Counted from the first letter of the stretch, positions 1 to 47,599 are shown. The stretch: DNA of 47,599 bases from Chthonomonadales bacterium (GCA_027459625.1 DAIDHP010000030.1:1-47599), one strand, 5' to 3'. The notes: a model not told the origin generated them from the letters alone. Numbers and translations are program-made.

Positions 1-75
1 CCTTCGCTTAACGGTTACGGTTTCCTGCACCGTAGAGGACTTGCACCTCCGAGAGCATGAACATGCCCGGCATAC
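1..75. other. unassigned edge sequence with a T-arm-like motif
   Basis: The first 75 bases hold no gene that can be supported. On the minus strand they contain GGAGGTGCAAGTCCTC (positions 35-50), a short self-complementary block with a tRNA T-arm look, followed by a GTGCAGG...CCGT stretch. No acceptor stem or anticodon arm can be drawn, so this is not a tRNA. It may be the end of a structured RNA or mobile element that continues outside the window. The family is not recognised. Confidence 0.2.
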
Positions 76-81
76 AATAAT

Positions 82-114
82 AATCGGATGAGTCCTCATG
101 GAACTCATCCGATT
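82..114. terminator. strong hairpin downstream of rpoN
   Basis: A perfect 12-bp inverted repeat (AATCGGATGAGT and its complement, 82-93 and 103-114) encloses a 9-nt loop. It lies 20 nt past the rpoN stop codon. On the plus strand it is followed by TTTTAG, and on the minus strand by a weaker T-rich tract (ATTATTATTG), so it could act as an intrinsic terminator in either direction. The position suggests it ends the rpoN transcript. Confidence 0.6.
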
Positions 115-133
115 TTAGCTACGTTTGAAAGAC

Positions 134-1573
134 TCACCTTCTCCGTCTTATGGATGGAGGGAGTTTCTGAGCTTCGCGATACTTTACTATAGTCCGCCGA
201 GCGATATGCATTCCTCGACTGTTCAGGATATTCACAATCTCCCTGTCGGAATAGGGAGTGTTCGGATTTTCCTGAGCGATTATCTCTTCAATCGCGGATT
301 TGATCGCCATGGATGTATTGAAAAACAGTTCGAAGGACACGACCTCCTGATTGGGCAGCTGAACGAATTTGTTCGCCGTGGCGCGGCTTACCGTGCTTTC
401 ATGCATGCCCACTATCTCCGCGATACGCGTCCGAGTGAGAGGGCGAAGATAGGTGCGGGAACCGGTTTCCAAGAACCCAAGTTGGCAATCGATGATCTTT
501 TGGGTTATGATCTTAAGCGTTTTCCGACGCTGGTTGATATTTCGGATAAAAAGCTCGGCGCGTTCCACGTATTCCGTGATATGCTTTCGCTCCTCCTCGC
601 TCATGTGGTACCGGCCCCCGTTTTTAAGCTTCTCATAGGCTTCGCGATATAACGGGCTGACCCCTATTGTCATGGTGTCGTAACCGGTGATCTCCACAAG
701 ATAACCCGTTTCATTGCGATGTATTATCACATCGGGCTTAATGACGGATTTTGTATTGGTGGGCTTGTACACCCATGGAGGATGGAACTGATTTGCCGGA
801 TAGGGGTTGAGTTGTTTTTGAATGAACTCTATGGATTTGCGGGTTGTTTCCACTGTAATTCCCAAAGACCTCGCTATGTGCGATATTTTTTTACTGGTAA
901 TATCATCAAAATGAGATTTTATGATCTCTTTGGCGTAAGAGTCTCCGCAACCTTCATCGTCAAGAAAATTCAACTGAATCAGCAGACACTCCTGAAGATT
1001 CCTAGCCCCCACGCCTGGCGGATCGAACGATTGTATCACCTTTAGCACCTTTTCCGCTCGTTCCTCGGATATGTGTAAGTCATTTGCGATGTCGGACAGG
1101 TTGCCATCAAGCCACCCATTGTCATCCAAAGAGTTAATAAGGTACTCTCCGATTGGATACTCTTTAACATCCAAAACGGTATGGGCTAGGAATAACAGAT
1201 GATCCTTTAAGGATTCCTCCACTGGAATATTACCCAGCATGTCGATGTCATCATCCGCAGCTTGGCTGCGCCCCGAAAAGTAATCCGCATCTGTGTCGAC
1301 ATCGTATGATCCCGGATCATCGCCGCTATCCGTTATAAACTCTTTCGAGCACCATGGACAATTTATTTTGTCAACGCAATTCCCATTGCATATGGGTTGA
1401 TCATCCAAAATTTCCAGGGCGGGGTTTTCCATCAGTTCGTCCTGAATGGAGTTTTGAAGCTCAACGCGATTCAGCTGAAGTATGTTGTTGGCCATAATCA
1501 GCTTGGGATCGATTCGCTGTGTGGTTTCCTGACGTTGTTCCTGTTTTAACAATTTGTTATCCGCCTCCGCCAT
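134..1573 (-). CDS. rpoN: RNA polymerase sigma-54 factor RpoN
   Basis: Sigma-54 directs core RNA polymerase to -24/-12 promoters and needs an AAA+ activator to open them. The 479-residue length fits the family. The N-terminus has the activator-interaction region (residues about 15-55: PKLIMANNILQL, then DELMENPALEIL). Next comes a cysteine cluster, C62-x3-C66-x5-C72-x2-C75, which looks like a small zinc-binding insert and is absent from the enteric protein. The core-binding region follows (about 110-280), then the DNA-binding HTH (TRIAEIVGMHESTVSRA) and the C-terminal RpoN box (ARRTIVKYREAQKLP). No SD stands out before the ATG at 1573. No sigma-54 activator gene is seen in the window. The identification is secure; zinc binding is inference. 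Confidence 0.96.
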   Translation of the reverse strand: MAEADNKLLKQEQRQETTQRIDPKLIMANNILQLNRVELQNSIQDELMENPALEILDDQPICNGNCVDKINCPWCSKEFITDSGDDPGSYDVDTDADYFSGRSQAADDDIDMLGNIPVEESLKDHLLFLAHTVLDVKEYPIGEYLINSLDDNGWLDGNLSDIANDLHISEERAEKVLKVIQSFDPPGVGARNLQECLLIQLNFLDDEGCGDSYAKEIIKSHFDDITSKKISHIARSLGITVETTRKSIEFIQKQLNPYPANQFHPPWVYKPTNTKSVIKPDVIIHRNETGYLVEITGYDTMTIGVSPLYREAYEKLKNGGRYHMSEEERKHITEYVERAELFIRNINQRRKTLKIITQKIIDCQLGFLETGSRTYLRPLTRTRIAEIVGMHESTVSRATANKFVQLPNQEVVSFELFFNTSMAIKSAIEEIIAQENPNTPYSDREIVNILNSRGMHIARRTIVKYREAQKLPPSIRRRR

Positions 1574-1980
1574 TCAAGGCTGTCGTCTGGAACATCCTGA
1601 TGTGGTAGCATCGCATTAGATTCTCGGGTATTTTTAAGAAAAACCTTAATCCATTTGCTTGCTACATACACTATTTACACAAGGCATGTAACAATAATGT
1701 CGAATATCAAGCGCACTCTATTATTGTATTACGTTATTTCAGTACGCTCGGTTCTCAAGCACAAACCTTTCCCTCCGTCAATCATAGCGCTTCGGGAAAA
1801 TATCATCACTGCTATCATAATAGTAGCATTGAAACAGTTTGTCAATACTGCAAATTCTACGGGGTGTTGTGAAAACGCATTCCGTTCAGCTATCATATCG
1901 GCGTGATTCCGAAAACAACATCCATGTAACCGAATTGATGTGTCGCTCGTAACTATATTAAACTTTAGCAGGAAGGTCAA
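1574..1980. other. divergent intergenic region between rpoN and the TPM-like gene
   Basis: These 407 bases separate two divergently transcribed genes and must hold both promoters. They are AT-rich. Short ORFs exist on both strands, but none has an SD or recognisable protein features. No convincing -35/-10 pair or sigma-54 site (GG-N10-GC) could be picked out by eye. Confidence 0.4.
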
Positions 1981-3816
1981 ATGCATACACTCACCGGCAG
2001 CGTACGTATTTCCAAAATGAAATCCATTATCCAAACCCTCTGTCTTTTTCTATTTCTCCCTTGGATGATGACCCAGCCCCAAATTCATGCGCAAGCGGAT
2101 CCGCTATCTGAAGGACGCGCGTTGTATAAGGCGGGGAATTATTCCGCCGCAGTCTCCATGTTGGAGCAAGCGGTTAAACAAAAGCCTAACGATGCTGAAA
2201 TCTGGTGGCAACTGAATTTCGCATATAACAAATTGGGGGATTACCCTAACGCGCTAAAGGCGGTTCAAACCGCTGGAAAGCTTGATCCTTCGTACTCATT
2301 CGCATCCAGCCCAGCGAAATATAACGAGACTTTATCGAGATTGGAGGCGAAAACCCAAACGGGCGGAGGAGGCTCTTCCACAACCCCTTCCTCGACCTCT
2401 CGTATTAACACCAAGGGAACAGGCTCCGGGAACATCGCCCAGCAACTCTTGAATGGAGACGTATATATTCAGCCTGGCATGAATGTGGATGCCGCCAAAC
2501 TTCAACAGGTTTCCAACGAGTTGAAACCGGTGGTGGTGAAGTTCGTGGTGTTCAATTCCAATTCCAGAGCCTCCACGCTTTATCATGAAGCGGAAAGGAT
2601 ACGGAAATATCTCGATAAAGCCGCTGGAATAGGGGATGGATTCGTTATTGTTAGCAGTCGAAAGGGGGTGTCGGCGTCCGGAAAAACCCTTGATCCCGCC
2701 CGTCTTCGCAGCGTCACCCAAGCCGTGGCTCCTATCATGGAGGAGGGGGACTACACCAAGGGGCTGGTAATGCTGGCGAAAGGCTTGGTTAGAAAGGAAA
2801 AGGAGCAACAAACCGCCACCAGCCATTCCTGGCTCGCGGTGGGCGTGATCGCAGTGGCGATAGTGTTGGTCTTTTATCTTTTAGGTCGCGCTTCCACCAG
2901 ATGTAAGATCAAAGCCAGACAAACATCCTTGGAACGAGAGAAAAGTCAAGTTGTGATGCAACTGAACATGCTGGATGAGAGTATTCGCTCATTAACCGAT
3001 GTGGACACATCTCTTGCGCGTCAATCCAGGGTGATGGCTGGCTCAAAACTTGACGAAGCATCCCGCATCATGCTTCATTCGAAAACGGATCAGGATTGCA
3101 ACAGGGCGCAGTCATTATTGGACCAAGCATCCGCGGATATCAACCAAGGAAGGGTGATCATCGCAAAATTAACAGGTCAACCGGTTCCCTCCGCGAATAT
3201 GGGCGGAGCGCCTCCGGTACAAACCGAAGCCGCAGTAAGCGACGCCACAACCGATTGGCGTGAGATTCCGGATCAGCAAAAGGGTGTCTGCTTTTTCTGC
3301 TCCAAACCCTGCCTGTTGAATGAATTAACTCCTGTTACCGTCAACCTGAACGGAAACCCGCAAAAAGTCCTTGCGTGCCAAAATGATCTTCAAACCATAC
3401 AGTCCGGTCAAACTCCGCAAATTCGCGCCATTAACGTCAATGGTAGTTACGTTCCTTGGTATGCGTACAACGGGTACGATCCCTATCAGAATTACTATTC
3501 GCAAGGTTCCAATCAATCGTTCCTCACGAATATGATCGCTCTTAGCATGATCGACAATATGTATTGGAATTGGCGCCAGCCCATGGGGTGGGGATGGGGC
3601 GGTTTTGGCGGTTTTGGCGGGGGTGGATACTGTTTTTATCCCGACCATGGATTCTACCAGGATTACTCTTACGGGAACGCCGCAGGATTTTCCGATTGGG
3701 GCTCGCAAAACATAGGCGGTACGGACTTTCTGCAAGGCTCCTCCGGAGATATCGGCGGAGGGGATTTGGGGAGTAATTTCGGCGGAAGTGATGTTGGCGG
3801 CGGAGACCAATCATGA
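1981..3816 (+). CDS. membrane protein with TPR, TPM-like domain and glycine-rich tail
   Basis: The start is fixed by AGGAAGG six bases upstream of the ATG at 1981; a Met at residue 13 would give a cleaner signal peptide (hydrophobic 18-31, cleavage near IHAQA). Residues 40-105 form tetratricopeptide units (GRALYKAGNYSAAVSMLEQA). Residues about 155-275 resemble the TPM/Psb32 domain of YgcG-like proteins. A transmembrane helix follows at 284-302, then a predicted coiled coil (about 313-395). A cytosolic-side cluster C437-x2-C440-x3-C444 plus a later Cys may bind zinc. The C-terminal 90 residues are rich in Gly, Tyr and Trp and end in GGGDQS, like the glycine-rich tails of TPM proteins. It probably acts in envelope quality control or photosystem-independent TPM functions, but its biochemical role is unknown. 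The next gene starts 29 nt downstream. Confidence 0.8.
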   Translation: MHTLTGSVRISKMKSIIQTLCLFLFLPWMMTQPQIHAQADPLSEGRALYKAGNYSAAVSMLEQAVKQKPNDAEIWWQLNFAYNKLGDYPNALKAVQTAGKLDPSYSFASSPAKYNETLSRLEAKTQTGGGGSSTTPSSTSRINTKGTGSGNIAQQLLNGDVYIQPGMNVDAAKLQQVSNELKPVVVKFVVFNSNSRASTLYHEAERIRKYLDKAAGIGDGFVIVSSRKGVSASGKTLDPARLRSVTQAVAPIMEEGDYTKGLVMLAKGLVRKEKEQQTATSHSWLAVGVIAVAIVLVFYLLGRASTRCKIKARQTSLEREKSQVVMQLNMLDESIRSLTDVDTSLARQSRVMAGSKLDEASRIMLHSKTDQDCNRAQSLLDQASADINQGRVIIAKLTGQPVPSANMGGAPPVQTEAAVSDATTDWREIPDQQKGVCFFCSKPCLLNELTPVTVNLNGNPQKVLACQNDLQTIQSGQTPQIRAINVNGSYVPWYAYNGYDPYQNYYSQGSNQSFLTNMIALSMIDNMYWNWRQPMGWGWGGFGGFGGGGYCFYPDHGFYQDYSYGNAAGFSDWGSQNIGGTDFLQGSSGDIGGGDLGSNFGGSDVGGGDQS

Positions 3817-3845
3817 TCTCTCCATTTGACGAATAGGTCCGTTAC

Positions 3846-4943
3846 ATGAGATTTCCGAGATTACTGTTTTACGCCGTAAACGGTTTGGGGCTTGGGCACG
3901 TAACCCGACTCTTATCCATAGCCAGAAAGGTGCGTGATATCGAGCCCCATTGCGAAATTGTTTTTCTCACTTCATCCGAAGCCGACAACGTCATCTATCA
4001 GGAGGGTTTCGCTGCATTTAAAATCCCTTCAAGAAACATAAGGCTTTCCTCCGGAATTCGGCCGGTGACCTATGCGAGAATGGTTCAGACCGTCACCATG
4101 AACCTCGTCGCCTCCCTACATCCTCATTTACTGGTGGTGGATACCTTTCCTGCGGGGATGATTCAGGAGTTGCTACCCTGCCTGAGGTGGGATCTTCGCA
4201 AGGCGTTTGTGTATCGCGAACAACGATCGTCCGTTGCTGCGGACCCTGTATTCCAAAACACTCTGAAACTGTACGATCTTTGCATAGTGCCGCATCTTAA
4301 AACCGATGTTAAAATGATCATTCCGGAAGGACTGGAAGTTGTTTGGGCAGGTCCGATTATCATACGGGATAACACCGAGACTCTCTCCCGTGCAGAGGGA
4401 AGAAAACGCCTTGGTGCGCCTTCCGACATCCCTCTGTTTTATGTGACGTTCGGAGGGGGAGGGGATACGGAAGCTAACGGGGTTCGTGAGAAGATTATCT
4501 CCAATTTGGCGGGGCTCGACACCCCGCAAGGAAAGCTGCATCTCGCGGTGACCAACGGTCCGCTGCATCGCGGGGATATTCCAAGAGGCCCTTACATCAT
4601 TCCGGTATTTGATTATCCCATCGCCGAAATATACCCAGCGTTTGACGGAGCAGTATCCGCTGCGGGATATAATACGGTCATGGAACTGATGCACCACAAA
4701 ATCCCCGCCATTTTTATCCCCTTCGAACGGCAAGTGGATGATCAGGAGTTGAGGTCGAAATGGGCGCTGGAACACAAGGCGGGTATTCTAATAGACTTCA
4801 ATAATCGGGAAGAGTTGATTCAAGCCGCGCTTGAAATACTCGACCCGAATGTTTCGCAATCCATGCGTCACAACGCAGGCGAATTAGTCCCCGAGAACGG
4901 CGCAATGAACGCCGCTCAGGCGATTATCCGATTGCTTGATTAA
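3846..4943 (+). CDS. MurG-like glycosyltransferase (GT28/GT-B fold)
   Basis: The 365-residue protein has the two-domain GT-B layout of MurG and UDP-glucuronosyltransferase-like enzymes. The N-terminal half opens with a strand and glycine turn (LLFYAVNGLGLGHVTR), which in this family contacts the acceptor and the nucleotide sugar; the GLGHVTR motif is typical. The C-terminal half has a strand followed by a glycine-rich loop (YVTFGGGGDTE) and the donor-binding segment AAGYNTVMELMHHKIPAIFIP near residues 277-297, ending with a dimerisation-like helix. No signal peptide or TM helix is seen, so it works in the cytosol. Donor and acceptor cannot be deduced. AGGT lies 7 nt before the ATG. It sits between the TPM-like gene and GH26 on the same strand (78-nt gap). 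Confidence 0.82.
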   Translation: MRFPRLLFYAVNGLGLGHVTRLLSIARKVRDIEPHCEIVFLTSSEADNVIYQEGFAAFKIPSRNIRLSSGIRPVTYARMVQTVTMNLVASLHPHLLVVDTFPAGMIQELLPCLRWDLRKAFVYREQRSSVAADPVFQNTLKLYDLCIVPHLKTDVKMIIPEGLEVVWAGPIIIRDNTETLSRAEGRKRLGAPSDIPLFYVTFGGGGDTEANGVREKIISNLAGLDTPQGKLHLAVTNGPLHRGDIPRGPYIIPVFDYPIAEIYPAFDGAVSAAGYNTVMELMHHKIPAIFIPFERQVDDQELRSKWALEHKAGILIDFNNREELIQAALEILDPNVSQSMRHNAGELVPENGAMNAAQAIIRLLD

Positions 4944-5021
4944 TTAAATTGCCATATGTAAACCGTATCGATCAACGGTGGGCTCGAAAAGAGAATGTCA
5001 AGTGGATAGGAATATCGTTTT

Positions 5022-6149
5022 ATGAATGCAAACGCAAGATGCGTCCTTCTATCATTGGTCATCTGCGTTCTCCCATTCATGCAAAACGCATTAGCGGTAA
5101 CAGGGAGCCAATATCCTGATTCGAAAACCCCTTATTTGGGCGTATATCGTTGGAGCATAGGCGCCAATGGGGGAGTTAACGGAAATGAGGCTTTTGCCAG
5201 ATGGATGGGGTTGAAAGTGGTTTGGGGCGAGGATTTTATGCCCAGCGATCAATGGGTGAACAATATCGAGGGGGGGGGATGGCAACTTGCCCCGTGGGAC
5301 GCATGGAAAAGAGACACGCGAGGCGCAAGGATGATATTCTCAGTGCCCATGCTGCCTGGTCCGTGGGATCGCAGCGGAATAGCGGAAGGTTCTGGTGTTA
5401 AAGAGCCAGTCTCGCTTCAGGATGGCGCCAAAGGGGTGTATAATTCGCATTTCAAAAAACTGGCGGAAAATCTCATTAAGACGGGGCTCGGAGACAGCAT
5501 CTTAAGACTTGGATGGGAATTTAATGGGGGATGGTACGCATGGAGAGCTTCCGATGATCCCAGCGCTTTCGCCGCGTATTGGAGGCAAATCGTGAAGACC
5601 ATGCGCGCCATTCCAGGCGGACAGAACCTTCGCTTTTGCTGGAACCCGGCATTGGGAAGGCTGTCGTTCCCCGCTGAAAAAGCTTGGCCGGGTGACGATT
5701 ACGTGGACTATGTGGGGCTTGATGTTTACGACGAATCCTGGGCGCCAGGGACTTACCCAATTCCATCCAGCGCCACTCCCCAAATGATCAACGCTATTCA
5801 CCAAAAAGTGTGGAATGACGTTATACTGAATGGCGATCACGGTCTAAAGTTTTGGTCTGTTTTCGCATCGCAGCATCACAAGCCTTTTGCGATACCCGAG
5901 TGGGGTGTGAGTGACCGAGCGGACGGACACGGTGGAATGGATGACCCCTTTTTTATTCGGAAGATGGGTGACTTTATTTATGATCCGTCAAACCATGTTT
6001 ATTTTGACTGCTATTTTGATGTTCAAGCGGGGGACGGGCACCATCAATTGTCACCGGGGGTGAGCGGCAAGGAGAAGACGGAGTTTCCTAAGTCAGCCAT
6101 GCTTTTTCGAAAGCTCTTTGGAAAAAATAGTGGGGATTCGAAAAAATGA
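5022..6149 (+). CDS. secreted GH26-type endo-beta-mannanase-like glycoside hydrolase
   Basis: GH26 enzymes are retaining (beta/alpha)8-barrel hydrolases, most often beta-1,4-mannanases. A signal peptide covers residues 1-25 (LLSLVICVLPFMQNALA), so it is exported. The acid/base Glu is E166 in LRLGWEFNGGWYAW and the nucleophile is E293 in FAIPEWGVSD, both in the contexts expected for GH26. The barrel strand motif YVDYVGLDVYDESW is also typical. At 375 residues it is a single catalytic domain with no binding module. AGGAA lies about 9 nt before the ATG. Its stop overlaps the start of the aldolase gene (ATGA), so the two are translationally coupled. Exact substrate is not certain: lichenan and xylan specificities also occur in the family. 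Confidence 0.85.
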   Translation: MNANARCVLLSLVICVLPFMQNALAVTGSQYPDSKTPYLGVYRWSIGANGGVNGNEAFARWMGLKVVWGEDFMPSDQWVNNIEGGGWQLAPWDAWKRDTRGARMIFSVPMLPGPWDRSGIAEGSGVKEPVSLQDGAKGVYNSHFKKLAENLIKTGLGDSILRLGWEFNGGWYAWRASDDPSAFAAYWRQIVKTMRAIPGGQNLRFCWNPALGRLSFPAEKAWPGDDYVDYVGLDVYDESWAPGTYPIPSSATPQMINAIHQKVWNDVILNGDHGLKFWSVFASQHHKPFAIPEWGVSDRADGHGGMDDPFFIRKMGDFIYDPSNHVYFDCYFDVQAGDGHHQLSPGVSGKEKTEFPKSAMLFRKLFGKNSGDSKK

Positions 6150-7075
6150 ACAAACGTTTTCACGGAGTTATCACGCCGATGGTCACGCCGTTGCTCGAAC
6201 GTGACACTTTGGATAACGATGGGTTGGAGCGGCTGATAAATCATTTGATCTCCGGCGGGGTGAATGGAATCTTCATTTTAGGCAGCACCGGCGAAGCGCA
6301 GGGGTTGGGATATCGCTTGCGACGGGAGTTGATCGAGCGCACCTGCGATTTGGTCAAGGGGAAGGTTCCGCTGCTTGTCGGAGTTACCGATACCGCGTTT
6401 ACGGAAACCGTGTCATTGGCTCATTATGCTGCGGATCACGGGGCGGATGGATTAGTGGTTTCCACGCCATACTATTTCCCCGCCGGACAAGAGGAGTTAC
6501 AGGAGTACCTACGTCATCTATCCAAGGAACTTCCCCTGCCCACGATGCTCTATAACAATCCCAAAAACACCAAAATCGCATTCGAACCCACTACGGTTCA
6601 GTTGGCGATGCAGACGGAAAGATACGTGGGCGTCAAGGATAGCTCAGGGGATATGGTGTATTTTCACCAATTGCTCCATCTTTCATCGGATGGCAAGGAT
6701 TGGTCCATAGTGATAGGACCTGAAGCCTTGCTGGCGGAGGCTGTGCTGCTGGGAGGTGACGGAGGGGTTCCAGGCGGTTCCAATCTGTTTCCCAAACTAT
6801 ACGTAGAGTTGTATGAGATGTCCCTGATGCGCAATATTGACCGTATGATCGCATTGCACTCCGAAGTTATCAGCTTGTCCAATACGGTTTTTCATGTGGG
6901 GCAATACTCCTCGTCATTCATAAAAGGCTTGAAATGCGCACTCAACTGCCTTGGAATCTGCAGCGATTTCATGGCTGAGCCCTTTCATCGCTTTCACCCG
7001 GAGCAGCGTCATAAAATTGAACAGTATTTAAGGGAGAGGGGAGCCACCGTTTCCGAACCGTGGCTCCATACATAG
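6146..7075 (+). CDS. DapA/NanA-family pyruvate aldolase
   Basis: This is a class I aldolase of the dihydrodipicolinate synthase / N-acetylneuraminate lyase family: a (beta/alpha)8 barrel that forms a Schiff base with pyruvate. Visible motifs are GSTGE at residues 46-50, Tyr136 in MLYNNPKNT, and the Schiff-base Lys164 in YVGVKDSSGD. The 309-residue length fits. The YNNP motif and lack of the strict DapA arginine motif leave the substrate open: it may act on a sugar acid released from polysaccharide rather than on aspartate semialdehyde, which its coupling to GH26 would support. It starts inside the GH26 stop (ATGA) and ends only 4 nt from the convergent glyS stop. Confidence 0.85.
   Translation: MNKRFHGVITPMVTPLLERDTLDNDGLERLINHLISGGVNGIFILGSTGEAQGLGYRLRRELIERTCDLVKGKVPLLVGVTDTAFTETVSLAHYAADHGADGLVVSTPYYFPAGQEELQEYLRHLSKELPLPTMLYNNPKNTKIAFEPTTVQLAMQTERYVGVKDSSGDMVYFHQLLHLSSDGKDWSIVIGPEALLAEAVLLGGDGGVPGGSNLFPKLYVELYEMSLMRNIDRMIALHSEVISLSNTVFHVGQYSSSFIKGLKCALNCLGICSDFMAEPFHRFHPEQRHKIEQYLRERGATVSEPWLHT
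7040..7067. terminator. hairpin at the aldolase/glyS convergent end
   Basis: GGAGCCAC (7040-7047) pairs with GTGGCTCC (7060-7067) around a 12-nt loop that can pair a little further. It sits in the last codons of the aldolase gene, next to the convergent glyS stop. No T-run follows on either side, so intrinsic termination is uncertain. Confidence 0.3.
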
Positions 7076-7079
7076 TGGA

Positions 7080-9164
7080 TTAGACAATCCGAGTGAAATC
7101 CGCGAGATGAAGGTATAGGTCTTGTACGATTTTCAATAAGGCGATGCGATTCCGCCTAACCGATTCGTTATCGGACATCACCAAAACGCCATCAAAGAAA
7201 TGATTCACAGGCTCGGTAAGCTTTTTTAAGGATACGTAGATATCCTGGAAATTCCAACCGTCGATTTGCTCTTGTATCTCCGCCGCGACGAGATGCGTGG
7301 CGTCAAGCAACTCCCCTTCGCAAGCTTCCTCGAATAGCTCCGAATTAACCTTGGCGCCCGCCATTTTAGCGGATTTAAGGATGTTTGACGTTCGCACCGC
7401 CGTTTGCAGCACACTTGTGAAATCCGAATCCCCGATCAGATTCTGCAATACACCGGTTCGTTTCCATACGGCGCCAATCGGTTCCGAGGGTGTACCGCCA
7501 TTTAACGCCGCATTCACGACATCATATCGGATGCCCGTATCCTCCAACAACGTCTCCATGCGTTGGTTGAATAACGCATGCATATTTTCGCTCAGTTTGC
7601 ATTTGTCAAAAACCAAGCCGTTGATGTTCTTGTATGCGTTAACAGCGAATTCCGTGAGAACATCGAGCGAAGGATAATCGATCTCCTCAATAAGAATTTG
7701 CGTCACGCCTTGAGCGGCGCGGCGCAATCCGAAAGGATCGCTGGATCCCGTGGGCACGATCTCCAACCCAAGGTATCCCACAAGAGTATCAATGCGATCG
7801 CACACTGCGATGAGACGCCCGAGAGGGGTGTCCGGTAGTTTGTCACCCGCATATCGAGGCAGATAGTGCTGATAAATCGCATCAGCCACGGAAATGTCTT
7901 CGTCATCCTTGATCGCGTATTCGCGCCCCATGACGCCTTGCAAGGATGGAAGCTCGACAACCATGTGGCTTACCAAATCCGCCTTTGCCAATGACGCCGC
8001 TCTTATGGCGTATTCAATCATGGAAACGGGGAAATTTAACTTTTCGGCTACCGACTTTGTTAACTCCATCAGTCGGGCGCGCTTTTCGAACAGCGTTCCA
8101 AGCTTCTCCTGGAACACCAGCCTGGAAAGCCTTGGAACCATGTTTTCCAGATTTTCCTGCATGTCCTGGTTGTAAAAATATCTTGCATCGGAAAACCTGG
8201 ATGTTAACACTCTTTCATTGCCCGCGCGAACGATATCCAGCCCCTTATCTCCGCCATTGCGGATGGATATGAAAAGCGGGAGCAGGCGCCCGTTGGAGTC
8301 CTCAACCGGGAAGAACCTCTGATGTTTTTTCATTGCGGTTACGAGAACGGGACGAGGCAGATCGAGAAACTCGGATTGAAAATTCCCAAGCAATGCGGTT
8401 GGTTTTTCCACCAACCAATTGTTTTCATCGAGCAATTCCTCGTCCAGCAACGCGACTCCGCCCGATTCCATGGCTAATTGTTTCGCCTGCCTGATAATAT
8501 CCGCCATGCGCACCTGCGGATCGCATATTACGCCATTTTTTTCCAACATCGGAACCAGCGAGTCTGCATGATCCACGAAAAACGGCTCGGGAGATAAAAA
8601 TCGATGACCTCTGCTTTGATTCGAGGAGCGAACGCCGTTGATCTCCATCGGAACGATTGTATCATCCAGCATTGCGACGATCCATCTTAACGGGCGCACA
8701 AAACGTATAGAGTTATCGCCCCAGCGCATCATCTTGGGGAAAAAAAGAGCTTTCACCGCCTCTTCCAACATGCCGCCAAGTGCCTCCTCCGCAGGTTTCC
8801 CCCTATCCAAGACGTTAGCGACAACATATTCCCCTTGCGGAGTGGTGACCTTTTGAAGGCTGCGAACATCAACCCCCTGTTTTTTGGCGAATCCACTTCC
8901 AGCAGAAGTGGGGTGACCTTCACTATTGAACGCAACGGATACTGGGGGACCTTTAACCTCCCTCACCTGATCGGGCTGTTGCTCGGGAATGGCCGATGCC
9001 TGAAGGATCAATCTTCTCGGCGTCCCCAACACTTTAACGTCACGATCACCGAGCCGGCACCGTTCCAATCCCCGGGCTACCGAATGCTTAAGTTGCTCCA
9101 GTGCGGACGAAACGGCATTTGCGGGCATCTCCTCAACGCCCACTTCAAGAATCAAATTCGCCAT
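7080..9164 (-). CDS. glyS: glycyl-tRNA synthetase beta subunit
   Basis: GlyS is the tRNA-binding subunit of the alpha2beta2 bacterial glycyl-tRNA synthetase and works with GlyQ. The N-terminus LILEVGVEEMPANAV, the block VKGPPVSVAFNSEGHPTSAG, and KMMRWGDNSIRFVRPLRWIV are diagnostic, as is PLGRLIAVCDRIDTLVGYL further on. The 694 residues match the usual length, with the C-terminal anticodon-binding DALR-like domain intact. A GGAG lies 11 nt before the ATG. The usual glyQ neighbour is missing: the 500 bases upstream contain no alpha-subunit gene and no T-box motif. GlyQ must be encoded elsewhere for this protein to work. Confidence 0.95.
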   Translation of the reverse strand: MANLILEVGVEEMPANAVSSALEQLKHSVARGLERCRLGDRDVKVLGTPRRLILQASAIPEQQPDQVREVKGPPVSVAFNSEGHPTSAGSGFAKKQGVDVRSLQKVTTPQGEYVVANVLDRGKPAEEALGGMLEEAVKALFFPKMMRWGDNSIRFVRPLRWIVAMLDDTIVPMEINGVRSSNQSRGHRFLSPEPFFVDHADSLVPMLEKNGVICDPQVRMADIIRQAKQLAMESGGVALLDEELLDENNWLVEKPTALLGNFQSEFLDLPRPVLVTAMKKHQRFFPVEDSNGRLLPLFISIRNGGDKGLDIVRAGNERVLTSRFSDARYFYNQDMQENLENMVPRLSRLVFQEKLGTLFEKRARLMELTKSVAEKLNFPVSMIEYAIRAASLAKADLVSHMVVELPSLQGVMGREYAIKDDEDISVADAIYQHYLPRYAGDKLPDTPLGRLIAVCDRIDTLVGYLGLEIVPTGSSDPFGLRRAAQGVTQILIEEIDYPSLDVLTEFAVNAYKNINGLVFDKCKLSENMHALFNQRMETLLEDTGIRYDVVNAALNGGTPSEPIGAVWKRTGVLQNLIGDSDFTSVLQTAVRTSNILKSAKMAGAKVNSELFEEACEGELLDATHLVAAEIQEQIDGWNFQDIYVSLKKLTEPVNHFFDGVLVMSDNESVRRNRIALLKIVQDLYLHLADFTRIV

Positions 9165-9677
9165 GAAATCGGTTTTCTCCGTGAGATATCGTAAAATTTA
9201 TTTTTTTCTACCAAAGGGTACGATGGCAAAAAACAACCTGCAGTATGACGGGCGAGCGTAGGAACGCTTCAAAAGGCGAAGGATGATTTTTGCAATTGTA
9301 TATTGGGATAGGTAAGTGCGAAAAGGGACTTTTCCGATCTTTCACTAACCAAGAAATATGGATTGTTTGGCACTTTCCCAGGATTTTTGCAATCACCGCA
9401 ATAGGATAATATCCCTTCCATGCCCTTAAAGTCAACTTGAAGCCACCATTGGATGACTTTGGCTCCGCACTCGGTAAGATATTCCTTATCTTAACAGCAC
9501 ATTCAGGCTGTTTGAACTCCCTACCATTCGCTGTCATTATGACGGCTTGGTGAAATCACGCCTCATTAAACCCGTATTGGAATCATGCATGGTTATACAA
9601 AAGGTACAATATTGGGGGCTGTTCCGAGGATGCAAACAGACCCTCCGTTATGCAGCCGGTTATTCTGACGAGGTCAT
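9165..9677. other. intergenic region with decayed repeat copies
   Basis: This 513-base gap separates the divergent glyS and propeller-protein genes. A 109-codon minus-strand frame (9208-9537) has no SD and no protein-like features, and it runs through the repeat at 9310-9397, so it is not called. A second segment, about 9213-9300, also ends in a TTTTTGCAATTG motif and may be another worn copy. No T-box or other riboswitch is recognisable before glyS. Confidence 0.4.
9310..9397. repeat. diverged copy of the 87-bp palindromic element
   Basis: This 88-bp stretch begins AGGTAAGTGCGAAAA and ends GATTTTTGCAATCACC, imperfect versions of the arms of the element at 35648-35734. The interior also aligns in the plus orientation of that copy (CTTTTC-x-G..., TTTCAC, GAAAT, GCAATxACC at matching positions with one inserted base). 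It is therefore read as an old, decayed copy. Homology was judged by eye. Confidence 0.55.
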
Positions 9678-10955
9678 ATGTTAATGAACAAACGTTTATT
9701 TGGCGGCGCTTTGGGGAAATATCTCCTTGCAATCTTGCTTGTTTGCTTGCTGGTGGGTTTTTTTTGGTGGAAGGAAAACTACGGAGTTTTTGGTCAACTC
9801 GCGCATCTTACAGGCTCCACCGCAGGGGATATTGTATTTGTTAGAGAGGGAAAGAGCGGATCCACGAACCTGTTTCTCATTCATGATGATGGAACAAATC
9901 TAAGACGCTTGACGAATGATCCCAGCTTAAAACGCAATCCCACTTGGAATCCCACGGGGAATGAGATAGCTTACGCAGGGGAGAGTTCCGTCGGAGGAAC
10001 ACATACGCTGCAGATATATCTTCTGGGAAGTGGAACGCCTCAGCAAGCGACGCAGGGGTCGATACAAAAAGATAATCCGACATGGATTATGAACGGTCAG
10101 AAGGTGGCGTTTCTCACCGGAGGCGTAATCAAAGTGATCAACCCCAACGGGACGGGCTTAAAGCAAGTCTACCCGCCACCCATTCGTGGGGGTGCCGAAT
10201 CGACAACCACCAATGACAACGAGGAGGCGGATTTCCTGTTGCCGCCCATACGAGCTTACGCTTGGGATCCGAACGGCAAACAAATCGCCGGAATTCAGAC
10301 CACGGACGGCCAATTCGCGCCGGCCATGGGGGAATCCAACTGGTGGAAAACGAAATCCTCCGGCGGGGCCCAACAGAACATACAATATCCTGAATCCGCA
10401 GTGCTTCTGCCTTCAATGACCTCCAAACCCGCTCTCATCCCGGGCGGCGCCTCAAATCACGTTGGTATCGCCTGGCTTCCGGACGGCAAGCGACTTGTCG
10501 TCGCCTTAAGCGGAGCGGGGGATATGAATAGTTTGATCATTCATCGCACCGACGATCTCCTTCTGCCCATGCAACCCCTTCTACTGGCGAAACCCTACAC
10601 GGTGGCTCCGGAGAACCCATGTGTTTCATCGGACGGCACGAAGGTGGCTTTCGAGTTATGGCGAATGTCCAGTCCTGATGACAGACAGCTTCTTGGAATA
10701 GCCGTATTGCCAACGGATTTGCCCAATCCAATCGTGATAAAATCTCTCAAGGATGTGGGTAAAATCCCGCTTGTTCTAAAAGGGGAGATGAGCGATCCCA
10801 AATGGTCTCCCGATGGATCCAAACTGCTATACACGATGGTCGGCGCAGGTGGCAGAGATATTTGGGTGTGCAACGCGGATGGAAGTGATCGCATTAATTT
10901 AACAAAGGGGAACGGGGATAACGTTCAAGCGGAATGGTCTCCAATTTTAAAGTAA
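9678..10955 (+). CDS. membrane-anchored TolB-like beta-propeller protein
   Basis: A signal-anchor helix spans residues about 14-33 (YLLAILLVCLLVGFFWW). The rest is a beta-propeller built of TolB/PD40 blades: each has a W-x-P-x-G-x-x-I/L-x-Y/F core, seen in PTWNPTGNEIAYA, PTWIMNGQKVAFL, YAWDPNGKQIAGI, IAWLPDGKRLVVA and PKWSPDGSKLLYT. The next strand often carries the DIWVCNADGSDRINLT type sequence. Such domains usually mediate protein contacts in the periplasm or on the surface. No tol-pal genes lie nearby, so it is not named tolB. GAGGT lies 6 nt before the ATG at 9678; a second in-frame Met is at residue 3. Confidence 0.82.
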   Translation: MLMNKRLFGGALGKYLLAILLVCLLVGFFWWKENYGVFGQLAHLTGSTAGDIVFVREGKSGSTNLFLIHDDGTNLRRLTNDPSLKRNPTWNPTGNEIAYAGESSVGGTHTLQIYLLGSGTPQQATQGSIQKDNPTWIMNGQKVAFLTGGVIKVINPNGTGLKQVYPPPIRGGAESTTTNDNEEADFLLPPIRAYAWDPNGKQIAGIQTTDGQFAPAMGESNWWKTKSSGGAQQNIQYPESAVLLPSMTSKPALIPGGASNHVGIAWLPDGKRLVVALSGAGDMNSLIIHRTDDLLLPMQPLLLAKPYTVAPENPCVSSDGTKVAFELWRMSSPDDRQLLGIAVLPTDLPNPIVIKSLKDVGKIPLVLKGEMSDPKWSPDGSKLLYTMVGAGGRDIWVCNADGSDRINLTKGNGDNVQAEWSPILK

Positions 10956-10983
10956 TCCAGATAAAAATCAGGATATCCGTCAG

Positions 10984-12450
10984 TTAACTGGAGAGATTTT
11001 TTTTAATTTTCGCCAGTTCCTCCGACATTGGCGCTTTCTTGTAATAGGGATCCAACGGATAACAACCCGATGGCAAACCGTGGCGCGGTGCGGTGGTGCA
11101 ATCACTGAAGGTGCGGCATATTTTCTTTCTGTCCAATGATTTCTCTTCGAGTAGATCACGCACGTATGAGGGATAAGCGAGAACCATTCGTCCGATTCCC
11201 ACGAAATCCATCCATCCCTCTCCGAGCGCGGCTTGCACAACGTTTGGAAGGAAATCCTGAAGGTATGTGAGAGCGGAACCGATCATTACGATATCCGGAA
11301 AATGACGTTTCAACTCCCGCACCGCGTTCATTTGGCGGTACACGCCCCATAAGGGATCTTCCGGCGGGAGATAACCGTCGGATGGCGGGTAGAGCGCGGG
11401 ACGTTGGATATGGGGATTGTAGTATGGGCTGCCGGCCGTGACATTCACCAAATGTATGCCGAGTTTGCGGAAAATGGTGAAAAGCTCAATAGCTTCGGAT
11501 AAATCCGGCTCAGTTGGATTATCATGATCGCATCCGAACGCCCAATGATGATAATCGCCCACGAGATACTCCTCAGGAACCCCTTTCCCCGGCTTTCCCG
11601 GCAGGGATGTCACCGGATCGGGACGGTAGGGAATAACATCAAAAACGCTGCACCTCATCCCAATTCCGAGTCCCGGCGCGTTCGCCCTAACACCTTCCGT
11701 GACATTTTTTAAAAATCGGGTTCGATTTTCCAAAGAGCCGCCGTACTCACCGCCACGCGTTTTCGCACTAAGAAACTCATGTCCCAAATATCCATGGCAG
11801 TGTTTGATATCCACAAAATCGAATCCGCATTCCTGAGCTAGTTTCGCGGCGGCGACGAAATCCTCCTCCAATCGGCGTATCTCCCCGTCACTCATCACAG
11901 TGTAATCGCCCGGGATGTTAAACTTCCGATCAAGTATCGGATGATGGTACAGGATAACGGGTTCGTGCTTAGGTCCGCGCGGATGAGAAAATCGTCCGGA
12001 GTGCGTGAGTTGAAGACCTATGAAGACGTTGTCATCGGAAGCGAAACGTTTTCCATCCTTTTTCAAGCATTCCAGCAAGCTGGCGATACCCGTTTGCGTG
12101 GCTTTCGTAAGGAGGAGTTGTCGAGAGGTCGCTCTGCCATCTTCGCGAACCGCCACCGCCTCTCCGCCCCATATCAACGAAGCGCCGCTTGCACCGAAAT
12201 GCCGCCACCTTCGATAGGTGTGTTCCGTTGGAGCGCCAAACGCATCGGCATCCCAGCCCTCCATGGGTTGTATGGCGAACCGATTGCAGAGCTTTTTGCC
12301 AAGCAATTCGCTTGGATGTGCAATAGGCGAACGCGAAACGGGAAGCAATTCCGATTCGCAAGGGATGGGAATGGAGGTGTTTCGTAACTCCTCCATGAAC
12401 CGATCCGCCGTTTTTAAAGTGGCGAGACGAATGTATCCATAATCTATCAT
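10984..12450 (-). CDS. old yellow enzyme family NADH:flavin oxidoreductase
   Basis: FMN-dependent ene-reductases of this family reduce activated C=C bonds using NAD(P)H. The 488-residue protein has the N-terminal FMN motif NRFAIQPMEGWD, the catalytic region DFVDIKHCHGYLGHEFLS near residue 220, and the following RGGEYGGSLENRTRF block, all standard for the 2,4-dienoyl-CoA reductase branch. It is a stand-alone TIM barrel without the C-terminal FAD domain. Near its end it has CRTFSDCTTAPRHGLPSGC (C-x5-C-x10-C), an unusual spacing compared with the C-x2-C-x3-C iron-sulfur ligands of that branch, so a 4Fe-4S cluster is uncertain. No SD is seen before the ATG at 12450, so the true start may be further inside (Met19 or later). 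Substrate is unknown. Confidence 0.85.
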   Translation of the reverse strand: MIDYGYIRLATLKTADRFMEELRNTSIPIPCESELLPVSRSPIAHPSELLGKKLCNRFAIQPMEGWDADAFGAPTEHTYRRWRHFGASGASLIWGGEAVAVREDGRATSRQLLLTKATQTGIASLLECLKKDGKRFASDDNVFIGLQLTHSGRFSHPRGPKHEPVILYHHPILDRKFNIPGDYTVMSDGEIRRLEEDFVAAAKLAQECGFDFVDIKHCHGYLGHEFLSAKTRGGEYGGSLENRTRFLKNVTEGVRANAPGLGIGMRCSVFDVIPYRPDPVTSLPGKPGKGVPEEYLVGDYHHWAFGCDHDNPTEPDLSEAIELFTIFRKLGIHLVNVTAGSPYYNPHIQRPALYPPSDGYLPPEDPLWGVYRQMNAVRELKRHFPDIVMIGSALTYLQDFLPNVVQAALGEGWMDFVGIGRMVLAYPSYVRDLLEEKSLDRKKICRTFSDCTTAPRHGLPSGCYPLDPYYKKAPMSEELAKIKKNLSS

Positions 12451-12494
12451 GTTATGTTTGCTCGGCGAATTTGTCCGGAGACTGCATCACATTT

Positions 12495-15116
12495 TCACGG
12501 GGTCACCTGGATTTTGTAACTTCCCGGCGCACTTGGCACGTCAACATATTCCTTTCCAATGTTCACGACCGGATGCGAAGAGGAAACGATCTTGTCAATG
12601 GCGCAGTCTCGGAACCACAAGCGGAGATATTCCGCGTTTTGGGGCGCCTGGCTGATGTTTATCGTTACGGCGCTATCCTTGGCGTCATAGGAAGACGTAA
12701 AGCTTATCGGACCGCCAAGCGTGGTTGGAGCGCGGTCCACCAGGATGGAGTGATCCGAGGTCACCCATTCCTTGGGCGCGCCGTAAAGCAGGTCGAGATA
12801 GCCCCCATCCTCGCGAACCAACATGTTTCGCAGCAACAACACCATGTTCGCCGCCGCCCAACCATGAGGCTGATCTCCGGTTCCAATCATGGTGTCCGGG
12901 AACATCTCCTCGCACCAGCTTTTCGTAGGATAGGCGTGATTGAGATAGCCGACAAAAAGCTCCCACGCCTTATGAGGATGCCCTTGCAGCCATAACGCTT
13001 GAATCCAATCCGCCGTGATGTATGTCCATATCTTATAATGAGTAATAAACTGATACTCATCCTGCAATTTTCTATCCCACATTCTATCCATGGTGGAAAC
13101 AATCAAAGGATCTTGCGGGTTCATCACTTCACAGGGATAAATCGCGGCTATGTCGCCCCAAATATTGGCGCCGGGTTCGTTCGGTTCGCCCGGCTCTCCG
13201 GGAGCGCCGGGGATATATTCCCTTCCATGATTATCCTTCAACGCCGCCAGTCTAACGTCATCCAGCAGGCATCGAGTGAAACTCTTCTCCTGTGCGCTCA
13301 TCCATGCCGCATCTCCGCTGCGGTGCATCGCCTCCGCCGCGAGTGCGGCCTCGCGAATGCCGAGGACGCCCCAGAAATCATGGTAGTAGCAATAGACCTG
13401 TCCGTCCGTTATCGCCTCGCCGAAACCCACAGGGAATATCCCGTAATGATCGGTATCCACATCCGAAAACCCGCTTGTTGATTGACGGGCTTTGCGTATC
13501 CACTCCGCCCCTCTGAAAATGGCGGGATATGCGGTTTGCAACCATACGGTGTCGCCTGTGAGTTCATAATGAGAGACGATCGCCCATAAAGCCTGCCCTT
13601 GGCCATCCCATTCCGTGGCGGGGGCGTTCCATGCGCCGTCTGACTGCTGTTGGATCGGCGCCGTGCCCATTGCGTTAACTGCGGCGGGAAGAGGGGAATG
13701 AATAAACACTCGCAAATCCCTCTCCGCCTCTTCGGGGTATCCCGCGATATCGTGAGCATGCGTGATATACGAGCCGTCCCGATACCAAAAGGCGTTGTAT
13801 ACGGTCGCGCCGGGTTTTACGACGTAATAACGCCCCACTTTATCGCGCATCAGAAACGTATAGGCGAGGGATGCTTTGTAGAAATCATTCACATCAACGC
13901 TTGGTGTTTGAAACTGGGCGCCCTTGGCGAAAAAGGCGTTCCATCGCTTTTTTGCAGCATCCAACAGGGAACTACCGGCGCCATCAAACACCTTTTTCGC
14001 GTCCTTGACGGAATCCGTCAGAGGAAATCGAATCCAAAACTCGCTTGTTTTTCCCGGTTGCAGATCCGCCTGAAACTTGACACCCCCGAGAGAGAGCCGC
14101 TGATCGGTCTGGGAGCCGCAAGACACATGAAAAAGTGGCGTTGCGTTCGCTGTGCCGTTTATGATCGCATTCGTGTTTGGCGCGTCGCCTTGCGAATAAA
14201 TCCATATTGCGTTTAGAATGCAGTTTTGATCCTGCGCCTTGGGGTTGGCTTGCACTTGCACTCTGATCCAACCATCAGAAGGGGATTTCACTGTGAAGCT
14301 TTCAATCATCGGGATGTTGAATCCCGCATCCTGAACGGGATCAATCGTTTTTTCATATTTACCATCCATGGATATATCCATAATACGCTTGCCGGCATCC
14401 GACCAGTAGCCTTCACAGAATCCAAGATCAATGGTGTATTCGGTATTCGGTTTTGCATGGAAGGCGTAGATAATGGGCTTTCCGGCAAAGCCGATGGTGA
14501 TATTTCGGAATGACGGATCCACCGTTTGCAGCGGATGAGCCCATCCGGGGCTAGGACTCCAACCTTCGACGTTTCCCCAATCCTGCTGCGATACGAAAGC
14601 CTGCGCCACGCCATATTGAGGCGTATCGGGATGCGCGATCAACAGATTGCCTGAATACAGGTCGCCGCCCTTCGCCATAAGAATGTCGCCGCCGTTGAAT
14701 TTGGCAAGCAGATTGGCAGTTTTAACAGAGTTCGACGTATTGCTAAGGCGTACACGAACGATATCCACTGGAATATCGTGAATCAACGCGCCAAAATCAA
14801 GAGTCTCGAAGGCTATCCCGTCTTGTGTCCACTCCGTCTTCACCATCGGCAAGTATCCATTCTTCAAGGTTTGCCGTCGGTCCGAAGGGTTGTTGGAAGA
14901 TGATGTTTCCGAGGCGTCGGGCGTGATAAAATGAACGACTCCATGCGGAAGTGCGAGAGAGCCATCCATCGACACAATCGTTTTGCTGTGGTTCATTACG
15001 CCTATCAGGGATTGTGCGTTACCGTTATGCCAGTGATAATCGATCGTCTGTGAAAGCGACGCTTCGCAAGAGAGGATTATGAAGCTGCAAATGATCAAAA
15101 CGGGAATTATGCGCAT
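12495..15116 (-). CDS. secreted six-hairpin (alpha/alpha)6-barrel glycosidase-like protein
   Basis: The 873-residue protein starts with a hydrophobic segment ending in IILSC, so it is either a lipoprotein or a cleaved secretory protein. Residues about 25-390 look like beta-sandwich domains with a binding-module character. From about 400 the sequence has the six-hairpin pattern of GH15/GH63/GH78-like enzymes: NAFWYRDGSYITHAHDIAGY, EWDGQGQALWAIVSHYELTG, and FWGVLGIREAALAAEAM. Acidic residues in WYRDG and TEWDGQGQ are the likely catalytic candidates, as in trehalase- and glucoamylase-like clans. The exact GH family cannot be named. GAGGATC lies 6 nt before the ATG. It lies 45 nt upstream of the OYE gene on the same strand and may share a transcript with it. 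Confidence 0.75.
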   Translation of the reverse strand: MRIIPVLIICSFIILSCEASLSQTIDYHWHNGNAQSLIGVMNHSKTIVSMDGSLALPHGVVHFITPDASETSSSNNPSDRRQTLKNGYLPMVKTEWTQDGIAFETLDFGALIHDIPVDIVRVRLSNTSNSVKTANLLAKFNGGDILMAKGGDLYSGNLLIAHPDTPQYGVAQAFVSQQDWGNVEGWSPSPGWAHPLQTVDPSFRNITIGFAGKPIIYAFHAKPNTEYTIDLGFCEGYWSDAGKRIMDISMDGKYEKTIDPVQDAGFNIPMIESFTVKSPSDGWIRVQVQANPKAQDQNCILNAIWIYSQGDAPNTNAIINGTANATPLFHVSCGSQTDQRLSLGGVKFQADLQPGKTSEFWIRFPLTDSVKDAKKVFDGAGSSLLDAAKKRWNAFFAKGAQFQTPSVDVNDFYKASLAYTFLMRDKVGRYYVVKPGATVYNAFWYRDGSYITHAHDIAGYPEEAERDLRVFIHSPLPAAVNAMGTAPIQQQSDGAWNAPATEWDGQGQALWAIVSHYELTGDTVWLQTAYPAIFRGAEWIRKARQSTSGFSDVDTDHYGIFPVGFGEAITDGQVYCYYHDFWGVLGIREAALAAEAMHRSGDAAWMSAQEKSFTRCLLDDVRLAALKDNHGREYIPGAPGEPGEPNEPGANIWGDIAAIYPCEVMNPQDPLIVSTMDRMWDRKLQDEYQFITHYKIWTYITADWIQALWLQGHPHKAWELFVGYLNHAYPTKSWCEEMFPDTMIGTGDQPHGWAAANMVLLLRNMLVREDGGYLDLLYGAPKEWVTSDHSILVDRAPTTLGGPISFTSSYDAKDSAVTINISQAPQNAEYLRLWFRDCAIDKIVSSSHPVVNIGKEYVDVPSAPGSYKIQVTP

Positions 15117-15201
15117 TGGGATGATCCTCGCAAAAAATATGGAATGTGCTGCAAGTAATATTTCGTAGTCGTGTGGTGTTGCGAATCCTTGCGATACTTA
15201 A

Positions 15202-15656
15202 CTAATACCCGACCCGCCACTTAAAATGCAAGGGATTCTTCGTGGAACCGGAAACCGCCACCTCCTCCCCGAACGCCTTGTATAGGTAGCCGTCCGTGAC
15301 CGCCCCTGCGGAGGAGACCAGAATTCGTGCGATTAACTGCTAGTCAAACCCGTAGAAGCTGGAAGCGCCGCCCCTTCGCTCGGATGCCAGCCCGCCCAAC
15401 ATCCCCTGAAAGTCGGTGTAGTGAGCCTGGGTAATTAGATTCACGTCGGTTTCGATAAGAACGTTCTCGCCGTCCCTCACGTAATACACGGTTCCCGCCG
15501 AGTTGGCCTTTTCCTCCCGCATCCCGTCAGCGGAGTAGGCGTAGGTCTCCGTTCCTGACGGGGAGGAGACGCCGATCAGCCGGTTCTCGTAGTCCCATGC
15601 GTAGGTTGTCATGGCTCCGCCCGCGTTCTCGGTAAGAAAATTGCCGTATGAATTAT
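15202..15656 (-). pseudogene. Rhs module 6: core relic without a tip
   Basis: This is the last and most decayed core copy. Reading from 15656 it encodes a YD-repeat end, DYENRLIGVSSPSG, SADGMREEKANSAG and on to SSFYGFD, where the Gln codon expected in FDQQSN is TAG (15340-15342). Past this stop the frame resumes (ARILVSSAGAVTDGYLYKAF) and drifts to a second TAG at 15202-15204 where GYW should be. No variable tip follows, and 85 nt further on is the start of the glycosidase gene. It cannot make a functional product. Being the distal end of the array, it may be the oldest insertion. Confidence 0.8.
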
Positions 15657-15690
15657 ATATTCATGTGAGTTAGATATGAATATTTTGGAC

Positions 15691-16419
15691 TTATAATTGC
15701 GCAGATATCGTTTTAATATTATTTATTATATAATTTATATTAAAGTCACCAGATTTCATATTATTAATATGTTTTTGATATATATTAATAGTTACTGTAA
15801 ATCCACCCTTAGGTTCTTCTGTGACAATTAATTTTCTCCTTAAGATATTAAAGTTTGATTTGCTTATATAAAATATATATGTTGATGTGCCAATATTATT
15901 TTTATGTACATCCATTTTGATGACATAGCATGAGATATTCCTGATCTTCTCATCATTTAATCTCATTACATTGAAATGAGATTTATTAATCATACCTTCT
16001 ATGTTTTCAAATAGTGAATGATCATAGGCCAATTCATATTTAGCAGGAACTTTAAATGTTTTGGTTAGTTGGTATGTGTATTTCCCATTCGAATCAAGTT
16101 TAATAAAATACAGTTTAGCCGTCCTTTCCTTGTAAATTAAAGCAGCAAAAAAAGGACCGCCGATCTTATCAACATTCAGGTACTTCGCAGGACTAAATAC
16201 AAGCCAATAATCATTACTTTTTGGTTTGCTATCATTCGTGCTTTTCTCTATTAACACTATCTTTTTAAGACTTCTGTAATGAAGATCGCATTTCCTTACA
16301 ATGGCGATCGCCGTTAAATTAGCCGCATTAGATGATAATGAATTCGCAGATATTAGCATAGGAATGATAAACATAAGTAAAAATATTTTTAATTTGAACA
16401 TCTTAAGCATCTCTTTCAT
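15691..16419 (-). CDS. exported LolA-like protein, partner gene of Rhs module 5
   Basis: The gene is very AT-rich compared with the Rhs core. The Met at 16419 is proposed as start (16401 is an alternative, with GAGA upstream); the longer frame to 16485 would overlap the tip coding sequence. A signal peptide (IFLLMFIIPMLISANS) indicates export. The body resembles LolA/outer-membrane lipoprotein-sorting folds: an early AIAIVRKCDLHYRSLKK helix, a strand series, a Cys-containing strand ISCYVIKM, then STYIFYISKSNFNILRRK followed by GGFTVTINIYQ and FNINYIINN. It sits directly after a polymorphic Rhs tip, the slot usually held by the immunity gene. An immunity or lipid-binding role is inference. Confidence 0.7.
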   Translation of the reverse strand: MKEMLKMFKLKIFLLMFIIPMLISANSLSSNAANLTAIAIVRKCDLHYRSLKKIVLIEKSTNDSKPKSNDYWLVFSPAKYLNVDKIGGPFFAALIYKERTAKLYFIKLDSNGKYTYQLTKTFKVPAKYELAYDHSLFENIEGMINKSHFNVMRLNDEKIRNISCYVIKMDVHKNNIGTSTYIFYISKSNFNILRRKLIVTEEPKGGFTVTINIYQKHINNMKSGDFNINYIINNIKTISAQL

Positions 16420-16432
16420 ATTAAATAGACCA

Positions 16433-17557
16433 TTATTCACTTTTAAACATATCTTCATCTCCATAGTACCCTTGGTAAGCTTCATAACACGCCAACTTGC
16501 ATAATTGATTTAAATAACTTGCATCCCTGAGTACGTCTCCGCTAAAATTATCGTCACAACAATTTCCGCATTCTTTCTGAGCTTCCTCACCTCCATTAGA
16601 TAACTCTACTGCTCCTATGTAAATGCACGGCTTATATATATCGGAGTTGGTAGTTAAGGAACATAAACCTTTTTCATATTCCGATTCAGTAGGCGCAATT
16701 CCAACGATGTCCGGAGGCGAGCTAACAGACGGGCACCTATTTGGCGGTATCGGGAACAACCAGAACGTTATACTATACTTAATCGAACGAGCAAAATTGG
16801 GACAATAATATTTGTATATGTTATACAATTTCATTATTCTTTTATATTCGGAATTTAAGTAACCTCCAATCAGCCCTGATTGGTCCTTCCTGTATGGTCC
16901 ATAGCAATCACTCGCATAAAATACCATCCTTTTAATCAATTTTGAATACATGGCCCTGCATCTTTCATCGTGTTTTAAACTAGAAGGATGTCCAATTATA
17001 ATAGGATCGGAATTATATCCGCTGTTTGATCCAAAATTAGGCAAGCCAATAGGATGTGGACCACTAATGAATTTTTGCATTCCCCCGGGATCAATCCAAC
17101 TCACCGGTCCGTTCCCAACATATCCATACAAATTCCAATCGCCTCCCCCAAACCCAATGGGGTCCCGGCTCATCCACCTCCCCTGATCAACCCGCAACAC
17201 CCTGCGCCTAACGTCCAGTCTGTCCGCCTCGTCCCGCCAGTAACCGACCTGTCCGCCGAACCTCAGCGAATTGACCATGGAGCCGGAAATTAGAAGTTCG
17301 TCGCCAAAGGCCTTATAGAGATAGCCGTCAGTAACATTACCATTTATCGACGCGAGAAAGCGCGTATTTGACTGCTGATCAAAGCCGTAGAAGCTGGAAA
17401 CGCCGCCCCTTCGCTCGGATGCCAGCCCGCCCCGCATCCCCGGGAAGTCGGTGTAGTGAGCCTGAGTTATCAGGTTTGCATCGGTTTCGATAAGAACGTT
17501 CTCGCCGTCTCTCACGTAATACACCGTTACCGACGAATTGACCTTTTCCTCTCGCAT
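16433..17557 (-). CDS. Rhs module 5: core end plus cysteine-rich tip
   Basis: From the Met in SADGMREEK the frame runs through the core to RWMSRDPIGFGGGDWNLYGY and the boundary SWIDPGGM. After it comes a unique tip of about 215 residues. Its first half contains KHDERC, a Cys 17 residues on, YKYYC, and FPIPPNRC, a pattern shared with the tips of modules 1 and 2. Its end has CGNCCDD and LCKLACYEAY, shared with module 4. No export signal, SD or initiation context exists; the frame stays open upstream to a run of seven A (17784-17790), where it is out of phase with the older core. It is most likely a silent orphan tip that needs recombination into an rhs gene. Toxin activity is not identifiable from motifs. 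Confidence 0.75.
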   Translation of the reverse strand: MREEKVNSSVTVYYVRDGENVLIETDANLITQAHYTDFPGMRGGLASERRGGVSSFYGFDQQSNTRFLASINGNVTDGYLYKAFGDELLISGSMVNSLRFGGQVGYWRDEADRLDVRRRVLRVDQGRWMSRDPIGFGGGDWNLYGYVGNGPVSWIDPGGMQKFISGPHPIGLPNFGSNSGYNSDPIIIGHPSSLKHDERCRAMYSKLIKRMVFYASDCYGPYRKDQSGLIGGYLNSEYKRIMKLYNIYKYYCPNFARSIKYSITFWLFPIPPNRCPSVSSPPDIVGIAPTESEYEKGLCSLTTNSDIYKPCIYIGAVELSNGGEEAQKECGNCCDDNFSGDVLRDASYLNQLCKLACYEAYQGYYGDEDMFKSE

Positions 17558-18195
17558 CCCGTCCGCGGAGTAGGAGTAGGTCTCGACCCCGCTCGGGGAG
17601 GAGACGCCGATCAGGCGATTCTCGTAGTCCCAGGAGTAGGTTGTCAGCGCGCCTCCGGCGTTCTCGGTCAGAAGGTTGCCGTTGGCGTCGTAGGTAGATG
17701 TCGTCGGTGCGCCGGACGGGGGCGACAGCAGCGTCAGCTCGTTCGCCGCGTTGTAGGAACAGGTCGTAATCCGTCCGCCGTCGTTTTTTTCAGTTGGTCG
17801 GTCGGATCGTAGGAGTAGCCAACCTGGCTTCCGTCAAGTTCCAACACTCCCGTCCTGTTGCCGATGGCGTCATAAGTGGCCGTGTACCATCTTAGAGCGG
17901 CTCCGGACGGAGCCGACGCGCTCAAGTACTGTCTCCCTTCCCGCCGGATCGTACGCGTGGTTCACGGTCATTCCGTTCGCCAAGGTCCTGACGCTCTCCC
18001 TGTCCAGCGCGTCGTACTGAACGGTGGTGATGTCGCCGTAGGGGTTGACGATACCAACAAGACGATACTGGGCGTCGTATGTGTATTTGGTCAGTCAGTC
18101 GTCCGGATCAACCATCATGGTTCGGTTCCCTGCGGGATGGTAGCCGTCGGTAACGCTTACTTGTCTCCCTGTCGGGGCGTAGCCACAGGAGGTTA
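17558..18195 (-). pseudogene. degenerate Rhs core upstream of module 5
   Basis: This is the longest core piece in the array, with classical YD repeats (TYDAQYRLVGIVNPYGDIT, YDALDRESVRTLANGM, TATYDAIGNRTG). It is broken at least three times: an in-frame TGA at 18095-18097, next to a CAGT duplication; a frameshift near 17900-17940, between AGRETVLE and SAPSGAALRWY; and a frameshift at seven A (17784-17790), after YDPTDQL. The piece begins right after the partner gene of module 4. A sequencing indel could explain the A7 shift, but not all three lesions. Confidence 0.75.
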
Positions 18196-18219
18196 CGGTA
18201 ATTATTAGATTAATTACCG
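18196..18219. repeat. perfect inverted repeat at the module 4/5 junction
   Basis: CGGTAATTA (18196-18204) and TAATTACCG (18211-18219) form a perfect 9-bp stem with a 6-nt loop. It overlaps the stop codon of the 182-residue gene and directly abuts the first Rhs core codons of module 5. It may be a weak terminator or mark a recombination junction. The other junctions do not show the same sequence. Confidence 0.45.
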
Positions 18220-18762
18220 CATTTTGTCTACTCCCCCCATCATGGATTGTGGTTGTAAAATAGACTGATTGTTTTTAATTTCCTTAAATGGCACCTCCCA
18301 CATTCTATTGGTTACATTATCCATAGCTGATATATGTGGATATCCGTTAGCTTTAAATGAAATACTAGTTCGTGTTTTTTTCCCAATCACTACAATACCA
18401 GGGGGTGACCCGTCTTTACCACTATTACATACCTCAAGTTCAATGCCCGTCCTATTTTGTTTATTTAGCATTTCAAAAATAGATACATCATTTGATGAAA
18501 AGAGACTAAATTCTCCTTTTTTATTGGAAAGCGATAAATTCACCCCTATTAATTTATTGCCCCGCTTAAGTGAATTGAAATCGGCTAAGGGATTCCCTTT
18601 GTCATCCACTAGCTCGAACTTCTGCGCACGAATGACTTTCGGATAATTAGTTTGAACAGTTCCAGCATTTGTCTTGATAATTATTCCAATCAGGCATCCG
18701 ATCGCTCCTCCAATCAACAAACCGACAATCTGTAACCTCTTTAATATTCGTTTTATAAACAT
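18214..18762 (-). CDS. single-TM protein with beta domain, partner gene of Rhs module 4
   Basis: The 182-residue protein has a glycine-rich transmembrane anchor at residues about 11-30 (VGLLIGGAIGCLIGIII), then an extracytoplasmic beta-rich domain. That domain starts with VIRAQKFELVDDKGNPLADF, a motif I have seen in small exported proteins of several environmental phyla, and includes two later strands, IELEVCNSG and GIVVIGKKTRTSISF. AAGAGA lies about 8 nt before the ATG at 18762. It begins 21 nt after the stop of the cysteine-rich tip, in the usual immunity position. Function is unknown; a membrane-tethered neutraliser of the tip is inference. Confidence 0.75.
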   Translation of the reverse strand: MFIKRILKRLQIVGLLIGGAIGCLIGIIIKTNAGTVQTNYPKVIRAQKFELVDDKGNPLADFNSLKRGNKLIGVNLSLSNKKGEFSLFSSNDVSIFEMLNKQNRTGIELEVCNSGKDGSPPGIVVIGKKTRTSISFKANGYPHISAMDNVTNRMWEVPFKEIKNNQSILQPQSMMGGVDKMR

Positions 18763-18783
18763 TATAACGTCTCTTTTCTATTA

Positions 18784-19728
18784 TCAGTTTTGCCGTAACC
18801 GTAGGTAATTTGGAGGAGGCATATTTCCTTTCGCAATAATTGCCTCACATGTCTTTACACACAATTCTTTTTCATCATCCTCGTCTGGTACATCATCGCA
18901 TAAATCGTCGCAACAGTCCTGGTCCCAACCATAAAGCTCTTTACCAAGCCGCATACATACCTCATAACAGCCATGACTAATTTTCTGCCAGTATCCGCAT
19001 TGAATTGGCTTTGGGCAAGGGAATGGTGGATACTGGAGTTGATTGCCATATATAGGAGGAGGCTGGAAATTTACATCAGGCGGATAAGGTTTGCATGGTA
19101 CTTGCGAATGGCACCATTGCTGTGCCCATGCGCAAGCGTCATCTCTTGGCCATCCTTGACTAACTCCTCTTTCATACCAGCACCAAAAACATGAACCATG
19201 AGAATGAGTGGGACCACTACACGGTTTACGATATCCGGAATATGCTTGCATGCCTGATGGATCAACCATGTCAATTGGCGTGTTTATCGAATACCGATAC
19301 AAATTCCAATCCCCCCCATCAAAACCAATGGGCTCCCGGCTTATCCATCTCCCCTGATCAACCCGTAACACCCTGCGCCTAACGTACAGCCTCTCCGCCT
19401 CGTCCCGCCAGTATCCAACCTGCCCTCCGAACCTCAGCGAATTGATCGTGGAGCCGGAAACCGCCAGCTCCTCCCCGAAGGCCTTGTACAGATAGTCATC
19501 GGTAACATTACCATTCATCGACGCGAGAATGCGCGTGTTCGATTGCTGGTCGAAGCCGTAGAAGCTGGAAACGCCGCCCCTCCGCACCGAGTTCAGCCCG
19601 CCCCACATCCCCGGGAAGTCGGTGTAGTGAGCCTGGGTTATCAGGTTTGCATCGGTTTCGATAAGTACGTTCTCGCCGTCTCCCACGTAATACACCGTTC
19701 CCGACGAATTGACCTTTTCCTCCCGCAT
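18784..19728 (-). CDS. Rhs module 4: core end plus cysteine-rich tip
   Basis: The core copy starts abruptly at a worn SPSG motif (about 19773, preceded by an in-frame TAA) and runs to the boundary VDPSGM at 19249. The tip of about 155 residues has 15 Cys. Its first part has HGSCFWCWYERG and WCHSQVPC, followed by a proline-rich linker with Cys. Its end carries three CX3C pairs: CYEVC, CCDDLC and CVKTC. This end resembles that of module 5 (CCDD, then LCxxxC). Regularly spaced CX3C pairs suggest a disulfide-bonded helical hairpin, which would form outside the cytoplasm. There is no SD at the first Met and no export signal, so the module looks silent on its own. Confidence 0.75.
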   Translation of the reverse strand: MREEKVNSSGTVYYVGDGENVLIETDANLITQAHYTDFPGMWGGLNSVRRGGVSSFYGFDQQSNTRILASMNGNVTDDYLYKAFGEELAVSGSTINSLRFGGQVGYWRDEAERLYVRRRVLRVDQGRWISREPIGFDGGDWNLYRYSINTPIDMVDPSGMQAYSGYRKPCSGPTHSHGSCFWCWYERGVSQGWPRDDACAWAQQWCHSQVPCKPYPPDVNFQPPPIYGNQLQYPPFPCPKPIQCGYWQKISHGCYEVCMRLGKELYGWDQDCCDDLCDDVPDEDDEKELCVKTCEAIIAKGNMPPPNYLRLRQN

Positions 19729-19822
19729 CCCATCCGCGGAGTAGGAGTGGATATTCGTTCCGGGTGAGGTGGCTTAACCTCCATCAAGCGGGCGAGAGAA
19801 TAAATTGTTAGCATCCATTTAA

Positions 19823-20944
19823 TCAGTGCTTTCCTCCCTTTCCTGGCGAGGACGCAGGGGAGGTGGAAAACGTCAATCTGACAATGTGTCCGCTTTTACA
19901 GTTGACGATCAGTAGAGCATTCTGATGCAGATTGATGACCGCCAAGTACATGGCGTTGTGCGAAAATGAGTAACTCGCAATATCGGAACCGCCTTTTATG
20001 GTGATATCATGAATATGCTTGGTGCGAACATCCACAATGACATATCGGTCGCCCTTATCCACCACCGGGTAGCCGACTTTCCCGTTGTCTAGCCACATCG
20101 CTTCTCCGTATGGAGGGGGCGCTAGGCCGGGCGGAATGACCACCTTAATCCTTCCACCATTAACAGCGACCGAATAGATAGTAAACCCCTTGGTTTTGCC
20201 ATCATAATCCCCGAATATAATGTGTTTATTATCCGTCCATCCATTTCCCATATTTACAAATCCCATAAGATTCCGTACAAGAATTCGAGAGTATGGTATT
20301 ATTTGATTAAACTCAATAATGAAAAGGCGGTTCATCATAATAAAAGCGTAGCAGGCTCCATCCGGGGACCATTCTCCAGCCCATTCAATTGTTGACTCGC
20401 CGGTTATTCTGCTGTTTTTATGATTAACCAAGTCATACACCCAGATTCGATGGTTGAGGCTGTCATATATCATTTTTGTCCCATTGCGATTAATATGCGG
20501 ATAAAAACCATTCGGTATAATTAATCGATGAGTATTTGGATATTTTAAATAAAATACTTCATTACGATTAAATTTATTGTTTCCATTTACCGTACTGAGC
20601 AAAACTTTGTTGGTGTTACCGACCCAATAAACATCTTGGGTTTTCATAGGAATTGAAATTCGATTTCGAACCTTAAATCCAATGCGGGTTCGCTCTAATA
20701 CAAACAAGTATTCTCTGTCATTTCGTTTATCGATCGCCCGGACGAGAAGACGTTGATCGTCCAAAGACCACTTCGGCTCTTCAATCATCTCATAATATCC
20801 ATACGACGTGCGGTTAAGATTAAACATATTTATTTTAGCGGAACATTGCCGGTGGCAAAAAATTAGCATCGCACCAGTAATTTCAATAATCATAACAATC
20901 CGCCGCAGTCGTAATGGCAAACAATGAGAGTTATATTGGTTCAT
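19823..20944 (-). CDS. membrane-anchored beta-propeller protein, partner gene of Rhs module 3
   Basis: The 373-residue protein has a basic N-terminus, then a membrane anchor or signal at about 16-31 (IVMIIEITGAMLIFC). The rest reads as TolB-type propeller blades: EPKWSLDDQRLLVRAI, EWAGEWSPDGACYAFI, NGWTDNKHIIFGDY, EAMWLDNGKVGYP and SYSFSHNAMYLAVI. AGGAA lies about 6 nt before the ATG at 20944. It starts 75 nt after the stop of the most cysteine-rich tip in the array. A propeller in the immunity slot is unusual; it could be a binding partner, a scavenger or unrelated cargo. A short decayed core (module 4) follows its stop. Confidence 0.75.
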   Translation of the reverse strand: MNQYNSHCLPLRLRRIVMIIEITGAMLIFCHRQCSAKINMFNLNRTSYGYYEMIEEPKWSLDDQRLLVRAIDKRNDREYLFVLERTRIGFKVRNRISIPMKTQDVYWVGNTNKVLLSTVNGNNKFNRNEVFYLKYPNTHRLIIPNGFYPHINRNGTKMIYDSLNHRIWVYDLVNHKNSRITGESTIEWAGEWSPDGACYAFIMMNRLFIIEFNQIIPYSRILVRNLMGFVNMGNGWTDNKHIIFGDYDGKTKGFTIYSVAVNGGRIKVVIPPGLAPPPYGEAMWLDNGKVGYPVVDKGDRYVIVDVRTKHIHDITIKGGSDIASYSFSHNAMYLAVINLHQNALLIVNCKSGHIVRLTFSTSPASSPGKGGKH

Positions 20945-21018
20945 TCGAAATTCCTTTTTTTCACAATGTATATCTATCCCTGATGATGCACGTATTTACA
21001 AACACATTTTAAGTAACA

Positions 21019-21870
21019 TCATGTCCATCTATCATCATTCCATATATAGCATTTCTGCTTTATATCGCAACAACTTTGACATTGGGCTCGAGGATTAAAG
21101 AAATGAATATTAGGATCACAGGGATTACCATAACCTGGGCATGGTCGAAACGGTAGGTAACAAGCTAATTGCACACATATATCTCCTCCGAGACATTTTG
21201 CGAAACATTTGCCACATTCATCGGCGCTATTAACACAATCTTTCACACATTCCTTTGTGCATTTTTGCAACGATGGCGGCAAAGTGGGTTTATTTTTGGA
21301 ACAACAGGGCCAGTGATACTTGCAACAAAGCCAGTCAAAACAACATTCCGGAAATAGAAGAGGTTCCAAACAACAAAGCCCTCCTAGCGAAAGGCCAATC
21401 GGGTCTATTTGCAACAAGGGATTATTCCGAACATACCTATACAAATTCCAATCACCTCCCCAAAACCCTATCGGATCCCCGCTCATCCACCTCCCCATAT
21501 CCGTCCTCAGGTGTCTCGCCCTCACGTAGAGCCTCTCCGCTTCGTCACGCCAGTAACCGACCTGCCCTCCGAACCTCAGCGAATTGACGGTGGAGCCGGA
21601 AACAGCCAGCTCTTCCCCGAACGCCTTGCAGAGATAGTCATCGGTAACATTACCGTTTATCGAAGCAAGAATGCGCGAATTTGACTGTTGGTCAAACCCG
21701 TAGAAGCTGGAAACGCCGCCCCTCCGCTCGGATGTCAGCCCGCCCCACATCACGGGGAAGTCGTTGTAGTGAGCCTGGGTGACGAGATTGGCGTCCGTCT
21801 CTATCAGCACGTTCTCGCCGTCCCTGACGTAGTAAACGGTTCCCGCCGAGTTCGCCTTTTCCTCCCGCAT
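21019..21870 (-). CDS. Rhs module 3: core end plus 22-cysteine tip
   Basis: The core copy begins exactly at GVSSPSG (about 21924), with no start codon or SD, and runs to the boundary IDPIGL. Its last blade differs slightly from the other copies (YVRARHLRTDMGRW instead of YVRRRVLRVDQGRW). The tip of about 125 residues contains 22 Cys: an N-terminal block of paired Cys (GLCCLEP, PECCFDWLCC, WPCCSK), a middle of CX3C repeats (CTKECVKDC, CGKCFAKC) and an end with CQSCCDIKQKC. This resembles metal-binding or disulfide-rich extracellular domains, but no named family is recognised. It is probably a silent module. Confidence 0.75.
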   Translation of the reverse strand: MREEKANSAGTVYYVRDGENVLIETDANLVTQAHYNDFPVMWGGLTSERRGGVSSFYGFDQQSNSRILASINGNVTDDYLCKAFGEELAVSGSTVNSLRFGGQVGYWRDEAERLYVRARHLRTDMGRWMSGDPIGFWGGDWNLYRYVRNNPLLQIDPIGLSLGGLCCLEPLLFPECCFDWLCCKYHWPCCSKNKPTLPPSLQKCTKECVKDCVNSADECGKCFAKCLGGDICVQLACYLPFRPCPGYGNPCDPNIHFFNPRAQCQSCCDIKQKCYIWNDDRWT

Positions 21871-22018
21871 CCCGTCAGCGGAATAGGAGTAGGTCTCCGT
21901 TCCTGACGGGGAGGAGACGCCGACAAATATGATAATCCTTCAACGAGCGATAATTAAAATATGCAATATTGGAAATTCATTAGAATCAATTATATTGGCG
22001 CGATCCTCATCCTGGGCG

Positions 22019-22591
22019 TCAAAAGGCGAATAGCCGTAGCCATCTTGGAACCCACTGATATATTCCCAAAGTAAGTATTACCATCGCTGCATTGCCTGCG
22101 GCTAATCCGCTCAAAAACCGATGGTATCTCTTATTTAATCTTTCCTCCATCGAATCCAAATTCCCATCCCCTCGCTTTTCCGCCTTTCGCTTTTCGAAAC
22201 TTACTATCCGTCGCCAGCATAAGCGAAATATTACGATACGCCCTACCCCCAGTATCAGTAAATAGATAATAAGGGGTGATCCGAATACGATTAAATCACT
22301 CCAGGATGAGAAATCGAGGGGAGTATGATAAGCGCTCATAAGATTAAACGCGAATAGCATCATCAGGAATGGAATCAGAAATTCGATCATCAAACATAAT
22401 GATATGAATGTGCCTATTATAAGGCGTGGAAGTCCTTTTTCGATATTCCATTTCACTCCTCTTCTCTCGTTAAAACGCCTAAGGCTATTTCCAATATGCC
22501 AGGGTAACACGTAAATTAATAGATAATGTAAGACTGAAAAACAGGATAATGGGATAATATCCGCTATGCAAACGGCGAAAAATATTCGCAT
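22019..22591 (-). CDS. multi-TM membrane protein, partner gene of Rhs module 2
   Basis: The 190-residue protein has about four hydrophobic helices: near 8-30, 57-84 (IIGTFISLCLMIEFLIPFLM), 98-122 (LIVFGSPLIIYLLILGVGRI) and 163-183. A charged loop (FEKRKAEKRGDG...) lies between the last two. GGGAGGTGG lies 7 nt before the ATG at 22591. It begins 57 nt after the stop of tip 2. Small multi-TM proteins are known as immunity to membrane-active toxins; here that role is inferred from position only. Confidence 0.75.
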   Translation of the reverse strand: MRIFFAVCIADIIPLSCFSVLHYLLIYVLPWHIGNSLRRFNERRGVKWNIEKGLPRLIIGTFISLCLMIEFLIPFLMMLFAFNLMSAYHTPLDFSSWSDLIVFGSPLIIYLLILGVGRIVIFRLCWRRIVSFEKRKAEKRGDGNLDSMEERLNKRYHRFLSGLAAGNAAMVILTLGIYQWVPRWLRLFAF

Positions 22592-22647
22592 TCAATAACC
22601 ACCTCCCCTTGCTAAAACCCATTTCTTTCTCAAAATAAATCTGCCGT

Positions 22648-23751
22648 TCAGACCGCCCCTCCAAGCGCTCCTTGAATGTAATGCCATATTTCTGGTGCAT
22701 CTTGCTTTATCAATACCCACATTGCCGCGCCAGCACCTGCGATCACGCCCACGCCTTCGACATTAGGCCCCATTGGCACTTTGACGAAACCGGGAGAGTC
22801 CGACCCGACGGTTACAGGGATTTGATCTTCCAAATAAGATGAGTAAGGCAATCGGCACGATTTCCCGTTTGGAGGACAGTTCTTGGGAACAGGCAGTTTT
22901 TTATCCTTCAGAATATCCACAAGTTGGTCAAGAGCCTTGTTCGCGATAATGCAATAGGGAATCTTGAATTGCATTAATTCATCAATCGCTTCCGCATCCT
23001 CCTTTATATTGCTTAGCCAACTATGTATTTTGAAATATTGTTCCGCCCGGTCACGATTATCAGGCTTGATCCCCGAGCACTTCCATAAGGACATAACATA
23101 TTCTTTCAACAGTTTCCGCAACGCATTTTCAACCGCCTGGCATCTTTCCTCGTGTGTTTTCATATTTGAACCGGGATCAAATAATCGCAACAACCGGGGA
23201 TCAAGAATTTTGTGATACATATACCAATTTGGATCATTTCCGGGGGTGGGGTATCCCGAATGCAAAGTTGCCAAGCCATTCGGATCGATCCAGCTCACCG
23301 GTCCATTCCCAACATACCGATACAGATTCCCATCCCCTCCGTCAAACCCCAGAGGATCCCGGCTCATCCACCTTCCCTGATCAACCCGCAAGACTCTGCG
23401 TCTTACGTACAGCCTCTCCGCCTCGTCCCTCCAGTATCCGACCTGACCGCCGAACCTCAGCGAATTGAGCGTGGATCCGGATATCGCAAGCTCCTCCCCG
23501 AAGGACTTATAGAGATAGCCGTCCGTGATCGCTCCTGCGGGGGAGACCAGAATGCGCGTGTTGGCTTGCTGGTCGAACCCGTAAAAGCCGGAAACGCCGC
23601 CCCTTCGCTCGGATGCCAGCCCGCCCCACAGCCCCGGGAAGTCGGTGTAATGAGCCTGGGTGATCAGGTTAGCATCCGTCTCGATAAGTACGTTCTCGCC
23701 GTCTCCCACGTAATACACCGTTCCCGAAGAATTGACCTTTTCTTCCCGCAT
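22648..23751 (-). CDS. Rhs module 2: core end plus helical tip
   Basis: The frame is open from about 23857, where it overlaps the end of the preceding gene in another phase, through DYENRLTGVSSPSG to the first Met at 23751. The core runs to SWIDPNGL. The tip of about 205 residues begins with a linker, then THEERC, a second Cys 20 residues on, FKIPYC and LPVPKNC: the same pattern as in modules 1 and 5. A glycine-rich hydrophobic segment (EGVGVIAGAGAAMWVLI) near the C-terminus could insert into a membrane, which fits the multi-TM partner gene downstream. No SD or signal peptide is present, so expression probably depends on recombination with a full rhs gene. Confidence 0.75.
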   Translation of the reverse strand: MREEKVNSSGTVYYVGDGENVLIETDANLITQAHYTDFPGLWGGLASERRGGVSGFYGFDQQANTRILVSPAGAITDGYLYKSFGEELAISGSTLNSLRFGGQVGYWRDEAERLYVRRRVLRVDQGRWMSRDPLGFDGGDGNLYRYVGNGPVSWIDPNGLATLHSGYPTPGNDPNWYMYHKILDPRLLRLFDPGSNMKTHEERCQAVENALRKLLKEYVMSLWKCSGIKPDNRDRAEQYFKIHSWLSNIKEDAEAIDELMQFKIPYCIIANKALDQLVDILKDKKLPVPKNCPPNGKSCRLPYSSYLEDQIPVTVGSDSPGFVKVPMGPNVEGVGVIAGAGAAMWVLIKQDAPEIWHYIQGALGGAV

Positions 23752-23860
23752 CCCATCCGCGGAGTAGGAGTAGGTCTCGACTCCGCTCGGGGAGGAGACG
23801 CCAGTTAGTCGGTTCTCGTAGTCCCAAGAGTAGATTGTTAGGAAACCGTTGTTATCATGC

Positions 23861-24802
23861 TCATTTGATAAATAAAAATTTGTATAAATTATCTTTTATA
23901 CTGGATTGGCTAGTCATTTCAACTTTTATGAGCCTTCCTTTTAAATCCAAACAAGATACTTCATGTTGTCTGATAGGAGTATTCGCGTTATCCGTTGAAA
24001 TGCCTTGCTTTGATACAGTAATATTCCATTTATTTTGAATATCATATTTAATCAATCTTGCATTTGAAGGGATAATATCACTAATGACATACACAGATAT
24101 ATATCCGTTTACCGTCGTTACTGTATTTTCCTGATTCATCGTAAGAATGCCATTTTTGTCAAATTCGTATGATATTGGAATATTGTATTTGGACTTAACC
24201 AATAATACTTTGGTGCCATCCACAACCTCCATGCCTACAATTTTATTTGTAATGATTATAGGCTTCCCTTTCCAAAATGGATAAGGTGTCTTGCTAGTCC
24301 ATTCATCTCCAATTTTAACAGGCTTTGCTGGCGTGGAAATACCTTGCGGAGGCAAATCCGTTTTAATTAATTTCAATAGCTTGTAAAGATTAGGAGCTTT
24401 CTTTGGAATCATTGAATTCTTTGTTATTACTCCATATTTATTAATATAAGATTTAATTATGGGCTTTTTAGATTGAAAAAAAACAACTTTGCCGTGATAT
24501 ATAACCTTCATATTCATTGGCTGCAATGTCGTAATTGCCGAGCCATCAGGATTTGTTTTTAATATTTTTAATTTAAGTATTTCTGACATATTTGCTTTTG
24601 CAGTAACTAATGGGAGTAATTTATAAAGCTGCCCTTCAACCTTATATATCAACACTTGGTTTTTTGTGTAAATACGGTGAATAAAGTAAGTTTTCAATAG
24701 GGACGCCGAAATGGTACCAAATGCGTAATTTGAAGAAATTTCCGTAAACGTAAGAATGAACACGAGGGGTAAGAGAGAAAAGACCCAAGCTTTCGTTTTC
24801 AT
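23861..24802 (-). CDS. secreted protein of unknown function in the Rhs array
   Basis: The 313-residue protein has a clear signal peptide (AWVFSLLPLVFILTF, cleavage near NYAFG). The mature part is beta-rich with alternating hydrophobics and no Cys clusters; motifs such as IGDEWTSKTPYPF and SYEFDKNGILT recall beta-sandwich envelope proteins. TAGGAGAT lies 9 nt before the ATG. It is AT-rich. It stands between module 1 and module 2 and is separated from the tip of module 1 by about 850 bases, including a pseudogene. It could be a leftover partner of a lost tip. Its last codons overlap, in another frame, the first Rhs codons of module 2. Confidence 0.75.
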   Translation of the reverse strand: MKTKAWVFSLLPLVFILTFTEISSNYAFGTISASLLKTYFIHRIYTKNQVLIYKVEGQLYKLLPLVTAKANMSEILKLKILKTNPDGSAITTLQPMNMKVIYHGKVVFFQSKKPIIKSYINKYGVITKNSMIPKKAPNLYKLLKLIKTDLPPQGISTPAKPVKIGDEWTSKTPYPFWKGKPIIITNKIVGMEVVDGTKVLLVKSKYNIPISYEFDKNGILTMNQENTVTTVNGYISVYVISDIIPSNARLIKYDIQNKWNITVSKQGISTDNANTPIRQHEVSCLDLKGRLIKVEMTSQSSIKDNLYKFLFIK

Positions 24803-24839
24803 AATAATATCTCCTATTAGAACAGATTTGCTCCACCAT

Positions 24840-25328
24840 ATAATTTTAGGTTATGGTTGCAAAAAGCAAAATAAAAAACGCATACGAATACTTCGAAGAG
24901 AAGTCTGATTTTAGTCCAATAAAATTCGCACTTCGTTATTCACTGATTTTTCATCGCATCCTACGACATTCATACGGTTCCAGATATTCTCCATTTTAGC
25001 ATTGCGCCAAATTGTAAAGCCCCATATTTCATGAACCTTTGTTTGCCAATGAAATAGATAACACCATTGTTTCGAACCAAAGGGAGTTTAAAAATGCAAC
25101 GTCTATACATTTATTACAATTTGGATTCTACCCGTGTTATATTGTGATTCACCATTCGACGCCTCTATCGCTCAAATTAAAATGACAATATCGAACAAAA
25201 TTCAACCAAAATAATTTATCAATTCATCAAAGACAATCCTTGATTAATCGATCACATATACCATGAGCTTAACGATTTCAGTCTCGCCTTGAAGGTGTTT
25301 CGGCCCAATGTATGGTAGATATCTTTTA
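24840..25328. other. AT-rich non-coding stretch in the Rhs array
   Basis: About 490 bases between a decayed partner gene and the secreted 313-residue gene. A 47-codon minus-strand frame starting at the ATG near 25109 has no SD and no recognisable features. No Rhs core, insertion-sequence ends or structured RNA is seen here. It is most simply read as eroded remains of an earlier module. Confidence 0.4.
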
Positions 25329-25594
25329 TTATAATGCGGTCATTATGCCTTTCGTAATGCGGCATTCTGATTTCACAATGATATGCTCCTCTCTTTTGAG
25401 AATTATCCTTTGCACGATTCCGCCTGAACCGAGTGGAGTCAAACCATCGGTTTATCGAACTTGCCATTTAGCTCGGACATTCTCGACTGAGGTAGCTTCA
25501 ACATTTGGTGTGAGTGCTAACTTTAAGCGTATTTCATCCACCGTATTGTTCCTACTCGAGCATCTCCTACTCCTGTTAAGTTTCCACTTACCAT
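25329..25594 (-). pseudogene. decayed partner gene of Rhs module 1
   Basis: A perfect AGGAGG (25601-25606) sits 6 nt before an ATG at 25594, but this frame stops after 23 codons (25523). If the frame shifts by one base near codon 13, coding-like sequence continues (NNTVDEIRLKLALTPNVEA, then VENVRAKWQVR), followed by a TAA, and then more readable sequence (LTPLGSGGIVQRIILKR) to a stop at 25329. One frameshift and one nonsense codon thus separate three pieces of one apparent protein. It sits directly after the tip of module 1, where an immunity gene would be. The protein family is not recognised, so this reading is tentative. Confidence 0.45.
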
Positions 25595-25651
25595 GCGATT
25601 TCCTCCTTTAAGTGCTTGCGCGTAAGATACTCATTCTGACCATACAACAAA

Positions 25652-26476
25652 CTATTCTAATAATTCCCACCAAGGAAACTCTTCATACCAAGGGATTGGT
25701 GGAGGCAAAGGGATTAGAGGCGGCAGCGGTATATGTATTGGAGTAGGAGAAGGAACAGAGAATGGGGACTGATATTTCGAATGCCCCGGTTCACCTGAAT
25801 CACATTTGCTTGGAGCGGGCAATTGCTTTATCTGCTGCTCTATAGACAGTTTCGCCAAATCACAATATGTCAATTTATTCTCTATGAATTTTTTTATATA
25901 TTCTGCATACTCTATCAATTCTTTTATCTTTTCCGCTTTTTTAAATTGATTATAGTGGGGGAATTTTTTAATACCTAAGCATTCCTTAGCGTATTTTTTT
26001 AACATCTTCTGTACAAATTCTTCAAGCAATTCGCATTTCTTATCGTGTTTGGACTGAGGAGGATCATCGGAATCACCCGGAACTGAGATATAAGTTCCTC
26101 CAGGTCCTAGTTCAAGTAGTGTTAAGCCGCTTGGATCAACCATTGTAACTGGGTACCCCGTCGCATATCGATACAGGTTCACGTCCCCGCCCCAAAATCC
26201 GATAGGGTCCCGGCTCATCCACCTCCCCTGATCAACCCGCAACACCCTGCGCCTAACGTCCAGCCTCTCCGCTTCGTCACGCCAGTATCCGAATTGTCCG
26301 CCGAACCGCAGCGAATTGACCGTGGTTCCGGAAACCGCAAGCTCCTCCCCGAACGGATTGAAGAGATATTTATCCGTAACATTACCATTTATCGACGCGA
26401 GAATGCGCGTATTGGATTGCTGATCAAAACGGAGTTCAAACTTTCCCATGGAACTGGTTCCATGATAACACTCCAA
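25652..26476 (-). CDS. Rhs module 1: core end plus proline-rich tip
   Basis: This is the first module in transcription order and the one with the shortest core: homology starts at FDQQSNTRILAS (about 26431) and runs to VDPSGL. The 15 residues before it are unrelated and begin at a TTG; Met10 is another possible start, and neither has a good SD. The tip of about 155 residues carries KHDKKC, a second Cys 17 residues on, a charged helical stretch, KLTYC and LPAPSKC, as in modules 2 and 5. It then ends in a proline-rich tail (PIHIPLPPLIPLPPP) and PWWELLE. Catalytic motifs of known toxins are absent. Confidence 0.7.
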   Translation of the reverse strand: MECYHGTSSMGKFELRFDQQSNTRILASINGNVTDKYLFNPFGEELAVSGTTVNSLRFGGQFGYWRDEAERLDVRRRVLRVDQGRWMSRDPIGFWGGDVNLYRYATGYPVTMVDPSGLTLLELGPGGTYISVPGDSDDPPQSKHDKKCELLEEFVQKMLKKYAKECLGIKKFPHYNQFKKAEKIKELIEYAEYIKKFIENKLTYCDLAKLSIEQQIKQLPAPSKCDSGEPGHSKYQSPFSVPSPTPIHIPLPPLIPLPPPIPWYEEFPWWELLE

Positions 26477-26585
26477 TCAAGTTTGAGCAATCACACTGAT
26501 TGTTGCTTGATACTTCTTCCCCCGAGAAAACGCTTTTTGGATTTTTCCGCAATAGCAAAAAGCATCCAGCCTGAATATATGGCGC

Positions 26586-26861
26586 TCACTCCTTGCCGCC
26601 GTGTTTTTGCAGAACCGCAATCATATCGGAGTCATTTTTCTTTTCGGCTATATCCAACGGCGTTTGGTTGTTTTGGTCGCGGATATTCACCAATCCAGGC
26701 TTCTCTATCAATAATTGATCCACCACATCGGAATCACCGTCATTCACGGCAGTAAAAAACTCCGATTTTTCATGGCTTGTAAAGGACGGAGCCACTTTCC
26801 CGCATCCTACTAATGCGAGGAGGATTGTAAAACAAACAAGAGATGCGTATAGGTATTTCAT
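26586..26861 (-). CDS. small ankyrin-repeat lipoprotein
   Basis: The 91-residue protein has a lipoprotein signal peptide with the lipobox LVGC (Cys20). The mature part is one and a half ankyrin repeats (EFFTAVNDGDSDVVDQLL, then NIRDQNNQTPLDIAEKKND). AAGGGTGAT lies about 7 nt before the ATG. It lies 57 nt downstream of a large glycoside hydrolase gene and just ahead of the first Rhs module. Ankyrin proteins often serve as immunity or chaperone partners of polymorphic toxins, so it may be the stranded partner of a vanished tip; a general protein-binding role is equally possible. Confidence 0.78.
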   Translation of the reverse strand: MKYLYASLVCFTILLALVGCGKVAPSFTSHEKSEFFTAVNDGDSDVVDQLLIEKPGLVNIRDQNNQTPLDIAEKKNDSDMIAVLQKHGGKE

Positions 26862-26918
26862 CGATCACCCTTCTTTCATGGAACTGCTCAACTATCGTAA
26901 TTAAGAGGCTGAATTTTA

Positions 26919-29900
26919 TCACCTGCTTAATTGGATGCTCTCGATTTCCACGGCGTGCGATTCATCCGCATATTGGGGGTATAACCATTTCCCCTGGTTA
27001 ATGATGATACTTGTTAGATGATCAAGATGGCAATAATCTCCGGCACCTCCTCGTCCGGCGGGAGTGATATGCCACCACGTGAACAGTTGCAAACTCCTTA
27101 CCGGTATGCGTAAGGTTTGCCACTGAGTGGTGATTTGCGGGGTGATTCCCCACGGAGTGCCATCGTCCTCCTGGAACACGATTTCAATAGCGGAGGTGGT
27201 GGGTTCGCTTGCTCGAATACGAACAAGGATATCCTTCCATCCATCCATCATCCCTTTCCAAGAATCGATTGGATTGCTGAGATTCTCACGCACGCTCATC
27301 ATGCCTTCTGCATTTGGCATGCCCAATCTCCACACGAGTGCGTGTTCATGGGAACTGAACACCGTGTCCAATTGATAGGGCATGGCGGATTTGTCGCAAT
27401 TGAGTTGGGAACTCGCGGTTAAAAGCGGGAGAGGACCGTCCTCGCCGACAATTGGGATGGAGCGGACCGTCGGTTGGTATTCCAAACGGACATCGTCTAT
27501 CACATACCCCTGGGGTTTCGCGGCGTTTTCCGTATCGAGCCAGGCGCCAAATGTAAGGCTGATCTCACTTACACGATGCACTTTCACAGAGCCACCTTTG
27601 GTGTTCCACAACGGGTTCAGTTGAGAGAGAGGAATCCTGACATCCGTAAATTGATCCGAAAGGGGAACGACGTACCCGTAAGCGTCGCCGTTATCCTCCA
27701 CCAATCCAACCTCCAAGCCGGATGTATACGGAGTGGTTCTGCGCACTCGAACGACAAGAACATTGCAGGCGCTTTCACTCTTGGGAATCCGGGGCACCCG
27801 GAAGCGCAGCCCGGAGCACGCAGGCGGCACCCCGAACCCGCTTGCATCCACTTCCAATGCGTCACCGCCTGGCTCCGCACAGGAAATCCAGGCGTCCTTG
27901 ACGGTTTGCCCCGGGGAACCTGAAAGCGAGGTCTTGGGCAGCGGAGAGTCGTGATGAAACCGAAGCAAATAAACCGGAGGGCGAGGTTGAAATCGTCCGG
28001 CTAATCCCCCTGCATCCGGTTGAGGATAGAAAATCTCCTTGCCGCTACTTTTCACGCCGATGCAATAGGTGAAAACCCCCTTCCGCACGTTACGTCCGTT
28101 CACGGTCGCCGAAAATTGAAACGGTCGTGTCTCTTTCATTGGCACCCTTAGGAAGCGGGGGTTGTCGGAGTTGCGATAATAAAGGGTGACAGACGGCGGC
28201 TTCGAGTAAGCCACAGTGGCGTTCACCTTCAAGGCTTTCCCCGCTGGCAGCGGATTGTTATCGCCTTGCATCCATACCGCAAGTGGAAGTCTCCTCTGCG
28301 GCGGAGCGATGAAAGTGGTGGATATCCCTTTGGGATCCGAGATGCGTATGTTGCGCCTTAGAATATAAACTCCCGGGGTTACGATTATTTGTCCATTGCG
28401 CGCCTTGAAAGGGGTTTTGTTTAAAGGATAGTCTGTTTTAGGTTCATTTACCGTATCGTAGGATGGTTCGCCCGCTATCATCGCCGCAATGTAATTCATT
28501 CCAAGATCAGGAAGATGGATGGTCATAGCCCGACTACGCCAATAGATGCGAGAAACCACTCTTTGCAAGTTCGAGGCGCCAAAAGGATCCGCCACCCATA
28601 CATAGTCCGGATAAACCTCCATTCGCCAAACCCCGTCGTTCACCTTGTCCAGGAAATAGGCTCCAGTCCCCGCATATTGCACGATGGGGGAGGAGCCGCA
28701 TCCGACGATATGGCGCAAATCGTCCGGGTGAGGCGGGGTGTCCTTGGTGTTATTGGAATAGAGGAAATCCGTGACGCCAAGTCTTTCCGCCAAATTCTCC
28801 TTCCAGCTTACGCGGAAATCACCAAAACGGTCGTTTTGCGGATAATTACCGTACCCCTTCTGTCTTGGCAATGTATGAAACGCCTCGCCTGCAATCATCA
28901 TTCCCAGCGCTTTTTGCGGTGCGTATACCAAGTTCATGAAATGGGTTTGCCAATCCACATTCGTCGGGGCGAGGGGAAGCAGGTCGTATTGGAATTGGGT
29001 GGCGATTTGCGCCCCGCCTTCTCGAAAAGCGCGCGCCATGGCGGGGTACAAATAGCCGGATGGAATATCGGCTGCATCGAACTCATAGACGATTTTCGCT
29101 TTGTTCGCAATGAGCGGGTTGCGCATGCTTGGGAAATGTCTCACCGCACCTAGGAAATTCGAGGTGAGTTCATGCCCCGATAGCAGACCACTCGGATACC
29201 AACTGAAGGTCGCACCGTCCACGTTGGATTTCTCGATGCAATCCAGCCAGTCCGACCATGCGTTGTAAAAAATAGGTTTCTTACATCCCGTGGATCGTAC
29301 CGCCGCCACCAAGCGATTGATATAGGCGATGATCTCTTGATGAGGAAGCCCGTCAAGATCGGGTTCGTTAAATAACTCCAAAACGGGGATGGCGGGATCC
29401 GCGGCGTATGTCAATCCATCGTAAGGGTTTTTGTGCAAGAGAAATTCTCGCAAGTAGGTGCATTCCGCGTCCACCGCATTTGGGTTTGTGATCATCTGTT
29501 GTTTCGTGTAATAATTCGAGAAACCCTCCGATTGCCCTGGCACTTGCCACCAAGCGATCGCGGTTAGAACGGTATAGATACCACGAATCTTCGCCTGGTG
29601 GATAAGATAATCCAGAAGTCTAAGGTGATCGTTATCAATCAAACGCCCCTCCGCGTCGCTGATTTGACGATCGAAAACATGCAGACGAAGCGTGTCGTAA
29701 CCCATACGCACGAAATGAGTCAAATCCTCGCGAATCACTTTTTCGGGATTCGCCCTAACCGCCTTGAGGCTTGCATAATCTATGCTGAAGGGAGGGTAAT
29801 AGTTTTCTCCGAATAGGTCAACCTCCCTGTTATCATCATTCCACCGTAACACGCCCTTGGAATCCATGTAAACGACCCTGTCGGCTGGTTTTCTTGTGTA

Positions 29901-30008
29901 TGGCGACAAAAAGGGAACAGCGGCGAACGCGAGAGGGTTCAAAGCCCCTTGCAACAAAAGAACAAACGCCATATGGAAAATAACCTTGCGCCATGTAAAG
30001 TTTCGCAT
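26919..30008 (-). CDS. large secreted GH5-like hydrolase with two binding domains
   Basis: The ATG at 30008 is chosen as start because GAGGAT lies 9 nt upstream; an in-frame TTG at 30023 would put the SD inside the gene. Numbering here is from that TTG. A signal peptide ends near residue 35. A (beta/alpha)8 barrel follows, with GYDTLRLHVFD, the probable acid/base Glu220 in LELFNEPDLDG and the probable nucleophile Glu314 in KIVYEFDAAD, as in clan GH-A. A beta-rich middle and an Ig-like domain come next. The C-terminal 300 residues contain two similar beta-sandwich units (each with VRIPLSQL or LRIPVRSL), resembling carbohydrate-binding modules. The family could be GH5 or another GH-A member. 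It lies 38 nt downstream of the 999-residue enzyme, probably in one operon. Confidence 0.8.
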   Translation of the reverse strand: MRNFTWRKVIFHMAFVLLLQGALNPLAFAAVPFLSPYTRKPADRVVYMDSKGVLRWNDDNREVDLFGENYYPPFSIDYASLKAVRANPEKVIREDLTHFVRMGYDTLRLHVFDRQISDAEGRLIDNDHLRLLDYLIHQAKIRGIYTVLTAIAWWQVPGQSEGFSNYYTKQQMITNPNAVDAECTYLREFLLHKNPYDGLTYAADPAIPVLELFNEPDLDGLPHQEIIAYINRLVAAVRSTGCKKPIFYNAWSDWLDCIEKSNVDGATFSWYPSGLLSGHELTSNFLGAVRHFPSMRNPLIANKAKIVYEFDAADIPSGYLYPAMARAFREGGAQIATQFQYDLLPLAPTNVDWQTHFMNLVYAPQKALGMMIAGEAFHTLPRQKGYGNYPQNDRFGDFRVSWKENLAERLGVTDFLYSNNTKDTPPHPDDLRHIVGCGSSPIVQYAGTGAYFLDKVNDGVWRMEVYPDYVWVADPFGASNLQRVVSRIYWRSRAMTIHLPDLGMNYIAAMIAGEPSYDTVNEPKTDYPLNKTPFKARNGQIIVTPGVYILRRNIRISDPKGISTTFIAPPQRRLPLAVWMQGDNNPLPAGKALKVNATVAYSKPPSVTLYYRNSDNPRFLRVPMKETRPFQFSATVNGRNVRKGVFTYCIGVKSSGKEIFYPQPDAGGLAGRFQPRPPVYLLRFHHDSPLPKTSLSGSPGQTVKDAWISCAEPGGDALEVDASGFGVPPACSGLRFRVPRIPKSESACNVLVVRVRRTTPYTSGLEVGLVEDNGDAYGYVVPLSDQFTDVRIPLSQLNPLWNTKGGSVKVHRVSEISLTFGAWLDTENAAKPQGYVIDDVRLEYQPTVRSIPIVGEDGPLPLLTASSQLNCDKSAMPYQLDTVFSSHEHALVWRLGMPNAEGMMSVRENLSNPIDSWKGMMDGWKDILVRIRASEPTTSAIEIVFQEDDGTPWGITPQITTQWQTLRIPVRSLQLFTWWHITPAGRGGAGDYCHLDHLTSIIINQGKWLYPQYADESHAVEIESIQLSR

Positions 30009-30046
30009 GCATGGTATCCTCAATGTATATTCGGGATGAAAATCAT

Positions 30047-33046
30047 TCAGACTATTCTCAATGGCTCGCCTTCCAAGACCTCCAATGTAATTCGATCCCC
30101 GTTTTTACGCCTTTCGCCGGTATTGCCCGTGATATCGCCTTTTATCCCTCTCGGGGAACCGGACCATTGGGACGGATTAATTTGCACGGTCGCATCCACG
30201 GTGGAAAGGAACAGGATAGCGTCTCCATCCCGAAAGAGCATGATGTTGCCGGGCTTATTCGTATTAGAACGGAAGGAGAGAAACGCGGAATCGTACTTCG
30301 TATCGCCGATAAAGAGAGCGTCACGAGATTGGAAGCGATAAGCCGTCCCGATAGGGTTATTCGAAGCGACTATCTCCAATTCTCCTCTATCTCCGTCCTT
30401 TTCGGCATATAGTCTTAGAAAAGCGAGGGCGCGGGCAATCGGTTTGGGTCTTCCCTGCGGTGTTCCGTCATCCCAATAGATGCCGAATCTCTCCTCGTAA
30501 TAGTTATCCGGAGTAAGCCATGGAATATTATCTCGCACGATGGGAGCGGGCAGGTCAATTAGCATCCATTTCAGACAGCCGCCGTAACCTTGAGCATAAG
30601 AATGAAGATAATGGATCATCTCTCCAACCGATGAAGTGTAAATATCGAGATAACCGTTGCCAACCTGAATACCATTCGTATATCCGAACTCCCCTAACGC
30701 GATGGGTTGATTTGGCCAGGCGACCGATAGCCGATCCATCGTGGTCACGTTCTTTAAGACATTCGTTAAATTCGTGGGCTTCTCGTAAACATGCTGCGAG
30801 ACGAAATCCAGATGTTTGTTACAGGGCAGGCAACTCAGGCAGGTGTTGTAACCGACGGTGATGAAATGATTAAGATCAGCCCGACGAACAACACCGCCAA
30901 CTCTCTCGATCCATTGGGCGAAGGTCTCGTTCACCGCCACTGCGAAATCCTCCCATTCCCCCGTAAGCGGTATTTGACCGTTCAACTTGGGAAAAGTGGA
31001 GGAGTCATCAGTCGAATTCATGAAATCCGATATCCAGCGATCGAATATCCAGTAGGCTGCGTAAAGGTTTCGGAGTTCGTCCTCGTCGGGCGTTCCGAGA
31101 ATCTGCGGCCAGGCGGGGCGTTGTCTTACCTGCGTCTCCACCCAATTCCGATCGATTTTGGAGGCGTATTTTTCGAATGGCTGCAATTGAAGCAATGGGC
31201 TCGGTTTTCCGTCGAAGCGTATAGGCGCAATGGTGCCGAGATACGGTTCGTTTTGCAGATCATATCCGAGAACCATTGGCTCGTCTCGCCAATAGGACGC
31301 CGTCTCGGAGGCTTTCGCAATGACCTCCTCGCCATTCACCCCCACGGCCCCGATTTGGTGAATCAGATAGATGCCGTATTTTCGAGCGCACTCTCGGATC
31401 GCATCCCGGTGACTTCCATCCGGATCGGATGATCCCACCCAAATGCGAAACACGTTGACCCCCGCCAGATGAGCTCTTCGGAAATCCTCCTCCAAGGATG
31501 ACAGGGTTAACTGGCAGAAACGGCTTTCACATCCCAGATAGTTGCATCCCGTCATGAATAGCTTTGATCCGTTGGCTTGAATGAAATGGCAACGATCCGA
31601 GGAGAGGCGTAAAAAACTTTTCGGGGCTCGGGTGGTGAGCCTTGGCAATGTCTTCATCGCAGCGGCTGATGATCGCAATGCCTGAAGGACGGGGTTACGA
31701 TCCCGAATGGCTTTCAAGCTCTCCGCAATGGCATCAATAAAGCTCGAATTCCGATAAAAGCTTTGCGTGGTTATTCCGGAAAACACACAGCAGGAACCTT
31801 GGTACTTCCCGCCGTAATTCACAAGCATCCCTAAAGCCCATCCGCGATATCTCCCGTAAGCGTCCTTCGCCTCCAGTAACGGAATGGAAGAGGATTTGTT
31901 CGCAAGTCCAAACCCCACGGCGGAAGTTCCGGTGAACCGCTCCATAATGCGGATATTTTTCGGTAGAACATGCTGTTCTGAGTATGCGAACGCCGAGATG
32001 GCATCCCCTAAGTCGTAAGGCTCGTAGTCTCCGTAAAGAGGCAATTGCGGCTTGTCAGGAAACACGGTGTCGCTGAGCGGCATATCCGTTTTGGCGGCAC
32101 CGATCTCTCCCACCCATATCAGGTTATCTCCGTAATGATATCGAGCCAGCCCCGTCGCCAACCCAAAGGAAACTCGTGCTGCGTTTTGCAGATGAAGATG
32201 ATCCTTCTCGCCGCCGCGATTCTTGGGCGAAGCATCCGATAAAAAATGGAAATCGCTTTCCTGCAATGCATAACGCCGCCAATTCACGGTTATATCCACC
32301 GTGGCGTCCCAGCGTGATCCGTCCTTTTCATCTATCTCAACCGCCAATTGCGGCGATAGCGGTCCCCCTTTGGCTTGAAAGCAAAATAAATTATCATTTT
32401 CTGGAAATGGAGTGGGCAAAGAGGCGGCGAATGTGTCCCATTGCCATTCCCCGATATTTTTGATATCGAGTTCCGCGCACTTGCCAAACGGAGCATCGGA
32501 TAAAAGAAGCTTTGAGCCGTGCTTGGGCTTGTTCGTATTATGGCTCCATGAGGAGAGATCACCGGAAGAGAAGTCGAAAAAAAGATGATTTACAGGAGTG
32601 GAGCTAAGAAGCATTTCCATTTCGGCCCGAGTGAGCAGCCGATTTTCCGCCATAATCGATGGATCCGAGAAAGCCTTCCCTCCGAGCAATATCAGATGCT
32701 TGCCTCTCCTGAGGAACTGCTTGATACCGGAAAAGCACGCCCCGGGACAATGAGGGCTATCGGTTAGTATCAGACAATCGACATCATTCTCCTGCGTCCA
32801 CCTCTCGCTTATCATTTCCGATGGGGAGAGGAAGGTAACGTGGAAATTCTCGCTCTGTAATCGCCGGGCGAGAAGAGTGTAAACTTCGGGTGCTGTGGAG
32901 AAGGATATGTGTTTGAGGATCGCCACGCGAAAGGGAGAGGAGAAAGTATCCCCGCCGTTGGCGAGAGTTGGGGATATCGCAGCCCCTGCGGAAAATATCA
33001 GGAAATCTCTGCGGCTCATTATGAAATCTGCATTGCTTTTGCTCAT
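30047..33046 (-). CDS. Tat-exported GH5-like hydrolase with GATase-like N-terminal domain
   Basis: The N-terminus has a twin-arginine motif (SRRDFLIFSAGAA, R12-R13), so the folded protein is probably exported through Tat. Residues about 40-150 look like a GATase-fold domain (VAILKHISFS, CLILTDSPHCPG, HLILLGGKAF), as in the non-catalytic domains of some beta-galactosidases. A beta-sandwich region follows. The catalytic barrel spans about 475-850, with acid/base Glu600 in YDLQNEPYLG and nucleophile Glu786 in IALGEFGYTNG. The C-terminus is a small beta domain. Clan GH-A is clear; substrate is not. GGAG lies 9 nt before the ATG at 33046. Confidence 0.82.
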   Translation of the reverse strand: MSKSNADFIMSRRDFLIFSAGAAISPTLANGGDTFSSPFRVAILKHISFSTAPEVYTLLARRLQSENFHVTFLSPSEMISERWTQENDVDCLILTDSPHCPGACFSGIKQFLRRGKHLILLGGKAFSDPSIMAENRLLTRAEMEMLLSSTPVNHLFFDFSSGDLSSWSHNTNKPKHGSKLLLSDAPFGKCAELDIKNIGEWQWDTFAASLPTPFPENDNLFCFQAKGGPLSPQLAVEIDEKDGSRWDATVDITVNWRRYALQESDFHFLSDASPKNRGGEKDHLHLQNAARVSFGLATGLARYHYGDNLIWVGEIGAAKTDMPLSDTVFPDKPQLPLYGDYEPYDLGDAISAFAYSEQHVLPKNIRIMERFTGTSAVGFGLANKSSSIPLLEAKDAYGRYRGWALGMLVNYGGKYQGSCCVFSGITTQSFYRNSSFIDAIAESLKAIRDRNPVLQALRSSAAAMKTLPRLTTRAPKSFLRLSSDRCHFIQANGSKLFMTGCNYLGCESRFCQLTLSSLEEDFRRAHLAGVNVFRIWVGSSDPDGSHRDAIRECARKYGIYLIHQIGAVGVNGEEVIAKASETASYWRDEPMVLGYDLQNEPYLGTIAPIRFDGKPSPLLQLQPFEKYASKIDRNWVETQVRQRPAWPQILGTPDEDELRNLYAAYWIFDRWISDFMNSTDDSSTFPKLNGQIPLTGEWEDFAVAVNETFAQWIERVGGVVRRADLNHFITVGYNTCLSCLPCNKHLDFVSQHVYEKPTNLTNVLKNVTTMDRLSVAWPNQPIALGEFGYTNGIQVGNGYLDIYTSSVGEMIHYLHSYAQGYGGCLKWMLIDLPAPIVRDNIPWLTPDNYYEERFGIYWDDGTPQGRPKPIARALAFLRLYAEKDGDRGELEIVASNNPIGTAYRFQSRDALFIGDTKYDSAFLSFRSNTNKPGNIMLFRDGDAILFLSTVDATVQINPSQWSGSPRGIKGDITGNTGERRKNGDRITLEVLEGEPLRIV

Positions 33047-33300
33047 AGGGGTTCTCCAATGCGGATTGGAATGGATACCTTGGTTCGCATCATCAATTTA
33101 TCCGATATTTCAGGGAAGAGGCAAGCGTTCTGAATAAAGGTTCTCCATGATTATCCCCATTTGGAACATCCAATTACGCATGGAGGAGTTGGAGGCATGA
33201 AACCACGATTTCCAATCGTTGAAGTGATGCATTCTCGCTCTTTTAAGAGTATTCTAAATACAATGTCATCCGCAAGCTAATTCCTATGAAAGGAACGGTA

Positions 33301-34464
33301 ATGAGAATGATTCCGCTCATCGTTATCGCAGCTTTAATTCTTATCTTATCCTTGGAAGAATCCGACGCAAATCCATTGCCCCCGGCATCTCGTCTTCCCG
33401 TCATTAAGGAGTTTCCTGATCCGTTTCTGATGCAAAGCGGAAAGCTACTGACCACCAAGCGGGAATGGAACGCGCGTCGCAAGGAGATCATCTCCCTAAT
33501 TCTCGGTTACGAATACGGACGTATGCCGCCCCCGCCTCGCAATCTGACATACCAACTCTCATCTACGGAATCCAAACTTGACGGCAAAGCCACATTAAGG
33601 AAATATCTGCTCGAATTCGGCGCAAAACACGCCTGCAAGCTGCAAGTGGAGATGTTGGCGCCTAATGGCGACGGACCTTTCCCCGTCATATTAACCGGAG
33701 ATGGGTGCTGGGGTGAGGCGCCGCTGCAAAACGAGATCATTCGACGCGGTTACATTCTCGCTCAGTTTGATCGCACGGAAATCGCCCCGGACAGCCATCA
33801 TCGCGATATCGGCGTTTACCCCCTCTATCCCGGCTATGATTGGGGCTCTTTAGCAGCGTGGGCTTGGGGCTATTCGCGAGCGGTGGATTTTCTGGAGAAA
33901 CTCCCGATAGTGGATAAGCGCCGGATCGCTATCACCGGACACTCGCGTGGCGGGAAGACTGTGCTGCTGGCGGATGCGTTGGATACGCGAATAGCATTGA
34001 CCAACCCTAACGATTCCGGCTGCGGGGGAGCGGGTTCCTTTAGGTTTCATGGAGAGGGAAGCGAAACCTTGGCGAGCATTTGCAAGGTATTTCCATTTTG
34101 GTTTAGCCCCAATTTGCAGCAGTTCACCCCTGATGTGGATCGGCTCCCGTTTGATCAGCATTTTCTAACATCCTTGGTGGCTCCTCGCGCATTGTTGCTA
34201 ACGGATGCACTGGGGGATGCGTGGGGTAATCCCTCCGGTACCCAACTCGTCTATCTTGCCACCAAAGAGACGTATCGGTTTCTCGGAGCGCCCGACAAAC
34301 TTGGCAGTTGGTATCGTCCGGGAGAGCACGCTCATAACACACAGGATTGGGAAGCTCTGTTGGATTTCGCGGATATTCAGTTTTTCCATAAATCTCACCC
34401 CGATGATTTCTCTGGTCGCTCCTTCCCCGATGAACCAACGGCGTTTACGTGGAAAGCACCCTGA
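33301..34464 (+). CDS. CE15-type glucuronoyl esterase-like hydrolase
   Basis: CE15 esterases split the ester between lignin alcohols and glucuronic acid on xylan. The start is taken at 33301 because AAAGGA sits 7 nt upstream; the in-frame ATG at 33286 would precede the SD. A signal peptide (LIVIAALILILSLEESDA) gives export. Counting from 33286, the nucleophile is Ser220 in ITGHSRGGK and the catalytic His is His348 in PGEHAHN; GCGGAGSFR downstream of the nucleophile matches the CE15 substrate loop. Length and domain plan fit a single-domain alpha/beta hydrolase. It is divergent from the GH5-like pair and followed by a DUF1080 gene 75 nt downstream. Confidence 0.82.
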   Translation: MRMIPLIVIAALILILSLEESDANPLPPASRLPVIKEFPDPFLMQSGKLLTTKREWNARRKEIISLILGYEYGRMPPPPRNLTYQLSSTESKLDGKATLRKYLLEFGAKHACKLQVEMLAPNGDGPFPVILTGDGCWGEAPLQNEIIRRGYILAQFDRTEIAPDSHHRDIGVYPLYPGYDWGSLAAWAWGYSRAVDFLEKLPIVDKRRIAITGHSRGGKTVLLADALDTRIALTNPNDSGCGGAGSFRFHGEGSETLASICKVFPFWFSPNLQQFTPDVDRLPFDQHFLTSLVAPRALLLTDALGDAWGNPSGTQLVYLATKETYRFLGAPDKLGSWYRPGEHAHNTQDWEALLDFADIQFFHKSHPDDFSGRSFPDEPTAFTWKAP

Positions 34465-34539
34465 CAAGGTATTGGAATTGCATATTTACGTTGTGTTGAA
34501 TCATAACTATAATGAGCCAATTGAAAGGAGTCTCAAAGA

Positions 34540-35265
34540 ATGAGGAGGTTTCGAAACACTTATCAAGCGATTATGTTCATCGCGGCTTTTGCATGCGTGG
34601 TCTCCGCCGTGCCATCCGGGGCGCAAAAGTTAACCCCTAAGGAGAAGAAGCAAGGTTATGTATCGCTTTTTGACGGGAAGGATTTGTCGGGCTGGACAAT
34701 GATGGATGCGCAGGATTGGAGCGTGAAAAACGGGATTTTGATCACCCAGGGCAAGGGGGGATGGCTGAGATCGGATAATATGTACAAGGACTTTGAGCTG
34801 CAGCTCGATTTCAAGATGTCTCCCAGTCATGCGTTGGATGTCAACAGCCTCACCAACAGCGGTGTGATGCTGCGCTCCTTAAAGGATGGCAATCCCTCCT
34901 TCAGCGGCATGGAGATACAAATCATTGACGATCACGGCAGAAGCAAAAGTTTCCAACTCCAGTGGCAACGTTGCGGAGCCCTGTATGGAGCGGTTCCTCC
35001 AGCCATGGATGCAACAAAACCCGCAGGGGAATGGAATCACTACGACATCACTTTGGTTGGAGGGCATCTAAACGTAAAACTCAACGGTAAAGTGGTTGTC
35101 AACGTCCCGAACCTGTATGATCCCGCTTTCAACAAGACCATTGCGGAAGGGGCTCCATTCACGCAAAGAGTGAAACAGGGTTACATTGGACTTCAGAGTC
35201 ATACGAACGAGGTGGATTTCCGCAATATCGCTATCAAAGTTATCCATCCAGCCACCACCGAATAA
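34540..35265 (+). CDS. secreted DUF1080 (3-keto-disaccharide hydrolase-like) protein
   Basis: The 241-residue protein is one DUF1080 domain, a concanavalin-like beta-jelly roll. A signal peptide ends near SGAQ (residue 28). Family motifs are SLFDGKDLSGWTM, NSGVMLRS, GMEIQIIDDHG and NHYDITLVGGHLNVKLNG. Members include hydrolases of 3-keto-glycosides and proteins that bind sugars. No 3-dehydrogenase partner is present, so its activity is uncertain. AAAGGAG lies 9 nt before the ATG. It probably shares a transcript with the CE15 gene. Confidence 0.85.
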   Translation: MRRFRNTYQAIMFIAAFACVVSAVPSGAQKLTPKEKKQGYVSLFDGKDLSGWTMMDAQDWSVKNGILITQGKGGWLRSDNMYKDFELQLDFKMSPSHALDVNSLTNSGVMLRSLKDGNPSFSGMEIQIIDDHGRSKSFQLQWQRCGALYGAVPPAMDATKPAGEWNHYDITLVGGHLNVKLNGKVVVNVPNLYDPAFNKTIAEGAPFTQRVKQGYIGLQSHTNEVDFRNIAIKVIHPATTE

Positions 35266-35403
35266 CGGCGCTGCAAGAGAGTTTCGATCGAATATCATTT
35301 GAGTCAAATCGGGAAACCCAAAACATCGCCGATGTATGTAGTGATAGAGAGGAATCATCTCCGAAATATGCCACATCGAATGTGACAGAGCTATGGCATG
35401 CAT

Positions 35404-35457
35404 GGTTTAAGGTTTAACGGACCGGCGTTCCCAAAGGGATCCGTTAAACCTTAAACC
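35404..35457. repeat. 18-bp perfect hairpin after the DUF1080 gene
   Basis: GGTTTAAGGTTTAACGGA (35404-35421) pairs perfectly with 35440-35457 around an 18-nt loop, which itself holds TCCC-AAA-GGGA. It lies about 140 nt after the DUF1080 stop. A run of T (GCTTTTTTTC) appears some 20 nt further on. It may stop transcription of the CE15-DUF1080 unit or be a mobile palindrome. No second copy was found in the window. Confidence 0.55.
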
Positions 35458-35647
35458 TGATGAAGTGCGGGGTAAGCTTTTTTTCTGGATTTTCGGAGAG
35501 ATTTTATTCCATCGCGCGATTACGATATACAGGGTATTCAAAGAGGAGTTATTCCCTAAGTTGTATGGGTCTTGAACGATGTTTATTTGCATCCCAACCA
35601 TTGCATGGAACCGTCCCACATAAAAAAATGATTTGTTTTGATAATAC

Positions 35648-35734
35648 AGGTAATTGCAAAATTCGCTTTTCAGGTATTTCACCGAGCATGAAATGAGCGA
35701 TATTAGCCTCATTTTCTGAATTTTGCAATTACCT
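35648..35734. repeat. 87-bp palindromic dispersed repeat, intact copy
   Basis: The element has 17-bp perfect terminal inverted repeats (AGGTAATTGCAAAATTC) and a 53-nt centre. The same element occurs at the window end (47527-47599, opposite orientation) with 58 of 73 positions identical without gaps, and as an older copy at 9310-9397. No ORF fits inside. This is the structure of a MITE-like or REP-like element. No clear target duplication flanks it. Confidence 0.8.
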
Positions 35735-35787
35735 CAATATAGTACGCTTATTCGCCGCATATTGATTATATGTGAAAGGATTTCACC

Positions 35788-36768
35788 ATGCCAACAATAA
35801 TCGGAGCACCTTTGCCCAACATACCATGGGAGGATAAGCCTTCCGACTGTCAAAGCGTCGTATGGCGATACAGTAATAACCCTATCATCCCGCGCGATCT
35901 TCTGCCAACCTCAAACAGCATATTCAACAGTGCGGTGGTTCCCTACAAAGGACAGTTCGCAGGAGTGTTCAGATGCGACGATACCCGGCGTGAGATGCAG
36001 TTGCATTCCGGAAAGAGCAAGGACGGATATCATTGGACGCTCTCCCCTGAGCGGATTCATTTCATAGGGGAGGACGAGGCGGTAATAAGATGGGAGTATG
36101 GATATGATCCGCGTGTTTGCTGGATCGAGGATCGCTATTACATCACTTGGTGCAACGGGTATCACGGCCCCACCATAGGAGTGGGATACACCTACGATTT
36201 TGAGAAATTCTTCAAGCTTGAGAACGCTTTTTTGCCTTTCAATAGAAACGGCGTGCTCTTTCCACGAAAGATCAACGGATATTATGCGATGCTGAGCCGT
36301 CCAAGTGACAACGGTCACACCCCTTTCGGCGATATCTTCTATAGTGAAAGCCCGGATATGACTTTTTGGGGAAGGCATCGCTTCGTAATGGGAACCAAGG
36401 GGGGCTGGCAATCCACGAAAATCGGGGCGGGACCGATTCCGATAGAGACGAAGGAGGGATGGCTCCTCATCTATCACGGGGTGTTGACATCCTGCAACGG
36501 TTTCGTTTACAGCACTGGCGCCGCACTCCTCGACTTGGATAAGCCTTGGAAGGTGATGTACCGCACCGCACCATACATTATGTCGCCTCAAACGATCTAT
36601 GAGTGCGTCGGGGACGTTCCGAACGTGGCTTTCCCTTGCGCCGCCTTAACGGATTCCTCCACAGGTCGCATCGCGTTTTACTATGGATGCGCGGATACCG
36701 TAACAGGGTTGGCATTCTCCCAAGTGGAAGAACTGTTGGATTTTGTAAAAAAGAACTCCGAAGTTTAA
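35788..36768 (+). CDS. GH130 beta-mannoside phosphorylase-like protein
   Basis: GH130 enzymes are five-bladed propellers that phosphorolyse beta-mannosides, giving mannose 1-phosphate. The 326-residue protein matches in length and motifs: [20 protein letters not shown], the general-acid Asp107 in [24 protein letters not shown]..., [22 protein letters not shown] and IYYG-like [14 protein letters not shown]. There is no signal peptide, so it acts in the cytosol. AAAGGA lies 7 nt before the ATG. It heads a plus-strand run with tdh (62-nt gap) and kbl. Its likely substrate fits the secreted GH26 and GH5-like enzymes in this window. Confidence 0.88.
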
Positions 36769-36830
36769 TATCCGATTGGACTGATCGTGCCGATCCGATC
36801 GATCAGGCTTAACGAAGAAAGCAAATAACC

Positions 36831-37859
36831 ATGAAAGCACTTGTAAAAGCGGAAGCGGGGGAGGGTCTCCGCTTAATGGATGTTCCAGAGCCCAAAGTGG
36901 GAGTCAATGATGTCCTGATCCGAATACTAAAAACCAGCATCTGCGGAACCGATGTGCACATCTGGAACTGGAACGCATGGGCGCAAAAAACCATCCGCCC
37001 GGGACTTATCGTCGGGCACGAATTCGTGGGGCTGGTGGCGGGATTCGGAGAGAATGTCCATGATTATAAAATCGGTGACTTGGTCAGTGGTGAGGGACAT
37101 GTGGTGTGCGGTCGCTGTCGCAACTGCCTTGCCGGAAGGAGGCATCTGTGCCCCAACACGGTGGGCGTAGGGGTCAATCGAGACGGCGCATATGCGGAGT
37201 TTCTCTCCATCCCAGTGACCAACGTGTGGCCGTGCGATCCTCGGATCCCATTGGAGGTGCTAAGCTCGTTCGACCCGCTGGGGAACGCCACTCACACCGC
37301 ACTCTCTTTCGATTTGATGGGAGAGGATGTTTTAATCACCGGCGCAGGGCCGATAGGGGTGATGGCTGCGGCTATCGCCAAGCATTGCAAGGCGCGCCAT
37401 GTGGTTGTGACGGACGTGAACCCATACCGATTGGAACTGGCTAATAAAATGGGCGCTATCGCCGTGGATGTTCGCACTGAGAAAGTTGACCGTGAATTCC
37501 AGAAAAAACTGGACATACACGAAGGCTTCGATGTCGGGATGGAGATGTCCGGCAATCCTGACGCGTTTCGCATGTTGATAGCGAATATGTGTCATGGCGG
37601 TAAAATAGCCATTCTCGGCATTCTGCCTCGTGCAGAAATCGAATGGGACACGGTGATTTTCAATGGACTCACCCTCAAGGGCATCTATGGCAGAGAGATG
37701 TATGAAACATGGTACAAGATGACGATGATGATCCAGTGCGGATTGGATATAACCCCGGTAATCACGCATCGATTTCACTACACGGAATTCGAGGAGGCGT
37801 TCCAAGTGATGCGATCCGGGATGTCCGGCAAAGTGGTTCTGACATGGAGCGAAAAATAG
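36831..37859 (+). CDS. tdh: L-threonine 3-dehydrogenase
   Basis: Tdh oxidises L-threonine to 2-amino-3-ketobutyrate with NAD+. This medium-chain zinc dehydrogenase has the catalytic zinc ligand Cys38 in [13 protein letters not shown], the GHEFVG motif with its His, four structural-zinc Cys in [15 protein letters not shown], and the Rossmann motif [15 protein letters not shown] near residue 170. The C-terminal ending [17 protein letters not shown] is characteristic of Tdh rather than other alcohol dehydrogenases. The 342 residues match. The kbl gene follows 9 nt later, so the two steps of the pathway are coupled. Confidence 0.95.
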
Positions 37860-37868
37860 GAGGGGATT

Positions 37869-39050
37869 ATGTCCAAAGCTTTTTTGAGTTATCTTGCGGA
37901 TCAATTGACCGATCTTACCGGCAAGGGGTTGCTAAAAGGGGAGAGGGTATTAGGGACGCCTCAGGGGGCGCATATTCGCGATAACAACGGACAGGAGCTT
38001 CTCAACTTCTGCGCCAACAACTATTTGGGATTGGCTAACGACCCTCGAGTTATTGCCGCCGCAAAGGAGAGTTTGGAACTCTGGGGTTTTGGATTGAGCA
38101 GTGTCCGATTCATATGCGGCACCCAAAAGATTCACAAGCAACTTGAACGTAAACTGTCGGAGTTTCTCGGGACAGAGGACACGATCCTATACAGCTCCTG
38201 CTTTGACGCCAATGGAGGTCTTTTCGAGGCTTTGTTAACCGAGGATGACGCCATTCTCTCCGATGAATTAAACCATGCAAGCATCATCGATGGAATTCGC
38301 CTATGCAAGGCGAAACGCTATCGCTACGCTTTCCGTGACATGCATGAACTTGAGGAGAAATTGAGGGAAGCCTCCTCTTGTCGGTTTAGAATGATCGCTA
38401 CAGATGGTGTGTTCTCCATGGACGGCGTCATTGCGCCTATCAAGGAGATATGCGACTTGGCGGAACGCTACGACGCCACCGTAATGGTGGACGATTCCCA
38501 CGCCGTCGGCGTGCTAGGCGGAAACGGATGCGGCTCCCACGACTATTGCGGCTGCAAAGGAAGAGTGGATATCCTCACAGGAACTCTGGGTAAGGCTCTT
38601 GGGGGGGCGTCTGGCGGATATGTCAGCGGGCGAAGGGAGATTGTGGATTATCTTCGGCAGCGGTCTCGTCCCTATCTTTTCAGCAACACCATGGCTCCCT
38701 CCATCGTGGCGGCGAGCATAGCCGCCTTGGATATTCTTATGTCGTCGGATGACCCGCAGCAAAAGCTGCTGCGCAACACCAAACTGTTTCGCAATGGCAT
38801 GAGGGAAAAAGGGTTCCAAGTCTCCGATGAGAATCATCCTATCGTTCCAATTATCCTCGGAGACGCTCGCGTGGCGGTTGAAATGGCTCAAAAGCTATAC
38901 GACGAAGGCATATACGTGGTGGCTTTTAGCTATCCCGTCGTTCCGATGGGAAAAGCCCGAGTGAGAGCGCAGATTTCCGCCGCCCACAGCGAGGATGACA
39001 TTCGATACGCCGTTGAAGCGTTTGCTAGGGTGTATGCTTCAATAAGTTAA
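37869..39050 (+). CDS. kbl: glycine C-acetyltransferase (2-amino-3-ketobutyrate CoA ligase)
   Basis: Kbl converts 2-amino-3-ketobutyrate and CoA to glycine and acetyl-CoA, completing threonine breakdown begun by Tdh. It is a PLP enzyme of the alpha-oxoamine synthase family: NFCANNYLGLANDPR at the N-terminus, SSVRFICGTQKIHKQLE, the PLP aspartate in MVDDSHAVGVLG, and the Schiff-base Lys242 in LTGTLGKALGGASGG. The 393 residues match the family. A strong AGGAGG starts inside the tdh stop region, 5 nt before the ATG. Confidence 0.96.
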   Translation: MSKAFLSYLADQLTDLTGKGLLKGERVLGTPQGAHIRDNNGQELLNFCANNYLGLANDPRVIAAAKESLELWGFGLSSVRFICGTQKIHKQLERKLSEFLGTEDTILYSSCFDANGGLFEALLTEDDAILSDELNHASIIDGIRLCKAKRYRYAFRDMHELEEKLREASSCRFRMIATDGVFSMDGVIAPIKEICDLAERYDATVMVDDSHAVGVLGGNGCGSHDYCGCKGRVDILTGTLGKALGGASGGYVSGRREIVDYLRQRSRPYLFSNTMAPSIVAASIAALDILMSSDDPQQKLLRNTKLFRNGMREKGFQVSDENHPIVPIILGDARVAVEMAQKLYDEGIYVVAFSYPVVPMGKARVRAQISAAHSEDDIRYAVEAFARVYASIS

Positions 39051-39052
39051 TC

Positions 39053-40183
39053 ATGCACCACCATTTCCCATTGAAAGGTGCGAATGGCATGCCCCATATA
39101 TTTAGCGGGGAATTATTTAAGAGTTGGATGAACCTTATTATCAGTACGGTGTTGCTCGCCGCTTTGGGGCATCCGGCTGGAATGCACGGAAACAAGGTTA
39201 ACTCTCCTGTTTTCGCATCCAGTCGCGTCATAAGAGTAAGCGGCTCAATATACAAGATTCGAATAATCCGATGCCAACTGAGTCAGGTGAAAATAAAGGT
39301 TGGCTTGGCGAGAGGTTGCGTGGGGCGCACTGAAAGTTTGGGAGGCATCGCATTGCGTTACCATGCCATAGCCGCAATTGACGGGTGTTTTTTCGAGGCT
39401 TATGATCAATCACTCTTCAAAAACCCCGATCACACACTCATAACCGATGGGCAAGTGGTTCACATCGGCAATGTGGGCACACTCATCGGATTTGAATCCA
39501 GTGGCAATGTTTTCATGGGATTATTGCCATTGCATGTGCTTGGCGAAAGACAATGGGGCGCCAACCACAAACTCGGATGGTTCGCCTATTGGATTAATCA
39601 ATACCAATCATTTAGCTCGACCATCACGCTATTCACTCCTTTTTGGGGTGCTTCGACCGATGTTCCTGGCGGAGTGCAAATCGTCGTAAATAATGGCATG
39701 GTTTCTCATATCGGTTACGGTCCGCAGGCGATCCCGCCGAATGGGTACGTGATCTATCTTGGCGGCACCTGCGAAAACATGGCGCATGAGTTCTACGCAG
39801 GGCAATCTCTCAGCTATTCCGTCCTTACGGAAAATGGGAAGGATACGACACTCTCGAAAATTCAGGAAGGACTGGGTTGCGGGCCACGTTTAATTCAAGA
39901 CGGCAAAATTGTGTTGGATCCGGAATCCGAAGGGTTCACCAGTCCGAAAATCCTCTACCAATCAGGACAGCGCAGTGCGGTGGGCGTAACCAAGAATAAC
40001 GACCTCCTGCTTGTCACCTCGGATGGCACTATGAGGGATATGGCGCGGATAATGCAGTCCTTGGGATGCCAGCAAGCGATGAATCTGGATGGAGGCGCAT
40101 CCAGCGGCTTGTGGTACAAAGGCAAATATCTGACCCGCCCTGGCAGAAATATAAGCAACGCGCTGCTCGTAATTCCGAGATAA
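39053..40183 (+). CDS. exported phosphodiester glycosidase (NAGPA) family protein
   Basis: The C-terminal two thirds form the NAGPA domain, named after the enzyme that uncovers mannose 6-phosphate in animals and found in bacterial exopolysaccharide-related proteins. Typical blocks are AAIDGCFFEAY, LGCGPRLIQDGK, RSAVGVTKNNDLLLVTSDG and the end signature QAMNLDGGASSGLWYKG. A hydrophobic segment (WMNLIISTVLLAALGHPAG) near residues 25-43 is a signal or anchor. The first ATG (39053) lies 2 nt after the kbl stop; the ATG at 39089 has AAAGGTG 8 nt upstream and may be the real start. The natural substrate in bacteria is not known. It ends 3 nt from the convergent 1103-residue gene. Confidence 0.82.
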   Translation: MHHHFPLKGANGMPHIFSGELFKSWMNLIISTVLLAALGHPAGMHGNKVNSPVFASSRVIRVSGSIYKIRIIRCQLSQVKIKVGLARGCVGRTESLGGIALRYHAIAAIDGCFFEAYDQSLFKNPDHTLITDGQVVHIGNVGTLIGFESSGNVFMGLLPLHVLGERQWGANHKLGWFAYWINQYQSFSSTITLFTPFWGASTDVPGGVQIVVNNGMVSHIGYGPQAIPPNGYVIYLGGTCENMAHEFYAGQSLSYSVLTENGKDTTLSKIQEGLGCGPRLIQDGKIVLDPESEGFTSPKILYQSGQRSAVGVTKNNDLLLVTSDGTMRDMARIMQSLGCQQAMNLDGGASSGLWYKGKYLTRPGRNISNALLVIPR

Positions 40184-40186
40184 ATC

Positions 40187-43100
40187 TTATCGCACGATAC
40201 CTTCAGCCTTCATGGTAAAATTCCTCACGTCGCGCATGGTTGGAGCATAGATCCAATAGGAATCCCCGTTTTTGACAGCAGTAACATTCAGAGGCTTTCC
40301 ATTTAAGCGTGCACGCACCTCGCCTGAAGCAAACGGACCAATTCGCACCATCATTGAGTGGATTGCGCCGTTGGAACCAAAGGAAAGCGTCATGCCATTC
40401 TTTGTGCGCTGCAACCGGTAATGCACTCGACGTGTCACATTTGTCCCATCGTAGTTGGTTGTAAGAAAAGGATAATTGGAGATATCGATTTCATTCCATC
40501 CAATTGGTAATCGTGGAATGAGTTGATCTTGATCCGGACGATCATCATCCACTCCGATCACCAGACGAAGAGCTTTGACGGTTTCACCCTCCTGAACGCC
40601 ATTGCCCAAATCCCCCGTTCGGCGCCAATATCCGCCGGATGGATCTAACTCGCTTCCTTCGGGGGTGATGAACGGTTTGTAATAGGGATAGTATATCGCT
40701 CGCGCCATCCAATGAAGCATCGTTGTGGCATCCTTCATTCTATCCAAGAGCAAGGCGGATTGAGTCACGAAGCCCTGACCGTACCCCATGGCGACTCCAT
40801 AGTACCCAAACGGCGAATACTGCGAGATCAAACGCCTATAAGCGTTCACATCCCGTATTCTCCATCCAGCGATATTATCATCGGGCGCGAATCCTCTGCG
40901 GTCGGCTAAAATAATGAGCGGACCAAGGTTGGTGCTTTGATTTGGCCAACCTGCGGGTGAGGCGGTCCATGTTGCACCCCATCGGGGATCGTTGAGATAA
41001 TATGTATTCTCCATTCCTTGCAGCAATCGATCCGCGGTTGTTCTCCACCTATTGGCGGTCCGTTGGTGTTTGATGGAATCCGCCATGTCGGCGTATGCGC
41101 GCAGCCCCTCTTCGCAGAGAAAATCGGCGTATTTGGCGTTCCCGATCCCTCCAGCGCACTCGCTATCGGTCATCAAAACATCGGTGGCGCCGGAAATATC
41201 GGGATGTGAGAGCTGCCACTGAATCCAATCTCCCGCCGCTTGGACATCCTTCCAGCGAGCAATCAACCATGCACTCCGATCTGGTTCACGCTGCCAGAGT
41301 TTGTAGGTGAACAACATGATTAAGCCATGTCCATCGTTCTCAAAGACCCCGTCGCCCAAATGGGGGGAAGGCATATTGACGATCCTACCCCAATGCGGCG
41401 GAAGTTGAACACCTCGGTATTTCAATGCGGGATCATCCGTCCATAATTGAGCATCCTTAAAGCAATAGTCAGCACATTTTTGCGCTTTGGTGAGATATCC
41501 TAGTTCCGTGATCTCCTGCAAGCTCCTGCCCAAATCCCGTGACCAGGATTGAGAGTAGTAACTGTTCGCATCGTCACGCCAAGTGCCTATACCCGTATAG
41601 CCTCCCCAACTAGGCGCATTCAGCGTGGATGTATGATACATTCCCGATGAATCCACCTTGTCGAGGATATCCTGAACATCGTTATAAAACACTGAAGTCA
41701 ACACATCCGCGTAAACATCCCCTGTGAACCGAACTTGGGGACCGACATACCCCTTGGGCATGCTGATGGGTATGTGCGAACGAAAATCACGAGGAGAGGT
41801 GTATAGAAGGTTTTTCAAACGACGAAGCGCCGAGAGGATTTTGACGTTGCGATCCGCATTCGGCTTTAATGCGTTAGCCTTCATCCAAGCCAACTCCTTG
41901 GATGAGGGGCGATCGTGAGGCAATGCGGGCAATAGGACGGGGGAGGATTGCCTGGCATTTATGGTGATGCCCGAAATCACAGGCTCTCCGGCTTTGTCAG
42001 GGTTGTCAACGATTCTTATATCCTTAAGCGGTTTTCTTTCGGGATTTATCACTCCCATGTAAGCTCCGGTGCCGCCCGATCCGGTGGGAAGGAGCGAAAG
42101 AGAACCGGACAAAATTGTTCTAGCCTTTTTGCTGGATAGGAACGGTTCAGGGGCGTCTTGAATAGGTTGCCACCACCAAGCGCTGTAACCGTACAAGAGC
42201 GGGTATCGCTGGGAGGTGCCGTCTGCATAGTCAAGATAGATATCGCCCAACTTATCCCCAATGAAAAGGCGATGATAGTGGTCGTTTGGATCCTCCCACA
42301 CCTCCTCGCCCTGATCGAAAGTGCCCGTGAATCCAGCCATATAGAGGCGATCCACGACGAGATTAATAGGAATGACGCAACTTCCCCCCCTTTGCATTAA
42401 CGATCCCGGCGTGCAGAGGAATGGCACCCCCCAAGCTTCCACAAATTGTTCCTCGTCTGATGAAACAGGTGTCCAGTTTAAAAGAGAGAAGGAACCAGTT
42501 TTTTCCGTGGCGAAATTAACGAAATAGCTGGGACGAGCGTCCACCATGCCCAAACCTATCCATGCGAAGGATGAACCGGTATCGGAGTCAACCAACCGCA
42601 CCTTCACCCTGCGACCTACCCAGGAACTCACATTCCATTCGATTGGATGAAGGGCGTCGGAAAGCGGGGGAGGGGATTGTATAAGTGGTTTATTCGATTC
42701 GGCGTCGACCAATTGTACATAAGAGGCATGACGCTCACCGTTTCGACCGGACCATCCGCAGAGGGTTACAGTGATGATGTTCGATTCTATCCGAAACACA
42801 GGGGATTGAACCGCTCCGACGCCTGGTTCTCCATAACCCAAGGATGAAAGGTAAGGTGCGACGGTTCTATGCGCACCGTCATATGAAAGTATTTGCCAGG
42901 TGGATTGAGGTGAAGGCAGGCGTATGGGATGAAGGTGACTTTGAGAGGCGGGCACATCCAAGGAAAACATTTTTACATGATCGAATCCTATCCAGGCGAA
43001 TCCGGGACCGGTTCCGTTCTCGTTATTGTCTCTATCAACCGCCTCAAAATACACTTTTTCGCCTCTGAAGTCGGATACAAGCCATGTGATCTTAACGAAA

Positions 43101-43498
43101 GCATCCTGATCCGGAGGAGCGGTTTTACGTAAAATGACATTATCCGACGCTCTTTTCAGAAAAAAACCGTTAAGCCCCTTACCGCCATATCGACCATCCC
43201 ATCCATTCGCCATGAACGTGATGATATCCCCGTTAATGGTGAAAACGGGCGAACGGATCATTCCGACCGCAGCCTCCCCGCCAGCTTGTGATTCCGGGTG
43301 AGGATGCAATGGTTCTCCGACGCGGGGCGTGTGAACAATCCCCCACGCGTCTCCCGTAGATGTCCATGGGGATATCCCCTTCTGAAAGACGCTAAGATCC
43401 TTGTCCATTCTCATCGCGAAAGCGTAATTCATCGAGCATAAGCCGAAAACTAACATGATGCATGTTGAAAGATCGATTCCAAACCTTCGCACTCGCAT
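40187..43498 (-). CDS. very large secreted six-hairpin glycosidase-like protein
   Basis: The 1103-residue protein has a signal peptide (cleavage near YAFA, residue 28). Two tandem beta-sandwich units follow, at about 73-178 and 219-320; they align with each other (VGMIRSPVFTINGDIITFM with VGAVQSPVFRIESNIITVT, and FAWIGFDHV with FAWIGLGMV). A beta domain spans about 330-520. The rest is an (alpha/alpha)6 barrel (YSQSWSRDLGRSLQEITELG, VFENDGHGLIMLFTYKLW, TDSECAGGIGNAKYADFLC), followed by a short C-terminal beta domain. Acidic residues in WSRDLG and FENDGHG are plausible catalytic ones. The exact GH family is not assigned. AAGGAG lies 6 nt before the ATG. It is followed on the other side by uvrA, 10 nt upstream. 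Confidence 0.75.
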   Translation of the reverse strand: MRVRRFGIDLSTCIMLVFGLCSMNYAFAMRMDKDLSVFQKGISPWTSTGDAWGIVHTPRVGEPLHPHPESQAGGEAAVGMIRSPVFTINGDIITFMANGWDGRYGGKGLNGFFLKRASDNVILRKTAPPDQDAFVKITWLVSDFRGEKVYFEAVDRDNNENGTGPGFAWIGFDHVKMFSLDVPASQSHLHPIRLPSPQSTWQILSYDGAHRTVAPYLSSLGYGEPGVGAVQSPVFRIESNIITVTLCGWSGRNGERHASYVQLVDAESNKPLIQSPPPLSDALHPIEWNVSSWVGRRVKVRLVDSDTGSSFAWIGLGMVDARPSYFVNFATEKTGSFSLLNWTPVSSDEEQFVEAWGVPFLCTPGSLMQRGGSCVIPINLVVDRLYMAGFTGTFDQGEEVWEDPNDHYHRLFIGDKLGDIYLDYADGTSQRYPLLYGYSAWWWQPIQDAPEPFLSSKKARTILSGSLSLLPTGSGGTGAYMGVINPERKPLKDIRIVDNPDKAGEPVISGITINARQSSPVLLPALPHDRPSSKELAWMKANALKPNADRNVKILSALRRLKNLLYTSPRDFRSHIPISMPKGYVGPQVRFTGDVYADVLTSVFYNDVQDILDKVDSSGMYHTSTLNAPSWGGYTGIGTWRDDANSYYSQSWSRDLGRSLQEITELGYLTKAQKCADYCFKDAQLWTDDPALKYRGVQLPPHWGRIVNMPSPHLGDGVFENDGHGLIMLFTYKLWQREPDRSAWLIARWKDVQAAGDWIQWQLSHPDISGATDVLMTDSECAGGIGNAKYADFLCEEGLRAYADMADSIKHQRTANRWRTTADRLLQGMENTYYLNDPRWGATWTASPAGWPNQSTNLGPLIILADRRGFAPDDNIAGWRIRDVNAYRRLISQYSPFGYYGVAMGYGQGFVTQSALLLDRMKDATTMLHWMARAIYYPYYKPFITPEGSELDPSGGYWRRTGDLGNGVQEGETVKALRLVIGVDDDRPDQDQLIPRLPIGWNEIDISNYPFLTTNYDGTNVTRRVHYRLQRTKNGMTLSFGSNGAIHSMMVRIGPFASGEVRARLNGKPLNVTAVKNGDSYWIYAPTMRDVRNFTMKAEGIVR

Positions 43499-43508
43499 GG
43501 ATAGCTCC

Positions 43509-46433
43509 TTATTTTAAGACAAGCGGTTGATTGAACAGAATCTTCTTCAAGAAGGCTCCAGTGTGACTTTCGGGAGCATTCGCAACCTCTTCCGGAGTTC
43601 CTTGAGCCACTATGGCGCCTCCGCCATCTCCACCTTCAGGCCCCAGGTCCAATATATAATCAGCCGATTTTATCACGTCAAGATTATGCTCTATCACCAA
43701 CACGGTGTTGCCCATATCAACCAATCGCCCCAATACGCCAAGCAACTTTTCGATATCTGCGAAATGCAAACCTGTGGTTGGTTCGTCCAAAATATAGAGG
43801 GTTCTGCCCGTCGCCCTCTTGGAAAGCTCCGCCGCAAGCTTTATCCTCTGCGCCTCTCCCCCGGAAAGCGTGGTGGCCGGCTGCCCGAGGCGAATGTAAT
43901 CCAAACCCACATCATGCAGTGTTTCCAATTTTTTCGCGATTCGCGGCGCCGCGCTGAAAAAATTCAAAGCCTCCGATACGGTCATATTCAAAACTTCGGA
44001 GATATTCTTTCCTTTGTATTTAACATCCAATGTTTCCCGGTTGTAACGGCTTCCCTTGCAAACCTCGCAAGGTACGTAAACATCAGGGAGAAAATGCATC
44101 TCGATTTTGATAATCCCGTCCCCTTTGCACGCCTCGCAACGCCCCCCTTTGACATTAAAGGAGAACCGACCGGATTTGTAACCTCTTACACGAGATTCCT
44201 GAGTCATTGCGAAAAGGTCTCGTACAAGATCGAAAGCGCCGGTGTAGGTGGCGGGATTGGATCGGGGAGTGCGACCAATGGGGGATTGATCGATATCTAT
44301 TACTTTGTCTATGTTATCGATCCCCAATATATCATCATGGGATGCCCAGGTGAATCGAGAGCCATGAAGATGATTCATCAATCGCGGATAGAGCGTCTCC
44401 TGTATCAGAGTGGATTTGCCGCTGCCGGACACTCCGGTTACGCATACGAAAAGACCTAGAGGAATTTTCACGTCGATGTTTCGGAGATTGTGGGCACTAG
44501 CCCCTTTGATTTCGAGCCAACGATCGCTAGGAGTGTGTCTAATCGCTGGAATCTCTATACGACGTTTGCCTGAGAGATATTGGCCGGTGAGGGATTCAGG
44601 AGTGTTGATGATATCCTCTAAAACTCCTTGCGCCACAATTTTACCGCCATGCTCCCCCGCGCCCGGTCCAATGTCAATTAGCCAATCGGCGGCATGCATC
44701 GTCTCTTCGTCATGCTCCACCACGATGATGGTGTTTCCTATGTCCCGTAAGCGAAGCAGCGTTTCTATCAACTTGGCGTTGTCGCGTTGATGCAATCCAA
44801 TGGAGGGTTCATCCAAGATGTAAAGCACCCCCATCAATCCGGACCCGATTTGCGTGGCAAGCCGAATGCGTTGCGCTTCGCCCCCGGCTAGCGTTCCCGC
44901 AGTTCGATCCAAAGTGAGATAATCAAGCCCCACATTGTTTAAAAACGTCAGTCGGGCGCGTATCTCCTTGATGATCTGATGGGCGATTTGCTCCTTGCGA
45001 GGCGAGAGGGTGAGCGATGCAAACCATTCATCCGCTTTTGCAATCGACAAAGCGCTGACTTCGGCAATATCTCTGTCGTTGATCGTCACGCACAAAGCCT
45101 CCGGCTTCAACCGTTTTCCATGGCATGCCGGACACGGACGCGTGGACTGATATTTCTCCAACTCCTCTTTGATCCACTCGCTGGAGGTATCCTGCATACG
45201 TCTATCAAGCATATTAACAACGCCGACGTATTCACTGTCAAAATATCGGTTGCGTCCCCAGCGATTTCGAAAGGATACGGATACATTTCCCTCCACTCCG
45301 TACATCATCGCATGAAACTGTTTCTCTGTCAGTTTTGAAACAGGCGTGTTTAACGTGAAACCAAACCTGTCCGCCACTCCACGAAACAATCCAAGAAGAT
45401 AATCCCCGTATCCGGCGTTAGTGGTTTTCGGCATGAAGGGAACAATCGCGCCTTGAGCGATAGACTTGCTTTTATCCGGAACGATAAGGTCGGGATCAAA
45501 CTCCGTTCGCGTTCCCAATCCGTGGCATTCGACACACGCCCCGTAAGGACTATTAAAGGAAAAAGAACGCGGGGCTATCTCCTCCATGCTGACACCGCAG
45601 AAACTGCAGGCAAGATGTTCGGAAAATAACATTTCATCATTCACCATGTAGGATGGATCATCTGTTTTTACAGCTTCCATTCCCGTTTCAGCGGAATCCG
45701 GACGGGAGACGATGTTTACAGCCACATTTCCCTCGCCCTTCTTTAATGTGGTTTCCAGTGAATCCGCTAAGCGACGAGAGATGTCGTTATGAATAACCAA
45801 CCGGTCCACAACGATGTCAATCCAATGCTGCTTGTATCGATCCAACTCCGGAGGATCCTCCTCCGTCAAATCATACATCCGCCCATCCACTCTCACCCGG
45901 GTGAATCCATCCTTCCTGATGGATTCCAACTCCTTTCGGTACTCCCCTTTCCTCCCTTTCACTATTGGAGCGAGAAGCTGTATTCTGGTGCCGTCAGGTA
46001 ACTCCATGATGCGATCCACCATCTGCTCCACAGTTTGCTGTGTGATTTCCCTGCCGCAATTCGGACAATGGGGATGACCTACGCGAGCAAACAGTAGACG
46101 CATGTAATCGTAAATCTCCGTGACGGTGCCCACGGTGGAACGGGGATTTCGACTCGTGGATTTCTGATCAATCGAGACGGCGGGGGATAATCCTTCTATG
46201 TAATCCACATCGGGTTTATCCATCTGTCCTAGAAATTGACGCGCGTAAGAGGAGAGACTCTCAACATAGCGACGTTGGCCTTCGGCATACAGTGTGTCGA
46301 ATGCAAGCGAGGATTTCCCCGATCCGGAAAGCCCCGTGATCACGACCATTTTATCACGCGGGATATCGAGGTCTATGTTTTGAAGATTGTTCTGTCTCGC
46401 CCCACGGATGATTATCTTATCGTGCAACACCAT
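43509..46433 (-). CDS. uvrA: excinuclease ABC subunit UvrA
   Basis: UvrA recognises bulky DNA lesions and loads UvrB in nucleotide excision repair. Both ABC modules are complete: Walker A motifs GLSGSGKSS (near 34) and GVSGSGKST (near 650), signatures [13 protein letters not shown] and [13 protein letters not shown], and Walker B regions [16 protein letters not shown] and [15 protein letters not shown]. Zinc modules have CPNC, CSFC...CVEC, CPAC and CEAC...CEVC pairs. The 974 residues and the start [19 protein letters not shown] are normal. AAGGAGAG lies 8 nt before the ATG. The neighbours are not repair genes. Confidence 0.98.
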
Positions 46434-46625
46434 GCTATCAACTCTCCTTGCCAGATACCATACTCGTTTAAACCTATTGGGATTCCCATCAAGCCGTATA
46501 TTTTTTAGGAATATGCAACAGGATTCTACCTGATAAGATCGTGAGAGGAAATCCCGGAAGCGTGCGACAATTATGCGCGATGTGTTATGATTTTAGAAAC
46601 CTAACATTCTTCAAGAGAGAGAAAC

Positions 46626-47135
46626 ATGACCAACCACGTTCGAAATGAGATGATTTGTTATTTTAGAACGGATACCTTCTTGATCAATAACACACTGAAG
46701 GTGTATGGCTTCACTTGCGACATAGCCGAGGAGGAATCAGTTTCCGAGGAGCGGGAGATAATTGTTCGATTGGCTGCGCTCCTGCACGACATCGGCGTAC
46801 CGGAAGCGGTGAGAAAGCATCAATCCGCCGCCGGAAATTACCAGGAACTGGAGGGACCGAGTGTCGCAAAACAAATATTGGGGGAGAGATATCCGAAGGA
46901 TACCATCGAAAGAGTCCTTTATCTGGTAGGCAACCACCACAGTTATTCAAAGATTCACGGGATGGATTTTCAGATATTGGTAGAAGCTGATTTTCTTGTT
47001 AACCTAGATGAGGCGAAATCCACTTGGGATGAAGCGCAAAGGGTTGGCGAAAGATATTTTAAAACGCATACTGGCGGAAATCTATTGAGATGGATGTATG
47101 ACGGGAGGGATGCCCAGGACTTCACGAGGGAATAG
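46626..47135 (+). CDS. HD-domain phosphohydrolase-like protein with a replaced ligand
   Basis: The 169-residue protein belongs to a known HD-domain family of short putative phosphohydrolases. It keeps LLHDIG (His54, Asp55), the GNHHSYSK motif and the metal aspartate region LVEADFLVNLDE, and ends with the usual LLRWMY. In relatives I recall, the first metal ligand lies in a segment of the form RIxHTLKVYGF; here the segment is INNTLKVYGF, with Asn22 where His is expected. This may reduce or change metal binding. Substrate is unknown. GAGAGAGA lies about 7 nt before the ATG. It is divergent from uvrA. Confidence 0.82.
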   Translation: MTNHVRNEMICYFRTDTFLINNTLKVYGFTCDIAEEESVSEEREIIVRLAALLHDIGVPEAVRKHQSAAGNYQELEGPSVAKQILGERYPKDTIERVLYLVGNHHSYSKIHGMDFQILVEADFLVNLDEAKSTWDEAQRVGERYFKTHTGGNLLRWMYDGRDAQDFTRE

Positions 47136-47186
47136 TCAACGACCATGTCTGAATCATGGCTATGATCCTTTAGGGAACCCTTGACA

Positions 47187-47405
47187 TTAAGTTTGAGGTT
47201 TGAGAATGGATGGCATCACGAGAGTGATAAGGACGGTTATGATGGCGAATATCAAAAAAGCGTAAAATGCGACCCGCAATGACATCCATCCCGCTTGATT
47301 GCCGTCAGGATAATGATGGCGATACTCCTCGTATGTGATCATATATGCGAAGATCGCTGCGAGTGAAGCGAATATCAATCCCAGAACGAGATAACCAACA
47401 TTCAT
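47187..47405 (-). CDS. small two-TM membrane protein
   Basis: The Met at 47405 is proposed as start, since AAGGA lies about 11 nt upstream and the protein then begins directly with a helix. The frame is open to 47465, but that extension is read through a run of nine to ten G/C, is glycine-rich and looks non-coding. The 72-residue protein has TM helices at about 5-25 (YLVLGLIFASLAAIFAYMI) and 45-68, joined by a polar loop (EEYRHHYPDGN). Function unknown. Confidence 0.6.
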   Translation of the reverse strand: MNVGYLVLGLIFASLAAIFAYMITYEEYRHHYPDGNQAGWMSLRVAFYAFLIFAIITVLITLVMPSILKPQT

Positions 47406-47526
47406 CTTATCCGCATCCTTACGCCATTGTATCCGAGTCCCCCCCCCGCCCATATGGTATACCATTTTAATTTTGAATGCAAAAAAACCATTCTTCCGGG
47501 AAATTGCGAATTTCGCATTTACTTAG

Positions 47527-47599
47527 AGGTAATTGCAAAATTCGGAAAATGAGGCGAATTGAGTTCATCTCACGCTTGATTGGATATCTTAAAAGCGAA
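47527..47599. repeat. 87-bp palindromic repeat, truncated by the window end
   Basis: The last 73 bases match the element at 35648-35734 read on the other strand, without gaps, at 58 of 73 positions, including the full left arm AGGTAATTGCAAAATTC and the start of the right arm (AAAAGCGAA). The missing 14 bases would be the rest of the right arm. A small palindrome (GCGAATTTCGC) lies just before it. Confidence 0.75.

Follow-up and report, generated by a model that had tools for sequence, protein, structure and literature searches.

An array of Rhs tips and their linked genes

This locus raises the question of what the cysteine-rich tips of certain Rhs proteins do, and in which compartment they act. 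Rhs warheads are usually viewed as cytosolic enzymes sent across the envelope, the usual kind cleaving nucleic acid once inside the target cell, and characterised Rhs tips are mostly cysteine-poor cytosolic enzymes with cytosolic immunity. The window, i.e. the whole stretch of DNA that was analysed (47,599 nucleotides), corresponds to contig C30 in its entirety, within a draft genome of 4.55 Mb. Between positions 26476 and 15691, its minus strand, on which all the window features described below are located, exhibits five copies of a truncated Rhs C-terminal core, with a variable tip behind each copy and a same-strand gene after the tip; no full-length Rhs gene was found within the window. The tips come directly after a Rhs-repeat-associated core ending in a DPxG junction. 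The core is conserved and the tip abruptly divergent between copies, the window cores being 74-84% identical to the query core and most tips being unrelated.

With regard to the individual cassettes, tip 1 (25652..26122) is followed, 849 nt away, by a gene for a signal-peptide protein (23861..24802), the partnership of which is uncertain. Tip 2 (22648..23271) has a partner gene encoding a multi-pass membrane protein (22019..22591). The truncated core of tip 3 (21391..21870) leads into tip 3 (21019..21390) and its partner gene (19823..20944), which encodes a putative exported immunity protein with an N-terminal hydrophobic segment and a beta-propeller-like body (DPPIV_N, E=6e-7); this protein is one of several partners to which the automatic hydrophobicity scan gave no export flag. 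The core of tip 4 (19249..19728) precedes tip 4 (18784..19248) and a gene (18214..18762) for a putative immunity protein comprising an N-terminal transmembrane anchor and a domain with the motif RAQxFELVDxxGxxLADF. Finally, the core of tip 5 (17078..17557), upstream of which degenerate Rhs repeats extend to about 18200, is followed by tip 5 (16433..17077) and by a gene for a signal-peptide protein with a weak LolA-like match (15691..16485), also a putative immunity protein. A decayed Rhs core remnant with internal stops is present at 15196..15612.

This organisation resembles that of Rhs/RhsI pairs and of orphan rhs or cdiA-CT modules (PMC3150448; PMC3482391), which share the conserved core with its DPxG junction, the variable tip and the linked downstream gene. 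Tandem orphan tip/partner cassettes, as observed in the window, are also described for the orphan modules, and orphan modules elsewhere are functional (PMC3150448). The latter observation argues against the array being a decayed graveyard, in which the tips are drifting and their cysteine content serves no present function. The truncated cores, the stop codons in the 15196-15612 remnant and the degenerate repeats upstream of tip 5 would fit such decay, but all five tips and their partners have intact open frames and, as described below, the cysteines are more strongly conserved than the other residues. Moreover, contig C60 of the same genome carries a longer copy, a 921-aa open Rhs frame with this type of core, which reaches the contig end and whose tip contains 15 cysteines. 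We therefore regard decay as a very unlikely explanation.

Cysteine content, spacing and conservation

The cysteine baseline, calculated over 17 neighbouring genes in the window, is 1.32%. The initial annotation reported 22 cysteines in about 125 residues for tip 3 and 15 in about 155 for tip 4, and our counts agree: 22 in 123 residues and 15 in 154, respectively, with binomial enrichment p-values of 1e-18 and 3e-9. Tip 5 (11 in 214 residues) is also enriched (p=1.5e-4), whereas the content of tips 1 (4 in 156) and 2 (5 in 206) is not significantly above the baseline in the same binomial test. In all, 97 complete tips were collected from genomes of the phylum, 96 of them without ambiguous residues.

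Repeated CX3C pairs had been put forward as a special signature of these tips, but shuffling indicates that their number is what the cysteine composition yields. Counting C-x3-C without a cysteine in between, we observed three pairs in tip 3 (2.2 expected), three in tip 4 (1.0 expected, p=0.07) and one in tip 5 (0.4 expected); over 62 cysteine-rich tips, there were 76 against 62+-8 expected (z=1.7), and CC and CXC were rarer than expected (z=-3.4 and -4.4). As CX3C is at the level set by composition, the anomaly lies in the cysteine content and its conservation rather than in a CX3C series. The initial annotation also noted CCDD followed by LCx3C in tips 4 and 5. Both tips do contain this arrangement, the two elements being 13 and 15 residues apart, but it does not reflect homology, since phmmer gives no match between the tips and a kinship of tips 4 and 5 on this ground was rejected. 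A combined CC-(8..16)-CX3C motif was rejected as a signature as well, since it is not enriched (9 versus 6.2+-2.7). In being cysteine-rich and predicted helical, tips of the window type recall the small helical disulfide domains with CHCH or twin CX3C or CX9C motifs; they differ from them in exhibiting no CX3C regularity above composition and no Pfam match above cut-off. The best Pfam match toward CHCH-type domains, to COX6B in one sister tip (E=0.097), is below the cut-off.

The conservation of the cysteines is best seen in tip 4, which has a clear homologue in G012 (MAG WY3.bin81), from another family of the same order, and a partial homologue in G010. The G012 homologue, which was the only match in a scan of genome contigs for tip 4, has 16 cysteines, 14 of which are shared; identity between the two is 0.93 for cysteines and 0.42 for other residues. 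Three sister tip families exhibit the same pattern, with cysteine and other-residue identities of 0.89/0.47, 0.79/0.27 and 0.70/0.26. The initial annotation would have been contradicted by homologues that do not conserve their cysteines; in tip 4 and in these three families the cysteines are conserved above the other residues, while tip 3, for which a search of 291 genomes of the phylum gave no credible homologue, offers no such comparison. At a smaller scale, the N-terminal C[FY]xC...AC..A...C module of tip 4 recurs in tips with different C-terminal parts, and tips 1, 2 and 5 have a predicted helical N-terminal 4-Cys module in common.

The number of cysteines is usually odd. This is the case for 49 of the 62 cysteine-rich tips (p=5e-6), and for 23 of 31 in a second set of loci, drawn largely from additional genomes (p=0.005), which gives 72 of 93 for both sets; by homology cluster, odd counts prevail in 53 of 69 (p=5e-6). 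Cysteine-poor tips show no odd/even bias. Between related tips, the difference in count is often an even number (9/11; 11/13/15; 15/21). Tips 4 and 5 fit the rule, tip 3 and the G012 homologue of tip 4 being exceptions. The natural reading of such sequences is that the odd counts represent cysteine pairs plus one extra cysteine. A cysteine of the Rhs shell was considered as its mate and rejected: the two longest shells contain 4 and 6 cysteines, and these even counts make the shell no obvious source. We tentatively suggest, as a somewhat doubtful possibility, a phylum-wide "2n+1" rule, according to which cysteine pairs are gained or lost jointly and one extra cysteine is kept, giving each released tip one thiol for a bond outside itself, with a second tip (dimer), the shell, the immunity protein or a target protein. 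To our knowledge, a covalent step by a spare tip thiol is not part of any described Rhs toxin.

The cysteines could instead bind metal, zinc or Fe-S, in small metal-stabilised and possibly cytosolic domains. CX2C and CX3C pairs are indeed common, and HExxH zinc-protease motifs are present in several sister tips. However, the mostly odd counts and their even differences suit disulfide pairs plus one rather than four-ligand groups, the window tips match no Pfam zinc-binding family, the partners are mostly exported or membrane-bound and the genome encodes VKOR and DsbA (see below), which makes metal binding an unlikely role for these residues.

Sister tips and partner genes

The initial annotation regarded a profile match to a cytosolic enzyme as evidence against its proposal, but tips 3, 4 and 5 gave none: they match no toxin enzyme family among the Pfam and NCBIfam profiles, and no recognised enzyme motif was found in them. 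For tips 4 and 5, AlphaFold gave poor models (mean pLDDT values of 51 and 46), mostly helical and too weak to rely on, which at this low confidence suggest small helical bundles; a Foldseek search with the tip 4 model returned no match.

Several sister tips are more informative. Among 72 cysteine-rich or intermediate tips, there is a Pfam match to Peptidase_M15_4 (M15 D-Ala-D-Ala carboxypeptidase) at 4.9e-10, above the cut-off (40.3 versus 25 bits), and four tips exhibit a weak match to SLT. A profile built from six lysozyme-like tips, which share an invariant Glu and a YGL motif, matches C-type lysozymes of the PDB with E=0.0012, a score to which shared cysteines may contribute. In the second set, a match to the peptidoglycan L,D-enzyme Tlde1 was obtained for one tip, below the cut-off (E=1.4e-4), and about eight cysteine-rich tips were seen by eye to contain an HExxH or similar zinc-protease motif. 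No family of cytosolic nucleases or ADP-ribosyltransferases was found above the reported thresholds among the cysteine-rich or intermediate tips; a sub-threshold match to Ntox44 (E=0.033) was obtained for one tip on C42. Judging from these motifs, the cysteine-rich tips that can be read are probably peptidoglycan enzymes or zinc proteases. The SLT/C-type lysozyme, Peptidase_M15_4 and Tlde1 families share their catalytic motifs with sister cysteine-rich tips on the same Rhs core type, but tips 3-5 themselves gave no match to these motifs.

With regard to the partners, the gene after tip 4 is homologous to the gene after its G012 homologue (39% identity, 9e-29), and in a second tip family (L066 and L073, from G012 and G001) homologous lipoprotein-like genes follow the tip in both genomes. 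Tip and partner are therefore co-inherited across families, a pattern as in toxin/immunity pairs. A signal peptide or transmembrane segment, as called by a simple hydrophobicity rule, is present in the partners of 66 of 88 cysteine-rich tips versus 9 of 25 cysteine-poor tips in the first and second sets together (p=6e-4, p-values being too optimistic because related sequences are not independent). The second set alone, which includes few cysteine-poor tips, shows a weaker tendency (18 of 29). Compared with characterised Rhs/RhsI pairs, the present tips differ in containing 5-18% cysteine and in having partners that are mostly exported or membrane-bound. The text of PMC3482391 mentions neither disulfides nor cysteine-rich tips, and the sole lipoprotein immunity protein in it is termed exceptional there.

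These data also bear on the suggestion that the tips may not be toxins at all. They could be structural, adhesive or target-binding disulfide-rich ends of a surface Rhs protein, next to unrelated exported proteins, as could be expected from the diversity of the partner genes, from the absence of a catalytic motif in tips 3-5 and from the frequency of Pro-rich linkers and motif-less cysteine-rich tips in the class. Nevertheless, homologous tip-partner pairs are inherited between taxonomic families, the tip and its exported partner moving together as linked pairs like those of toxins and immunity proteins; the cassette array has the layout of polymorphic toxins, and the sister tips include cell-wall hydrolases as well as probable proteases. 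A non-toxic role thus appears improbable, and the initial suggestion to this effect is not borne out.

Oxidative folding, delivery and distribution

The genome of the window encodes adjacent VKOR and DsbA genes, and VKOR was found in 10 of the 10 genomes tested. Together with the cysteine conservation, the mostly exported or membrane-bound partners and the sister tips resembling peptidoglycan enzymes, this supports the earlier proposal of disulfide-type domains working outside the cytoplasm. We consider it fairly probable that tips 3-5 are Rhs C-terminal toxin domains with intramolecular disulfides, which act in the envelope of a competitor and have exported or membrane immunity partners. A precedent for disulfide-dependent action in the envelope is provided by Ssp2 and Ssp4, antibacterial periplasmic effectors that require DsbA in the recipient (PMC7690452). 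These effectors are small T6SS cargo and not Rhs tips, whereas neither a T6SS sheath gene nor a phage-type one was found in the 10 genomes (PF05943 0/10, PF04984 0/10), and delivery by a T6SS or a phage sheath was rejected on this basis. No obvious signal peptide was found in the two longest, near-complete Rhs frames inspected.

From these observations we infer the following mechanism as the simplest account. The region consists of five orphan Rhs cassettes in a row, each with a tip and a putative immunity gene. The Rhs protein would deliver or present the tip outside the cytoplasm, where the tip would fold oxidatively, forming its intramolecular disulfides, and would exert its toxicity on a neighbouring cell, attacking its wall, its membrane or its envelope proteins, i.e. 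in the periplasm, cell wall or membrane. The exported or membrane-anchored partner would confer immunity by shielding the producer in the same compartment. Orphan tips could recombine onto full-length Rhs proteins, the frame at the end of contig C60 being a candidate. The tips are best classed as a variant of the Rhs polymorphic toxins, of disulfide type and directed at the envelope. If this is correct, there is a Rhs lineage with tips suited to the oxidising envelope and with matching exported immunity, which would widen the range of targets known for Rhs toxins, and the class would represent a set of small disulfide-rich putative antibacterial domains.

Across the phylum, the cysteine content is associated with the type of Rhs core. 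The median is 7.8% in tips after cores ending in Y[V/A/G] (74 tips) versus 0.95% after YC cores (23 tips; p=7e-9). Both core types are present in the genome of the window, and this speaks against a general influence of codon usage or of the proteome. Core type and cysteine content could therefore serve together as a sequence-only rule for predicting the site of action of a tip. Members of the class commonly exhibit Pro-rich linkers, and cysteine-rich tips devoid of an enzyme motif are frequent among them. The profile of the Y[V/A/G]-type core matches in 175 of the 291 genomes of the phylum (E<=1e-15), some of these matches being YC-type cores.

Cysteine parity in the Rhs tips

The number of cysteines is odd in 72 of the 93 cysteine-rich tips (the variable C-terminal domains following the Rhs core) gathered from the window and the comparison loci L031-L223. 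A second set of loci reproduced this bias, whereas the parity count showed no such bias for the cysteine-poor tips.

Tip families and modules

The 15-cysteine tip of the Rhs encoded on contig C60 belongs to a tip family found in four genomes, the members of which (L031, L120, L133, and L081) exhibit 15, 11, 13, and 9 cysteines, respectively, and have the motif V..QC....NVNYV..G....C in common. An N-terminal cysteine module of the tip-4 type is also located at the end of a protein (L087/L115, contig C91 of genome G022) which starts with a metallopeptidase-like HELMH region and in which the Rhs core is reduced to a remnant.

Partners and neighbours of cysteine-rich tips

In L100 and L101, the genes following two cysteine-rich tips encode partners, putative immunity proteins, that resemble ankyrin-repeat proteins bearing signal peptides, a location that seems unusual for ankyrin immunity proteins. 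Directly upstream of the full-length Rhs frame of L101, which opens at 1649, lies a cysteine-rich reading frame of about 150 residues, with a possible role as accessory or export partner.

Two further Rhs types

The genome of the window also carries a second Rhs type, with the core ARYYAPxLGRF...YC (L033:1-13000 on contig C43; also L010, L012, L018, and L019). Its tips are cysteine-poor, several of them sharing an N-terminal part, and the partners encoded after them appear to be cytosolic, pentapeptide-repeat-like proteins being an example. A third type, with the core RYYDPxxGSFLT (L022-L026 and L028-L030; contigs C69, C5, C57, C64, C27, and C38), exhibits short, hydrophobic, glycine-rich tips that are possibly pore-forming and are followed in most cases by small membrane proteins.
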